Below, piece by piece: positions 1 through 40,995 of a stretch of DNA of 40,995 nucleotides. Below the pieces are notes generated by a model. It was not told the origin of the DNA and made no database searches. It saw nothing but the letters and a program-made list of their open reading frames with translations. The stretch is from a virus. Position 1 is the first letter of the stretch. Each line of letters opens with the position of its first letter. The position numbers and the translations under genes were made by a program. The stretch covers positions 1-40,995 of the IMG/VR virus record IMGVR_UViG_3300036791_000631. One strand, 5' to 3'.

Positions 1-91
1 TTGTAGGGACGAATGCCCTCCGGCCACCCCGCCGCATGCACGCGAATCGCGTCCATGCGGCGGGGTGGCCGGAGGGCATTCGTCCCTACAA
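1..91. repeat. 38-bp perfect inverted repeat at the left end
   Basis: Bases 1-38 are the exact reverse complement of 54-91, with a 15-base spacer (39-53) that contains CGCGAATCGCG. The right-end copy of the same locus (40869 onward) has integrase coding sequence where this inverted arm sits. The first 37 bases therefore look like a foldback artefact added at the contig end, not real phage sequence. They interrupt the integrase reading frame only in this linear representation. Confidence 0.8.
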
Positions 92-164
92 TGCGCGACA
101 CGCGCTCATGATCGATGCCGAGAACAACTACGACGTCGACCTGAGCGATCTGCAGGGGCTCGCC
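38..164. repeat. 127-bp direct terminal repeat, left copy
   Basis: Identical to 40869-40995. A 127-base end overlap equals a common large assembly k-mer, so this most likely marks closure of a circular molecule rather than a biological terminal repeat. Joining the copies gives a circle of about 40,831 bp and a continuous integrase gene. Confidence 0.9.
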
Positions 165-290
165 GGGCACACCACACCCAACACGACGCGGGCCTTCTAC
201 GCGCCGATCACGCTCGGCCGACAGCGACAGGTCGCCGATAAACTCGAGGGGCGGCTGGCGGAGTTGTTCACGCTGAAGGTGGTGGGCTGA
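38..290 (+). CDS. int: Tyrosine integrase, C-terminal part (continues from 39823-40995)
   Basis: This is the C-terminal end of the integrase whose N-terminal 391 codons are at 39823-40995; bases 38-164 repeat the right end, so the unique part is 165-290. On the joined protein of 432 residues it supplies the catalytic C-terminus: second Arg in the NARH motif (R369), the GH box (H393) and the nucleophilic Tyr in RAFYAP (Y403). The usual HxxR His is Tyr (Y366). The stop codon overlaps the next gene start as ATGA. Any start codon read inside this fragment would be spurious, because the true start is at the other end of the window. Confidence 0.9.
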
Positions 291-496
291 TGGCGTTACG
301 CATGGGGGCGCTCTACGACGCGCTGTTGCTCGCGAAGGTGCCCGAAGCCGAGGCCCGAAAGGCGGCCGAAGAAGTGGCGACCTACGACCGCGACATGAAT
401 CTGATCAGAACCGAATTCGCCATCGTGAAGTGGATGCTCGGAACGGTGCTGGTCGTCGTGCTGGCGATTCTCGGCCGCCTGCTGTTCATTCGATGA
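290..496 (+). CDS. DUF1640-like coiled-coil membrane protein
   Basis: A 68-residue protein: an Ala/Glu-rich amphipathic N-terminal half (residues about 8-45, LAKVPEAEARKAAEEVA) followed by a single membrane helix (about 48-66, WMLGTVLVVVLAILGRLLF). This layout (short helical segment, coiled coil, C-terminal anchor) matches the DUF1640/CCDC90-type small proteins often found in phages and mobile elements; the family assignment is by pattern, not by search. The ATG overlaps the integrase stop (ATGA), so it is translationally coupled to int. Its function is unknown; a role at the membrane in lysogens is an inference. Confidence 0.6.
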   Translation: MALRMGALYDALLLAKVPEAEARKAAEEVATYDRDMNLIRTEFAIVKWMLGTVLVVVLAILGRLLFIR

Positions 497-504
497 GGAA
501 CCCA

Positions 505-972
505 ATGGATATCAAAGCACTTCGGACACGACTCGGGTTCACACAGAAGGCCTTCGCCGAACGACTGCGCGTGGCCGTGCTGACGGTCAAGCGATGGGAA
601 GCCGGACAGACGACGCCGCCGACGCAGTATCACGCCGCTCTGGCGGAACTGGATCGCGTCAGCAAACCCGCGTCACAGCAGACCGCGCCCGTCGCGGCGC
701 CGCCGCGGTCGACCGGCCGGCCGACGCTGCGACTGGGCCAAGCGGTGCGCTTGATGGGGCTGACCGACGATGACCGCGCGGTCGGGACGCGCCGCTCCGA
801 CCGGACGATTCGCAACGCGCTGCTCTCGGGCGTGCTCAAGGGCTGGAAGGCGCCGGGCTATCGCGCGGCGATCGCCGAGTGGGAGTTTTACGCGGACGAC
901 TTTGAAACGTGGCGCAGGACGGTCTACCAGGCCCATCGCGACCCGCGCCGCAACGACTCCGGCGGGGCGTGA
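505..972 (+). CDS. XRE-family helix-turn-helix regulator
   Basis: A 155-residue protein starting MDIKALRTRLGFTQKAFAER. Residues 1-40 form a classic XRE helix-turn-helix (LGFTQKAFAERLRVAVLTVKRWE). The C-terminal half (about 75-155) has an Arg-rich segment and a Trp/Tyr-rich tail with no recognised domain. GAGGA lies just upstream of the ATG at 505; an alternative ATG at 493 overlaps the preceding stop but lacks a ribosome site. Its end reaches the first TGATACC repeat of the attP region, so it sits between int and attP, where a regulator of integration or excision would be expected. That role is inferred from position. Confidence 0.75.
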   Translation: MDIKALRTRLGFTQKAFAERLRVAVLTVKRWEAGQTTPPTQYHAALAELDRVSKPASQQTAPVAAPPRSTGRPTLRLGQAVRLMGLTDDDRAVGTRRSDRTIRNALLSGVLKGWKAPGYRAAIAEWEFYADDFETWRRTVYQAHRDPRRNDSGGA

Positions 973-1005
973 TACCCCTGATACCCTGATACCTTGCCTG
1001 ATACC
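970..1005 (+). repeat. Four direct TGATACC repeats beside attP
   Basis: TGATACC occurs at 970, 979, 987 and 999, spaced 9, 8 and 12 bases, all in the same orientation, starting at the end of the XRE gene. Clustered short direct repeats between int and the attP core are typical of excisionase or accessory arm sites. The binding protein is not known; the XRE protein just upstream and the excisionase-like protein at 37536-37841 are candidates. Confidence 0.6.
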
Positions 1006-1007
1006 TC

Positions 1008-1266
1008 GGGACAAATGGGCGAGGACAAATGGATTTGTCCCGAGTGGAAATGACTGGAAAACAGCGACTTTCCACAGCGGGACAAATGCGCAGCATTCTG
1101 CAGTTCGCTGCTGCGCTTTGCGGTTTTTGTTAAGGAAAAGTGGTTGCGGGGGCGGGATTTGAACCCGCGACCTTTGGGTTATGAGAACAACAGCGCCCGA
1201 TGAAACGTGCGCGGCTGCAACGACTTACGCGGGCTTAATGTTTTGTCCCATCGTATGAGGACAAAT
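1008..1266. promoter_or_regulatory. attP: attP arm-type sites (GGGACAAAT family)
   Basis: The motif (G)GGACAAAT appears six times around the attachment core: 1008-1016, 1023-1030, 1033-1041 (inverted), 1079-1087, 1242-1249 (inverted) and 1259-1266. Four copies lie left of the tRNA-like core and two lie right of it, as expected for P and P' arms bound by the integrase N-terminal domain. The second and third copies form an 8-bp palindrome with a 2-bp spacer. This is pattern evidence only. Confidence 0.7.
1141..1189 (-). other. attP: attP core: 3' half of a tRNA-Met(CAT) gene
   Basis: Read on the minus strand, this segment runs from the anticodon loop (CTCATAA) through the 3' anticodon stem CCCAA, variable loop AGGTC, a perfect T arm (GCGGG-TTCAAAT-CCCGC), the 3' acceptor strand, discriminator A and encoded CCA. 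The 5' half of a tRNA is absent: neither the matching anticodon stem nor the acceptor strand follows at the right distance. A tRNA 3' half carried by a phage is the usual attP core, which rebuilds the host tRNA on integration. The host site is therefore a tRNA-Met gene with anticodon CAT, probably the elongator. Confidence 0.88.
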
Positions 1267-1288
1267 CCGCCCCCGCTTCGCCCCCCGA

Positions 1289-1374
1289 CTGACGTCGTCC
1301 ACCCCCGAACGTCAGGGACGCGATTCTAGACACGAACCGGCCGGGGGGTCCTATCTACGCCCCCGGCCCGGTTC
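1289..1374. terminator. Stem-loops between attP and the late operon end
   Basis: Two inverted repeats lie in this gap: CTGACGT/ACGTCAG at 1289-1315, and a long GC-rich hairpin at about 1334-1374 (arms around GAACCGG and CCGGTTC extended by G and C runs, 11-base loop). The larger one is about 50 bases past the last minus-strand gene and converges with the plus-strand XRE gene, so a terminator for late transcription is likely. No clear U tract follows on either strand, which lowers confidence. Nothing else is visible in 1270-1424. Confidence 0.5.
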
Positions 1375-1424
1375 GCCCCCCAGCGCGTCAGCCTGTGCGT
1401 CCCAGCTGTCGTCCCGCCCGTGTG

Positions 1425-1562
1425 TCAGCGGATCGGGATCGACTGCAGCAACAGGGCGACGGCCAGCAGCAGCACCGCGACCCACAGCGGCGCGCGGTTC
1501 ATCGCCGCCGCCACGACGCAGACGAACGCGGCCAGCGCGAGCAGCAAGGCAACGGTCAACAT
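1425..1562 (-). CDS. Small two-helix membrane protein, holin candidate
   Basis: A 45-residue protein with two hydrophobic helices (about residues 3-20, LTVALLLALAAFVCVVAA, and 26-42, LWVAVLLLAVALLLQS) separated by a short turn containing Asn-Arg. AAGGAG sits 8 bases before the ATG at 1562. It is the last gene of the late operon, next to a lipoprotein gene, where lysis genes commonly sit. Size and topology fit a small holin or pinholin, but no sequence family is recognised, and a structural membrane peptide is also possible. Confidence 0.6.
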   Translation of the reverse strand: MLTVALLLALAAFVCVVAAAMNRAPLWVAVLLLAVALLLQSIPIR

Positions 1563-1567
1563 GGGCG

Positions 1568-1777
1568 TCACTCCTTAACTACGGAAGTTGCGGCGGCCCA
1601 CCGGCCGGGCGCGCAGGTGTAGCCGCAGACCCCCTCGGGCGGACAGGCGGGGTCCTGCAGAATGCGCACCGGCAGCCCGTCCCAGCACAGCGGGTGCGGC
1701 GGTCGGAGCAGACGCGGCGTCCTCACGCACGCGGACGCCGTCACCAGCGCGACCATCAGCAGCAGCGCGTACGTCAT
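1568..1777 (-). CDS. Small lipoprotein, possible spanin component
   Basis: A 69-residue protein. Residues 1-16 form a signal peptide ending in a lipobox-like LVTASAC, so Cys16 would be lipidated. The mature part is Pro/Cys-rich (RPPHPLCWDGLP, then CPPEGVCGYTC) with four further cysteines. A short outer-membrane Pro-rich lipoprotein beside a holin-like gene suggests an Rz1-type spanin, but no partner Rz gene is seen. It starts two bases after the upstream beta-helix stop codon (1780-1782). The call as lipoprotein is good; the lysis role is inferred from position. Confidence 0.6.
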   Translation of the reverse strand: MTYALLLMVALVTASACVRTPRLLRPPHPLCWDGLPVRILQDPACPPEGVCGYTCAPGRWAAATSVVKE

Positions 1778-1779
1778 CG

Positions 1780-3171
1780 TCACACCGGGTAGCCGCTGGC
1801 GCCCGCCGCATCCGGCGTGCCGACGCGTTCGATGACGATGTTTTTGCTCGCGTCGTCGGGGAACGTGCAGAACGCGCGCACCGCGGCCTCGCCCTGGCCG
1901 CCGCCGTCGATCTTCCACAGATACGGATCGTTCTCGTGCGGGTTGGTGAACTCTGGCGGCACCACGATGTCGCGCAGCACGCACCACGGCGGAGGCATGT
2001 CGGGGCCGAAGTAGAGCGCCGCGTTGAGATGCTGGCCGCGAATCGTCACGCGCTCGATGGTCACATGCTCAGGGGCGCGCTGGATGTAGATGCAGTTGCC
2101 GGTGCCGCCCGTGATGCCCCACGGATCGATCTCCTCGAAGAGCACGTCTCGGATCGTGATGTTGCGGAGCATCCCGCTCTTATGCATGTAGTCGCTGCCC
2201 ATCAGCGAGAGGCAGCCGCCGGCGATGGCGCAGCGGCAGCGCTCGATCAGGACATCTTCCACGCACGCCCACGGCGATCCGCCGTCCTGGTTGCGCGGCG
2301 TGTAGACGTGCGAGTACGCGCCCTGGCCCTCGGCCATGCCTGCGTACCCCATGTCCGTGTCGGCGACGTAGACGTTGCGCGCGTTTTTCAACTCCCACGA
2401 GTTTTTGATCTGCCAGCCCATTTGGAACCACTCGGGCCGCTTGGTGAGCGTGCTGCGCGTGATCCGAATGCTGGTCGGCGTCAGGTCCGACGAGGGCGTA
2501 TCGCCGCCGCCGAACATCACCGCTTCCGCGGCACCGGCGAGATGGCTGTCATCGATCAGGATGTTGCGTCCGCCGACGATGCCGCAGACCGCTTGCGTCT
2601 CCAGCCCCACGCGCCCGATGTGGTCGACGTACGAGCGGCGAATCACGACGCCGGTCCCTTCCGGGCGGATGCCGCGCCGCTGGCCGTAGACCGGATCGCC
2701 GAGACAGGACACCTGATCGATCAGGGTGCGCGTCGCCTCGCGGGTGACCGCCAGCAGTTGGTAGTCGGGGTTCGTGTTCTTAATGCCCAGCCCGAGCACT
2801 CGCTGATCGGGCCCGCGCATACTGACCGTGTCCTCGGCCCCCGACGTGAGCCACACCGGCATGTCGAGGCCCGCGCGGCCGTCGATCTCGTGGTCGGCGC
2901 GCAGCGTGATCGGCTTCGTCAAGATGAACGGACCTTGATACGTCGCCGCCTCGCACCGCACGACCGCGGCCGGCGGCGCGGATTCGAGGATGCTGCGCAA
3001 GTCTTCGCCCGCGTGGACGTAGATGATCTGATCGTCGGGCGGCGTCGGCTGCTGCGCGTCGTCGTACACGTCCCGGAGATGTCGGACGGCTTGCGTATGG
3101 ACGGCGAGCGTCGACTCGACTCGGTCGAGCGCCTCGCCGACGGCGTCGTCGGTCGTGCGCTGTCGTCTCAT
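1780..3171 (-). CDS. Right-handed beta-helix tail protein
   Basis: A 463-residue protein with a short helical N-terminus (1-35) then a long region with beta-helix rungs: repeated ITLRAD, NILIDDS, SIRITRST, NVYVADTD, DVLIERCR, NITIRDV, HVTIERVTI at roughly 20-30-residue steps, as in pectate-lyase-like phage tailspikes and fibres. This suggests binding or cleavage of a surface polysaccharide. No catalytic set can be assigned by eye. The ATG overlaps the upstream stop (ATGA), linking it to the glycosidase-like gene. It is in the late operon beyond the S74 fibre, where receptor-binding accessory proteins sit. Confidence 0.7.
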   Translation of the reverse strand: MRRQRTTDDAVGEALDRVESTLAVHTQAVRHLRDVYDDAQQPTPPDDQIIYVHAGEDLRSILESAPPAAVVRCEAATYQGPFILTKPITLRADHEIDGRAGLDMPVWLTSGAEDTVSMRGPDQRVLGLGIKNTNPDYQLLAVTREATRTLIDQVSCLGDPVYGQRRGIRPEGTGVVIRRSYVDHIGRVGLETQAVCGIVGGRNILIDDSHLAGAAEAVMFGGGDTPSSDLTPTSIRITRSTLTKRPEWFQMGWQIKNSWELKNARNVYVADTDMGYAGMAEGQGAYSHVYTPRNQDGGSPWACVEDVLIERCRCAIAGGCLSLMGSDYMHKSGMLRNITIRDVLFEEIDPWGITGGTGNCIYIQRAPEHVTIERVTIRGQHLNAALYFGPDMPPPWCVLRDIVVPPEFTNPHENDPYLWKIDGGGQGEAAVRAFCTFPDDASKNIVIERVGTPDAAGASGYPV

Positions 3172-4175
3172 AACCACCCCCCGTCGGGCGACATCCCGCC
3201 GTTGCCGTAGCCCCACACCTTCGCGTCGGTGTGGCCGACGTTGTCCACGGTGCAGCAGGCGTAGTAGCCCCGCTGGCTGCCGTCGTCTTCGTTGGGGTGC
3301 TCGCTCCCGCTGCCCCACGGGTCGCCCGTGAACTGTTTGATCGCCTGGTCCTCGCAGAGCCGGAACTTGTGCACGTTGCCCTGCTCCCCGAACTGCTTCA
3401 AGCTGTCGACGATGCGCGCCTGCAGCTCGGGCACGTCCCACTTTGAGTCGGCCTGATAGTCGAGACCGTCGCAGTCGGGCCCCAAGTCGTCCCAGAACCC
3501 GTACCGCCCGCGCGGGTCACCGTCCTCAAACCAGCTCGTATGTTCCGGGTAGAAGTGGCACCAGTTGCTCACGCCGTAGGGGTGCGCGGTCTGCCCGACC
3601 CACTTGACGATCTCGATGGTGGGCGTGCCCGGCACGTTGAAGCTGTCCATCTCGAAGGCGGGGATCACTTCGTCGACGACCTTCGCGTCGAGCAGCGCCA
3701 GCAGCAGCGGGCCGATCCGATCCTGATACTGCTGCGGCGTCATGTCGCGCGGGTCGTAGACCTTGCTCGCCAGCGAGACGACGACGTACTTCATCCCGAG
3801 CGTCTTCAGCAGGCCGCAGTCGTCGACGAATTTATTGAGGCTCGAGTCGCCGCCCACGGGGTCCCAGAGCGCGTTGCTCGCCCAGCGGCACCAGTGCGTG
3901 TAGCCCCGTTCGAGATGCCGGTCGACCATCTGCGGCCACCAGACTTTGCGATCCTGTTTGTAGTCGAGGCCGGTGACGACGCGCTCGGGGTGTTCGCTGC
4001 TGCCCCCACTCGGGCCACCGGGCACCGCGGGGAGTCCCGGACACACCACCGCCCACCAGTCGCCGCGCAGATAGTCGCGCGTGTGCGGCGGCTCCCACGG
4101 CAGCTCGTGGTCGTAGCTCCCGGCCGGCGGCGGCGGGAACGTCCGCACGAGCGGCGGCGGGACGGGCCGCTTCAC
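3168..4175 (-). CDS. Glycosidase-like (TIM-barrel-type) tail protein
   Basis: A 335-residue protein beginning at GTG, with a Pro-rich N-terminus. Strand-like segments repeat through the body: YTHWCRWASN, MKYVVVSLAS, VIPAFEMDSFN, GVSNWCHFYP, KFRLCEDQ. Acidic residues at the ends of two of these strands (E in PAFEMD and E in RLCEDQ) resemble the catalytic pair of clan-A glycoside hydrolases. I infer a glycan-degrading or glycan-binding enzyme exposed on the virion. It overlaps both neighbours by four bases. It might double as the lysis enzyme, since no standard endolysin is found, but that is speculative. Confidence 0.45.
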   Translation of the reverse strand: MKRPVPPPLVRTFPPPPAGSYDHELPWEPPHTRDYLRGDWWAVVCPGLPAVPGGPSGGSSEHPERVVTGLDYKQDRKVWWPQMVDRHLERGYTHWCRWASNALWDPVGGDSSLNKFVDDCGLLKTLGMKYVVVSLASKVYDPRDMTPQQYQDRIGPLLLALLDAKVVDEVIPAFEMDSFNVPGTPTIEIVKWVGQTAHPYGVSNWCHFYPEHTSWFEDGDPRGRYGFWDDLGPDCDGLDYQADSKWDVPELQARIVDSLKQFGEQGNVHKFRLCEDQAIKQFTGDPWGSGSEHPNEDDGSQRGYYACCTVDNVGHTDAKVWGYGNGGMSPDGGWL

Positions 4176-4447
4176 GCGAAAGGGGTGAGGGTGACGACCA
4201 CCTCCCGGTCGTCGTCCGCGTCGTCGATGGTCAGGTATTCGATGTGCGACTTGAAGCCGTCGGCCTGGACGAGGAACGTGACCTGCGCGCCGTCCGGGAT
4301 GTCGTCATCGAGCAGCGCCACATCGGCGTAGCCGTTGCCATCGGTGAAGCGGGTGAACGTCGTCCCCGTGTTCTGGATGTTCGCGGACACGTAGGCCGAG
4401 GGAATCGGCACGTGTTCGCTGCTGACCACGGTGGTGCGGATCGTCAT
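4172..4447 (-). CDS. Ig-like / carboxypeptidase-regulatory-like beta-sandwich protein
   Basis: A 91-residue protein beginning MTIRTTVVSSEHVPIPSAYV. The pattern 'V..A.V...NTG..F...TD.NGYA.V.L...VTFLVQADGF' is that of CarboxypepD_reg/Big-type seven-strand sandwiches, which in phages decorate tail fibres and bind glycans. The gene overlaps the genes on both sides by four bases, so it is co-translated with the fibre cluster. No catalytic residues are expected. Confidence 0.6.
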   Translation of the reverse strand: MTIRTTVVSSEHVPIPSAYVSANIQNTGTTFTRFTDGNGYADVALLDDDIPDGAQVTFLVQADGFKSHIEYLTIDDADDDREVVVTLTPFA

Positions 4448-4695
4448 GGGGCTCCTTGTGGGACGGGGACGCCGTCGGGAATCGTGAGCGTGAGCGCGGT
4501 GTCGTCGAGCGCGAAGCCTTGGACGTTCGGGTCGAAGCCGAGCGTCACCGCGAGGTCGGCGACGAATGAGTTCTGTTCTCGCTGGGCCGTCAGCAGGGCC
4601 TCGCGCGCCTGGGCGGCGACGGTCGCCCGATGCGCCGTCCGTTCCGCCAGGGCGGTGAGTTTCCAGAACGTGGCCGCGTCGAGCGTGTGCGTCAT
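4444..4695 (-). CDS. Hypothetical late-operon protein, helical
   Basis: An 83-residue protein. Residues 6-52 are predicted helical with heptad-like spacing (LDAATFWKLTALAERTAHRA, then AREALLTAQREQ), suggesting a short coiled coil; residues 53-83 are beta-like and Pro-rich. It lies in the four-base-overlapping fibre cluster between a helical protein and the Ig-like protein, so it is probably a minor tail or fibre-associated protein. No family recognised. Confidence 0.55.
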   Translation of the reverse strand: MTHTLDAATFWKLTALAERTAHRATVAAQAREALLTAQREQNSFVADLAVTLGFDPNVQGFALDDTALTLTIPDGVPVPQGAP

Positions 4696-5027
4696 ATCAC
4701 GCCCGCCAGCATGTTCCAGTCGGTGTGTAGTTGGCTCTCGATATCGGGGTCGCCCGCCGCCGTCACGGACGACCGCAGTTTGAAGTCATACGTCGTGTCG
4801 AACCCGAAGATGTTCGGCCGATTGACGAACGACGGCGCGAGCTGTTGCGCCGTCCCGCCCGGATTCGCGAGGACCCGGTTCGCGTACTGCGCGCGTTCGA
4901 CATGATGGACGGTCGCGGGATCTTCCTGAAGGACCTCCCATGCGACCTTCGTCAGCGCGTTTTGTACGCGCGCCCAAAAGTGGGACCGGTTCGCAAGATC
5001 CTGCTGGGTATCGGCATCGTTAGCCAT
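4692..5027 (-). CDS. Hypothetical late-operon protein
   Basis: A 111-residue protein beginning MANDADTQQDLANRSHFWAR. The N-terminal half is helical (RVQNALTKVAWEVLQEDPATV) and the C-terminal half mixed, with a Trp-rich tail. It resembles small phage proteins encoded just after tail fibres that act as assembly factors or adaptors, but I do not recognise a named family. Its ATG overlaps the final base of the S74 fibre stop codon. Confidence 0.55.
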   Translation of the reverse strand: MANDADTQQDLANRSHFWARVQNALTKVAWEVLQEDPATVHHVERAQYANRVLANPGGTAQQLAPSFVNRPNIFGFDTTYDFKLRSSVTAAGDPDIESQLHTDWNMLAGVI

Positions 5028-6016
5028 CAGTTCAGTCCTTTCAGCCCATCGAGTTCGGCGCGCAGCGCGGCGAGCTGCTCACGGTGTTGCTGCCACCCCA
5101 CGATCAGATCGGGCACGTACTTCGAATAGTCGGTTTGCCACGGGCGCACGAGACGACCTACGTCGTCGCGCTCGTCGGTGCCCGGCGCGTTGGCGAACGG
5201 CGCGACTTTGTGCGCGTCCTGCGAGAACACGCCGCGCCCCGGCGTGCCGTCGCTGATCCAGTCGTAGTCGTGGATCTCGGTGCGTTCGAGGACCGACGTG
5301 TCGCGCGCGATGCCGCGATCTGTTTTAAGTCGGGCATCCGATGACGTAAGGTACGCCGTCGTGGCTCCGGTTATCTGAATGCTTCCAACCTGATTGTTTG
5401 CGTTGTAAAACGACGCAAGGTTTGTCGCCACCGTTCCCGGCCCGCCAATTTCAAGCCACCCATTACTAGTGCTGGAGATTCTCACGAAGGCTGAACCTGC
5501 GGCGTAGGGACCGGCGAGTAGTTCGCCCGTCGAGGGGATCGTCCACCGTTTCGCGTTGGCCGTCCAAAATTCGATCTTGCCGCCTCCGCTATTCGCATTG
5601 AACGTCAGACCAGCCCCTGACTGAAACACGAGTGTGCCACTGGCATAGTCGCCGAATCCCGTCGGCGTGTACGTGGACGAATAGCTTGAGATCGACACCA
5701 GGCCAGGCGTCACGTCGTTCCCTTCTTGCAATGTGACGCTCGCACTGTTACCCGCCGTAGGATTGCGTAGAAAGAGTCCTACCGCACCGTTGCCACTGTA
5801 CGAAAACGTCATGTTGGCGGACGCTGATACGTTGAGGACACCATTGACCGTCTGGTTGCCCGTGAACGTGTTCGCGCCCGCGAGCATCGGCACTTTCGCG
5901 AGCGCCTGATCGATCTGGTTGTACAACTCGGTCTTCCACGCGTTGTTGATCACGGTGCCGGTCGTGCCGGTGCCGTCGTCGTCGATCCAGTCGGTCCGTA
6001 CGATGGTGACAGGCAT
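5027..6016 (-). CDS. Tail fibre with C-terminal S74 intramolecular chaperone
   Basis: A 329-residue protein. The N-terminus carries a phage-fibre adaptor (TGTVINNAWKTELYNQIDQA, then AGANTFTGNQTVNGVLNVSA), the middle is a Gly/Ser/Thr-rich beta repeat region, and residues from about 225 onward show the peptidase S74 signature: TSSDARLKTD with the Ser-Asp cleavage dyad, then DYDWISDGTPGRGVFSQDAHKVAPFA. S74 domains trimerise fibres and then cut themselves off. A terminal coiled coil follows (QQHREQLAALRAELDGLK). This is the probable receptor-binding fibre, directly downstream of the tail-tip protein. Confidence 0.88.
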   Translation of the reverse strand: MPVTIVRTDWIDDDGTGTTGTVINNAWKTELYNQIDQALAKVPMLAGANTFTGNQTVNGVLNVSASANMTFSYSGNGAVGLFLRNPTAGNSASVTLQEGNDVTPGLVSISSYSSTYTPTGFGDYASGTLVFQSGAGLTFNANSGGGKIEFWTANAKRWTIPSTGELLAGPYAAGSAFVRISSTSNGWLEIGGPGTVATNLASFYNANNQVGSIQITGATTAYLTSSDARLKTDRGIARDTSVLERTEIHDYDWISDGTPGRGVFSQDAHKVAPFANAPGTDERDDVGRLVRPWQTDYSKYVPDLIVGWQQHREQLAALRAELDGLKGLN

Positions 6017-9000
6017 TTAGCTGGCTACCTCTTTGATCAGCCGGAGCAATTCGTCGTATGTGAACCGGAGACTCGACGCCTGGACGGTGTAGGTCGGGTT
6101 CAGATGCGGGATATAGAACTTCGCGATGCCGACCCGCTGAATCAGGAACGTCCCGCGCAGATTGATCGGTGGCCCGAGGTTGATCGCGATGGGTCGGCCC
6201 GCGTGCGTGTTGATGTCGCGGCAGACGTAGTTCACGGTGATGACGCCGACCTGTCCATTGACATCGCGCGCGGCGAGCAGCTCGAGTTGCGCGTTGCAGC
6301 GCGCCACGCCTTCGGTGTAGGACAACCGCCGATCCTGAATCTCGTTTTCGATGATGCCGTCGCTGCCGGGAATCTGCGTGCGCACCGCCGCCTGGGCGGC
6401 GAGGTCGTCCGCCTGCACGAAGATGTTGACTTGATCGCCTTTGAGCACCGAGTACTTGATCGTGCCGAGTCCGGTTGTCGGCACCCCGATCAGCATCGGT
6501 GCCGCGACGGCGCTGACGTTGAAGGTAATCGTCGCGCCGATGGACCCGACGCCACTCGCCGGAACGCCCGTCAAGTTGTTGCCGCTGATGCCGGTGTAGC
6601 GAATCATCTGTGAGGCGACGATGGCCCACCCGCCCGTCGCGCTGAAGCTGGCGATGCTCGCCAGCGGCAGCGCCGTCGCGCCTGCGAGCACGTTGCCCGA
6701 GGGCTGTTGCAGCAGCGACGTGTCGGACGTGGGCGCATTCGCCCCGAGCGCCGCATCTGCGAGGATGTCGTTGTACGCCGTCGCCACATTGTCGGCGAGT
6801 GTCGCGAGTAGCTTCAACTGCGAGGCGCCCGCGGCGGTGCGATAGAGACGCCGCTGCGTCACGCCCGTCGCGCCGATGGGAATTGCCGAGAGATTGACCT
6901 GCGCCGCATTCGCGGTATTCGTCGACGGGGCGGCGACGGTGATGTTGGCGTCGAGGATCGTATCGAGAAACGTCGTGGTGACGTTGTCGTTCATCGCCGC
7001 GACAAAGTACAGCGTCGACGACCCGATCTTCGTGCGATAGAGGTAGCGATTGGTCACGAACGGTCCGCCCAGCGGCACCGTCAGCGGGATCTGTTGCAGG
7101 TAGGCCGTGTTCGACGGCGGCGCCGCACCGAGGGCACTGTTGGCCATCGTGTCGTCATAGGTCGACGCCGAGTTATCGGCAATGGTCGCCACAAAACGCA
7201 ACACCATCCCCGCTGACCGGCGATAGATCTTGCGCGCGGTGACGCTCCCCGCATCGTTGCCGATGGCGCGGGCGATGTTGGTGAGATGCACCGCCGTCGA
7301 CACGTAGGCGGTATTACTGCTCGGCCCCGCGGCGCCGAGCGTCGAGTCGGCAGCGGCGTCGTCGTACGAAGTCGTGCTGTTGTTGTTGATCGTCGCGAGG
7401 TACTGCGGCGCGCCGCCGTGGTTGTTCGTCCGATAGAGCTTCCGCGCCGTGACGCCTGCTGGGCCGATTGGAATCGTGCGGACTGGAATCGTCTGGCGCA
7501 TTGAGCCGGTGACGGTCGTGTTGTTGTTCGCTGGTGGAACCGCGCCGTAGACACTGATGTTGTCGTTAAAGGTGGACTGCACATTCGAGAACGTCGCGAC
7601 CGTGGCGTAGTTACCGCGCGGCGAATTGGCGTCGGTGCCGTTCGCGCGATACAGGACGATGCCGGTGCAGTTCGGATCGGGCGACGCGGGCACGGTGATC
7701 GCGACGTTGCGGTAGGTCGTGGGAAAGCTGCTCACGAGCGTCAGGCCCCACTGTAGGACGGGTGACGTTCTCGTTTCCCCACCACCTCCGCGATAGGCGT
7801 ACATGTAACAGGCCCATCCCCCGGATGCGGTGTTCGTGCCGGTGCCGTCGCCGACGGTCGGCGACATCGTCGGATCGTTGATCTGGCCCGTGCCGAGCGC
7901 TTCACCCGTCACGCCGTAGCCGACAGTCGTCTCGCCGCGCGCCGTCACGAACGTGACGCCGTAGTAGTGCGTGCCGATGTCGACGGCGCCTCCCGTGGTC
8001 GCGGTATTCGTCGTCGGCGCAGCGGGCGCAGGGACCGGCGTGCCTGCCAGCGAGATCGCGCCGCCAATCGGGCTGGCCGACGTTTCGCCCACGCTCGTCA
8101 CGAACGTCACCGCGTAGTCGTGCGTGCCGTCGTCCGGTCCCACACCGACCGCCCCAGCGACAGGCGTCGGCCCAGTCGTCGGTGCGGCTGTTAGTCCCGT
8201 GCTCACCGTCAGACGTGGCCCCGGCGTCGTCTCGCCGCCCGCGACGAACGTGAGGGCGTAGTCGTGCGCACCTGGCGCGGGACCACTGCCCGCGACCATC
8301 GGCTTCGACGTGTCGAGCGCGAGAGCCGCTGTCGGCGGCGCAATGACGCCGCTGACCACCGAGACGCGCGGACCCGCGAGCGACTCGCCCGACGCCGTCA
8401 CATACGAGACGGCGTAGTCGTGGGCGCCCACGGTCACGCCCGAACCGGGGACGACGAGCGCATTGATCGCCGCCGTCGGCGCCGCACCGGGACCGACGAG
8501 CGCGCCGCCGCCGCCCACCACGACGCCGCTGTAGTTCACGCGCTGCTGCCCGACCAGCACGACGCCGCCGCTGGCGAGATACCACGCGACGGTGCCGACG
8601 GGAATCTGCGTCGCGCCCGGCGCGATTTGTTCGAGCGCATCCGAGCCGCCGAACTCACCGAGTATGCGCGTGGCGACTTGCGACAGGTCGCGCACCCACG
8701 ACAGATCCCGCAGCGACGGATGGACCGCGTTGAGCATCGTCGGCGCCGTCTGGCTCGTGTCCTCGAAAAAGAGGTGCACGACTTTGGTGTACGTGCAGTT
8801 CCAGTCGCCGCCGACGCGCTTGGTGAGCTGCGACCACGCTTCGGTGAGGTCCTGCTCCGTGAACGTCATCACGTCGATCAACTCGGCGCCGATATCGGCA
8901 TCGACCTGTAACGTGTAGCCGCCGGTGGTGTACGTCATCAGACTGGCGGCAATCGCGGCGACGGTCGTGTTGGTGAACAGCCCCGACACCTTGCGCCGAT

Positions 9001-9451
9001 TGAGCCCCCACGTGTAGTCGATCAGGGCCGCGTCGTACACCATGTTGAGCGCGGCGGGTTTGCTCAGATAGCGATGATTCGTGCTCAGAATCGTGCCGCC
9101 GAATTCGCGGTGGAGGTTGTTGATCGAGCCGAGCGTGATGATGACATCGGCGCCCTCGACCGGCACGAACCCGCGCACCGTCATCGTCGCGGTCGACGGC
9201 GTGTGGTTGATCGCTTCGTTTTGCGTCAACGAGGCGATCAGCACGCCCGTCCCCGGAGCGGCGTTTGATCCATACGGCACGCCGTTGACCGCGATGAACG
9301 GTTTGGTGCTGTGATAGTTCGAGCGCGTGGCGCCCGACCGCGCGACCTTCGACAGCGCGAACAACGGCACCTTCGTGCCGACCAGCACGGGCCACCCGGA
9401 TCGGGTCGCGTTCGAGCGCGCGATGCCGGATCGTGAGGGCAGAAGCTTCAT
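6017..9451 (-). CDS. Tail tip/hub protein with inserted fibronectin-like repeats
   Basis: A 1144-residue protein. The N-terminal 330 residues look like a tail-hub domain (strand-rich, with TFTEQDLTEAWSQLTKRVGG and GGDWNCTYTKVVHLFFED). About residues 330-550 hold four tandem repeats of the pattern HDYAVTFVT..GET..GP. About 640-900 hold at least five longer repeats of the pattern RRLYRT....LYLATI.DN..T.Y.D. The last 130 residues return to a hub-like domain that ends at the fibre junction. The arrangement implies a hub interrupted by expanded beta-sandwich decorations. The ATG at 9451 overlaps the tape-measure stop (ATGA). Frames read upstream of 9451 are inside the tape measure and are not used. 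Confidence 0.8.
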   Translation of the reverse strand: MKLLPSRSGIARSNATRSGWPVLVGTKVPLFALSKVARSGATRSNYHSTKPFIAVNGVPYGSNAAPGTGVLIASLTQNEAINHTPSTATMTVRGFVPVEGADVIITLGSINNLHREFGGTILSTNHRYLSKPAALNMVYDAALIDYTWGLNRRKVSGLFTNTTVAAIAASLMTYTTGGYTLQVDADIGAELIDVMTFTEQDLTEAWSQLTKRVGGDWNCTYTKVVHLFFEDTSQTAPTMLNAVHPSLRDLSWVRDLSQVATRILGEFGGSDALEQIAPGATQIPVGTVAWYLASGGVVLVGQQRVNYSGVVVGGGGALVGPGAAPTAAINALVVPGSGVTVGAHDYAVSYVTASGESLAGPRVSVVSGVIAPPTAALALDTSKPMVAGSGPAPGAHDYALTFVAGGETTPGPRLTVSTGLTAAPTTGPTPVAGAVGVGPDDGTHDYAVTFVTSVGETSASPIGGAISLAGTPVPAPAAPTTNTATTGGAVDIGTHYYGVTFVTARGETTVGYGVTGEALGTGQINDPTMSPTVGDGTGTNTASGGWACYMYAYRGGGGETRTSPVLQWGLTLVSSFPTTYRNVAITVPASPDPNCTGIVLYRANGTDANSPRGNYATVATFSNVQSTFNDNISVYGAVPPANNNTTVTGSMRQTIPVRTIPIGPAGVTARKLYRTNNHGGAPQYLATINNNSTTSYDDAAADSTLGAAGPSSNTAYVSTAVHLTNIARAIGNDAGSVTARKIYRRSAGMVLRFVATIADNSASTYDDTMANSALGAAPPSNTAYLQQIPLTVPLGGPFVTNRYLYRTKIGSSTLYFVAAMNDNVTTTFLDTILDANITVAAPSTNTANAAQVNLSAIPIGATGVTQRRLYRTAAGASQLKLLATLADNVATAYNDILADAALGANAPTSDTSLLQQPSGNVLAGATALPLASIASFSATGGWAIVASQMIRYTGISGNNLTGVPASGVGSIGATITFNVSAVAAPMLIGVPTTGLGTIKYSVLKGDQVNIFVQADDLAAQAAVRTQIPGSDGIIENEIQDRRLSYTEGVARCNAQLELLAARDVNGQVGVITVNYVCRDINTHAGRPIAINLGPPINLRGTFLIQRVGIAKFYIPHLNPTYTVQASSLRFTYDELLRLIKEVAS

Positions 9452-12237
9452 GTCCCGTACGGCAGGCGGATGCCTTGCCCTTTCATCAGCGAGACGTTCG
9501 CATCGCCGACCGCGCGCGCGATGGCGTCGGGCGTGCCGAGCGGCTGCGTGATGTTGATCGTCTGGTTGATCGTGAGCGTCGGCGGCGACAGCGGAATCCC
9601 GCCGAACTGGAGATTCGAGCTCTGATTCGTATCGAGCGGCACGACGGCTTCCTTGCCGTGCAGCATGACGGCGGTGCCGCTGCCGAAGTCGCCCGACCCG
9701 CCGGACCCGAAGGACGGAATCCGCCCCATGCCGGCGCCCGTGCCCGCGCCCGGCGTGCCGACGGAGCTCCCCGGCCCCCACATCCCCACATTCCCCTGCG
9801 CCGCCAACTTGTCGTAGAACTTCGACAGTTCCTGATTCAGGGTGTCGATGTCGGTCGTGTCGAGCACGATGGTGTTATGGAAAGCCTGGAAGGCTTGATC
9901 GGCTTTTGTTTGTGCATCGGTCAGTTCGTTGACACCTTTTGCAAGTCCGTTTACGGCTAACTGCGATTGATAGTACGCAGCCGATGCTTCGCCCTGTGCT
10001 TTTTCGACTTCGACCTGTCCTTTGGCGGCGTTCGCGCTGATGGACGCGAAGGTGTCCTGATAGGCTTTCGCCCGTTTGGCGAGTTCGCCCTGCGTCATCG
10101 TCGTCGATTCGGTTTCGATCTGTGTTAACTCCTGTTGCCACTTCCGAGCGAACGCGCTGATGTCAGTGATGGCGTCGTCCCACGACTGACTGAAGTCGGT
10201 CGCGGCCCGCTGCGCGGCGTCGGCGGCCTGGCGGTATTTATCAATCGCTCCGGCCGACCATTCGCCCACGTGCTTCAGCGCCTCGTCGTAGGTGGCCTTG
10301 GCCTGGTCCGCGATGACTTGTAAGGCGGCTTGCGACTGCGTCTGGGCCGTTTTGTTCAGCGCGGCCCAGTCGATGCCGATGGCGTCGGTGCCCTGTTTCC
10401 ACCGCGCTTCGAGCGCGTCCCAGTACTGTTGGTCGACGATGCCCATCTTGTTCGCATTCGCGGCGGCATCGTTGTACTGCTTGTCGAGTTCCGCCTTCTT
10501 GATGTCAGTCGCGGAGCCGAGTTGCTTGATCCGGTTGACCTCGTATTCGTCCCAGAGCTTCGTCGTGGCGTCGACGGTTTTTTGTTCGAGCTTATAGGCG
10601 TCGTCAGCGTCCTTCTGGTGTTGTTTCAGATCGTCGGCGCGGGCGGTGCGCAGCTTCTCGATGGCGGCGAGCTGCGTCTCGGAGAGGTCGCTGTAGATGG
10701 TCTTGAGCGTGGTCATCGACACGCCCGCATCGCGATAGGCGAGGATGGATTCGACGACGCTGCCGTCGATGGTGTCGATGGTGCCTTTCCAGCCCGCGCC
10801 CGCCGTCGCCAGGTCGGCGAACGCCGCCTGCAGCTTCAGCCCGCTCTCGATGTTTTTCTCCGTGTCCTTGTCGACCGTGGTTTCCATGTCGTGCAGGTTC
10901 GCGAGCGCCTGCTGGAGATTCGGCGCTTTGGCGGCGGTGTTGGTCATCGCGTCGGCGAGGCCTTGGTAGTGCGCGGCAATCGCGGCGGGCGTCTGCGAGG
11001 CCAGATACTTCAAGTCTTCGAGTTTTTTCTTCGCGTCGTCGTCGTCGATGGTGATCTTGATCGGTAGTTCGGTCTTGCCGCGGAACGTATCCATCGCGGC
11101 GCCCGCATAGCCCCAGGCTGTGCCGATGCCCGTGATCGTGGCGCCCACCGGCGTCAGCCATCCCCAGTTTTCGAGCGTCGTCTCCGCTCGACTGAACAGG
11201 TCGAGCGCCGTCGACAGCGGCGGGATGAGCATGCGACCAAAACTTTCGGCGAGCGCTTCGATGTGCACCTTGATCGAGGCGACCTGCATATCGAAGCGTT
11301 CGGCGTCCTTCGCCTCCTGATCCGTCCACGGATGAATGTCGGCCGTCATCTGCAGGCCTTCGTTCAGCTTCAGCAGCACCGGGATCAGTTGGCCGGTCTT
11401 GTCGCGGAAAATTTCCGAATCGGCGGCGGCGCGTTCGGCGGGGTCGCTCAACCCCGCCAGGCCTTGGGCAATTAGTTCGAGCTGTTTGTCAGGGCCGTAC
11501 GATTGCAGTTCCTGAATGGACAAGCCGATCCGATCGAGCCCCTGTTCCACTTTGGTGCTGTCTTCGCCCATCCCCTTCTGGAGTTTGAAGAAGGCATCGC
11601 CCAAGGTGTTGGCGTCGGACCCTGCGACCTTCGCGGCGTTGGAATATCGCGACAGCGTGTCGACCGAGATGCCGGTGCGTTCGCTCAGATCGTTGAGTTC
11701 GCCGCCCGCCTTCGCGGTCTTCTCCGCGAGTTCCACGGCCGCCACGCCCGCCGCGACGAAGGCCGCCCCGAGCCCGACGACCATGACCGCCGTCGGGCCG
11801 AGCGTTTCGGCGAGCGCCGAGAGGCCCTGTTGCGCCGTCGCGAGCGGATGTTCGATGGCGTCGGTCGCGCTGAAGCCCTGCACGAATTCGCCCCAGCTGC
11901 TTTCGGCGCTCTTGGCGGCGTCCGCGATGGCCTGAATGTTGGCGGGGATGGGCTCGCCCGTCGCCCGCATTTTCGCCATCGCCGCTTCCATCTTGGCGCC
12001 GGCGGCTTCGAGCTCGTCGCCGGTCAGAGTCGCCACGCCGCCGACGCGCTCGATGGCTTCCGCCATCAGCGTGGCTTCCTGAATGACCTTCACCCCGGTG
12101 AAGGAGTTGGTCATCCGGTTCAGCGCGGCCTCGACGGTGGCGGACCCCGAGGCAAAACTTTTCAGCTTGTCCTGCGCCGCGTCGACAGCGGCTTGGAAGG
12201 CCGTAAAATCGGCGCCGAGCTTCCCGATCAGGGCCAT
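9448..12237 (-). CDS. Tail tape measure protein
   Basis: A 929-residue protein that is almost wholly helical. The N-terminus has long coiled coils, a hydrophobic segment lies at about 148-172 (PTAVMVVGLGAAFVAAGVAA), and a Gln/Ala/Lys-rich coiled-coil stretch spans about 400-830. The C-terminus is Gly-rich with the PhageMin_Tail-like ending (GGIPLSPPTLTINQTINITQ). Position directly after the frameshifting chaperone pair and before the hub is diagnostic. At about 0.15 nm per residue the tail would be near 140 nm, typical of a siphovirus. The ATG lies just past the chaperone fusion's stop. Confidence 0.92.
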   Translation of the reverse strand: MALIGKLGADFTAFQAAVDAAQDKLKSFASGSATVEAALNRMTNSFTGVKVIQEATLMAEAIERVGGVATLTGDELEAAGAKMEAAMAKMRATGEPIPANIQAIADAAKSAESSWGEFVQGFSATDAIEHPLATAQQGLSALAETLGPTAVMVVGLGAAFVAAGVAAVELAEKTAKAGGELNDLSERTGISVDTLSRYSNAAKVAGSDANTLGDAFFKLQKGMGEDSTKVEQGLDRIGLSIQELQSYGPDKQLELIAQGLAGLSDPAERAAADSEIFRDKTGQLIPVLLKLNEGLQMTADIHPWTDQEAKDAERFDMQVASIKVHIEALAESFGRMLIPPLSTALDLFSRAETTLENWGWLTPVGATITGIGTAWGYAGAAMDTFRGKTELPIKITIDDDDAKKKLEDLKYLASQTPAAIAAHYQGLADAMTNTAAKAPNLQQALANLHDMETTVDKDTEKNIESGLKLQAAFADLATAGAGWKGTIDTIDGSVVESILAYRDAGVSMTTLKTIYSDLSETQLAAIEKLRTARADDLKQHQKDADDAYKLEQKTVDATTKLWDEYEVNRIKQLGSATDIKKAELDKQYNDAAANANKMGIVDQQYWDALEARWKQGTDAIGIDWAALNKTAQTQSQAALQVIADQAKATYDEALKHVGEWSAGAIDKYRQAADAAQRAATDFSQSWDDAITDISAFARKWQQELTQIETESTTMTQGELAKRAKAYQDTFASISANAAKGQVEVEKAQGEASAAYYQSQLAVNGLAKGVNELTDAQTKADQAFQAFHNTIVLDTTDIDTLNQELSKFYDKLAAQGNVGMWGPGSSVGTPGAGTGAGMGRIPSFGSGGSGDFGSGTAVMLHGKEAVVPLDTNQSSNLQFGGIPLSPPTLTINQTINITQPLGTPDAIARAVGDANVSLMKGQGIRLPYGT

Positions 12238-12240
12238 AGA

Positions 12241-12761
12241 TCAGAACTCCGGCATCTCGGGGATCGCGTCAGGCGCCTGCGTGAGCAGCTCCTCGAGAAT
12301 CTTGTAATCGTCCGGGTCTAGTTCGCGGACCCATTCAACGCGCCATCCGCAGCGAACGGCGATGGAGAGATCGCGGGCGCGTTCGGCTCTCCACCCTGGC
12401 CGTTTTTTTCGGCCTCTCGTTCTGCGTGCATCGCCAGAATGTGATCGCGGATCGCGATCCGGATCTCGGCGAAGGAGTCCGGGTCCAGCCGCCGCAGCAC
12501 CGCGATCAGGTCCTCGACGCCGATCCCGCGAATCGAGGCGTCGGGATCGTCGTGCTGGCGCCAGTCGAGCAGATACGCCGTCACCTCCGCCATGCCGATT
12601 GACAGCACGTCGACGACCTGGCTCCCGTCGGCCGCCGTCTTGTAGGTGCGCCCGTATTCGGCTTGCTGTTCGCCGACGTTCAAGCGCTTGCGCACGATGA
12701 TCGTGTCGCCGCCCGGCAGCGTGAGCGTCACGCTTTCGGGACGGACGAAGCGGATTCCCAT
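12241..12761 (-). CDS. Tail assembly chaperone GT fusion (-1 frameshift product)
   Basis: Reading 120 codons from 12761 to the slippery site and slipping back one base joins the chaperone to a downstream frame ending at 12241, giving about 173 residues. The T part (PGWRAERARDLSIAVRCGWR, then VEWVRELDPDDYKILEELL) has the acidic helical character of phage T domains and ends three bases before the tape-measure ATG. The T frame has no good independent start, which supports fusion by frameshifting. Ratio of G to GT is usually critical for tail length assembly. Confidence 0.85.
12318..12761 (-). CDS. Tail assembly chaperone G (zero-frame product)
   Basis: A 147-residue protein, MGIRFVRPESVTLTLPGGDT..., with a beta-rich N-terminus and helical C-terminal half (VEDLIAVLRRLDPDSFAEIR). 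Its location between tail tube and tape measure, and the frameshift near its end, identify it as the lambda gpG-type chaperone. Translation that does not shift ends at 12318 with a low-complexity tail. Genes of this kind keep the tape measure soluble and recruit tail-tube subunits. Confidence 0.85.
   Translation of the reverse strand: MGIRFVRPESVTLTLPGGDTIIVRKRLNVGEQQAEYGRTYKTAADGSQVVDVLSIGMAEVTAYLLDWRQHDDPDASIRGIGVEDLIAVLRRLDPDSFAEIRIAIRDHILAMHAEREAEKNGQGGEPNAPAISPSPFAADGALNGSAN
12402..12408 (-). other. Programmed -1 frameshift site A AAA AAC
   Basis: On the minus strand the zero-frame codons are GAA AAA AAC GGC, so the heptamer A AAA AAC is in perfect X XXY YYZ register. After a -1 slip the frame continues open for 54 codons into the T region. 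Six to nine bases downstream the GC-rich sequence could fold and stimulate shifting, but I did not find a clear pseudoknot by eye. Confidence 0.88.
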
Positions 12762-12773
12762 ACCCCTCCTTTG

Positions 12774-13076
12774 TCAGCGTTCCATCGGCCCCAGCGTGGC
12801 GACGAGCTGCTGCGCGCCGATCTGCAGCGTGTCGCTCTGCAGCGACCAGCACCAGAAGCCTTTCAGCGGCGGCTCCAGCGGCGCCGTGAACAGCAGCGGC
12901 CGTTTCACGATGAGGCTTTTGTCGACGCGGTCAAACGTCGCGGCGAGGCGCCAGCGGCCATCGTGCTGACTATTGGGCGCGTGCCGCACAATCGACCAGT
13001 GGCGCACGACCGCCGCATCCAGATAGCCCCACACGATGGCGCCGCGACTCCCGCGCAGCCGGACGTTGTCGAACAT
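12774..13076 (-). CDS. Hypothetical tail-module protein
   Basis: A 100-residue protein with alternating beta segments (GAIVWGYLDAAVVRHWSIV, then RWRLAATFDRV) and a Trp-rich motif GFWCWSL near residue 74. It is encoded between the tail-tube gene and the chaperone genes. No family is recognised; a minor tail-tube-associated protein is possible. Confidence 0.6.
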   Translation of the reverse strand: MFDNVRLRGSRGAIVWGYLDAAVVRHWSIVRHAPNSQHDGRWRLAATFDRVDKSLIVKRPLLFTAPLEPPLKGFWCWSLQSDTLQIGAQQLVATLGPMER

Positions 13077-13086
13077 CGCGCGGGCG

Positions 13087-13482
13087 TTACGACGGCCCGA
13101 TCCACGGCCCGGCCGCCTTGAAGGTGCCCGTCACCTTCGGCGCGCCCTTCACGGTGCAGTCAATGTCGGCGTCGATGTACGCCTTACCCTTCCACAGGAA
13201 CGTCGCCTCGTTCGTGTTGGGCTGGAGCTCCAGCAGCCCCGGTGTCGTCGCGTCCCCCGCATCGAAGATGACGGTGCTGCTGCTGTCCCAGAAGCCGGCC
13301 AGCGTCCCGGAGACGTCCTTGACCCCCGGCACATAGACGATGTTCGGGTCCTGAAAACAGCTCACGTCCTCGTAGGTGTTTTTGTTGGAGAGCTTCCACC
13401 CGTTCATCGCGATGACGGCGACGGGCGTGGTCCCCGCCGGGTCATAGAGCACTTGCCCGTAGCGGCCGGTCAGAATCGCCAT
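13087..13482 (-). CDS. Major tail tube protein
   Basis: A 131-residue beta-rich protein with features typical of siphophage tail tubes: short N-terminal arm, NGWKLSNKNTYEDVSCFQD, a Gly-turn region VSGTLAGFWDSSSTV, and a C-terminal extended IDADIDCTVKGAPKVTGTFK. It is small for the family (usually 140-250 residues) but includes the two-sheet sandwich pattern. Its place between the tail-completion gene and the chaperones supports the call. Confidence 0.8.
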   Translation of the reverse strand: MAILTGRYGQVLYDPAGTTPVAVIAMNGWKLSNKNTYEDVSCFQDPNIVYVPGVKDVSGTLAGFWDSSSTVIFDAGDATTPGLLELQPNTNEATFLWKGKAYIDADIDCTVKGAPKVTGTFKAAGPWIGPS

Positions 13483-13497
13483 ATCGGTGTCCTTTCC

Positions 13498-13950
13498 TCA
13501 GTGGACGGTTGTCGACGTGTAAGGGGCCAGCGTGGCGAGCAGGCGGTACTGGCCGCCGCGATGCTGCCAGCGAATCGACTTGTCGACGTTGTCGATCTCG
13601 GTGTTGCGGAGCCGCTGTTCGCGGCCACTCGATACGAACACGTAGCCGATCGCCGTCACCACCGCGCGCTCGAGCAGCTGGTCGATCCGCGCGGCGGCCG
13701 CCTTGATGTTCTTCGTCGCGACCGTCGACGATTCGACCGCCTTGACGACATACAACGTGTCTTCCCAGGCGCGGCCCTCGTACGTGTCCTCGTCGTGTTC
13801 GTCCAGGATCGACACGAGGACGAATTGCTTCGCGTTCGGCGGCGCCACGTCCATGAACACGCCGTCCGGGACGAGCGTCTTCAACGTCGCATCCGCCCAC
13901 AGCAGATCCACGACGGCCGCGTCCAGGTCGGAGCCATCAGGCAGCGGCAT
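13498..13950 (-). CDS. Tail completion/terminator protein (DUF3168-like)
   Basis: A 150-residue protein with helix 1 containing DLDAAVVDLLWADATLKTLV, a central sheet (KQFVLVSILDEHD, LYVVKAVES) and a helix AAAARIDQLLERAV, which is the order in DUF3168/HK97 gp11-type tail terminators. It overlaps the gp10-like gene by 14 bases. It would cap the tail tube at the head-tail join. Confidence 0.75.
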   Translation of the reverse strand: MPLPDGSDLDAAVVDLLWADATLKTLVPDGVFMDVAPPNAKQFVLVSILDEHDEDTYEGRAWEDTLYVVKAVESSTVATKNIKAAAARIDQLLERAVVTAIGYVFVSSGREQRLRNTEIDNVDKSIRWQHRGGQYRLLATLAPYTSTTVH

Positions 13951-14359
13951 CGCCGGTCACCTCGAGCCCGTTGCGGGTGAGCAGATCGCCGAACTCGTCG
14001 TACATCTCGCGCCGGTTTTGTTCCATCGCGGGCACAAACACCGGCGCGGCGGGCATCGCGCCGCGATTGGCGCCGATGTCGGTGTGCCGCGCCTGCGTGC
14101 CGTATTCAAACCACCAGGCTTCCTTGGAGGTGTTCTTGATCGTGATGACCACCCCCAGGTCACTCACGACGGCGTCGGTTTGCTCGACGTGATCCCGTAG
14201 ATCGCCGCTGCGGTAGGGATAGTTCGCCTTGATGTCGGCGACGGCGCGATTGGCGGCGCCTTCGATGATGTGGGTCGCCTCGCCGACGAGCAGCTCCGGC
14301 AGCGCCCGGAACGCCTCAATCAGATCGTCGAGGCCTTCGATGACGAACGTCGCGCTCAT
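13937..14359 (-). CDS. HK97 gp10-like head-tail connector protein
   Basis: A 140-residue protein beginning MSATFVIEGLDDLIEAFRAL. The signature helix, YPYRSGDLRDHV, the strand VVITIKNTSKEAWWFEYGTQ and the PAAPVFVPAME turn match the HK97 gp10 family, tail-completion/minor tail proteins that stabilise the neck. It sits between the stopper and tail terminator genes, as in HK97. Confidence 0.85.
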   Translation of the reverse strand: MSATFVIEGLDDLIEAFRALPELLVGEATHIIEGAANRAVADIKANYPYRSGDLRDHVEQTDAVVSDLGVVITIKNTSKEAWWFEYGTQARHTDIGANRGAMPAAPVFVPAMEQNRREMYDEFGDLLTRNGLEVTGDAAA

Positions 14360-14727
14360 GCGATCTCCTCGACGCAGGTGATGTGCAGCTCGCGGCAGCG
14401 TTCGTCGACGTTGACCAGCCCCACGACGTTCGCCGTGTGCGCGCGCCCGGCGCTGTCGGTCCAGGTGAGCCGCGTTTGCATCGTGACGCCCGGATGAAAG
14501 GGCACCGTCGCCAGCAGCGTGGCTTGCGACATCACCGTGCCCGCCGCCAGGAACTCCAGATCCCCCGCGGTCGCCGGGTTAATCTCGCCAAAGAGCGCGG
14601 GCGGATTGAGCGGCGTCCACGACTCGGTGTAGCCGCCGTCGCCGTCCGGCACCGCAGGCCCCGCCACGGCGAACGAGATGCGCTGCGAGCGCGCACTGAT
14701 CACCGACTGGATGCCAATCAGACCCAT
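14356..14727 (-). CDS. Head closure (stopper) protein
   Basis: A 123-residue beta-barrel-like protein with SQRISFAVAGPAVPDGDGGY, then WTPLNPPALFGEINPAT and a C-terminal TANVVGLVNVDERCRELHI. This matches the phage head-tail joining family (HK97 gp9/SPP1 gp16 class). It overlaps the next gene by four bases (ATGA). It plugs DNA in the filled head and docks the tail. Confidence 0.8.
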   Translation of the reverse strand: MGLIGIQSVISARSQRISFAVAGPAVPDGDGGYTESWTPLNPPALFGEINPATAGDLEFLAAGTVMSQATLLATVPFHPGVTMQTRLTWTDSAGRAHTANVVGLVNVDERCRELHITCVEEIA

Positions 14728-14730
14728 GTG

Positions 14731-15369
14731 CTACGTCACCCAGATCAAGCGATACGGCGCGATGCACTCCTCGTAGCCCATCGACACCAGTTCCATGTGA
14801 CGCGCTTCGGACGCCAGATCGCGGCCCAGCGTGGCGTAGTGCGCGGTCAGCAGCCCGACCGCTTGCACGAGCAGCGGGGCTTCCGCTTTCAGCGTGGCGG
14901 CGTCGGGCCAGCCCGCCACGATCACCCACGTCCCGGTGACATCCATCGGCGTGACGACGCGCAGCGAACGCCGCGCCGGGTCCGTGGTGAAGCGGACGAC
15001 CTGGCCGGTGGGCGCCGTCACCGACTGCACCGGCCACGCCTGCACGGGCAGCGGGATCGTCGCGACGTTCGACACCCCGCTCCACCACGGGGACGCCCAG
15101 AAGGCCGGCGGCGGCGTCGGCGCAAAGGTGACGTTGCGCGTCTGTGTCAGCAGCGCCAGCCCGGTGTCCTGCTCCACCTGGCTGCGCGCGGCACTGATAA
15201 AGCCTTGCATCAGCGCATCGCGCGGATCGCCCAGCGCCCAATCGAGCCCCGCCCGCAGCTTGCCCTCGTCGAGCGTCAAGGGTTCCTCGGTCGGGCCGAC
15301 GGCGAGCACCGACGACACCGACAGCGGCTGCTGCCACGGCGTCGTAACAAATTGCGTCGCGGGACTCAC
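14731..15369 (-). CDS. Head-tail adaptor protein (gp6-like)
   Basis: A 212-residue protein starting at GTG. The core 'DEGKLRAGLDWALGDPRDAL...FISAARSQVEQDTG' is the four-helix connector ring domain of HK97 gp6/SPP1 gp15 proteins. The C-terminal helix (LLVQAVGLLTAHYATLGRDL) with the following residues 'EARHMELVSMGYEECIAPYR' is typical of the family, where the last segment contacts the portal. It binds beneath the portal to start the neck. Confidence 0.85.
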   Translation of the reverse strand: MSPATQFVTTPWQQPLSVSSVLAVGPTEEPLTLDEGKLRAGLDWALGDPRDALMQGFISAARSQVEQDTGLALLTQTRNVTFAPTPPPAFWASPWWSGVSNVATIPLPVQAWPVQSVTAPTGQVVRFTTDPARRSLRVVTPMDVTGTWVIVAGWPDAATLKAEAPLLVQAVGLLTAHYATLGRDLASEARHMELVSMGYEECIAPYRLIWVT

Positions 15370-15632
15370 GCGCGCCTCTTGCGTCGATAGGTCGCCGTCG
15401 TGAACTCGCTCGGCTGCAGCGTGACGACGCCGTCCGGGGGCGGCGCGCTGATCACCGGCCGACTGGCGGCGAGCTGCTCATCGCGCATGGGCAGTTGCCG
15501 AATGACGATGCCCGTGGTCGGGTTCGGCGTGCCGTGATAGTCGGGCGACGTGCAGGTCGTGTGCGGCGCATCGTCGACGGGACAGCGCCGCGGTAGCGGC
15601 CAGAAGATCGGCGACGGCGTCCCCGACCACAT
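15366..15632 (-). CDS. Hypothetical head-module protein
   Basis: An 88-residue protein beginning MWSGTPSPIFWPLPRRCPVD, Pro/Thr-rich, with a basic C-terminus (TTATYRRKRRA). Its ATG overlaps the stop of the preceding gene and its stop overlaps the adaptor GTG, so it is tightly coupled. No known domain; possibly a minor head or decoration-associated protein. Confidence 0.6.
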   Translation of the reverse strand: MWSGTPSPIFWPLPRRCPVDDAPHTTCTSPDYHGTPNPTTGIVIRQLPMRDEQLAASRPVISAPPPDGVVTLQPSEFTTATYRRKRRA

Positions 15633-16033
15633 CACGCCCTCCCCGACACCCACGCGCTGCCGCCCCAGTTGGCCTCGCTGCCGTCGCCGAGCACGACATA
15701 TTGCCCGGTCGTCCACGCGGTCGCGGGCGAGGCGGTGATCGTGTCCATCGTCGTGAAGACGTTGGGCGCTTCCGCCCCCGCTGGCGTCCACGTCCCCGGC
15801 GCGCCCGCCAGCGCGCCCGTGGCGGCGGGCCCGTTGTTGCTCCAGCCAGGGATCGTCGTGTCGATGGGAATTGGCGGTCCTTCCGTCGACGTGATGCCGT
15901 CATCGGGCGGCGAATTGCTCCAGCCCGGCGGCGGCGAGGCGTGCGGTGTCACGTCCTCATGGAGCGGCGGCGCGTCGTGCGGTGCGACGGCGGCATGGGT
16001 CGCCGTCGCGTGCGGCTGGTGTTTCTCGGTCAT
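15632..16033 (-). CDS. Hypothetical head-module protein, possible decoration protein
   Basis: A 133-residue protein. The first 80 residues are His/Pro/Gly-rich and probably disordered, with PPGWSNSPPDDG and IPGWSNNGPAA forming an internal repeat. The last 45 residues (PNVFTTMDTITASPATAWTT, then VVLGDGSEANWGGSAWVSG) look like a small beta domain seen in minor capsid-associated proteins. It follows the capsid gene, where decoration proteins often sit. Function unproven. Confidence 0.6.
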   Translation of the reverse strand: MTEKHQPHATATHAAVAPHDAPPLHEDVTPHASPPPGWSNSPPDDGITSTEGPPIPIDTTIPGWSNNGPAATGALAGAPGTWTPAGAEAPNVFTTMDTITASPATAWTTGQYVVLGDGSEANWGGSAWVSGRA

Positions 16034-16088
16034 CGGTGGAACTCCTTGTCGAGCGGTGCGCCGTCGTGACGCACCGCTCGCGATTTGT

Positions 16089-17381
16089 CTAGATCAGGCC
16101 GGTGACCTTGCCGAAGGCACCCGGACGGAACACGGCGAGCGCGAGGCGCTCCTCCGCGCGGATCGCGACCAGGTTCTTGATGAAGAAGTCCTGGTGGCTG
16201 TTGCTGGCTTCGACGCGGATGCCGCCGCGGCGGAATACCTGCGACATGGTGCCGAACGCCCCGACGAGCGCGGTGTTGACCGCAATCGACGGCGTCACCG
16301 CAACCGGCGTGCCCCAGACGGAGGCATACGGCAGCGTGCCGAATGGCCCCATGCCGTAGTACTCGCCCGTCGTCGTCTTCGCGGTGACGATGGTGAACCA
16401 ATTCGTCGGGTTCACCACGACGCCATCGGGATAGACAAACGCCGTCGTCGCGATGGCGGTGATCTGCCGCAGAATCGCGTCGACGTTCGTCTCGGGTGGG
16501 GTCGCGGCGCCGTTGCGCACGACCGGGGTCGCGAGGCCCACGCGATTCATCACGCCCATGATGTTGGGCGGCGTGCCGTTGCCATTGAGCAACTGATCTT
16601 CTTCAGCGAGTTGGACACCTAGCGTCAGGCGCGCGTCGATGTAGGACTGGATCGCGGGCGCATCCTCCAGAAGTTCTTCTGTCACGGGGAGCCAGTGCGC
16701 GATCTTCGCCACCGGGTCGGTGTGCTGATCAAACGTCAGCGCCGATTCGGGCTTCGCCGCGCCTTCGGCGGTCGGCGCCGCCGCGTTGGTGTACGCCGTC
16801 TCAATCATGTAGATGATCGCGTTCGACGTCGCGGTGCCGGACGCCATCAGGTCCGCGACCATGAGGCGCTTGAAGAGCACCGGCACGATCCCGGGCAGGT
16901 ACTGCGGGATGATCAGCTTGCCGCCCGACGCGGGATCTTCCGTCAACGTGGTCGCGCGCATCGGGTACAGACAATCCACGGCGGGTGACGCCCACGTGGC
17001 GCTGCGACGATGGAGGCCGTTGCGGAAAAACTGCGAGACGTTCGCGTCTTGGACGAACTGCTGCCCGATGGTGCGGCGCTCCGCCGGGGTCAGGGCGGCG
17101 GGGCCGGTCGGCTGACGGTTGCCGCCGGTCAGCGCCTCGATGCGGGTCCGGAGCTCCGCATCCCCGCGCAAGCCGTCGATCTTGGTTTTGATCGCGGCGC
17201 CTTCGGCGAGGACCGCGTTGATCTGCTGCTTCTCCTCGTCCGTCATCTGGCGGCCGGTCGTCGTGCTGCCGTCCGCGTTGGTGACGACCGCTTCGTCGCA
17301 GCGGTGCGTGACGTCGTTGATCAGCGCGGTCGCCCGCGCTACGACGGCGGCGAGGTCGGTTTCAAGCTGGGCTAGTTTCAT
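16089..17381 (-). CDS. Major capsid protein, HK97 fold
   Basis: A 430-residue protein. Residues 1-110 are a helical scaffolding (delta) domain (ETDLAAVVARATALINDVTH, then EEKQQINAVLAEGAAIKTKI). The rest has family landmarks: KLIIPQYLPGIVPVLFKRLM, AHWLPVTEELLEDAPAIQSY, the E-loop/A-domain region IYMIETAYTNAAAPTAEGAA, and the ending EERLALAVFRPGAFGKVTG. The protease encoded just upstream should remove the N-terminal domain in procapsids. Overlaps the protease gene by four bases. Confidence 0.92.
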   Translation of the reverse strand: MKLAQLETDLAAVVARATALINDVTHRCDEAVVTNADGSTTTGRQMTDEEKQQINAVLAEGAAIKTKIDGLRGDAELRTRIEALTGGNRQPTGPAALTPAERRTIGQQFVQDANVSQFFRNGLHRRSATWASPAVDCLYPMRATTLTEDPASGGKLIIPQYLPGIVPVLFKRLMVADLMASGTATSNAIIYMIETAYTNAAAPTAEGAAKPESALTFDQHTDPVAKIAHWLPVTEELLEDAPAIQSYIDARLTLGVQLAEEDQLLNGNGTPPNIMGVMNRVGLATPVVRNGAATPPETNVDAILRQITAIATTAFVYPDGVVVNPTNWFTIVTAKTTTGEYYGMGPFGTLPYASVWGTPVAVTPSIAVNTALVGAFGTMSQVFRRGGIRVEASNSHQDFFIKNLVAIRAEERLALAVFRPGAFGKVTGLI

Positions 17382-18385
17382 CGGAGTAATTCCATCTGCA
17401 GTGCGAGCGCTCGCCGCTCGTACTCCATTAGGGCCGGGTCGCGCGCGACGTGTGAGTCCTTGGATCGCGAGTCCGTGCTCACAGGTGGGGCGTCGACCGC
17501 AGCGCGGGCACCGGCGACCGGCATCGGGGCCGGTGTCGATTGCATGATCCGCGCGAGCGTTTCTGGCATCGTCGCGATGCGGTCGATCAGGCCGACCGCC
17601 AGCGCCTGGTCCGCATTCAGCGTGCGGCCTTCGCCGAAGCCGTTCCGCACGTCGGCCGGCCGGACGCCCCGCCCTTTGGCGATATCCCCGACCATGCGCC
17701 CGTAGGACCCTTCGACGAGGCCCAGCACATGCGCCTTCGCATCGTCAGACAGCGGGCCGCCGTCGGCGCCTTCCGCTTTGTATTTCCCGGCGCTGATGAC
17801 GGAGCGTTTAATGCCCATCTGCGCCAGGGCGTCGCTGATGTCGTTGTGCAGCGTGTAGACGCCGATCGATCCCGCCAGCGCCGACGGGGACGCCACGATC
17901 TCCGTCGCCCCGCTCATGGCGTGGTACGCGGCCGACGCCATCAAATGATTGGCATGGGCGATGACCGGCTTGATCGTCCGCGCCCGCAGGACGTCGCGCG
18001 CAAATTCCGACGCGCCCGCGACGTTGCCGCCCGGACTGTCGACGTCAAAGAGGATCGTTTTCACCGTCGGATCGGCGACGGCCGCCTGCAGTTGTTGGCC
18101 GAGCGCATCGAACGACGTCCCGCCTGAGGCTTGGGTGAACTGATTCATACGCGGCGAGATCACGCCGTGGATGGGAATGACGGCGGTCGATCCGATGGTC
18201 TGCGTCAGCGTCTCGCGGTTCGCGCGGGCGTCCAACGCCACGCCGATTGCGGTGTCGTCCGGATCGAAGCCGGCCAGACGACGCGCGAGGATGTCGGCAA
18301 TCACCGCCCGCATCGGTTCGGTGAGCGCCCACGGGTGTTCGAGCGCGAAGGCGACGAGATGCGTATAGTTACGCGGCGTCGGCAT
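17378..18385 (-). CDS. S49-family head maturation protease
   Basis: A 335-residue SppA/lambda gpC-type serine protease. FDVDSPGGNVAGASEFAR is the family oxyanion segment (about 113-130). The catalytic Ser is S151 in LMASAAYHAM and the catalytic Lys K201 in SAGKYKAEG, 50 residues later, as in single-domain S49 enzymes. GGAGG lies six bases before the ATG at 18385, which decides against the ATG five codons upstream. It overlaps the portal gene by 17 bases. It processes the capsid protein during head maturation. Confidence 0.9.
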   Translation of the reverse strand: MPTPRNYTHLVAFALEHPWALTEPMRAVIADILARRLAGFDPDDTAIGVALDARANRETLTQTIGSTAVIPIHGVISPRMNQFTQASGGTSFDALGQQLQAAVADPTVKTILFDVDSPGGNVAGASEFARDVLRARTIKPVIAHANHLMASAAYHAMSGATEIVASPSALAGSIGVYTLHNDISDALAQMGIKRSVISAGKYKAEGADGGPLSDDAKAHVLGLVEGSYGRMVGDIAKGRGVRPADVRNGFGEGRTLNADQALAVGLIDRIATMPETLARIMQSTPAPMPVAGARAAVDAPPVSTDSRSKDSHVARDPALMEYERRALALQMELLR

Positions 18386-19697
18386 CGGGTTCCTCCACAT
18401 GCGGCACGAGCGCCAGCGGCGCGGGCGCGTCGACGGCCGCGGGTGCGGCGGCGGGGATCGCGCCTCCGGTATCGAAGGCGTTCGACGGCCCGCCCTGTTG
18501 TTCGGCGACCTGGTCGCAGGTCGGATCGTCGGTGATGCGCGGCAAATTGAGCCGGGCGCGCGCTTCGTTCGGCGTCATAAACGCGCGGCGCACGGCCACG
18601 GCCAACGACGTCGTCTGCTCTTCAAAATTGCCCTTCAGTTTTTCGGCGATGTTGAATTCGCAGTAGATGTCGGCGGTGTCTTTCACTTCCGGCAGCAGCC
18701 ACAACTGAATCGCCAGCTCGATCATCGTGAACCACGGGCCGAGCGTGTCGGCGTAGAGCTGCTTGTGCTGCTCCTTGATGTTCGAGAAGGTCGCGTGTTC
18801 CAGATCGCCGACAAACGGGGGCGGGATGTGATAGGCGGCGGCGCATTCGGTGCGCGACAGCTTGCGCGCCTGGATGTATTCCGAATCGCGGAAGGTCTGC
18901 GAGATGGGCTTGAACGTCATCCCGTCCTCGAGGACCGCGACCGTGCCCGCGCCGCTCGCGCCTGCGTGCCGGGCTTGCCACTGTTCGCGCCACGCCTGCT
19001 TCTGGGCGGGATTCCAGCGCGGCGCCGCGGCGGGCCGTTCGATGACGCCCCCGACCTGCGCCGAATTGAGCCAGTAACTTTGCCGGTGCTCCGCCGCCGC
19101 CGTCTCCTCCGCCAACATCTGCGCGAGCGTCACGAGCGGCGACAACCCCATGACATCGTTGAACGGGTTGTAGCCGTTGAAGTAGACGATCTCGGAGAGT
19201 TCGAGCGGCTGCGCGGCGCCGCCGCGCGGCGTGTACACGTAGTGGTCGGGGAGCAGACCGCCCACCACGTACATGTCGGCCGGCGGCAGCCGCACGAGGC
19301 CGATGCGATCCGGGAGCCGCACCTTCAGCCAGTAGGCGTTGAAGTACACCGCCAGGTCGGCGACGAGCCCTTCGATCAGGCGGTAGCGCGTCGTCGCGTA
19401 GTTCGGATGCTCGATCCAGTCGGCGATCGGGAAGTCGGCCGCCGTGAGGCGCACGCGGTCGGTGTCGGAGAGCCGGCGAAACCACTGCAGCCCGCAGTCC
19501 GCAATGCCGCGCGCGAGGAAGTCGACACAGGTCCGGATGTTCGGCTGCATGGCGTAGACCTGCGAGAACGCCCACGCATTGCCGCCCAGGCCGTACCACT
19601 GCGACCACGGCGGCAGATTGCCGCCCTTGAACACCTCGTAACTCTGTTGCGGGGTCGCCAGCGCGCGGAGCTGGCCGCCGGACAGCACGCTCGCCAT
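18369..19697 (-). CDS. Portal protein, HK97 family
   Basis: A 442-residue protein matching phage_portal in order and motifs: N-terminal wing (AMQPNIRTCVDFLARGIADC), stem/crown region with VYFNGYNPFNDVMGLSPLVT, DSEYIQARKLSRTECAAAYH followed by IPPPFVGDLEHATFSNIKEQ, and C-terminal FMTPNEARARLNLPRITDDP. The C-terminus is Pro/Ala-rich. It forms the dodecameric DNA gate at the head vertex and the docking site for the terminase. Upstream and downstream genes overlap it. Confidence 0.93.
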   Translation of the reverse strand: MASVLSGGQLRALATPQQSYEVFKGGNLPPWSQWYGLGGNAWAFSQVYAMQPNIRTCVDFLARGIADCGLQWFRRLSDTDRVRLTAADFPIADWIEHPNYATTRYRLIEGLVADLAVYFNAYWLKVRLPDRIGLVRLPPADMYVVGGLLPDHYVYTPRGGAAQPLELSEIVYFNGYNPFNDVMGLSPLVTLAQMLAEETAAAEHRQSYWLNSAQVGGVIERPAAAPRWNPAQKQAWREQWQARHAGASGAGTVAVLEDGMTFKPISQTFRDSEYIQARKLSRTECAAAYHIPPPFVGDLEHATFSNIKEQHKQLYADTLGPWFTMIELAIQLWLLPEVKDTADIYCEFNIAEKLKGNFEEQTTSLAVAVRRAFMTPNEARARLNLPRITDDPTCDQVAEQQGGPSNAFDTGGAIPAAAPAAVDAPAPLALVPHVEEPDADAA

Positions 19698-19921
19698 CAG
19701 TCCATCACCTGCACGAAGGCGACGTTGCTTCGATGGACGACCACGTTGTCGCCGTCGGCGCGTTCGGGATCAACACCGGGCTTCAGCACGTAGGCCTTCT
19801 TGAGCACCCACCACGCGCCGCGTGACTGCCAGAGCACGCCTTGGATCGCCGTGTCGCGCTCCGCAATCAGGTGGACGACGACGGAGTGATAGAGACAGGG
19901 CGGCGCGAACGGACGCCACAT
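19697..19921 (-). CDS. Small conserved phage protein between terminase and portal
   Basis: A 74-residue beta-rich protein containing LIAERDTAIQGVLWQSRGAW, then WVLKKAYVLKPG and a C-terminal NVVVHRSNVAFVQVM. Similar small proteins sit between terminase and portal genes in many siphophages; I recognise the type but not a characterised function. The start is uncertain because no strong ribosome site precedes the ATG at 19921. It overlaps the portal by one base. Confidence 0.65.
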   Translation of the reverse strand: MWRPFAPPCLYHSVVVHLIAERDTAIQGVLWQSRGAWWVLKKAYVLKPGVDPERADGDNVVVHRSNVAFVQVMD

Positions 19922-19985
19922 GCAGCCGTCAGTGTTGGCCGGCAGACGGCGACGACCTAATTTGGATTCTTAAAACGGATGGGCT

Positions 19986-20162
19986 TCAGTCGTCGTCATG
20001 ATCATCGTCGAGCTTGCGGCGGATCACTTCGCCGATGCTCACGCGTTCACGTTGTGCGCGTTCGTAGAGATGATCGTATTGCGGCGTGGGCAAACTGAAA
20101 CAGACCTTGACCGACGGATGAGCGGCGTCGAGCGGTGGGCGACCGCGTTTCGGGTCGGGCAC
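19986..20162 (-). CDS. Ribbon-helix-helix protein
   Basis: A 58-residue protein with a GTG start, KRGRPPLDAAHPSVKVCFSL then LPTPQYDHLYERAQRERVSI then GEVIRRKLDD. The strand 'VKVCFSLP', helix A 'TPQYDHLYERAQRER' and helix B 'SIGEVIRRKLD' are the CopG/MetJ ribbon-helix-helix fold; the basic N-terminus (KRGRPP) resembles an AT-hook. An in-frame TAA upstream limits the start. It lies between HNH and portal genes and probably represses a nearby promoter. It was too short to be obvious. Confidence 0.75.
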   Translation of the reverse strand: MPDPKRGRPPLDAAHPSVKVCFSLPTPQYDHLYERAQRERVSIGEVIRRKLDDDHDDD

Positions 20163-20216
20163 AGGCGCCGTCCATTATGCCAGTCGTGGCACCGACCGAT
20201 TCGTTTTTTTTGTGTA

Positions 20217-20606
20217 TCAATCTCCTTCCAACCATGCGTTGAACGCCTCGATCACGTCGTCACGATCATCGATGTCCCAATCGTCACCGTAGACCTTTGT
20301 CGCCCACCCATCGAGTCGCGCCCAATACAGCGCCTCTGCTGATCGTCGGCATCCGGCGGCCGCGCGTTCGGTGTCGGCTTTTTCGTGACAGGTAGGGCAG
20401 ACGAGGATTACGTCTGCTTCACGTTCCTGTCCCAAGCGCTCGTATGTGAGATGGTGCAGTTCGAGCTTCGGTAGACAGCCAGGCGCCCACTGTTTACCGC
20501 AGCGCTCGCAGCGCGCACCACGTCGCCGAAGCACGATGACGCGGAGTTCGCGCCAATGGCAACTCCGAATCGCCACGTTGTATCTGGCTCTTAATTCGTC
20601 GTTCAT
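20217..20606 (-). CDS. HNH endonuclease beside the terminase
   Basis: A 129-residue protein. The zinc and HNH signature is CERCGKQW, LELHHLTYERLGQEREADVI, then LVCPTCHEKAD: paired CxxC motifs around an HH catalytic motif. HNH proteins encoded beside the large terminase of HK97-like cos phages are needed for cos cleavage and packaging, so this is the likely role. The ATG at 20606 is 10 bases after the TerL stop. Confidence 0.88.
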   Translation of the reverse strand: MNDELRARYNVAIRSCHWRELRVIVLRRRGARCERCGKQWAPGCLPKLELHHLTYERLGQEREADVILVCPTCHEKADTERAAAGCRRSAEALYWARLDGWATKVYGDDWDIDDRDDVIEAFNAWLEGD

Positions 20607-20616
20607 CGTTGGCCCT

Positions 20617-22305
20617 TCAGGCGACGACGAGTTCCGGATCGTCGGCCGTGTCGTCGGTCGGCGTCGTCGCCAGCTTCCGCGCCAGCACGGCGGCGATGAC
20701 CGGGTCAATGCGGCCGCGGCTGCGCTTCTTCACCGGGAAAATTTCGTCGTTGTTGTCGCGCGTGACCGTGACGTTGCTCACGCACCATTCGAGCAGCGGA
20801 TTGCCGCCCGCATCCACCAGGCCGTCGAGCACGTCGGCCTCGAAGTCCTTGGCCGGCGCCGACAGTTGCGCCGTGTTCTGCGGGATCTCCACGACGACCA
20901 GGCCTTCGAGCTGCAGGTCGGTCACCAGCGCCGCCGCGTTCCACTGATCCACGCCGACCGCCTGCACGTCGTAGAGATGCACCGCGTCGCGCACCCACTG
21001 CTGCAGGATCTTCTGGTCGATGCGGTTGCCGGGATTGGTCGTCAGCACGCCGCTCGTGACCCACTGCAGATACGGCGCACGATCCCGCCGCGCGCGTTCC
21101 TCGAGGGTCTTCTCCGGCGTCAGGCAGTGCGCCACGATGCGCCAGCGCCCGCAGGCCTCGGTCGGCGGAAAGAGCAGCACGACGGCGCTCAGGTCAATCT
21201 TGGAACTCAGATCGACGCCGATGAAGCACGTCAGGCCCGCGAGCGATTCGGCGGTCCACGCCGTCTGCCCGCGCCGCCAGCCGTCGAGCGACAGCCAGCC
21301 GCTCGTCGCGTTCACCCACAGATTGAGGCGCTTTTGCTTGAAGGTCGCCTCCGCGCGCGGCATCGCCACGGCCTTCGTCGCCAGCGCCTGCAGATCGTCG
21401 CGCTTCACCGAGACGCCGTAATTCGGATTCGCCTTCCGCCAGGTCGCCTCGGCCCACGGGTCGTCGTCGGGATCGGCCGACGCGATGAAGGCGAAGAACG
21501 TCTCGTCGACGAGGACCTCGTCGAGGATCTGGCAGGCGTAGTCGTGTTGATCGCCGCACGGCGACAGCGGGTCATTCCCCGCCGTCGTGATCTGGAAGTT
21601 GAGCGGCTGGCGCCGCGCGCCCGTCGCCGTCTCCATGACGTCGATGAGGCCGCGGTCCTTGTGGGCGTGAAACTCGTCGACCACGATCAGGTGCGGGTTC
21701 AGGCCGTCGGTCGAATCCTTGTCGGCGCCCAGCGGTTCGAGCTTCTGCGCGTAGACGTCGCGATGGAGATTGGCGGCGAGGATCGTCAGACGCCGCTGCA
21801 GGCGGGCCGGGCCGCCCAGGCCGCTCGACTCACTGAGGCGCTTGGCATCGTTCCAGACAATCTTCGCCTGCTCCCGCTTCGTGGCAATCACGTAGCCTTC
21901 GGCGCCGGGTTCCTGATCGAAGAAGGTCACATAGAGGCTCACGATGGCCGCTTCGAGCGACTTGCCGTTCTTCCGGGGAATCTCGTTGTACGCCGTGCGA
22001 AAGCGGCGCAGTCGCGTCTCGCGCTGCACCCACGCGAACAGCGAGCCGAGCCGAAAGCGCTGATGCGGCTCGAGCACGATGTGCCGCCCCGCCCATTCGC
22101 CCTGGTAGTGGCGCAACTGGGCGGCGAAGCGGAAGAACCGTTCGGCCCGCGCCATCTCGAACACGTACGGAAACGCGGGGTCGCGGCGCCGCGCGCGCGC
22201 GCGGTCGCGCAGATGCCGCACGCACGCGAGCCGGTGATACACGCCGGCCGGGATGCGCCGCTGCACCACGGCGCGCGCATAGACGTCCAGGTCGGTGCGC
22301 GTCAC
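20617..22305 (-). CDS. terL: Terminase large subunit
   Basis: A 562-residue Terminase_1 protein. ATPase: Walker A-like IPRKNGKSLEAA (about 109-120), Walker B LIVVDEFHAHKD (about 206-217). Nuclease: acidic residues D365 (FIGVDLSSKIDLSAVV) and D371, with further Asp in VQAVGVDQWNAA and AKDFEADVLDGL. HK97/lambda-like order in the genome (TerS immediately upstream, overlapping ATGA) suits a cos packaging mechanism. The start is fixed by that overlap. Confidence 0.94.
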   Translation of the reverse strand: MTRTDLDVYARAVVQRRIPAGVYHRLACVRHLRDRARARRRDPAFPYVFEMARAERFFRFAAQLRHYQGEWAGRHIVLEPHQRFRLGSLFAWVQRETRLRRFRTAYNEIPRKNGKSLEAAIVSLYVTFFDQEPGAEGYVIATKREQAKIVWNDAKRLSESSGLGGPARLQRRLTILAANLHRDVYAQKLEPLGADKDSTDGLNPHLIVVDEFHAHKDRGLIDVMETATGARRQPLNFQITTAGNDPLSPCGDQHDYACQILDEVLVDETFFAFIASADPDDDPWAEATWRKANPNYGVSVKRDDLQALATKAVAMPRAEATFKQKRLNLWVNATSGWLSLDGWRRGQTAWTAESLAGLTCFIGVDLSSKIDLSAVVLLFPPTEACGRWRIVAHCLTPEKTLEERARRDRAPYLQWVTSGVLTTNPGNRIDQKILQQWVRDAVHLYDVQAVGVDQWNAAALVTDLQLEGLVVVEIPQNTAQLSAPAKDFEADVLDGLVDAGGNPLLEWCVSNVTVTRDNNDEIFPVKKRSRGRIDPVIAAVLARKLATTPTDDTADDPELVVA

Positions 22306-22772
22306 AACGGCTCATCGAATTCGGCAAAGGGGTCGCCGCCGACGCCGAGCGGCGCGCGGTCCACGCGCGTGCGGCTCGACGGCGTCAGCCCGAGTTCCGG
22401 CCACAGCTTCAGACAGGCCGCCAGCGCCCGGTTCTTCACCGAGAGCCACGGGTTCGGCATCGCGTAGCCGCTCGGCGCCGCGACGACGCGCGGGTGCGCC
22501 TTCGTGCGCGCCTCCAGATACAACGACCATTCGATACACAGCGCCAGCAGCGCCGATCGATCCACGTCCGTCACCTGACGCGCGGCGCGAAGCTGCGGCG
22601 CCAGGTGCGCCCATTCGGCCAGCGCGTCGGGATTGTCGGCGAGCTCCGGCGGCGGCGCGTCGAAGGCCGCGTCGGCGGTTGCGTGCAGCGGTTCGCGCGA
22701 CGGCAGCGGCCGCCGCCCCGGATTCCCGGCGATCACTTTCTGCGCCGTCGGTTTCGGTTTGCGCCCGCGCAT
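22302..22772 (-). CDS. terS: Terminase small subunit, P27 family
   Basis: A 156-residue protein with the P27-family N-terminus MRGRKPKPTAQKVIAGNPGR, then a helical core (LADNPDALAEWAHLAPQLRA, DRSALLALCIEWSLYLEA) and the conserved NPWLSVKNRALAACLKLWPE, LGLTPSSRTRV ending. It recognises packaging sites and loads TerL. This is the first gene of the minus-strand late operon; the promoter should lie in 22773-23036. Confidence 0.9.
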   Translation of the reverse strand: MRGRKPKPTAQKVIAGNPGRRPLPSREPLHATADAAFDAPPPELADNPDALAEWAHLAPQLRAARQVTDVDRSALLALCIEWSLYLEARTKAHPRVVAAPSGYAMPNPWLSVKNRALAACLKLWPELGLTPSSRTRVDRAPLGVGGDPFAEFDEPL

Positions 22773-23036
22773 TCAGTCGGCTCCGCGCGACGTGCAGCGC
22801 GCGACGTGCAAACCCACGAGCCCCGACCCGCCCCCCGCGACGTCCCCCGCGCGCTTCGGCAAGCACGGCTGGGCGGGCTGGCGAGGCGAAACCTCGCCCC
22901 CGACGTGCCCCCGGCCGACGCCGGAATCGTGGCGTTCCTTAAGGTTCCGCGAGCGTTCTCGCACGGTTGCACACAATCGCCGGTCTTCGCTCGGGTTTTC
23001 TGCCGGAACCGCAGCGCTTCGTTTTATACTGTTCTC
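22773..23036. promoter_or_regulatory. Divergent intergenic region between late and accessory operons
   Basis: No convincing gene lies here. A perfect stem-loop is at 22880-22898 (GGCGAGG-CGAAA-CCTCGCC), plus a weaker GCGAG/CTCGC pair near 22950. The minus-strand late promoter must lie here or be supplied by readthrough, but no good consensus boxes are seen on that strand. The plus side carries TATACT at 23025. Confidence 0.5.
23025..23030 (+). promoter_or_regulatory. -10 box TATACT, leaderless start likely
   Basis: TATACT ends six bases before the ATG at 23037, so transcription would begin at or next to the start codon. No GGAG lies between. No good -35 hexamer is seen 17 bases upstream. The same arrangement (TATAAT, then ATG after eight bases) recurs at 27572. 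Confidence 0.55.
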
Positions 23037-23222
23037 ATGTTCAAGCACTTGATTGTTTCGTTCGTCGTCGCCCTCGGGTCCGCCGCCGACTACCGCCCCA
23101 GCGTGAAGACGACGACGTCGACACGCGCGACACGTCAACAGACGGTCGACGCCATCATCGCCATCCGGAAGACGCTGCGCACGACGCAGTACGACACGAC
23201 GCACGCGAACGACACCCTGTAA
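23037..23222 (+). CDS. Small protein with N-terminal hydrophobic segment
   Basis: A 61-residue protein beginning MFKHLIVSFVVALGSAADYR, possibly a signal peptide or membrane anchor, followed by a Thr/Arg-rich, charged tail (KTTTSTRATRQQTVDAIIAI). It is the first gene of the plus-strand accessory operon and appears to be translated from a leaderless mRNA. No family recognised. Confidence 0.5.
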   Translation: MFKHLIVSFVVALGSAADYRPSVKTTTSTRATRQQTVDAIIAIRKTLRTTQYDTTHANDTL

Positions 23223-23248
23223 CCCGTTAACACGAACTGGAGCAGACC

Positions 23249-23440
23249 ATGACCAAGACCACGAAGACAGCGAAGACGACGAAGACGACGACCGCGAAGT
23301 TTTGGATTGCCCGCGCCGCGAAGATTGCCCGCGCCCGCGCCCGCAACGCCAAGGCCGGGATGACGGAGCGGCAGCGTCGTGCTGCGCGCAAGGTCGAACT
23401 GGCGAAGCTGGCGAAGCGCGCTGCGAAGCGCGCTGCGTAG
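23249..23440 (+). CDS. Very basic helical protein with GMTERQRRA module
   Basis: A 63-residue protein rich in Lys, Arg, Ala and Thr: low-complexity N-terminus then AKFWIARAAKIARARARNAK, GMTERQRRAARKVELAKLAK. It has no acidic domain and would coat nucleic acid, like histone H1-type tails. The core module FW..RAAKIA..RA.N.K.GMTERQRRAARK also occurs at the N-terminus of the protein encoded at 26073 and, degenerate, at 23472. GGAG lies 7-8 bases before the ATG. Confidence 0.6.
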   Translation: MTKTTKTAKTTKTTTAKFWIARAAKIARARARNAKAGMTERQRRAARKVELAKLAKRAAKRAA

Positions 23441-23471
23441 TCGAACGACACAGCAGCAGCAGGAGACGCCC

Positions 23472-24005
23472 ATGCGACCCCTTACCCCACAGCAGATTGC
23501 CGACGCAGCAGCGAAGCGGGCTGCGTCGGTCGCAGCGCGCAAAGCAAACGGCGGGATGACCGTGCGTCAGCAGCGCGCAGCAGCGAAGGCCGCGAAAGCG
23601 GGGCAGCCGTTCGTCCCGCCCGCGCCCCGCGCCCCGCGCCCCGCGCCCGCCCCGCGCCCCTTCGGCCGTCGTCGTCGCGGGTTCGGACGCAACGTCTCGC
23701 ACGTCAGCACGCCCGCCCCGTCGGGGCCGGTCTTCACGACGCCGAAGCCGTCGCTCCGCCCGCTGCGCCTCGCCGCGCTGGTCGCCCTTGAAGACTGCTT
23801 CAAGCAGACCGTCGCCGAACTGCAGCGCGGAACCCCCACGCAGGACCAGCGCGATGCGTGGGCGACGTACAAAAAAGTGAAAGCGCGTTTTCTCGACACG
23901 ATGGATCGCCTGTCGAAGGGGGCGTCCGTCGACAGCGGATCGCAGAACGAAGCAGACGTCGCCCTGCGCATGGCGGCACTCACCCTCACCAAGCTGGCCT
24001 TTTAA
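23472..24005 (+). CDS. Basic N-terminal module plus helical domain, unknown
   Basis: A 177-residue protein. Residues 8-42 match the basic module (RAASVAARKANGGMTVRQQR); residues 45-75 are Pro/Arg-rich (APRAPRPAPAPRPFGRRRRG); the C-terminal half (about 95-177) is a helical domain, LRLAALVALEDCFKQTVAEL, ending LRMAALTLTKLAF. A ribosome site GGAGACGCCC precedes the ATG. Possibly nucleic-acid binding; no named family. Confidence 0.55.
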   Translation: MRPLTPQQIADAAAKRAASVAARKANGGMTVRQQRAAAKAAKAGQPFVPPAPRAPRPAPAPRPFGRRRRGFGRNVSHVSTPAPSGPVFTTPKPSLRPLRLAALVALEDCFKQTVAELQRGTPTQDQRDAWATYKKVKARFLDTMDRLSKGASVDSGSQNEADVALRMAALTLTKLAF

Positions 24006-24029
24006 CTTCGGATTTTTTGGAGACTGATC

Positions 24030-24674
24030 ATGAACACGAACACCACGACCACGACGACGACGACCGACCTCGACACGACGCCGACCGCGACCGACCTCGC
24101 CATCGTCGAACGCACCGCGCTGGACCGCCTGACGAAGTCCCAAGCAAAGGACGACCTCGACGACTTCCTGCGCGGCGGCCGCCGGTCGCTGCTGCTGATT
24201 GACACGTCGTCGTCCATGTCGACCGCGACCCGCAGCGGGTCGTCCCGCATCGACGTCCTCCGCGACATCGTGCGCACGCTGCGCGCGGAGCGCAACGTCC
24301 CCACCGCCGCGTTCGGACGGTTCATGTCGGAAGACGGCGGGTTCACCACCGTCCGCCTCGTCGACGAAGTGCCCTACCCCGCCGGGATGACGCCGATGTC
24401 CGACGCCATCGACTTCGCCCGCCGCGAAGGCGCCACCCACGCCGTCATCGTGACCGACGGGGAGCCCGACAGCGAAGAACGCACGATGACGGCCGCGCGC
24501 ACCTTCGCCAATCCCATCGACGTGTTTTACGTGGGCGACCCCGGCCAGCAGGGCGAATTTTTCGCGCAGCAGCTCGCGCTGTCGACGGGCGGCACGTTCG
24601 GGACCGCCGACCTCGGACGGCAGGCGAAGCAGCTCACGTCGAAGATTGCGGGTCTGCTGGGCGACGGCAACTAA
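24030..24674 (+). CDS. VWA-domain protein
   Basis: A 214-residue protein with a poly-Thr N-terminus and then a von Willebrand factor A domain. The metal-ion site is intact: D58-T-S-S-S (DTSSSMS), Thr near 121 (GMTPMSDAI) and D143 (VTDGEPDS). VWA proteins with full MIDAS motifs bind divalent metal and a partner protein, commonly AAA+ ATPases. No such ATPase is adjacent; the neighbours are a zinc-dependent-peptidase-like gene and basic proteins. Its role is unknown. Confidence 0.85.
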   Translation: MNTNTTTTTTTTDLDTTPTATDLAIVERTALDRLTKSQAKDDLDDFLRGGRRSLLLIDTSSSMSTATRSGSSRIDVLRDIVRTLRAERNVPTAAFGRFMSEDGGFTTVRLVDEVPYPAGMTPMSDAIDFARREGATHAVIVTDGEPDSEERTMTAARTFANPIDVFYVGDPGQQGEFFAQQLALSTGGTFGTADLGRQAKQLTSKIAGLLGDGN

Positions 24675-24686
24675 GACGCAGCGCAC

Positions 24687-24711
24687 GACGGGCGCGCACG
24701 TCGCGCCCGTC
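24687..24711 (+). terminator. GC-rich hairpin after the VWA gene
   Basis: Perfect 10-bp stem GACGGGCGCG/CGCGCCCGTC with a five-base loop, 12 bases after the VWA stop codon. No U tract follows, so it is better seen as an mRNA processing, stabilising or partial attenuation element than as a strong terminator. The next gene follows 18 bases later. Confidence 0.45.
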
Positions 24712-24728
24712 TGCTGCAACAGGAGCAG

Positions 24729-25229
24729 ATGATGACCAAATACCCCAGCCTCTACGCAGCGCTTGAAGTGGCCGACCGCGACGGGCAGCGGGGGTCCGTC
24801 GTGCGCTGCAGCGCGACCCTGCAGGAACTCGGGTTCGTGTTCTGGGCGTGCGTGGGTTCGTGCGTCACGTGGCACTGGCGCCGCCCCGACGGTCAGCACG
24901 GGTTCACGACGACGGAGCGCAACGCCGTCCAAGCGCTGCGCGACCGTCACAAGCTGACGATGCACGCAGGCCCCGACGACACGACGACGAAGCGCAGCAC
25001 GACGAAGCGCAGCACGCCCCGCATCGGTACCTGCACGGATAGCCCCGCCTGCGCCCGTCGCGGATGCGCGGACTGCGAACGCGCGTATCCGCAGCAGCAC
25101 GACGCCCGCCCGACGACGACGACGACACCACCACCCGCGCGCCCCGTCGCGCGCATCGACTGGAATACGACCGCGCCGACCGTCGACCTGATGTCGGCCA
25201 TGCGCGCGGCCTTCGACAGAAAGAAGTGA
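24729..25229 (+). CDS. Hypothetical protein with Cys cluster and low-complexity linker
   Basis: A 166-residue protein. The N-terminal 75 residues are a compact alpha/beta domain (LQELGFVFWACVGSCVTWHW); the middle is TTTKRSTTKRST low complexity; then CTDSPACARRGCADCERAYP forms a putative zinc knot; the C-terminus is Thr/Pro/Ala-rich ending FDRKK. A ribosome site AGGAGC sits upstream. No family recognised. Confidence 0.55.
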   Translation: MMTKYPSLYAALEVADRDGQRGSVVRCSATLQELGFVFWACVGSCVTWHWRRPDGQHGFTTTERNAVQALRDRHKLTMHAGPDDTTTKRSTTKRSTPRIGTCTDSPACARRGCADCERAYPQQHDARPTTTTTPPPARPVARIDWNTTAPTVDLMSAMRAAFDRKK

Positions 25230-25238
25230 GGGACGGCG

Positions 25239-25703
25239 ATGACTACGCCCACCGTCATGCCCACGACTGCTGCGCTGCAGCAGCACGCCCACGACCTCGC
25301 GCGGGCCTTCAAGGCCCGCATCATCGAATCGTCGCAACTGCAGCCCCACGAGGCCTTCGCCGCCGCACACATCCGCGCGGCGTTCGTCTCCACCATCGTC
25401 GACACGACCACGTATGCCGTCGCGCTGCACGAGCTGGGGCACCTCGCCGCCCCGACAGGCGCGCTGCGCACGGCGAACCTCGACGCGCAGCGGGCGCAGA
25501 ATCTGTCGCGCGTCGAAGAAGACGCCGCGTGGACGTGGGCGCGTCACTACGCCCTGATCTGGACGCCCGAGATGGACGCCGTCGCGAACTGGGCCGAAGG
25601 CACGTATCAGGCCCCCGCCGCGACACCCGCATCGCCGACCCCGACACCCGTCCCGAAACCCGCGCCGCCGGTCGATCACGTCGACTGGCGGAAGTACCGC
25701 TGA
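25239..25703 (+). CDS. HExxH zinc metallopeptidase-like protein
   Basis: A 154-residue protein with VALHELGHLAAP at about 61-72: H64-E65-L-G-H68 is a canonical zinc-binding HExxH. Glu92-Glu93 (RVEEDAAWTWARHY) lies about 25 residues further on, a plausible third ligand as in gluzincins. The surrounding helices fit an ImmA/IrrE-type or SprT-like fold, but the match is by motif only. The C-terminus is Pro/Thr-rich. It follows the VWA gene; proteins of this type cleave repressors or host factors. Confidence 0.6.
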   Translation: MTTPTVMPTTAALQQHAHDLARAFKARIIESSQLQPHEAFAAAHIRAAFVSTIVDTTTYAVALHELGHLAAPTGALRTANLDAQRAQNLSRVEEDAAWTWARHYALIWTPEMDAVANWAEGTYQAPAATPASPTPTPVPKPAPPVDHVDWRKYR

Positions 25704-25716
25704 ACTGGAGACTGTG

Positions 25717-26076
25717 ATGACTGATGACCTACTGATGACGGCCCGACGCGATGCACTGCGCACAGCGCTAGCGCGCTTGCGCGAGGAACGCGCTGCGCTG
25801 GCGCTGTGTCGCGAACGAGGCTGGACGTTCGATGCGCGCGTAGCACAAAGCGCGGTCGAAGACAGCGAAGCGCTCGTCGAAGCGCTGCTGAATCTTGTGC
25901 GCACGATGCGCTGCGCCGAATGCGGGCAGCGCCACCCCACCGACGACGGCGAAAACATCGAATACGACAACCCGCTCGAACCGACCGGCGTCTCGCTGCG
26001 CTTCGTCTGCGCGGCATGTCTCGACCACTTCAACACCCTCGCCAACAACAACCACGAACAGGAGCAGAACCGATGA
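25717..26076 (+). CDS. Coiled-coil plus zinc-ribbon protein
   Basis: A 119-residue protein: residues 1-65 are a long helix (RRDALRTALARLREERAALA), then CAECGQRHPTDDGENIEYDN ending in CAACLDHF, two CxxC pairs forming a zinc ribbon. GGAG lies upstream of the ATG at 25717; a GTG three bases earlier is a possible but weaker start. The stop overlaps the next ATG. Possibly nucleic-acid or protein binding. Confidence 0.6.
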   Translation: MTDDLLMTARRDALRTALARLREERAALALCRERGWTFDARVAQSAVEDSEALVEALLNLVRTMRCAECGQRHPTDDGENIEYDNPLEPTGVSLRFVCAACLDHFNTLANNNHEQEQNR

Positions 26077-27056
26077 CGACCACACAACGCCGCCGCAAGC
26101 AGTCGAAAGAAAAACACCCGCGCCGCCCGAAGGCACCCACCGCGAAGTTTTGGGCCGAACGCGCGGCCCGCATCGCCGCCTCCCGCGCCCACAACGAGAA
26201 GACGGGCATGACGGAGCGCGAACGTCGCGCCCAGCGCAAGGCCGAACGCGCGAAGCTGGCCGCCAAGGGCGCGAAGGCGACGAAGACGCCAGCAACGAAG
26301 ACGACGAAGACGACGACGCCCCCCGTCGGTCGCATCATCAGCGACAAGTCCAGCGGGGCGTATCTCGCCCGCGTGCTGAAGACGATCAACAGCAGCGCGA
26401 AGAAATACCCCACCGCCCTGGACTACGTCGGCGCCGACGCCGGCGCCGGATGGGTCATCCTCGGGACCGACGGGCATCGCGCGCTGCTGCAGGTCGGCAA
26501 GGCGACCAGCGCGAAGACGATTGCCAAACCGTTCGTCACCGCGAAAGGCCCCGCGTATGGCTTCGATCTGACGCCCGACGTGGAGCGGGCGCTGCGCGCC
26601 CTCGACGCCGACACGCTCACGCTGCGCATCGACGCGAAGCGCAAGCGCCTGTCCGTCACCGGCAAGACCAGCACGCCCACGGTCGACGGCCCGATCGCCG
26701 GTACCTTGGCGTCGGCCTCGGTGATGGTGGACCGCCGGTACCTGCTCGACGGCCTCGGACGCGGCGGGCGCCTGCGATACGACGCGAAGCCCGACCGCGT
26801 GCTGATTGAAACGCCCGACGCGCTTCGGTATCTGCTGATGGCGAAGAAGCCGACCGCCCCGCCGAAGTGGAAGCCCAAGCCGACGACTGCAGCAGCAGCA
26901 GCGCCAGCAGCGAAGACGACGACGCGCCCTGCCACGCGCGTGAAGGTCGCGACCCCCAGTCAACCCACCCCTGTGGACAACCGCCCTGCTGACAAGCCTG
27001 ACGCCCCCGCGACGTCGCCCGCGACGACGACGGACCCCACCGGAGCCGCCCAGTGA
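26073..27056 (+). CDS. Sliding-clamp-like protein with basic N-terminal extension
   Basis: A 327-residue protein. Residues 1-85 are a very basic tail containing the module AKFWAERAARIAASRAHNEK, GMTERERRAQRKAERAKLA. Residues about 88-258 resemble bacterial beta clamps (DnaN): YVGADAGAGWVILGTDGHRA is like the clamp's 'ATDGHRLA' strand, and VMVDRRYLLDGLGRGGRLRY with LIETPDALRYLLMAK is like the domain-III 'NAKYLLDAL...LIRP....YVLMP' ending. The clamp part is too short for three full domains, so it may be a shortened or divergent clamp. The C-terminus is Lys/Pro/Ala-rich. Confidence 0.5.
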   Translation: MTTTQRRRKQSKEKHPRRPKAPTAKFWAERAARIAASRAHNEKTGMTERERRAQRKAERAKLAAKGAKATKTPATKTTKTTTPPVGRIISDKSSGAYLARVLKTINSSAKKYPTALDYVGADAGAGWVILGTDGHRALLQVGKATSAKTIAKPFVTAKGPAYGFDLTPDVERALRALDADTLTLRIDAKRKRLSVTGKTSTPTVDGPIAGTLASASVMVDRRYLLDGLGRGGRLRYDAKPDRVLIETPDALRYLLMAKKPTAPPKWKPKPTTAAAAAPAAKTTTRPATRVKVATPSQPTPVDNRPADKPDAPATSPATTTDPTGAAQ

Positions 27057-27271
27057 TTGCGCACGCTGCGCCCCCACCGCACTGTCCCGAGTGCGGCGGG
27101 GGCCTGATGCTGGAGTCTGCGGCTGAAACGATCTCCACCGTGTTCGTGCCGAACCGTGGTGGGATGCCCTATCTGGAGCCGCGCCGTCGCGCGGCCGTCG
27201 TCGCGTTCTGCTGCGACTGCGAATTTGCCATCGAACTGTTACCCACGAGAGGACTTCGCCATGTCGAATGA
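27053..27271 (+). CDS. Small zinc-ribbon protein
   Basis: A 72-residue protein (GTG start, overlapping the previous stop) with CPECGGGLMLES and FCCDCEFAIELL, two Cys pairs separated by a beta hairpin (VFVPNRGGMPYLEPRRRAAV). A zinc ribbon is likely. No family or partner recognised. It overlaps the next gene by 11 bases. Confidence 0.55.
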   Translation: MIAHAAPPPHCPECGGGLMLESAAETISTVFVPNRGGMPYLEPRRRAAVVAFCCDCEFAIELLPTRGLRHVE

Positions 27272-27530
27272 CACGCCGTTTTACCTGACGCGCATGGGGC
27301 GCACCTACTACGAAGGCACGATGCCGCGCCTGGCCGATGCCGTCGAACGCCTCGCCAAGGCCATCGACTTCGCCAGCGCCGCGGGGCTCGAGCGCGGCGC
27401 CGGCGAGCTCGCGCTCGATGCCATCGCCGCACGCCTCGATCAGCGCGTGTGGACACCCGACGATCTGACGGCGATTGCCGCCATCGTGCGCGCGACCGGG
27501 CGCGCCATTCGCGACGTCGACACCGACTGA
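27261..27530 (+). CDS. Hypothetical helical protein
   Basis: An 89-residue protein beginning MSNDTPFYLTRMGRTYYEGT. Residues 25-89 are mostly helical (LADAVERLAKAIDFASAAGL, then LTAIAAIVRATGRAIRDV). GAGAGG lies upstream of the ATG. It overlaps the zinc-ribbon gene and is the last gene before a likely new promoter. No family recognised. Confidence 0.5.
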   Translation: MSNDTPFYLTRMGRTYYEGTMPRLADAVERLAKAIDFASAAGLERGAGELALDAIAARLDQRVWTPDDLTAIAAIVRATGRAIRDVDTD

Positions 27531-27542
27531 GTCAACCAGGTC

Positions 27543-27577
27543 GGCGGCGAAGCCGAGGCCTCGCCGCCCGCTATAAT
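27543..27577 (+). promoter_or_regulatory. Inverted repeat over a TATAAT promoter
   Basis: GGCGGCGA (27543-27550) and TCGCCGCC (27561-27568) form an 8-bp inverted repeat with a 10-base spacer, then TATAAT at 27572-27577. The ATG at 27586 is nine bases further on, consistent with a leaderless mRNA. The inverted repeat lies where a -35 or operator would sit, so a regulatory protein binding there is plausible. No -35 hexamer is obvious. Confidence 0.6.
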
Positions 27578-27585
27578 CCGGAGCG

Positions 27586-27933
27586 ATGCGAAAAATGACT
27601 GAAACCCCCATGACTGTCGCGGACGCCGGTCGCCGCGGCGGGTCACGCAATACCCCGGCGCAACGGGCCGCCGCCCGCGTGAACGCTCAACTCGGTGGAC
27701 GCCCGAAGCGGGTCTGCACGCACTGCGGCGAAGCGGTGCGCGGCGGGCACGTCGACCGGGCGCTCGACGTCACCTGCGGCCAGCACGGATGGCGCTGGCA
27801 GCAGGGCAGCGACGGGGCCCCGACCGCCCTCGGGGCGACCGCGATCCTCGATGCCATCGCGGCCGTCGTGCGTCGTCGCGGCGATCCCGTCGACCGCTTG
27901 CGCGCCATCAGTGCGCTCCTGAGAGGCCGCTGA
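27586..27933 (+). CDS. Zinc-binding helical protein, likely leaderless
   Basis: A 115-residue protein. The N-terminal helix (ADAGRRGGSRNTPAQRAAAR) is basic and resembles plasmid/phage DNA-binding helices; CTHCGEAVRGGHVDRALDVT then CGQHGWRW gives Cys/His ligands for zinc; the C-terminus is a helix (ILDAIAAVVRRRGDPVDRLR). TATAAT lies nine bases before the ATG and no ribosome site is present, so the mRNA is probably leaderless. No known family. Confidence 0.55.
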   Translation: MRKMTETPMTVADAGRRGGSRNTPAQRAAARVNAQLGGRPKRVCTHCGEAVRGGHVDRALDVTCGQHGWRWQQGSDGAPTALGATAILDAIAAVVRRRGDPVDRLRAISALLRGR

Positions 27934-28250
27934 TGTCGCCCATGCTGCTGCTGCTGCAGCGCCACTATCTGCAGCAGGTGCGGGCGGGCACGAAGACCGC
28001 CACGATCCGCCCGTGGAAGACCTGCAAGCTGAAACGCGGCGACCCGCTCGTCTTCAGCGGCCGGTGCTACGTCACGATCACCCGCGTCGTGCATTGCACG
28101 TTCGACACGGTCAGCGCCGCCGACGCCCAGGCGGATGGCTTCCCGTCGGCCGCCGCCTGTCGTCGCGCGCTGCATGAACACTACGCCCACCTCGATCACG
28201 ACGCCCCGTGCGTCGTGCTGCACTTTCGCCTATCGCGTCGGTCCCAGTAG
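27933..28250 (+). CDS. ASCH/PUA-like domain protein
   Basis: A 105-residue protein. MLLLLQRHYLQQVRAGTKTA, TIRPWKTCKLKRGDPLVFSG then YVTITRVVHCTFDTVSAADA are the ASCH pattern (beta strand, 'G.KT.T.R', 'GD.L.F'). ASCH domains bind RNA or modified nucleotides and are often found in phages. It starts one base inside the previous stop codon and ends overlapping the convergent ABC/GNAT gene by 21 bases. Confidence 0.7.
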   Translation: MSPMLLLLQRHYLQQVRAGTKTATIRPWKTCKLKRGDPLVFSGRCYVTITRVVHCTFDTVSAADAQADGFPSAAACRRALHEHYAHLDHDAPCVVLHFRLSRRSQ

Positions 28251-29369
28251 ACGCGCGGCGACGGCGGGATCGGCTGGCGGCCCGATGTATTCAAATCCCG
28301 CCGTCAGCCGATCCACCGCGCGCTTCATCGACCCCACCCCCAAGTCCCGACTCTCGCCGACGCTCGACGCGGGCGACATCTTCGACGGACGCACCATGTC
28401 CCAGAGCGCCGACCGCGCGCAGTGCGCGACCACGGCCGGATGCGCCGCCGTCCGGAAGACGTGCTGGGCGCGCGTGCGCAGGACGCTGCTGATGAAGTCG
28501 GCGAGCGCCACGCCGATGCCGACGCCCTGATAGTCGGGCAGGCAGACCAGCCGGTGCAGCCGAAACCCCGGCACGTGCTTGTGCGGGAAGCCGAGCGCGG
28601 CGACGAACGCCACCGGCCGGTCCTGCCACGTCGCGACGAAGCACAACGCCGCCGGGTTTAGGTCCGTGTCGAGGTAGTGATGACGACGGAATCGCAGCCA
28701 GGCAGAACGGTAAACCCGCGCGACTTGTAGACGGAGGCTTGGGGGCCGTTGAAGCTCCCTCCAACGGAATTCGCCGGTGTCGGGACGATAGACCCAATCC
28801 GGCGTCAACCACGCATCGACGTCTTCGTGACAGGTGACGGCGATGAACTGCTGCCCCCGCTGGCGCACGGTGCGCGCGAGCGCCGCCGACCCGATCTGCG
28901 CCACCGTGCGGTCGACGACGCTGGTGAATTCGTCGACGACGGCGATCGCCGCGGCGGTGTGTTCGGCCAGGACGCGCGCCATCGTGACGCGGAATTGTTC
29001 GCCCGTACTCAGCACATGGAAGGGCCGCACCCACGACGGCGGATCGGAGAAGCCGACCGACGACAGCAGCCCGACGATGTCCTTGATCCCCATGTCGGCC
29101 GGGAAGGCGTCGAGCACCGAGTGCGACGGCGACCAGTCGTAGACGCGGGCGCATTCGGCCGGCCAGAAGTGCCGCGCGACCGTGCTCTTGCCGCTGCCGC
29201 TGGGCCCGACAATCAGCCCGATGTGCCACGGGCGGGCGTCGAGCGGCAGCTGCACCTCCCAGACCAGTTCGGCGCGCGTCGTCGGCGGCACCGCGAACAG
29301 CCCCTCGAGCTGCAGCACGCGCGGCGTGCGGTCGACGGCGCTGCTGACTACGACACGAGCGCTTTGCAT
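28230..29369 (-). CDS. ABC-type ATPase fused to a GNAT acetyltransferase-like domain
   Basis: A 379-residue fusion. ATPase half: Walker A GPSGSGKST (about 55-63), ABC signature LSTGEQ (120-125), Walker B IAVVDEF (142-148), switch His in VTCHEDV (about 181). C-terminal half: GNAT core with VAFVAALG and the acyl-CoA loop LPDYQGVGIGVALA (about 278-290). Phage fusions of this layout next to ParB-domain genes have been noted in genomic surveys of DNA modification; the Mu Mom protein is a GNAT-like DNA modifier. A DNA-modification role is thus a reasoned guess, not established. Its start lies inside the ParB-domain gene. Confidence 0.8.
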   Translation of the reverse strand: MQSARVVVSSAVDRTPRVLQLEGLFAVPPTTRAELVWEVQLPLDARPWHIGLIVGPSGSGKSTVARHFWPAECARVYDWSPSHSVLDAFPADMGIKDIVGLLSSVGFSDPPSWVRPFHVLSTGEQFRVTMARVLAEHTAAAIAVVDEFTSVVDRTVAQIGSAALARTVRQRGQQFIAVTCHEDVDAWLTPDWVYRPDTGEFRWRELQRPPSLRLQVARVYRSAWLRFRRHHYLDTDLNPAALCFVATWQDRPVAFVAALGFPHKHVPGFRLHRLVCLPDYQGVGIGVALADFISSVLRTRAQHVFRTAAHPAVVAHCARSALWDMVRPSKMSPASSVGESRDLGVGSMKRAVDRLTAGFEYIGPPADPAVAARLLGPTR

Positions 29370-29974
29370 ATCAGCCCTTCCGTCATCAGGCGCCCGAGCA
29401 ACGCGACCTGATCGGCTTCGTCCCGGTAGGTGACGACGACCAGGTAGTTGCCGGGCGCGACCTGGTTGGCGGTGCCGAGCGTGCGCGCGACGACCCGCAT
29501 CTTCTGGAGCTCCTCCGGCGTGAAGAAGGGCGCGAACGTCGCGCCGTTCTTAAAGTCGGCCTCCAGTTGTGGGATGTTCCACTCCGCCAGCTCGCCCGCG
29601 CGGTTGTCGTACATCGCCATGTCCCGCTTTTGCGCGGGCGACAAGCCGACCCGCCGCACGGCGATAATTTCGTCGCCGTCGGTGTCGACGACCCGCACCT
29701 TCTGGATGCCCGCCTGCCCCGCCGCCTCCAGCACGCCGTTCCCGGCGATGACTTCGTTGCGGTCGTCGATGACGATGGAGCGGGCCGCGCCGACCGTGCG
29801 CAGCGCTTCGGCAATCATCTGCACGTTCCGCGTGCCGTGAAGACGCCGGTTGTGCGGATCGCGCACGAGGTCGGTCAGTGTCGCGACCGGCGGGGGCGGG
29901 GGCGGTGTCGTCGCCCGACTGCGGCCGGGCTGTCGTCGTCGCGTCGAGCTTCGCTTCGGCTTCGCTGTCTGCAC
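29348..29974 (-). CDS. ParB/Sulfiredoxin-domain protein
   Basis: A 208-residue protein. The first 35 residues are Lys/Arg/Pro-rich; the ParB/Srx fold follows: DLVRDPHNRRLHGTRNVQMI, then IDDRNEVIAGNGVLEAAGQA with the ParB signature 'viaG.g.leAa', then VVDTDGDEIIAVRRVGLSPA. Such domains have NTPase or phosphoesterase/kinase activity and in phages often pair with modification or methylase genes. AAGGGA lies seven bases before the GTG at 29974; an ATG 29 codons upstream (30061) is an alternative. It overlaps the ABC/GNAT gene by 22 bases. Confidence 0.8.
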   Translation of the reverse strand: MQTAKPKRSSTRRRQPGRSRATTPPPPPPVATLTDLVRDPHNRRLHGTRNVQMIAEALRTVGAARSIVIDDRNEVIAGNGVLEAAGQAGIQKVRVVDTDGDEIIAVRRVGLSPAQKRDMAMYDNRAGELAEWNIPQLEADFKNGATFAPFFTPEELQKMRVVARTLGTANQVAPGNYLVVVTYRDEADQVALLGRLMTEGLICKALVS

Positions 29975-30061
29975 GGGTTCGTCCCTTCTGCGCCCTGCTG
30001 GGCGCGCGGCCGGGGCATAGCGCCCTACAGGCCCCCCTGTGGAAAACCGCCCTCCCGTCAT

Positions 30062-30251
30062 CCCAGACGCCCCCGCGCGCGATTCCGCTGCTGCACGCGC
30101 GTAGGTGGGAGGGGTAAGGCCGAGGTAAGCCCAGACGTCGTCCCACCCCCCTGTGCCAATTTCGCGACGGCGCGAGGACGTTCAGGGCGATTTGACCAGC
30201 ACTGCTTCGCCAGAGATGGCGAGAGCCCCCCGTCGGCGACCTGTGCTGTTC
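30062..30251. other. 190-bp gap between HNH and ParB genes
   Basis: No gene is supported. One short hairpin (TCGCCA/TGGCGA) lies near 30220. The gap could hold a promoter for the ParB and ABC/GNAT pair, but no consensus boxes are visible on the minus strand. Confidence 0.4.
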
Positions 30252-30599
30252 TCAGCGTGCGCGCCCGCTGCCGCCCTTCCGCGTGTTGCACGACACGCAG
30301 AGCGATTGCAGATTGTCGGGGTCCAACCGCGACCCGAACGGCAACGGGCGAATGTGATCGACCACGGCGGCGCGGATGCGCTGACGACGTCGCGCGCACG
30401 CGGAGTGGGCGGTGTAGAGCCGTCCATCGCGGCGCTGGCCGCACCACGGATACCGCAGCAGCCACGCACGCGCCACGGCCGGCCACGCACCGCCGTAGCC
30501 ACGCGCGGTCGATGACGGCCGCTGATGGCGCGCGCAGCGCGGGCCGCCCGTGACGAGCCGCCCGCAGACGACGCACGGATGGGGCGGCGCGTTGGGCAT
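30252..30599 (-). CDS. HNH endonuclease
   Basis: A 115-residue protein with an N-terminal CVVCGRLVTGGPRCARHQRP zinc segment and the HNH motif VVDHIRPLPFGSRLDPDNLQ ending SLCVSCNTRKGG. The D-H, N and paired Cys are all present. It overlaps the next small gene. This is a second HNH gene, away from the packaging genes; a role in genome processing, homing or host DNA attack cannot be chosen from sequence alone. Confidence 0.85.
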   Translation of the reverse strand: MPNAPPHPCVVCGRLVTGGPRCARHQRPSSTARGYGGAWPAVARAWLLRYPWCGQRRDGRLYTAHSACARRRQRIRAAVVDHIRPLPFGSRLDPDNLQSLCVSCNTRKGGSGRAR

Positions 30600-30773
30600 T
30601 CATCGCCGCCGTTCCTCGCGGACCTGGTCGCGCAGTTCGGACGGCAGGCTGCGAGCGAGCTCGCTGTCGTTGCCGTCGTCCCACAGGAACCGCCGCGCCG
30701 CGATGACGACCAGCAGCGCGACCGCCCACAGCAGCACCACGCCCGCCAGCAACCACCACCGCAGCGGCGTCAT
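30600..30773 (-). CDS. Small single-pass membrane protein
   Basis: A 57-residue protein: membrane helix at about 5-27 (RWWLLAGVVLLWAVALLVVI) then a charged C-terminus (DDGNDSELARSLPSELRDQV). It overlaps genes on both sides by a few bases. Phage membrane proteins of this size often act in superinfection exclusion or lysis control; nothing specific can be assigned. Confidence 0.5.
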   Translation of the reverse strand: MTPLRWWLLAGVVLLWAVALLVVIAARRFLWDDGNDSELARSLPSELRDQVREERRR

Positions 30774-30997
30774 CAGTGGACTCCGAGATAGACCGCCGCG
30801 ACGGCGATCCGCGCGATCTCCGTTTTGCAGCCCGCGCACAAGACGGTGAGGACGCCGTCGCGATACCACACCTGCAGCGGCGCGCGGGCGTGACAGGTCG
30901 GGTGCAGCGACAGGCCGTGCGGATGATCGGCATGGTCGCAGCCAGGCGTCTCGCAGCGCATCGGATCGAGTTCGCGGCGGGTCAGGATGTTTCCCAT
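30773..30997 (-). CDS. Small zinc-binding protein
   Basis: A 74-residue protein with CETPGCDHADHPHGLSLHPT, further His and LCAGCKTEIARIAV, a Cys/His cluster for one or two zinc ions. GGAGG lies four bases before the ATG at 30997, which decides the start. It overlaps both neighbours. Of phage origin; function unknown. Confidence 0.6.
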   Translation of the reverse strand: MGNILTRRELDPMRCETPGCDHADHPHGLSLHPTCHARAPLQVWYRDGVLTVLCAGCKTEIARIAVAAVYLGVH

Positions 30998-31176
30998 CAG
31001 ACCTCCGAGCGACAGCGCGGTCGACAGCGGCACCGGTTCACGACACGCAGACAGCCATTGCAGCGCCAGACGCCGACGCCGTCGCGATACGGGTAGGAGG
31101 GCCGCTGATTAGCAGCCGCCTGAGTCACACCGCCCGCACTGCGGGATTGCAGCGACCGGGACACCTTCTCAGGCAC
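30997..31176 (-). CDS. Small Cys-rich protein
   Basis: A 59-residue protein with a Ser/Gln/Ala-rich N-terminus and a Cys/Arg-rich C-terminus (CNGCLRVVNRCRCRPRCRSE), a putative zinc-binding tail. GGAGG lies six bases before the GTG at 31176; longer frames upstream read through the preceding gene and are rejected. Function unknown. Confidence 0.5.
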   Translation of the reverse strand: MPEKVSRSLQSRSAGGVTQAAANQRPSYPYRDGVGVWRCNGCLRVVNRCRCRPRCRSEV

Positions 31177-31190
31177 AGCGGCCCTCCATC

Positions 31191-31412
31191 TCAGTTCTCG
31201 ACCGTCAGCGACAGCACGTAGAACTCCGCGACCGACGCCAGCAGCGCCGTCCGCTCCACTTTGTTGAACGGCTTCAGCGCGTCGACCACCTTGTCCAGCG
31301 CGGTGGCGCGCGCCTGGTGCGCCGACTCGCGCAACAGCGGCGGCCCGGCCGGGAGCGCTGGCGTCACGGGTTTCCGCACGAGGCCTCCGCCAAGTCGATC
31401 TGCTTTCGCCAC
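31191..31412 (-). CDS. Hypothetical helical protein
   Basis: A 73-residue protein with a helix RATALDKVVDALKPFNKVER then TALLASVAEFYVLSL. GGAGG stands five bases before the GTG at 31412; an alternative GTG two codons upstream has no room for it. No family recognised. It lies in the early minus-strand operon of tightly packed small genes. Confidence 0.5.
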   Translation of the reverse strand: MAKADRLGGGLVRKPVTPALPAGPPLLRESAHQARATALDKVVDALKPFNKVERTALLASVAEFYVLSLTVEN

Positions 31413-31438
31413 CGCCACCTCCCATTGTTTGCGCCGTC

Positions 31439-31654
31439 CTAGACTCCGATCACCGAGATGACGTGGGCCGCGACGTCTTCGGGCCGACCATTGAAAAACA
31501 CTTCACTGAGGCCGTCGTCGTCGTCAGTCTCCAACGCGACGACCGAACATCCGCGACGTGTCGACGACCGTTCGATCCAGAGCACGCGGTCCAGATTGAC
31601 CAAGATCGGTCCCGCGAGTTTGTCGGTGCGGTAGCACTTCAGAAAAAATCGCAC
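31439..31654 (-). CDS. Hypothetical alpha/beta protein
   Basis: A 71-residue protein with a GTG start: MRFFLKCYRTDKLAGPILVN, then an extended strand segment, GCSVVALETDDDDGLSEVFF and C-terminal VAAHVISVIGV. The DDDDG loop is striking but no family is recognised. Confidence 0.5.
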   Translation of the reverse strand: MRFFLKCYRTDKLAGPILVNLDRVLWIERSSTRRGCSVVALETDDDDGLSEVFFNGRPEDVAAHVISVIGV

Positions 31655-31657
31655 AGA

Positions 31658-31861
31658 TCACTTCCCGCTTTCATCGTTCAGGGCATCGGCGAACGCGTCG
31701 GCGAATTTGCGGAGATCGTCGTCGTCGAGAAAGACTTCGTACCGCAGCTTCGGCGCCGCGTTCACCTCGAACACGATATCGAGCAAACGGCAATGCGGCG
31801 GGACCAGTCCGTGCGCGATCAGCGCCTTTTCCATGCGACGAGGCGACACGATCCTCACCAT
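31658..31861 (-). CDS. Hypothetical small protein
   Basis: A 67-residue protein, VRIVSPRRMEKALIAHGLVP followed by LLDIVFEVNAAPKLRYEVFL and an acidic helix DDDDLRKFADAFADALNDES. It overlaps the membrane-protein gene upstream by seven bases. No family recognised. Confidence 0.5.
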   Translation of the reverse strand: MVRIVSPRRMEKALIAHGLVPPHCRLLDIVFEVNAAPKLRYEVFLDDDDLRKFADAFADALNDESGK

Positions 31862-31992
31862 TGCCACTTCGCCCGTGAATCTTCCAGCAGTCGCGCGAGC
31901 TGCGCGCGGCGCCACTTCCACGGGATCAGTCGGAGCAGCCAGCGCGGGGCATAGCAGACCAACCACAGATAGATCGCCACGCCGAAGGTCAC
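31855..31992 (-). CDS. Small membrane-associated protein
   Basis: A 45-residue protein (GTG start) with a hydrophobic, aromatic-rich helix TFGVAIYLWLVCYAPRWLLR followed by WKWRRAQLARLLEDSRAK, a basic amphipathic tail. The start overlaps the upstream stop as GTGA, supporting it as a real gene. Function unknown. Confidence 0.45.
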   Translation of the reverse strand: MTFGVAIYLWLVCYAPRWLLRLIPWKWRRAQLARLLEDSRAKWQW

Positions 31993-32234
31993 ACGCGCTC
32001 GCACAGTCCGCGCACGAGCGCCTGGGTCATGGCGTTCACATCGGCTGACCGTGGCAGGATGCCGCGTGCGCGCCCGCCGGCCAGCAGCTCGAGACAGCGA
32101 TTGGCGTCGATGGGCGGTCCACCGCGGATCAAGCCGTACATTCGCGCCGCGTCGACGTCGAGCAGGACTTCGGCGAGCGTGACGGCTTCGCGCCATTCGG
32201 ACGGGCTTTGCGGGTCGGGCAGCATGACGTGCAT
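31989..32234 (-). CDS. Hypothetical helical protein
   Basis: An 81-residue protein, mostly helical: SPSEWREAVTLAEVLLDVDA, ARMYGLIRGGPPIDANRCLE, DVNAMTQALVRGLCERV. GGGAGG precedes the ATG. No family recognised; typical small early phage protein. Confidence 0.5.
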   Translation of the reverse strand: MHVMLPDPQSPSEWREAVTLAEVLLDVDAARMYGLIRGGPPIDANRCLELLAGGRARGILPRSADVNAMTQALVRGLCERV

Positions 32235-32249
32235 GTGATCCTCCCTTCG

Positions 32250-32810
32250 TCAGTGTGTGGTCGGGGCGCGGCGCCGATTTTTCGGCGGCGGCGGCGGCTG
32301 GGCGGCGTCGGCGAGCTCCTCCACCTGGTCGTCGGCGTGCTCGAACAGGTCGGCTTCCGCCGGGGTGAAGGTCACGAAGCGCTGCGTGGCAAACCAGTTC
32401 TGGAGGTAATTGAGTTCATCGCGGCTCACCGGGCCGACGCTCGCCTTGAACGTCAGCGACCAGACTTTGCCGTCCTTGTCCTGCTTCGCGCGCAGATGCC
32501 CGATCTGCACCTGATCGAGCAACATGGCCCCGGCGCCGTTGCCGTCGGGCGAGAGCCGCACCTGGAGCAGCTGCCGTGGCACATCGAAGGCGAAGACGAC
32601 GTCGCGCGTTTGCGGCACACACTCGCCGCTGGACGCGACGAACAGCATCCGCCGCAGCAACGAGTCGATGCTGGTGGCAATCGCGAGCGTCAGCGGCTCG
32701 ATGCGCAGCGTCAGCACGATGACGCGGACTTCGGTGTCGTGGCGCTCCTCCATTTTCGGCGCGAAGGTGTCGAGGACGATCCCGACGTTGTCGACGCTGC
32801 AGAAGCGCAT
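32250..32810 (-). CDS. Hypothetical early protein with Pro-rich basic tail
   Basis: A 186-residue protein with a beta-rich core of alternating strands (RVIVLTLRIEPLTLAIATSI, DVVFAFDVPRQLLQVRLSPD, VWSLTFKASVGPVSRDELNY) and a C-terminal PPPPPKNRRRAPTTH. The beta pattern suggests an OB- or ferredoxin-like nucleic-acid-binding fold, but I do not recognise the family. GGAGG precedes the ATG. It lies among early genes, so a replication or recombination accessory role is possible. Confidence 0.55.
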   Translation of the reverse strand: MRFCSVDNVGIVLDTFAPKMEERHDTEVRVIVLTLRIEPLTLAIATSIDSLLRRMLFVASSGECVPQTRDVVFAFDVPRQLLQVRLSPDGNGAGAMLLDQVQIGHLRAKQDKDGKVWSLTFKASVGPVSRDELNYLQNWFATQRFVTFTPAEADLFEHADDQVEELADAAQPPPPPKNRRRAPTTH

Positions 32811-32831
32811 ACAGTCCTCCGATTCGCCGCA

Positions 32832-32939
32832 TCAGTTCCGGTTCTGAGCCGCCAGCCAGGTCACATGGCACTTCCAGCAGCGGAACTTCCCGTCCGCACT
32901 CGCCAGATTGGTCGACGCGCCGCAGTCGATACAGATCAT
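32832..32939 (-). CDS. 35-residue zinc-ribbon microprotein
   Basis: The translation begins MICIDCGASTNLASADGKFR and ends with a CWKC motif. CxxC at residues 3-6 and CxxC at 21-24 form a minimal zinc ribbon. It sits in the gap between two genes and would otherwise be missed. The compact CxxC-N14-CxxC spacing is that of zinc ribbons, so a real gene is likely; the partner is unknown. Confidence 0.55.
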   Translation of the reverse strand: MICIDCGASTNLASADGKFRCWKCHVTWLAAQNRN

Positions 32940-32944
32940 GGGTT

Positions 32945-33148
32945 TCACTTCAGCAGCCAGACGCCGGAGGCGCTGCGCACGATCACCCGATCCGACGCCT
33001 CACACCATTGGCGATCGGCATCGACGCGATGCGGCACCACCGTCAGGTGTTTGACCAGGCGAAGGTGATCGCCGTCGGTGTGGGCGGCGATGGTGCGGCC
33101 GCAGCGCGGACACGGCACCTTGGCGTCTGCCCCAAACGGCGGCGTCAT
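32945..33148 (-). CDS. Small zinc-binding protein
   Basis: A 67-residue protein with CPRCGRTIAAHTDGDHLRLV and a downstream Cys (RQWCEASDRV), plus His residues. The ATG at 33148 overlaps the preceding stop; the longer upstream frame reads through another gene. Function unknown; one of several zinc-ribbon proteins in this operon. Confidence 0.55.
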   Translation of the reverse strand: MTPPFGADAKVPCPRCGRTIAAHTDGDHLRLVKHLTVVPHRVDADRQWCEASDRVIVRSASGVWLLK

Positions 33149-33585
33149 TCCGCGCCGTCCTTCTCGTCGGGCGCGGGCATCAGCGCCTTCGGCAGTCTGC
33201 CGGTTTTGTACGCGACCACGAGCTGCGGCGTCACGAGCTCGCCGACGGTCGCATCGCCGGGCATGACGATCTGGGCCAGGAACGCCGAATCGAACGTCTC
33301 GATGCCCGACTCCACCGATTCGAGCTTCGCCTTCAGCACCAGCAGCAGCGCGCGCCACCGCTGGCGTTCGGCCCGCTGAAACCGCGTCGCGCCGAGTTTT
33401 CGCTGGTCGGGCAGACCGACCGTGAAGCGCACGATCCGATCCTGCAAGCGGAACTGCACGCGCGCGGTCAGCGAGTCGTAGTCGACCGCCGTCCCGTACT
33501 GCTTGGCCTTGGCGTTCTCAAGCAGCCGCTCGATCTCGCCGCGCGTCTTCGTGACCGGCACTTCGGTGTACTGCGCGTAGGCCAT
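33145..33585 (-). CDS. Conserved phage protein of unknown function
   Basis: A 146-residue protein beginning MAYAQYTEVPVTKTRGEIER. A helix-strand-strand-helix region (LTARVQFRLQDRIVRFTVGL, RAERQRWRALLLVLKAKLES) and Pro-rich tail are typical of a family I have seen beside DUF1064 genes in phages, but I cannot name a function. It overlaps the nuclease gene by one base. Confidence 0.6.
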   Translation of the reverse strand: MAYAQYTEVPVTKTRGEIERLLENAKAKQYGTAVDYDSLTARVQFRLQDRIVRFTVGLPDQRKLGATRFQRAERQRWRALLLVLKAKLESVESGIETFDSAFLAQIVMPGDATVGELVTPQLVVAYKTGRLPKALMPAPDEKDGAE

Positions 33586-34034
33586 CAGCCCGCCACTTCT
33601 TCAATCACGACGTTGTCCTGCAGTTGCAGCCATTTCCGTTTCAGCTTGTAGACGGCGGTCTGGGTCGCCGGGCGCTTCACGTCGACCACGTGGCGCTTCC
33701 CGGCCTCGAAGAAGACGAAGTCGGCGATGTACTCGCAGACCTGCACCCGCATCCAGCCCGCATTCAGACGCCCCGCACGCGAGACGCCTTTCCGCCGTTC
33801 ATCGTGCAACTGGACGGCGGTGAACAGCGGAAACGCCACCTGCGGCTGCAGCCGATAAATTTCGCCGTGCGCTTGCCGGTCGCGCAGCTTCAGATACACG
33901 TCCCCTTCGGCGCGCGAGTCGAAGATCCGGCCGTCGATCTCCACTTTCACGTTGCGATACTTGCGCGGCTGGTCCGGCGCCGCGGCGCCGGCGATCTGGT
34001 CGCGCGTAATCGTTTCCCAGCCGCGTGTAGCCAT
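33585..34034 (-). CDS. DUF1064-like phage nuclease (PD-(D/E)XK type)
   Basis: A 149-residue protein. KYRNVKVEIDGRIFDSRAEG, VYLKLRDRQAHGEIYRLQPQ, then YIADFVFFEAGKRHVVDVKR contain the restriction-type core: E in 'SRAEG', D in 'YIADF' and D-x-K in 'VVDVKR'. DUF1064 proteins are phage endonuclease/resolvase candidates. The ATG at 34034 lies immediately after the tandem array with only a weak GAAG upstream, so this gene's translation may depend on the array transcript. An ATG 13 codons upstream would lie in the array and is not used. Confidence 0.8.
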   Translation of the reverse strand: MATRGWETITRDQIAGAAAPDQPRKYRNVKVEIDGRIFDSRAEGDVYLKLRDRQAHGEIYRLQPQVAFPLFTAVQLHDERRKGVSRAGRLNAGWMRVQVCEYIADFVFFEAGKRHVVDVKRPATQTAVYKLKRKWLQLQDNVVIEEVAG

Positions 34035-34998
34035 CTTCAGCACTCGACGACACGACAAAACACTTCCCGCCACGACACAACAGTGCTCGGCGACAGATCA
34101 CCTCACGAACGATCCGCACCACACCACGGCGCGACAATACACATCTCGACGACAGTTCACCCCACCACGCCACGCTGCACAGCACTACTCGACGGCACTC
34201 CAGTCCCAGCCGGTGCGCTCCAGTCCCACACACGTCTCGACGGCACGACAGCGCAAGTCACAGAACTACACCCCAACCCAATTCACTACTCGACGCCAGA
34301 ACACTGCGCAACCATCGCACGACAGAACTCGCCGCCACGGCACGACATGGCACCCCAGCGAACTACACATCACAACTCGCCGTCACCTCACGACATCCCG
34401 GCCTCACAAAACGCCACTACACCTCACGGCTCGACGACACATCACTGCAGTTCAGCACCCGACAGCTCCCGCGCACCACAGGCCACGACTCGACGCCACG
34501 CCAGCGCATGATCACGGTCACCGCAACAACACGACGCCCCACGACAACTCTCGACGACAGCGCACCGCACAACCCACGCACTGCAGACCACTACTCGACG
34601 CCACGGCACGTCACCGCTCCTCCAAACAAGACAAGACTCGACGGCACGTCACCTCGGCTCACAACCAGCTCGCGACACGACGCCACGACTCACCTCACAA
34701 CACGGCTCGACGACATCGCACATCACACCAAAGTCACCGGTCAGACCACTACTCGACGTCAGCACACTGCGACGCGGCGCATATCCGACCACGGCTCGGC
34801 GTCACATCAGCCCAGGTCACACCACGACGCGGACAATTCACCTCACGACAAGACTCGACGTCAGGCACACATCACGTTCGGCCACACCACCCGCTCACCT
34901 CACAACTCGACGGCAGCTCAATGCACCAACAAAACAAGGCACATCTCGACGTCAGTTCACCACCACTTCACACCGCGACAGGACAAACCTCGGCGTCA
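34035..34998 (-). repeat. Nested tandem array: CTCGRCGN punctuation with CANNN pentamers
   Basis: This fills the whole gap between two early genes, overlapping the upstream stop codon (TGA) at its far end. On the plus strand 20 copies of CTCGRCGN (two with CTCGCCG, three with CTCGGCG) start at 34043, 34086, 34145, 34188, 34236, 34289, 34328, 34376, 34430, 34489, 34550, 34594, 34637, 34706, 34752, 34795, 34854, 34906, 34945 and 34989. Each interval (39-69 bp) parses into 6-12 pentamers of which, by hand count, about 120 of 155 begin with CA; the other three positions vary. Occasional one- to three-base slips occur. The transcribed minus strand reads NNNTG repeats punctuated by NCGYCGAG. Spacings are not multiples of three, so it is not coding. 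Confidence 0.9.
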
Positions 34999-35397
34999 CT
35001 TCTCCGGCAGCATCGAGCGCACGGTGTCGCCGTCGGTCGCCGACAGTTTTTCCGGCAGCCCGATGACTGATCGCAGCAGCGGCGAGCGCGGGACCGGCGC
35101 CTTCTTCCCGAACTTCGCGACCAGCTGCCAGTACTGCATTTCGAGCTTCGCCACGCTCAAGATGCCTTTAAGCTGCTGGCCCATCTGCTCGGCGATCTTG
35201 CCGGTGATCGCGCGCCGCTCGAGCGCGTCCTGAATCTGTTCGTGCTTTTCAACGAGCGCCACCGTCGTGCGCAGTTGCGGCGCCTCGCGTCTGAGCATCG
35301 GCGAGCTTGGTGCGTCCGTTGACTGCGTCGGCGTCGATGCGTTCGAGGGTGTAGTCGTAGCGTCCTTCGCCGTCGCCGCGTTCTCCGGCGTAGCCAT
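34996..35397 (-). CDS. Hypothetical helical early protein upstream of the array
   Basis: A 133-residue protein. The first 33 residues are Ala/Thr/Ser-rich and disordered; residues 34-110 form helices (RTTVALVEKHEQIQDALERR, then AITGKIAEQMGQQLKGILSV and AKLEMQYWQLVAKFG). GGAGG lies five bases before the ATG at 35397, which decides the start although it overlaps the previous gene by 149 bases. Its stop TGA is the first three bases of the array. No family recognised; a partner of the array is possible. Confidence 0.6.
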   Translation of the reverse strand: MATPENAATAKDATTTPSNASTPTQSTDAPSSPMLRREAPQLRTTVALVEKHEQIQDALERRAITGKIAEQMGQQLKGILSVAKLEMQYWQLVAKFGKKAPVPRSPLLRSVIGLPEKLSATDGDTVRSMLPEK

Positions 35398-36028
35398 GCG
35401 TGCCTCCGTATTCAAAGAGATGATGCAGATCGGTTTCCGAGACGGATCGCCCGAGCACGTTGAGCGTGAACTCGATGATGGCCGGCGGGTCGATGTACTC
35501 GAAGCGCTTCAGGGCGCTGATCGATCCGCCGCGCGGATTGCGGACATGAATCGCCTTGTCGAACGCGCCGTCGGCCGCCGCGATGGGCGTCCCATCTGGT
35601 CGCAGAATCGGCAACCAATAGGCGTGCTTGTCGAGATACACGCCGTTTTTCACCCGCACCGCAAAGGATCGCTCGTTCGCGATGCGGCCCATGAACTGCG
35701 CCGAGATGACGGCGCCGCAATCCTTGACGTGCGCCTTCACCGTGGCCGCGCGCTGCACGAGGAAGCCGTCGTGCTTCTGAAAGACCAGCATCGAAAAACT
35801 TTGATCCGGTTCGCCTTCGCCCCGTCCGAGACTCTCCAGCACTTCTTCGTTGATCTCCTCGATGGACCGCGCGCCCGCCGCGCGCACGCTCGGCTCGCGC
35901 GTCTCGAGCCACTTCTGAATCAGGCCCGGATCCGCCGGCACCGAGGCACAGATCCGCGTGATGAATTCCCAGCGCACGCGATACGCCGTCCACAATGCCA
36001 AGTCCGGGGCTTTCGTCGTCTTCGCCAT
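35249..36028 (-). CDS. Conserved early phage protein with RAMP-like Gly-rich motif
   Basis: A 259-residue protein: AYRVRWEFITRICASVPADP, GLIQKWLETREPSVRAAGA, then a beta-rich body (KDCGAVISAQFMGRIANERS, GVYLDKHAYWLPILRPDGTP, GSISALKRFEYIDPPAIIEF) and a Gly-rich end FEYGGTHGYAGERGDGEGRY. The last motif and the strand order recall RAMP/Cas7-type folds, but the resemblance is by eye and weak. GGAGG lies eight bases before the ATG at 36028; an in-frame ATG at 36109, coupled to the previous stop, would add a hydrophobic N-terminus. It overlaps the downstream gene by 149 bases. Confidence 0.55.
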   Translation of the reverse strand: MAKTTKAPDLALWTAYRVRWEFITRICASVPADPGLIQKWLETREPSVRAAGARSIEEINEEVLESLGRGEGEPDQSFSMLVFQKHDGFLVQRAATVKAHVKDCGAVISAQFMGRIANERSFAVRVKNGVYLDKHAYWLPILRPDGTPIAAADGAFDKAIHVRNPRGGSISALKRFEYIDPPAIIEFTLNVLGRSVSETDLHHLFEYGGTHGYAGERGDGEGRYDYTLERIDADAVNGRTKLADAQTRGAATAHDGGAR

Positions 36029-36105
36029 CGTCATCACCTCCAGTTGCCGAATTGCCGTCGAGAACACGCTCAATCCGCCGATCGCCATCAGTAATTCCCG
36101 ACGTG

Positions 36106-36351
36106 TCATGTTCGGAACCGTTCTCGCGCGTCGGCGAGCGCGCGGTCGCGCGCCTCGTACCACGCGCGGAGCTCCTCGCCGTGCAGCCAGCGCCAGGTGC
36201 TGCAGAAGGCATCGGGCGGCACATGGATCAGGGGCAGGTGCATCACCCCGCAGGCCCGACACTCGAGACACCCGCAGGTCGTGCCGACGGCATCGCCGGC
36301 CAGCGGCGGGCGGCGCCCGGTGCGCGGATTCCGCCAGCTTCGGTACGTCAC
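36106..36351 (-). CDS. Small zinc-binding early protein
   Basis: An 81-residue protein (GTG start, GTGA overlap with the previous stop). Residues TYRSWRNPRTGRRPPLAGDA are basic; CGCLECRACGVMHLPLIHVP carries Cys/His zinc ligands; the C-terminus is a helix GEELRAWYEARDRALADARE. No family recognised. Confidence 0.55.
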   Translation of the reverse strand: MTYRSWRNPRTGRRPPLAGDAVGTTCGCLECRACGVMHLPLIHVPPDAFCSTWRWLHGEELRAWYEARDRALADARERFRT

Positions 36352-37133
36352 GACGACCGCCCCTGCCGCAGTCGGCGCAGATCTCGGATCGCGAGCGGAT
36401 CGGCGGGACGGCCAACGCGCTGCACGAGCGCCGCCGCGACGGCGCGCTGGACGACGTCGCCCGGCCAGTAGTCGATGTGCGCGCGGGCGCACCGTTCCTT
36501 GACGGCGTCGACAACGTCGCCGAGGGACGCGCGTACGCCGACGACGTCGAGCACCGTATGGGCGAGCTTCAGAATGACGCGGTAGTTTTGGTCAGGCGAC
36601 CCGGTGGCGTCAGCCGCCGGTGCTCTTTCTTCGTTCTGTACTTGCTCTTGTACTTGTACTTGATCGGTAGCAAATCGATAGGACACGAACGACCGGATGT
36701 CCGTTGCTGTCGCATCGATTTGCCACCCCCTAAACGAGAGTTGTCGCTCACTTCCACCCATCTCCACTGCGGGCGCGGGAGGGGTAGCAAATCCAGCGGA
36801 GTTTTCCACAAAACGTCCACAGGCGGCGGGCCACGCGAGCGCCGCCAGATCGACCCGCCAGGTCCTCGGTCGCGTGAAGCTGGGCGGCGCCTGTTCGGCG
36901 AGCAGACCGACGCCCGCCAGATCCTGCAGCACGCGGTCGAGTGTGCGCGGGCTCAGTTCACAGAGGGACGCGAGCCGTTCGCGCGACGGATAGGCCGACC
37001 CGCCGCTGGGATCGGCATGCAGCGCCACGCCGACCAGGACCAGCTTGGCGGCCGCCGGTTTCGTGATCGTGCGCGGGATCGGCGTCCACATGACCCGCTG
37101 CACGAGCGTCCAGAGCGCCTCGGGTTTCACCAT
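36348..37133 (-). CDS. Winged-helix replication initiation-type protein
   Basis: A 261-residue protein. The N-terminus (ITKPAAAKLVLVGVALHADP, GGSAYPSRERLASLCELSPR, TLDRVLQDLAGVGLL) is the winged-helix 'HTH_36'-type domain found in phage replication proteins. The C-terminal half is helical with an Arg-rich tail (VGRPADPLAIRDLRRLRQGR). It overlaps the next gene by seven bases. The likely role is replication initiation or primosome loading; no helicase gene is seen, so it probably recruits the host helicase. Confidence 0.7.
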   Translation of the reverse strand: MVKPEALWTLVQRVMWTPIPRTITKPAAAKLVLVGVALHADPSGGSAYPSRERLASLCELSPRTLDRVLQDLAGVGLLAEQAPPSFTRPRTWRVDLAALAWPAACGRFVENSAGFATPPAPAVEMGGSERQLSFRGWQIDATATDIRSFVSYRFATDQVQVQEQVQNEERAPAADATGSPDQNYRVILKLAHTVLDVVGVRASLGDVVDAVKERCARAHIDYWPGDVVQRAVAAALVQRVGRPADPLAIRDLRRLRQGRSS

Positions 37134-37534
37134 TTGATGTGCTCGTGCGTCAGCGGTTCATCGTCGTCGCCGGGTTCGCGCGGCCGGGCGGGCTTCGGCG
37201 TGTCGGGCAGCGGCGGCCGCGGCCCCGATCGCTCCGGCGCTCGCACGCGAATGCCGAGCGTCGGCTTGCCCTGATAGGTGGTGCTGGTCGTGAACAGTTC
37301 GATGACTTTGCCGATCCAGAACTCGCTCTCGTCGGTGCCGAACAGCGCCACGAGCGTGTCGATGTTCGTCGCGTTCAACACGAGCCCTTTTTCCTGCGCA
37401 TCGAAGTAGAGGACCGCCTTGCGGTCGTCGCCGATCTGCTCCGTGCGCACCTCCGCGATGCGCGCGCGGGCGCTCCAGTTGCGCCCGAGATCATCGGCTT
37501 TCAGACGACGGCCGCCCGGCTTGAGCACGCGCAT
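37127..37534 (-). CDS. Conserved phage OB-like protein
   Basis: A 135-residue protein of the type LKADDLGRNWSARARIAEVR, DAQEKGLVLNATNIDTLVAL, FGTDESEFWIGKVIELFTTS and GKPTLGIRVRAPERSG. The beta-rich core with the conserved 'KGLVLNATNID.L' and 'W.GK.I.L' is widespread in phage early regions and resembles OB folds. Single-strand DNA binding is a reasonable guess. The C-terminus is acidic and Pro-rich, as in single-stranded DNA-binding proteins. Confidence 0.6.
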   Translation of the reverse strand: MRVLKPGGRRLKADDLGRNWSARARIAEVRTEQIGDDRKAVLYFDAQEKGLVLNATNIDTLVALFGTDESEFWIGKVIELFTTSTTYQGKPTLGIRVRAPERSGPRPPLPDTPKPARPREPGDDDEPLTHEHIKW

Positions 37535-37535
37535 G

Positions 37536-37841
37536 TCACCGCTGCCCGAAATGCGGGCGTCGCGAAGCCATCAGCGGCGATTCGCCGTCGATCCACGCCT
37601 GCAGTTTTTTCCCGCTGAAGCGCGGTTTGTTGCCGACCATCGGCGACAGCAGCGCGAAGGCGAATTCGCCCGCTTCGTACAGCTGCCAGATGCGCGCGTG
37701 GCCCAAGCCGAGAACGGCTTCGAGGTCCTTGAGCTCGAGGACGGCCGGCAGCCGATCGCCGACCCGATAGCGAGTCGGCGCGTCGTCAGCGGCGCTTGTC
37801 GTCGGCGGCGTGATGGTTGGGGCCAGGTCGGGATGTGGCAT
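37536..37841 (-). CDS. Excisionase/AlpA-like DNA-binding protein
   Basis: A 101-residue protein. LPAVLELKDLEAVLGLGHAR, IWQLYEAGEFAFALLSPMVG, NKPRFSGKKLQAWIDGE is a MerR/AlpA-like winged helix: helix-turn-helix, then wing, then the terminal helix with the W at the end. Such proteins act as excisionases (Xis) or early regulators. The TGATACC repeats beside attP are candidate targets. Its start lies inside the Cro-like gene. Confidence 0.7.
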   Translation of the reverse strand: MPHPDLAPTITPPTTSAADDAPTRYRVGDRLPAVLELKDLEAVLGLGHARIWQLYEAGEFAFALLSPMVGNKPRFSGKKLQAWIDGESPLMASRRPHFGQR

Positions 37842-38124
37842 GGGCGGCTCCAGGACGGCGCGAGGGGTCCGGCTCCTCGTCGGCCAGATAGGGTTGGAGG
37901 AAGGAGTCGATGGGTACGTGGCAGTGTTCCGCGAGGGCGCGCATCAGCGCCGGGCGCGGCACCACCTGGCCCCGCAGAATGCGCGAGATGTGCGGCTGCG
38001 TGACGTGGACCGCGTCGGCGACGGCCGCCTGCGTGTCGTGAGTTTGGGCGAAGTAGGTCCCGAGATCAGGGTAGCGGGGCGGGCGCCGGGATCGCCGGGG
38101 TTTGGACCGAGGCTTTATGTCCAT
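37786..38124 (-). CDS. Cro-like helix-turn-helix regulator
   Basis: A 112-residue protein with a basic N-terminus (KPRSKPRRSRRPPRYPDLGT) and an XRE-type HTH: TQAAVADAVHVTQPHISRIL then RGQVVPRPALMRALAEHCHV. The C-terminal tail is Pro/His/Arg-rich. The ATG at 38124 sits inside the left half of a 9-bp palindrome, so it is probably autoregulated. AGGAGG lies 16 bases upstream of this ATG, far for a ribosome site, so the true start may be debated. It is the first gene of the early minus-strand operon. Confidence 0.75.
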   Translation of the reverse strand: MDIKPRSKPRRSRRPPRYPDLGTYFAQTHDTQAAVADAVHVTQPHISRILRGQVVPRPALMRALAEHCHVPIDSFLQPYLADEEPDPSRRPGAAHATSRPGPNHHAADDKRR

Positions 38125-38152
38125 TTCGCATGGACATATTCCTCCTGGACAT
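38116..38152. promoter_or_regulatory. Operator: 23-bp palindrome plus extra half-site
   Basis: TATGTCCAT-TTCGC-ATGGACATA (38116-38138) is a perfect 9-bp inverted repeat with a 5-bp spacer overlapping the Cro-like start codon. A second TGGACAT half-site is at 38146-38152. Together they look like operators for the divergent repressor/Cro-like pair. The position would block the minus-strand start. Confidence 0.75.
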
Positions 38153-38158
38153 CAGGCG

Positions 38159-38187
38159 CTGTCAATCGTATGCTTTTTCGGTATACT
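38159..38187 (+). promoter_or_regulatory. Repressor promoter (CTGTCA-17-TATACT)
   Basis: CTGTCA at 38159-38164 and TATACT at 38182-38187 are separated by 17 bases, a good sigma-70 spacing. The start would be near 38194, before the repressor ATG at 38242. On the other strand TTGACA (38160-38165, read minus) is a consensus -35 box for the Cro-like operon, so the two divergent promoters overlap back to back. Confidence 0.6.
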
Positions 38188-38241
38188 CCGATGCGCCTGC
38201 TGGCAAGGTGGCAAGCTGACAATTTGTTACTACAAACAACT

Positions 38242-38610
38242 ATGAGCGACCCGATCAGCGACCTCAGTACCGTGGCGCGCAGTCAGATCCAAGGCTGGAT
38301 GCGCGGCACCCGGATCACGCAGGCGGTCCTTGCCCAGCGCATCGGCAAACAGCAGGCGTGGCTCAGTCGTTACCTCGCCGGACACGCCGAGGCGGATATT
38401 GAAACGCTACAAAAACTCGCTGCGGTGTTCGGGCATTCGGTAAGCGCGCTGCTCGTGCAGCCCGCTCTTGATCCCATAGAGGCGCGGCTGATTGATCTGT
38501 ATCGGGCGTTGACGCCGCGCGCGCGCCGGATTGCCATGCAGTTGTTGGAAGACTGGAGTCGTCAGGCGCCGGAGGCAGTGACCGTAAGGTCAAAAAAAGC
38601 GCGTGTCTGA
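38242..38610 (+). CDS. XRE-family repressor (CI-like)
   Basis: A 122-residue protein. Residues 15-65 form the HTH (IQGWMRGTRITQAVLAQRIG, KQQAWLSRYLAGHAEADIE). The C-terminus is a helical segment (ALDPIEARLIDLYRALTPRA, then RRIAMQLLEDWS). Divergent arrangement with the Cro-like gene over a palindromic operator is the layout of a lysis-lysogeny switch. It lacks a Ser/Lys cleavage domain of the LexA type, so induction would need another route, for example the HExxH protein at 25239. Confidence 0.75.
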   Translation: MSDPISDLSTVARSQIQGWMRGTRITQAVLAQRIGKQQAWLSRYLAGHAEADIETLQKLAAVFGHSVSALLVQPALDPIEARLIDLYRALTPRARRIAMQLLEDWSRQAPEAVTVRSKKARV

Positions 38611-38952
38611 CGTGCCGCCGCTCGCGTGGAGGCAGCGCGTGATACGCCGCCAGGAATCGCCGATCCGCCGCCGTCACCCGGTCGTCGTCGCCGTCGTCGT
38701 CGGTCATTGAAGCCTCGATGGATGCCACGAGGGGGAACTCGGTCCAACATGGTCCAAGTCGATGACGGTAACGCCGTCGTAACGAGATCGTCAATGCCAA
38801 ATGTGCATATCGTGAGGGAATTGCGTGTAACAAATGTGTGGCAACTCGACCAGCAGGACGAACCGTTGGCCCAGCAGGGCAGAATGTTGGCTCGACGACG
38901 GCGATCAACTGACAGGCGCCGCTGGTAGATCCGGAAGATGAGGTGACACATT
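38611..38952. other. 341-bp gap after the repressor gene
   Basis: No gene is well supported. AAATGTG occurs twice (near 38801 and 38831), with a lower-GC stretch at about 38740-38840 that could be regulatory. A short reading frame at 38584-38706 on the minus strand begins like a small helical protein but overlaps the repressor antisense. Its status is undecided. Confidence 0.4.
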
Positions 38953-39267
38953 TTGGGCTGCGCGCTGCACAATCTCGCGCCCTGTCCGCTCTGCCACGAC
39001 GTCAGCGGCGGGCAATTCTACGAACGCACGCCGACCGGCCGGATGACCGTGACGACGCCGGAAGGCCGCGCCCCCGACGCGTGGATCTGTCGGCGCCTCT
39101 GCGACTACGCGCCGTCGCCGATCCCCGCGGCGGCCGGGATCGCCCACTGCGCCCGCTGCGGGTTTGCGATTGCCTTCAATCCGGCGCGGCTCGCGACCGT
39201 GCCGCCCGACACGCCGAAAATCTGTTTCCAGTGCGGCGGCATTCAGCCGCTGCCGATGGAATCCTGA
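38953..39267 (+). CDS. Small zinc-ribbon protein
   Basis: A 104-residue protein with a TTG start (CALHNLAPCPLCHDVSGGQF) and multiple Cys pairs: CPLC, CRRLC, CARCG, CFQCG. That is two zinc ribbons. AGGTG lies upstream. It is in the plus-strand lysogeny region before the integrase. No family recognised. Confidence 0.6.
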   Translation: MGCALHNLAPCPLCHDVSGGQFYERTPTGRMTVTTPEGRAPDAWICRRLCDYAPSPIPAAAGIAHCARCGFAIAFNPARLATVPPDTPKICFQCGGIQPLPMES

Positions 39268-39288
39268 CGAAAGGAAAAAGGGCGTCAC

Positions 39289-39747
39289 ATGACGAAGCAA
39301 ATTATCGAGAACGCGCGATGGGCACCCGACCCAGACGAGGCACGCACGCGCGCGATGGCCGGCGAGCTCGCGGCGCTCGGGCCGATGATCCTCACGCTGC
39401 GCCCGCATCGCGTGCTGCAGCTCGCCGGTCTTCTCCAGTTGGCAGATCGGCATCGCGGCCTCAGCGCCAACGACCGCGAAGCGGTGCGCGCGTTCCTCAC
39501 GGGCGCGCGTGACTACTTCGTCCACTGCCCGCGCGTGATCGAACTGCTCGACGAAGGCGACGATCCCGCGCACGACGTGCCGATGAAGATCGACGGCACG
39601 CTCTGCGGCTATTTCGATCACACAGGTACCGTGATCGTCGACACGCCCGGTCGCAAGTGCGGGGAGTGTCTGATGAACGATGTCGAAGTCGTCGCGCTCG
39701 ACGAGCACGGAGTCTGCCCGCGCTGTGGCGCGAACTACGGCAGTTGA
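39289..39747 (+). CDS. Hypothetical protein with C-terminal zinc ribbon
   Basis: A 152-residue protein: helical N-terminus (DEARTRAMAGELAALGPMIL), helical middle including DREAVRAFLTGARDYFVHCP, then a beta segment and CGECLMNDVEVVALDEHGVC followed by a second Cys pair (CPRCGANY). AAGGGCG precedes the ATG. No family recognised; it lies just upstream of the integrase promoter. Confidence 0.55.
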   Translation: MTKQIIENARWAPDPDEARTRAMAGELAALGPMILTLRPHRVLQLAGLLQLADRHRGLSANDREAVRAFLTGARDYFVHCPRVIELLDEGDDPAHDVPMKIDGTLCGYFDHTGTVIVDTPGRKCGECLMNDVEVVALDEHGVCPRCGANYGS

Positions 39748-39772
39748 GCGGCTGTCGCAGGTCCGCTACTCT
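39744..39772 (+). promoter_or_regulatory. Candidate integrase promoter (TTGAGC-17-TACTCT)
   Basis: TTGAGC at 39744-39749 and TACTCT at 39767-39772 are separated by 17 bases, followed by the integrase ribosome site GGAGAAG and ATG at 39823. The boxes are weak matches, so this is a candidate only. Confidence 0.4.
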
Positions 39773-39822
39773 GCTCCCTGAATGTGCGACGACTGGACGT
39801 CGCCCTCGAACTGGAGAAGTCA

Positions 39823-40995
39823 ATGCCCTTGCTCGATCTGCCCCCGAACACCGACCAACTCCCCGACGGCCGTCTGCGCGCCCGCGTCTTCGTCGCGGGC
39901 ACCCCGAAGTCGAAGCGCTTCGCGCTCGATGACGATACGCGCACAACGCAGCGCGTGTCGCCAGCGCTCACGAAGAAGATCGCCCGCTGGATCACAACGA
40001 CGAAAACAGCGGTCGTCGAACACAAGCGCGTGTATGGTGCCGCCGCCGCCCCGATCGGTTCGCGTCACATGCGCGGCACGCTCGACGTCGACATGCTGCG
40101 CTTCCTGCGGCAGATTGAAGGGCGCGCGAGCTTCAAGGCCGACCGCTCCCATCTGCGCGCCTGTTGCGACTGCGCGATTGCGCTCGTGACCGGCGGCCCC
40201 GTCGTGCGAGTCGGGTCGCTGCGTCGGGATCAGATCACGACCGAAGTGATCAATCTGATGATTGCGATGTGGCTGCGTACGCCACAATCGGGCGACGAGC
40301 GACGGGTGATCGTGCAGGCTTATGACCGCGACGGTCACGCGATGCCCGCCTACGACCGTCGTCGTCCGCTGACATCGGGAGACGTGACAGCCCCGCGCAC
40401 GATCCGCCATCGTCTGCGCGTGCTGCGCGAACTGTATACGACGCTCGATGGCGTCGACGCCGCGAACCCGGTCACGCACGCAAAGCGCCCGCGCCCGCCC
40501 AAGAGCGCGCCCATCGGCGTCGACGCGACCGTGATCCTCGTCGTCGCCGCGAAGCTCGCTCAAGCCACGCTCCCGCGTCAGCGCGTGCGTCCAGCGCGCG
40601 ACCCCGAAGCCTACGCGCAGCGCGAGGCCCAGCGGGAGCGCGAAGCGCTCCTGACGTACGTGCGCTTCGTTGTGCTGGTCACCACCGGCCAGCGCCCGTG
40701 TCAGGTGATGCGGGCCAAGACCGACGACGTCAAGCTGCTGACGCGGACCTGGCTCGTGCGCTCTGCGAAGGGCGCCCCGGCGCATACCATTCGACTGACG
40801 ACGCCGATGCTGCAGGCGTGGCAGGCCTTCATCGCCGCCGCTGCGTGGGGCGTCTACGACACCACGACGCACGCGAATCGCGTCCATGCGGCGGGGTGGC
40901 CGGAGGGCATTCGTCCCTACAATGCGCGACACGCGCTCATGATCGATGCCGAGAACAACTACGACGTCGACCTGAGCGATCTGCAGGGGCTCGCC
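39823..40995 (+). CDS. int: Tyrosine integrase, N-terminal and central part (continues at 165-290)
   Basis: 391 codons reaching the window edge in frame; together with bases 165-290 they form a 432-residue integrase. Catalytic residues on the joined protein: first Arg R291 in TTGQRPCQVM, beta-hairpin Lys K316 in RSAKGAPAH, second Arg R369 in YNARHALMI, H393 and nucleophile Y403. The HxxR His is replaced by Y366. The N-terminal part contains the arm-binding and core-binding domains. GGAG lies before the ATG at 39823. It acts on the tRNA-Met attP core at 1141-1189. Confidence 0.92.
   Translation, partial: MPLLDLPPNTDQLPDGRLRARVFVAGTPKSKRFALDDDTRTTQRVSPALTKKIARWITTTKTAVVEHKRVYGAAAAPIGSRHMRGTLDVDMLRFLRQIEGRASFKADRSHLRACCDCAIALVTGGPVVRVGSLRRDQITTEVINLMIAMWLRTPQSGDERRVIVQAYDRDGHAMPAYDRRRPLTSGDVTAPRTIRHRLRVLRELYTTLDGVDAANPVTHAKRPRPPKSAPIGVDATVILVVAAKLAQATLPRQRVRPARDPEAYAQREAQREREALLTYVRFVVLVTTGQRPCQVMRAKTDDVKLLTRTWLVRSAKGAPAHTIRLTTPMLQAWQAFIAAAAWGVYDTTTHANRVHAAGWPEGIRPYNARHALMIDAENNYDVDLSDLQGLA
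40869..40995. repeat. 127-bp direct terminal repeat, right copy
   Basis: Identical to 38-164. See the left copy: it marks closure of a circular molecule within the integrase gene. Confidence 0.9.

Follow-up and report, generated by a model that had tools for sequence, protein, structure and literature searches.

Proteins with the Cas7-like RAMP fold are known to polymerise along a guide RNA, and in Class 1 CRISPR-Cas systems of types III and VII the Cas7/Csm3 backbone is accompanied by an 8-nt crRNA tag. TIGR-Tas systems resemble the array described below in being tandem arrays of short guides in phages, but they differ from it in the design of the unit. The nearest counterpart is VIPR (Viral Interference Programmable Repeat), reported in a preprint of April 2026, whose main text describes phage RAMPs with guide RNAs built of tandem YNNGG pentamers. 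In reading the target, these guides use two bases (NN) and pass over a third, in most cases the codon wobble; the systems are directed against competing phages (PMC13142463). The preprint counts 667 representative systems and seven types, in which GGY and NN 'or a related consensus' form the repeat, and it mentions staggered arrays whose guides overlap; type II occurs in phage SUSP1 and in a P. fulva prophage, and the SUSP1 system binds double-stranded DNA and has targets on both strands (PMC13142463).

The window (the whole 40,995-nt stretch of viral DNA that was analysed) contains a locus that very probably encodes RNA-guided interference of the VIPR kind. The computational support consists of the array, the linkage of genes to it, a predicted fold, a three-base target step and the nature of the target genes. 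The locus and its neighbour comprise:

34038..34996, minus strand: guide array, 20 punctuations NCGYCGAG dividing 19 units of 6-12 NN(G)YG pentamers each
34996..35397, minus strand: gene B, predicted helical accessory protein of at most 133 aa, with the conserved part from 35298 (100 aa), between gene A and the array
35249..36034, minus strand: gene A, 261 aa, predicted RAMP/Cas7-like (Vipr-like) protein, G-loop HGYAGERGDGEGRY
33585..34034, minus strand: DUF1064 / Holliday junction resolvase family gene, after the array, a neighbour not assigned to the system

The first-pass annotation had placed at 34035-34998 an array of CANNN pentamers punctuated by 20 motifs every 39-69 bp and bounded by an upstream stop codon and a downstream start codon. 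These coordinates are right, and the 20 CTCGNCGN motifs are found from 34043 to 34996, at intervals of 39-69 bases. In minus-strand orientation the array begins at the gene B stop codon (34996-34998), which overlaps the first punctuation, and its end adjoins the DUF1064 start codon (34032-34034). The proposed recurrence of CA at a lag of 5 is strong (76 pairs, z = 10.9 against 500 dinucleotide-preserving shuffles of the array region); lags 10, 18 and 23 are also raised against the same shuffles (z 4.0, 6.2 and 5.8), as expected because the pentamer runs are interrupted by the 8-mer. Dynamic programming parses the array into 139 pentamers, 18 hexamers and 20 punctuations, close to the roughly 155 pentamers that had been counted by hand. 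On the transcript (the minus strand, which is also the strand of the neighbouring genes), each unit is NCGYCGAG followed by 6-12 NNNYG pentamers.

When the window is pooled with 23 related arrays, two elements of the original description need amendment. Its observation that interval lengths cluster at 8+5k holds exactly for 136 of 211, but another 50 measure 8+5k+1, by way of a single hexamer. Similarly, 827 of the 1006 pooled pentamers begin with CA, and the C is nearly constant (98%), but the A is not absolute (84%, with G in 12%), so that the fixed part of the transcript is YG. All 64 trinucleotides are represented in the pooled pentamers; nonetheless the third variable base is constrained, being G on the transcript in 50-54% of pentamers, and this G is commoner in most GC-rich viruses. 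The array was undetected by Tandem Repeats Finder, showed no marked RNA secondary structure (fold z = -0.71), and had no match in Rfam, hammerhead families included. Its sole recurring constant element is the 8-nt NCGYCGAG; an invariable structured 3' tail is absent.

Gene A is predicted to encode a protein with the CRISPR RAMP/Cas7 fold. Its AlphaFold model (pLDDT 77.6) gives 86 PDB matches at E<=0.001 (best 1.5e-6); the best 50 of these 86 are all CRISPR effector structures (type VII, type III and Cas7-11), with the Cas7/Csm3 subunits of type VII and type III CRISPR matched at prob 1.0, and no Nop-type protein appears among the fold matches listed. The protein matches a viral 'Cas system-associated RAMP' model at 1.9e-12, and its G-loop is kept in 13 relatives. 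Searches with gene A of PHROGs, PADLOC and NCBIfam gave no match, and that of Pfam a sub-threshold match only; weak Csm4 matches were seen in 5 of 14 relatives (best E 0.018), and genes A, B and the neighbouring genes had no match to a Cas family. The model of gene B is helical, of low confidence, and its predicted fold has no PDB match. Genes A and B share up to 149 bases (35249-35397), which are read in different frames and cover the region of the A G-loop; the true start of gene B may be at 35298.

The same arrangement recurs in other viruses. A first search of viral contigs with a pattern of three punctuations returned 48, about 22 of them further examples of the same pentamer architecture and the others different repeats. 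(Among those dropped were L020, L035 and L047, with 27-mer and 12-mer repeats; L020 10994-11408 and L035 14280-14424 are unrelated 27-base tandem repeats containing CTCGNCGNCA.) Clustering of the surrounding open reading frames showed that two genes are conserved beside the arrays: of 24 loci, 21 have A and 18 have B. A search with protein A alone found 51 viral loci, of which 47 have a strong array directly adjoining A on the same strand, three have an array score at background and one lies on a contig that stops just after A. The minimal two-gene locus by which VIPR is recognised (vipr plus one vap) is thus present in viral genomes. Several arrays per virus are seen in one virus family (L066-L069), including four separate ones over 12 kb in L066 (3098-3246, 6613-6923, 8695-9428 and 15268-15521). 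In the window, the array lies between replication-type genes, the DUF1064 resolvase and a replication-initiator-like protein; no relatives of the DUF1064 gene were found in the scan.

Among cultured phages, no nucleotide relatives were found, and protein A has weak matches only (Hydrogenobaculum phage 1 and a Microcystis phage). Hydrogenobaculum phage 1 (L098; 2866-3636 and 3640-4350) encodes a protein distantly resembling A, after which come long non-coding stretches rich in TG that show a weak lag-5 signal; it is possibly a cultured relative. A scan of cellular genomes yielded one locus, in an Elusimicrobia MAG, whose contig (L096, 9000-9900) carries gene A together with a gene resembling B and an array of YG pentamers.

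The reading of the variable bases was investigated in 3.0 Mb of phage DNA, with arrays masked and duplicates removed, at target steps of 2 to 5 per unit; the database is enriched in relatives of this phage (capsid and terminase homologues included), and the controls were run on the same database. With NN read at step 3, 8 units have matches at E<0.01 and 4 at E<0.001, against 1-2 and 0, respectively, in four reversed and permuted controls; NN at steps 2, 4 and 5 gives 0-2 units at E<0.01 and 0 at E<0.001. (The reading n2n3, like target steps 2, 4 and 5, was rejected as being at or near the control level at strict thresholds.) With NNN at step 3, 9 units have matches at E<1e-3 and 7 at E<1e-4, against 0-2 and 0-1 in four permutation controls. 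Permuting the third base alone leaves 3-5 units at E<1e-3 and 0-4 at E<1e-4, which argues that most of the signal resides in two bases, with some contributed by the third. Read at three target nucleotides per pentamer, the variable bases match other phages well above control level; the three-base step alone beats the controls, and there is more to the third base than a rule of skipping one nucleotide would allow. For the majority of units no target has been recognised so far.

The matches fall at conserved motifs in other phages' genes for the capsid, the terminase, the ParB-methyltransferase and the RAMP, the kind of target in competing phages that is described for VIPR. Within the window, three units are concerned:

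34803..34853, minus strand: unit 4, 10 pentamers, 18/20 NN against major capsid protein genes of related phages
34645..34705, minus strand: unit 7, 12 pentamers, 20/24 NN against capsid genes at the motif VQLTEEDQLLNG, weak on its own
34094..34144, minus strand: unit 18, 10 pentamers, 24/30 NNN against the head protein gene of L184 (phrog_240), weak on its own

Besides window units 4 and 7, head protein genes are matched by L016 unit 33, L005 units 2 and 7 (at two motifs in one capsid gene), L044 unit 3, L022 unit 6 and L039 unit 6. ParB-methyltransferase genes are matched by L005 unit 13, in which 24/24 bases agree at the DNA methyltransferase motif VTDPPYG, and, in their ParB-like part, by L041 unit 12 and L016 unit 16. 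L023 unit 11 corresponds to a small terminase, L026 unit 1 to the Walker motif of a large terminase and L016 unit 6 to an exonuclease, while L077 unit 1 matches, at 20/20, the codons for HGYAGERSDG, the RAMP G-loop of gene A, in five other viruses. In the recognisable matches the third base lies opposite the codon wobble position. By a small hand count, limited to matches with an E of roughly <0.01 whose gene was recognised, some 14 of 15 are antisense to the target gene, the exception being L077 unit 1, which runs in the sense direction. In scans of 2.9 million contigs, the pattern of window unit 18 found no match, and a perfect NN match of window unit 4 in L319 was set aside as chance, being outside a capsid gene and with about 0.1 expected.

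Further evidence comes from guides that are shared between arrays and from sites in the phage's own genome:

34051..34085, minus strand: unit 19, 7 pentamers, a guide common to five arrays, with 20/21 contiguous NNN in L320
16089..17381, minus strand: the phage's own major capsid protein gene, a homologue of the commonest target

Window unit 19 is also present in L023, L044 and L062, and in L038 with one change. Across two shared guides, 2 of 45 NNN columns are variable, as against 10 of 30 YG columns (p = 0.002). Taken as 21 contiguous bases (one position degenerate), the unit 19 guide occurs in one contig of 2.9 million, L320, at a site antisense to a small open reading frame; the L038 copy agrees at 21/21 and the window copy at 20/21. 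The target-bearing phage encodes a Vipr-family protein of its own (L320 902-1717, minus strand; phrog_4652, E 6e-9).

The phage's own capsid gene has near-match sites for units 4 and 7, at 16663 and 16582; unit 4 agrees there at 17/20 NN but at only 1/10 third bases. Over the self sites tallied (window units 4 and 7, two L077 guides and one L066 guide), agreement is good at the first two bases but only 8/48 at the third. This pattern in the sequences suggests, rather than proves, that wobble mismatches may protect the phage itself. In L077 (2231-2420, and the array at 2748-3287), the second array has two guides that match the adjoining major head protein gene of the same virus, with the first two codon bases in agreement and the wobble base at 0/8 and 2/9. 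The smallest array of L066 has one guide that matches, mostly with third-base mismatches, a gene of that genome lying some 0.5 kb from it.

The course of events that we infer from these results, from transcription and processing through binding of one subunit per pentamer to silencing, with a role for gene B, would run as follows. Genes A and B and the array would probably be transcribed together, leftwards, and the array RNA would be taken up or cut into guides, each with the 8-nt NCGYCGAG element and 5-12 pentamers. The gene A product, a single-domain RAMP, would coat the guide, one subunit per pentamer, holding the YG (often GYG) bases, while the remaining bases would pair with three target nucleotides per pentamer, strictly at the first two and tolerantly at the third, opposite the codon wobble. 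Binding would then silence essential genes of competing phages: those for the capsid, the ParB-methyltransferase, the terminase and their RAMP. The evidence favours a combination of two early suggestions, that of a scaffold along which a repeating protein reads in 5-nt steps and that of a variable information array: the adjoining gene A is predicted to be Cas7-like and the variable bases match other phages' genes.

How does the locus compare with VIPR and CRISPR? Against the main-text description of VIPR (PMC13142463), it shares a phage-borne single RAMP with a G-loop together with one small accessory gene, a guide of tandem pentamers in which fixed and hypervariable bases alternate, a target that advances by three nucleotides for each pentamer, the third lying at the codon wobble, and targets in competing phages, their RAMP genes included. 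VIPR RAMPs are described as having an RRM core, a G-loop and a thumb, without elaborations; gene A agrees with this in its predicted Cas7/Csm3 fold and its conserved G-loop. Against a profile of seven Viprs, gene A scores weakly but positively (hhalign E 4e-4, probability 35%, 126 columns). The SUSP1 vipr gene was placed between its YNNGG tracts (L097 28474-29061); phrog_4652, of the Vipr family, matches SUSP1 Vipr and misses gene A, and the PHROG of SUSP1 Vap1 misses gene B. Relative to that same description, the pentamer here is NN(G)YG rather than YNNGG or alternating GGY and NN, the guide has an 8-nt punctuation and 5-12 pentamers rather than being an RNA of about 100 nt with a folded 3' tail, the third base is partly read rather than skipped, and, unlike those of SUSP1, the guides are nearly all antisense. 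The claim that no such array was known is out of date, since VIPR has tandem pentamer guide RNAs, with another consensus and a structured tail (PMC13142463). As to membership, then, locus, fold, period and targets fit VIPR as its main text presents it, and repeat consensus and tail differ. With Class 1 CRISPR-Cas (types III and VII), the locus shares the predicted RAMP fold, constant elements that flank every variable unit and a constant element of 8 nt; it departs from that class in being phage-borne, in having a 5-nt rather than a 6-nt period, and in lacking conventional direct repeats and other recognised cas genes nearby.

The locus would work like VIPR and, judged by the main-text description, is best filed as a new variant distinguished from it. 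It could instead be a plain member of one of the seven classified types, the novelty being another genome only, a prospect that falls slightly short of even: the preprint admits 'a related consensus' and staggered, overlapping guides, and its 667 systems may include these arrays (PMC13142463), but neither the NN(G)YG consensus nor the 8-nt NCGYCGAG nor the partial reading of the third base agrees with its main-text description. Somewhat doubtful, and proposed here tentatively, is the fuller reading of the locus as a VIPR type beyond the seven described, in which NNN-YG would pair with three contiguous target bases, the third (wobble) base would spare the phage's own gene, and the antisense guides may act on mRNA.

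That mRNA rather than DNA is recognised, with antisense guides in a Cas7-like filament blocking or cutting messages as do Csm3 and the type VII Cas7, is rather unlikely. The antisense orientation of about 14 of 15 recognisable matches is consistent with it, as are the solved structures nearest to A, which belong to RNA-targeting CRISPR types; yet the 20/20 match of L077 unit 1 is in the sense direction and so unable to pair with mRNA, and the SUSP1 VIPR binds double-stranded DNA (PMC13142463).

The earlier proposal of a DNA element with flexible CA steps (a replication origin, partition or packaging site touched by protein at each half turn) received no support and is very unlikely: the array does have a 5-bp period and sits among replication-type genes, but its information is in variable triplets that match other phages' genes, the constant bases of shared guides drift more than the variable ones, and some viruses (L066-L069) have several arrays. 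Extremely unlikely is an RNA sponge for a TRAP-like ring protein bound through spaced UG dinucleotides, without sequence information. The regular NNNUG spacing of the transcript would suit such a ring, but the adjoining protein is a predicted RAMP, and the variable bases are conserved across arrays and match phage genes; the decoding already contradicts this reading. Chance composition or an assembly artefact is negligible, given the lag-5 z of 10.9 and the fact that dozens of contigs, drawn from different samples, share the architecture.

Taken together, these analyses would extend a newly described class of RNA-guided systems, one that has been suggested to antedate CRISPR, to uncultivated phages of a broad group. 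A second repeat code, in a CRISPR-like layout with a constant 8-mer flanking the units, may bear on the origin of CRISPR arrays. The conservation of triplets in shared guides and the wobble mismatches at self sites make the question of self-avoidance testable, and because the code is readable from sequence, targets of and rivalries between uncultivated phages would become predictable.
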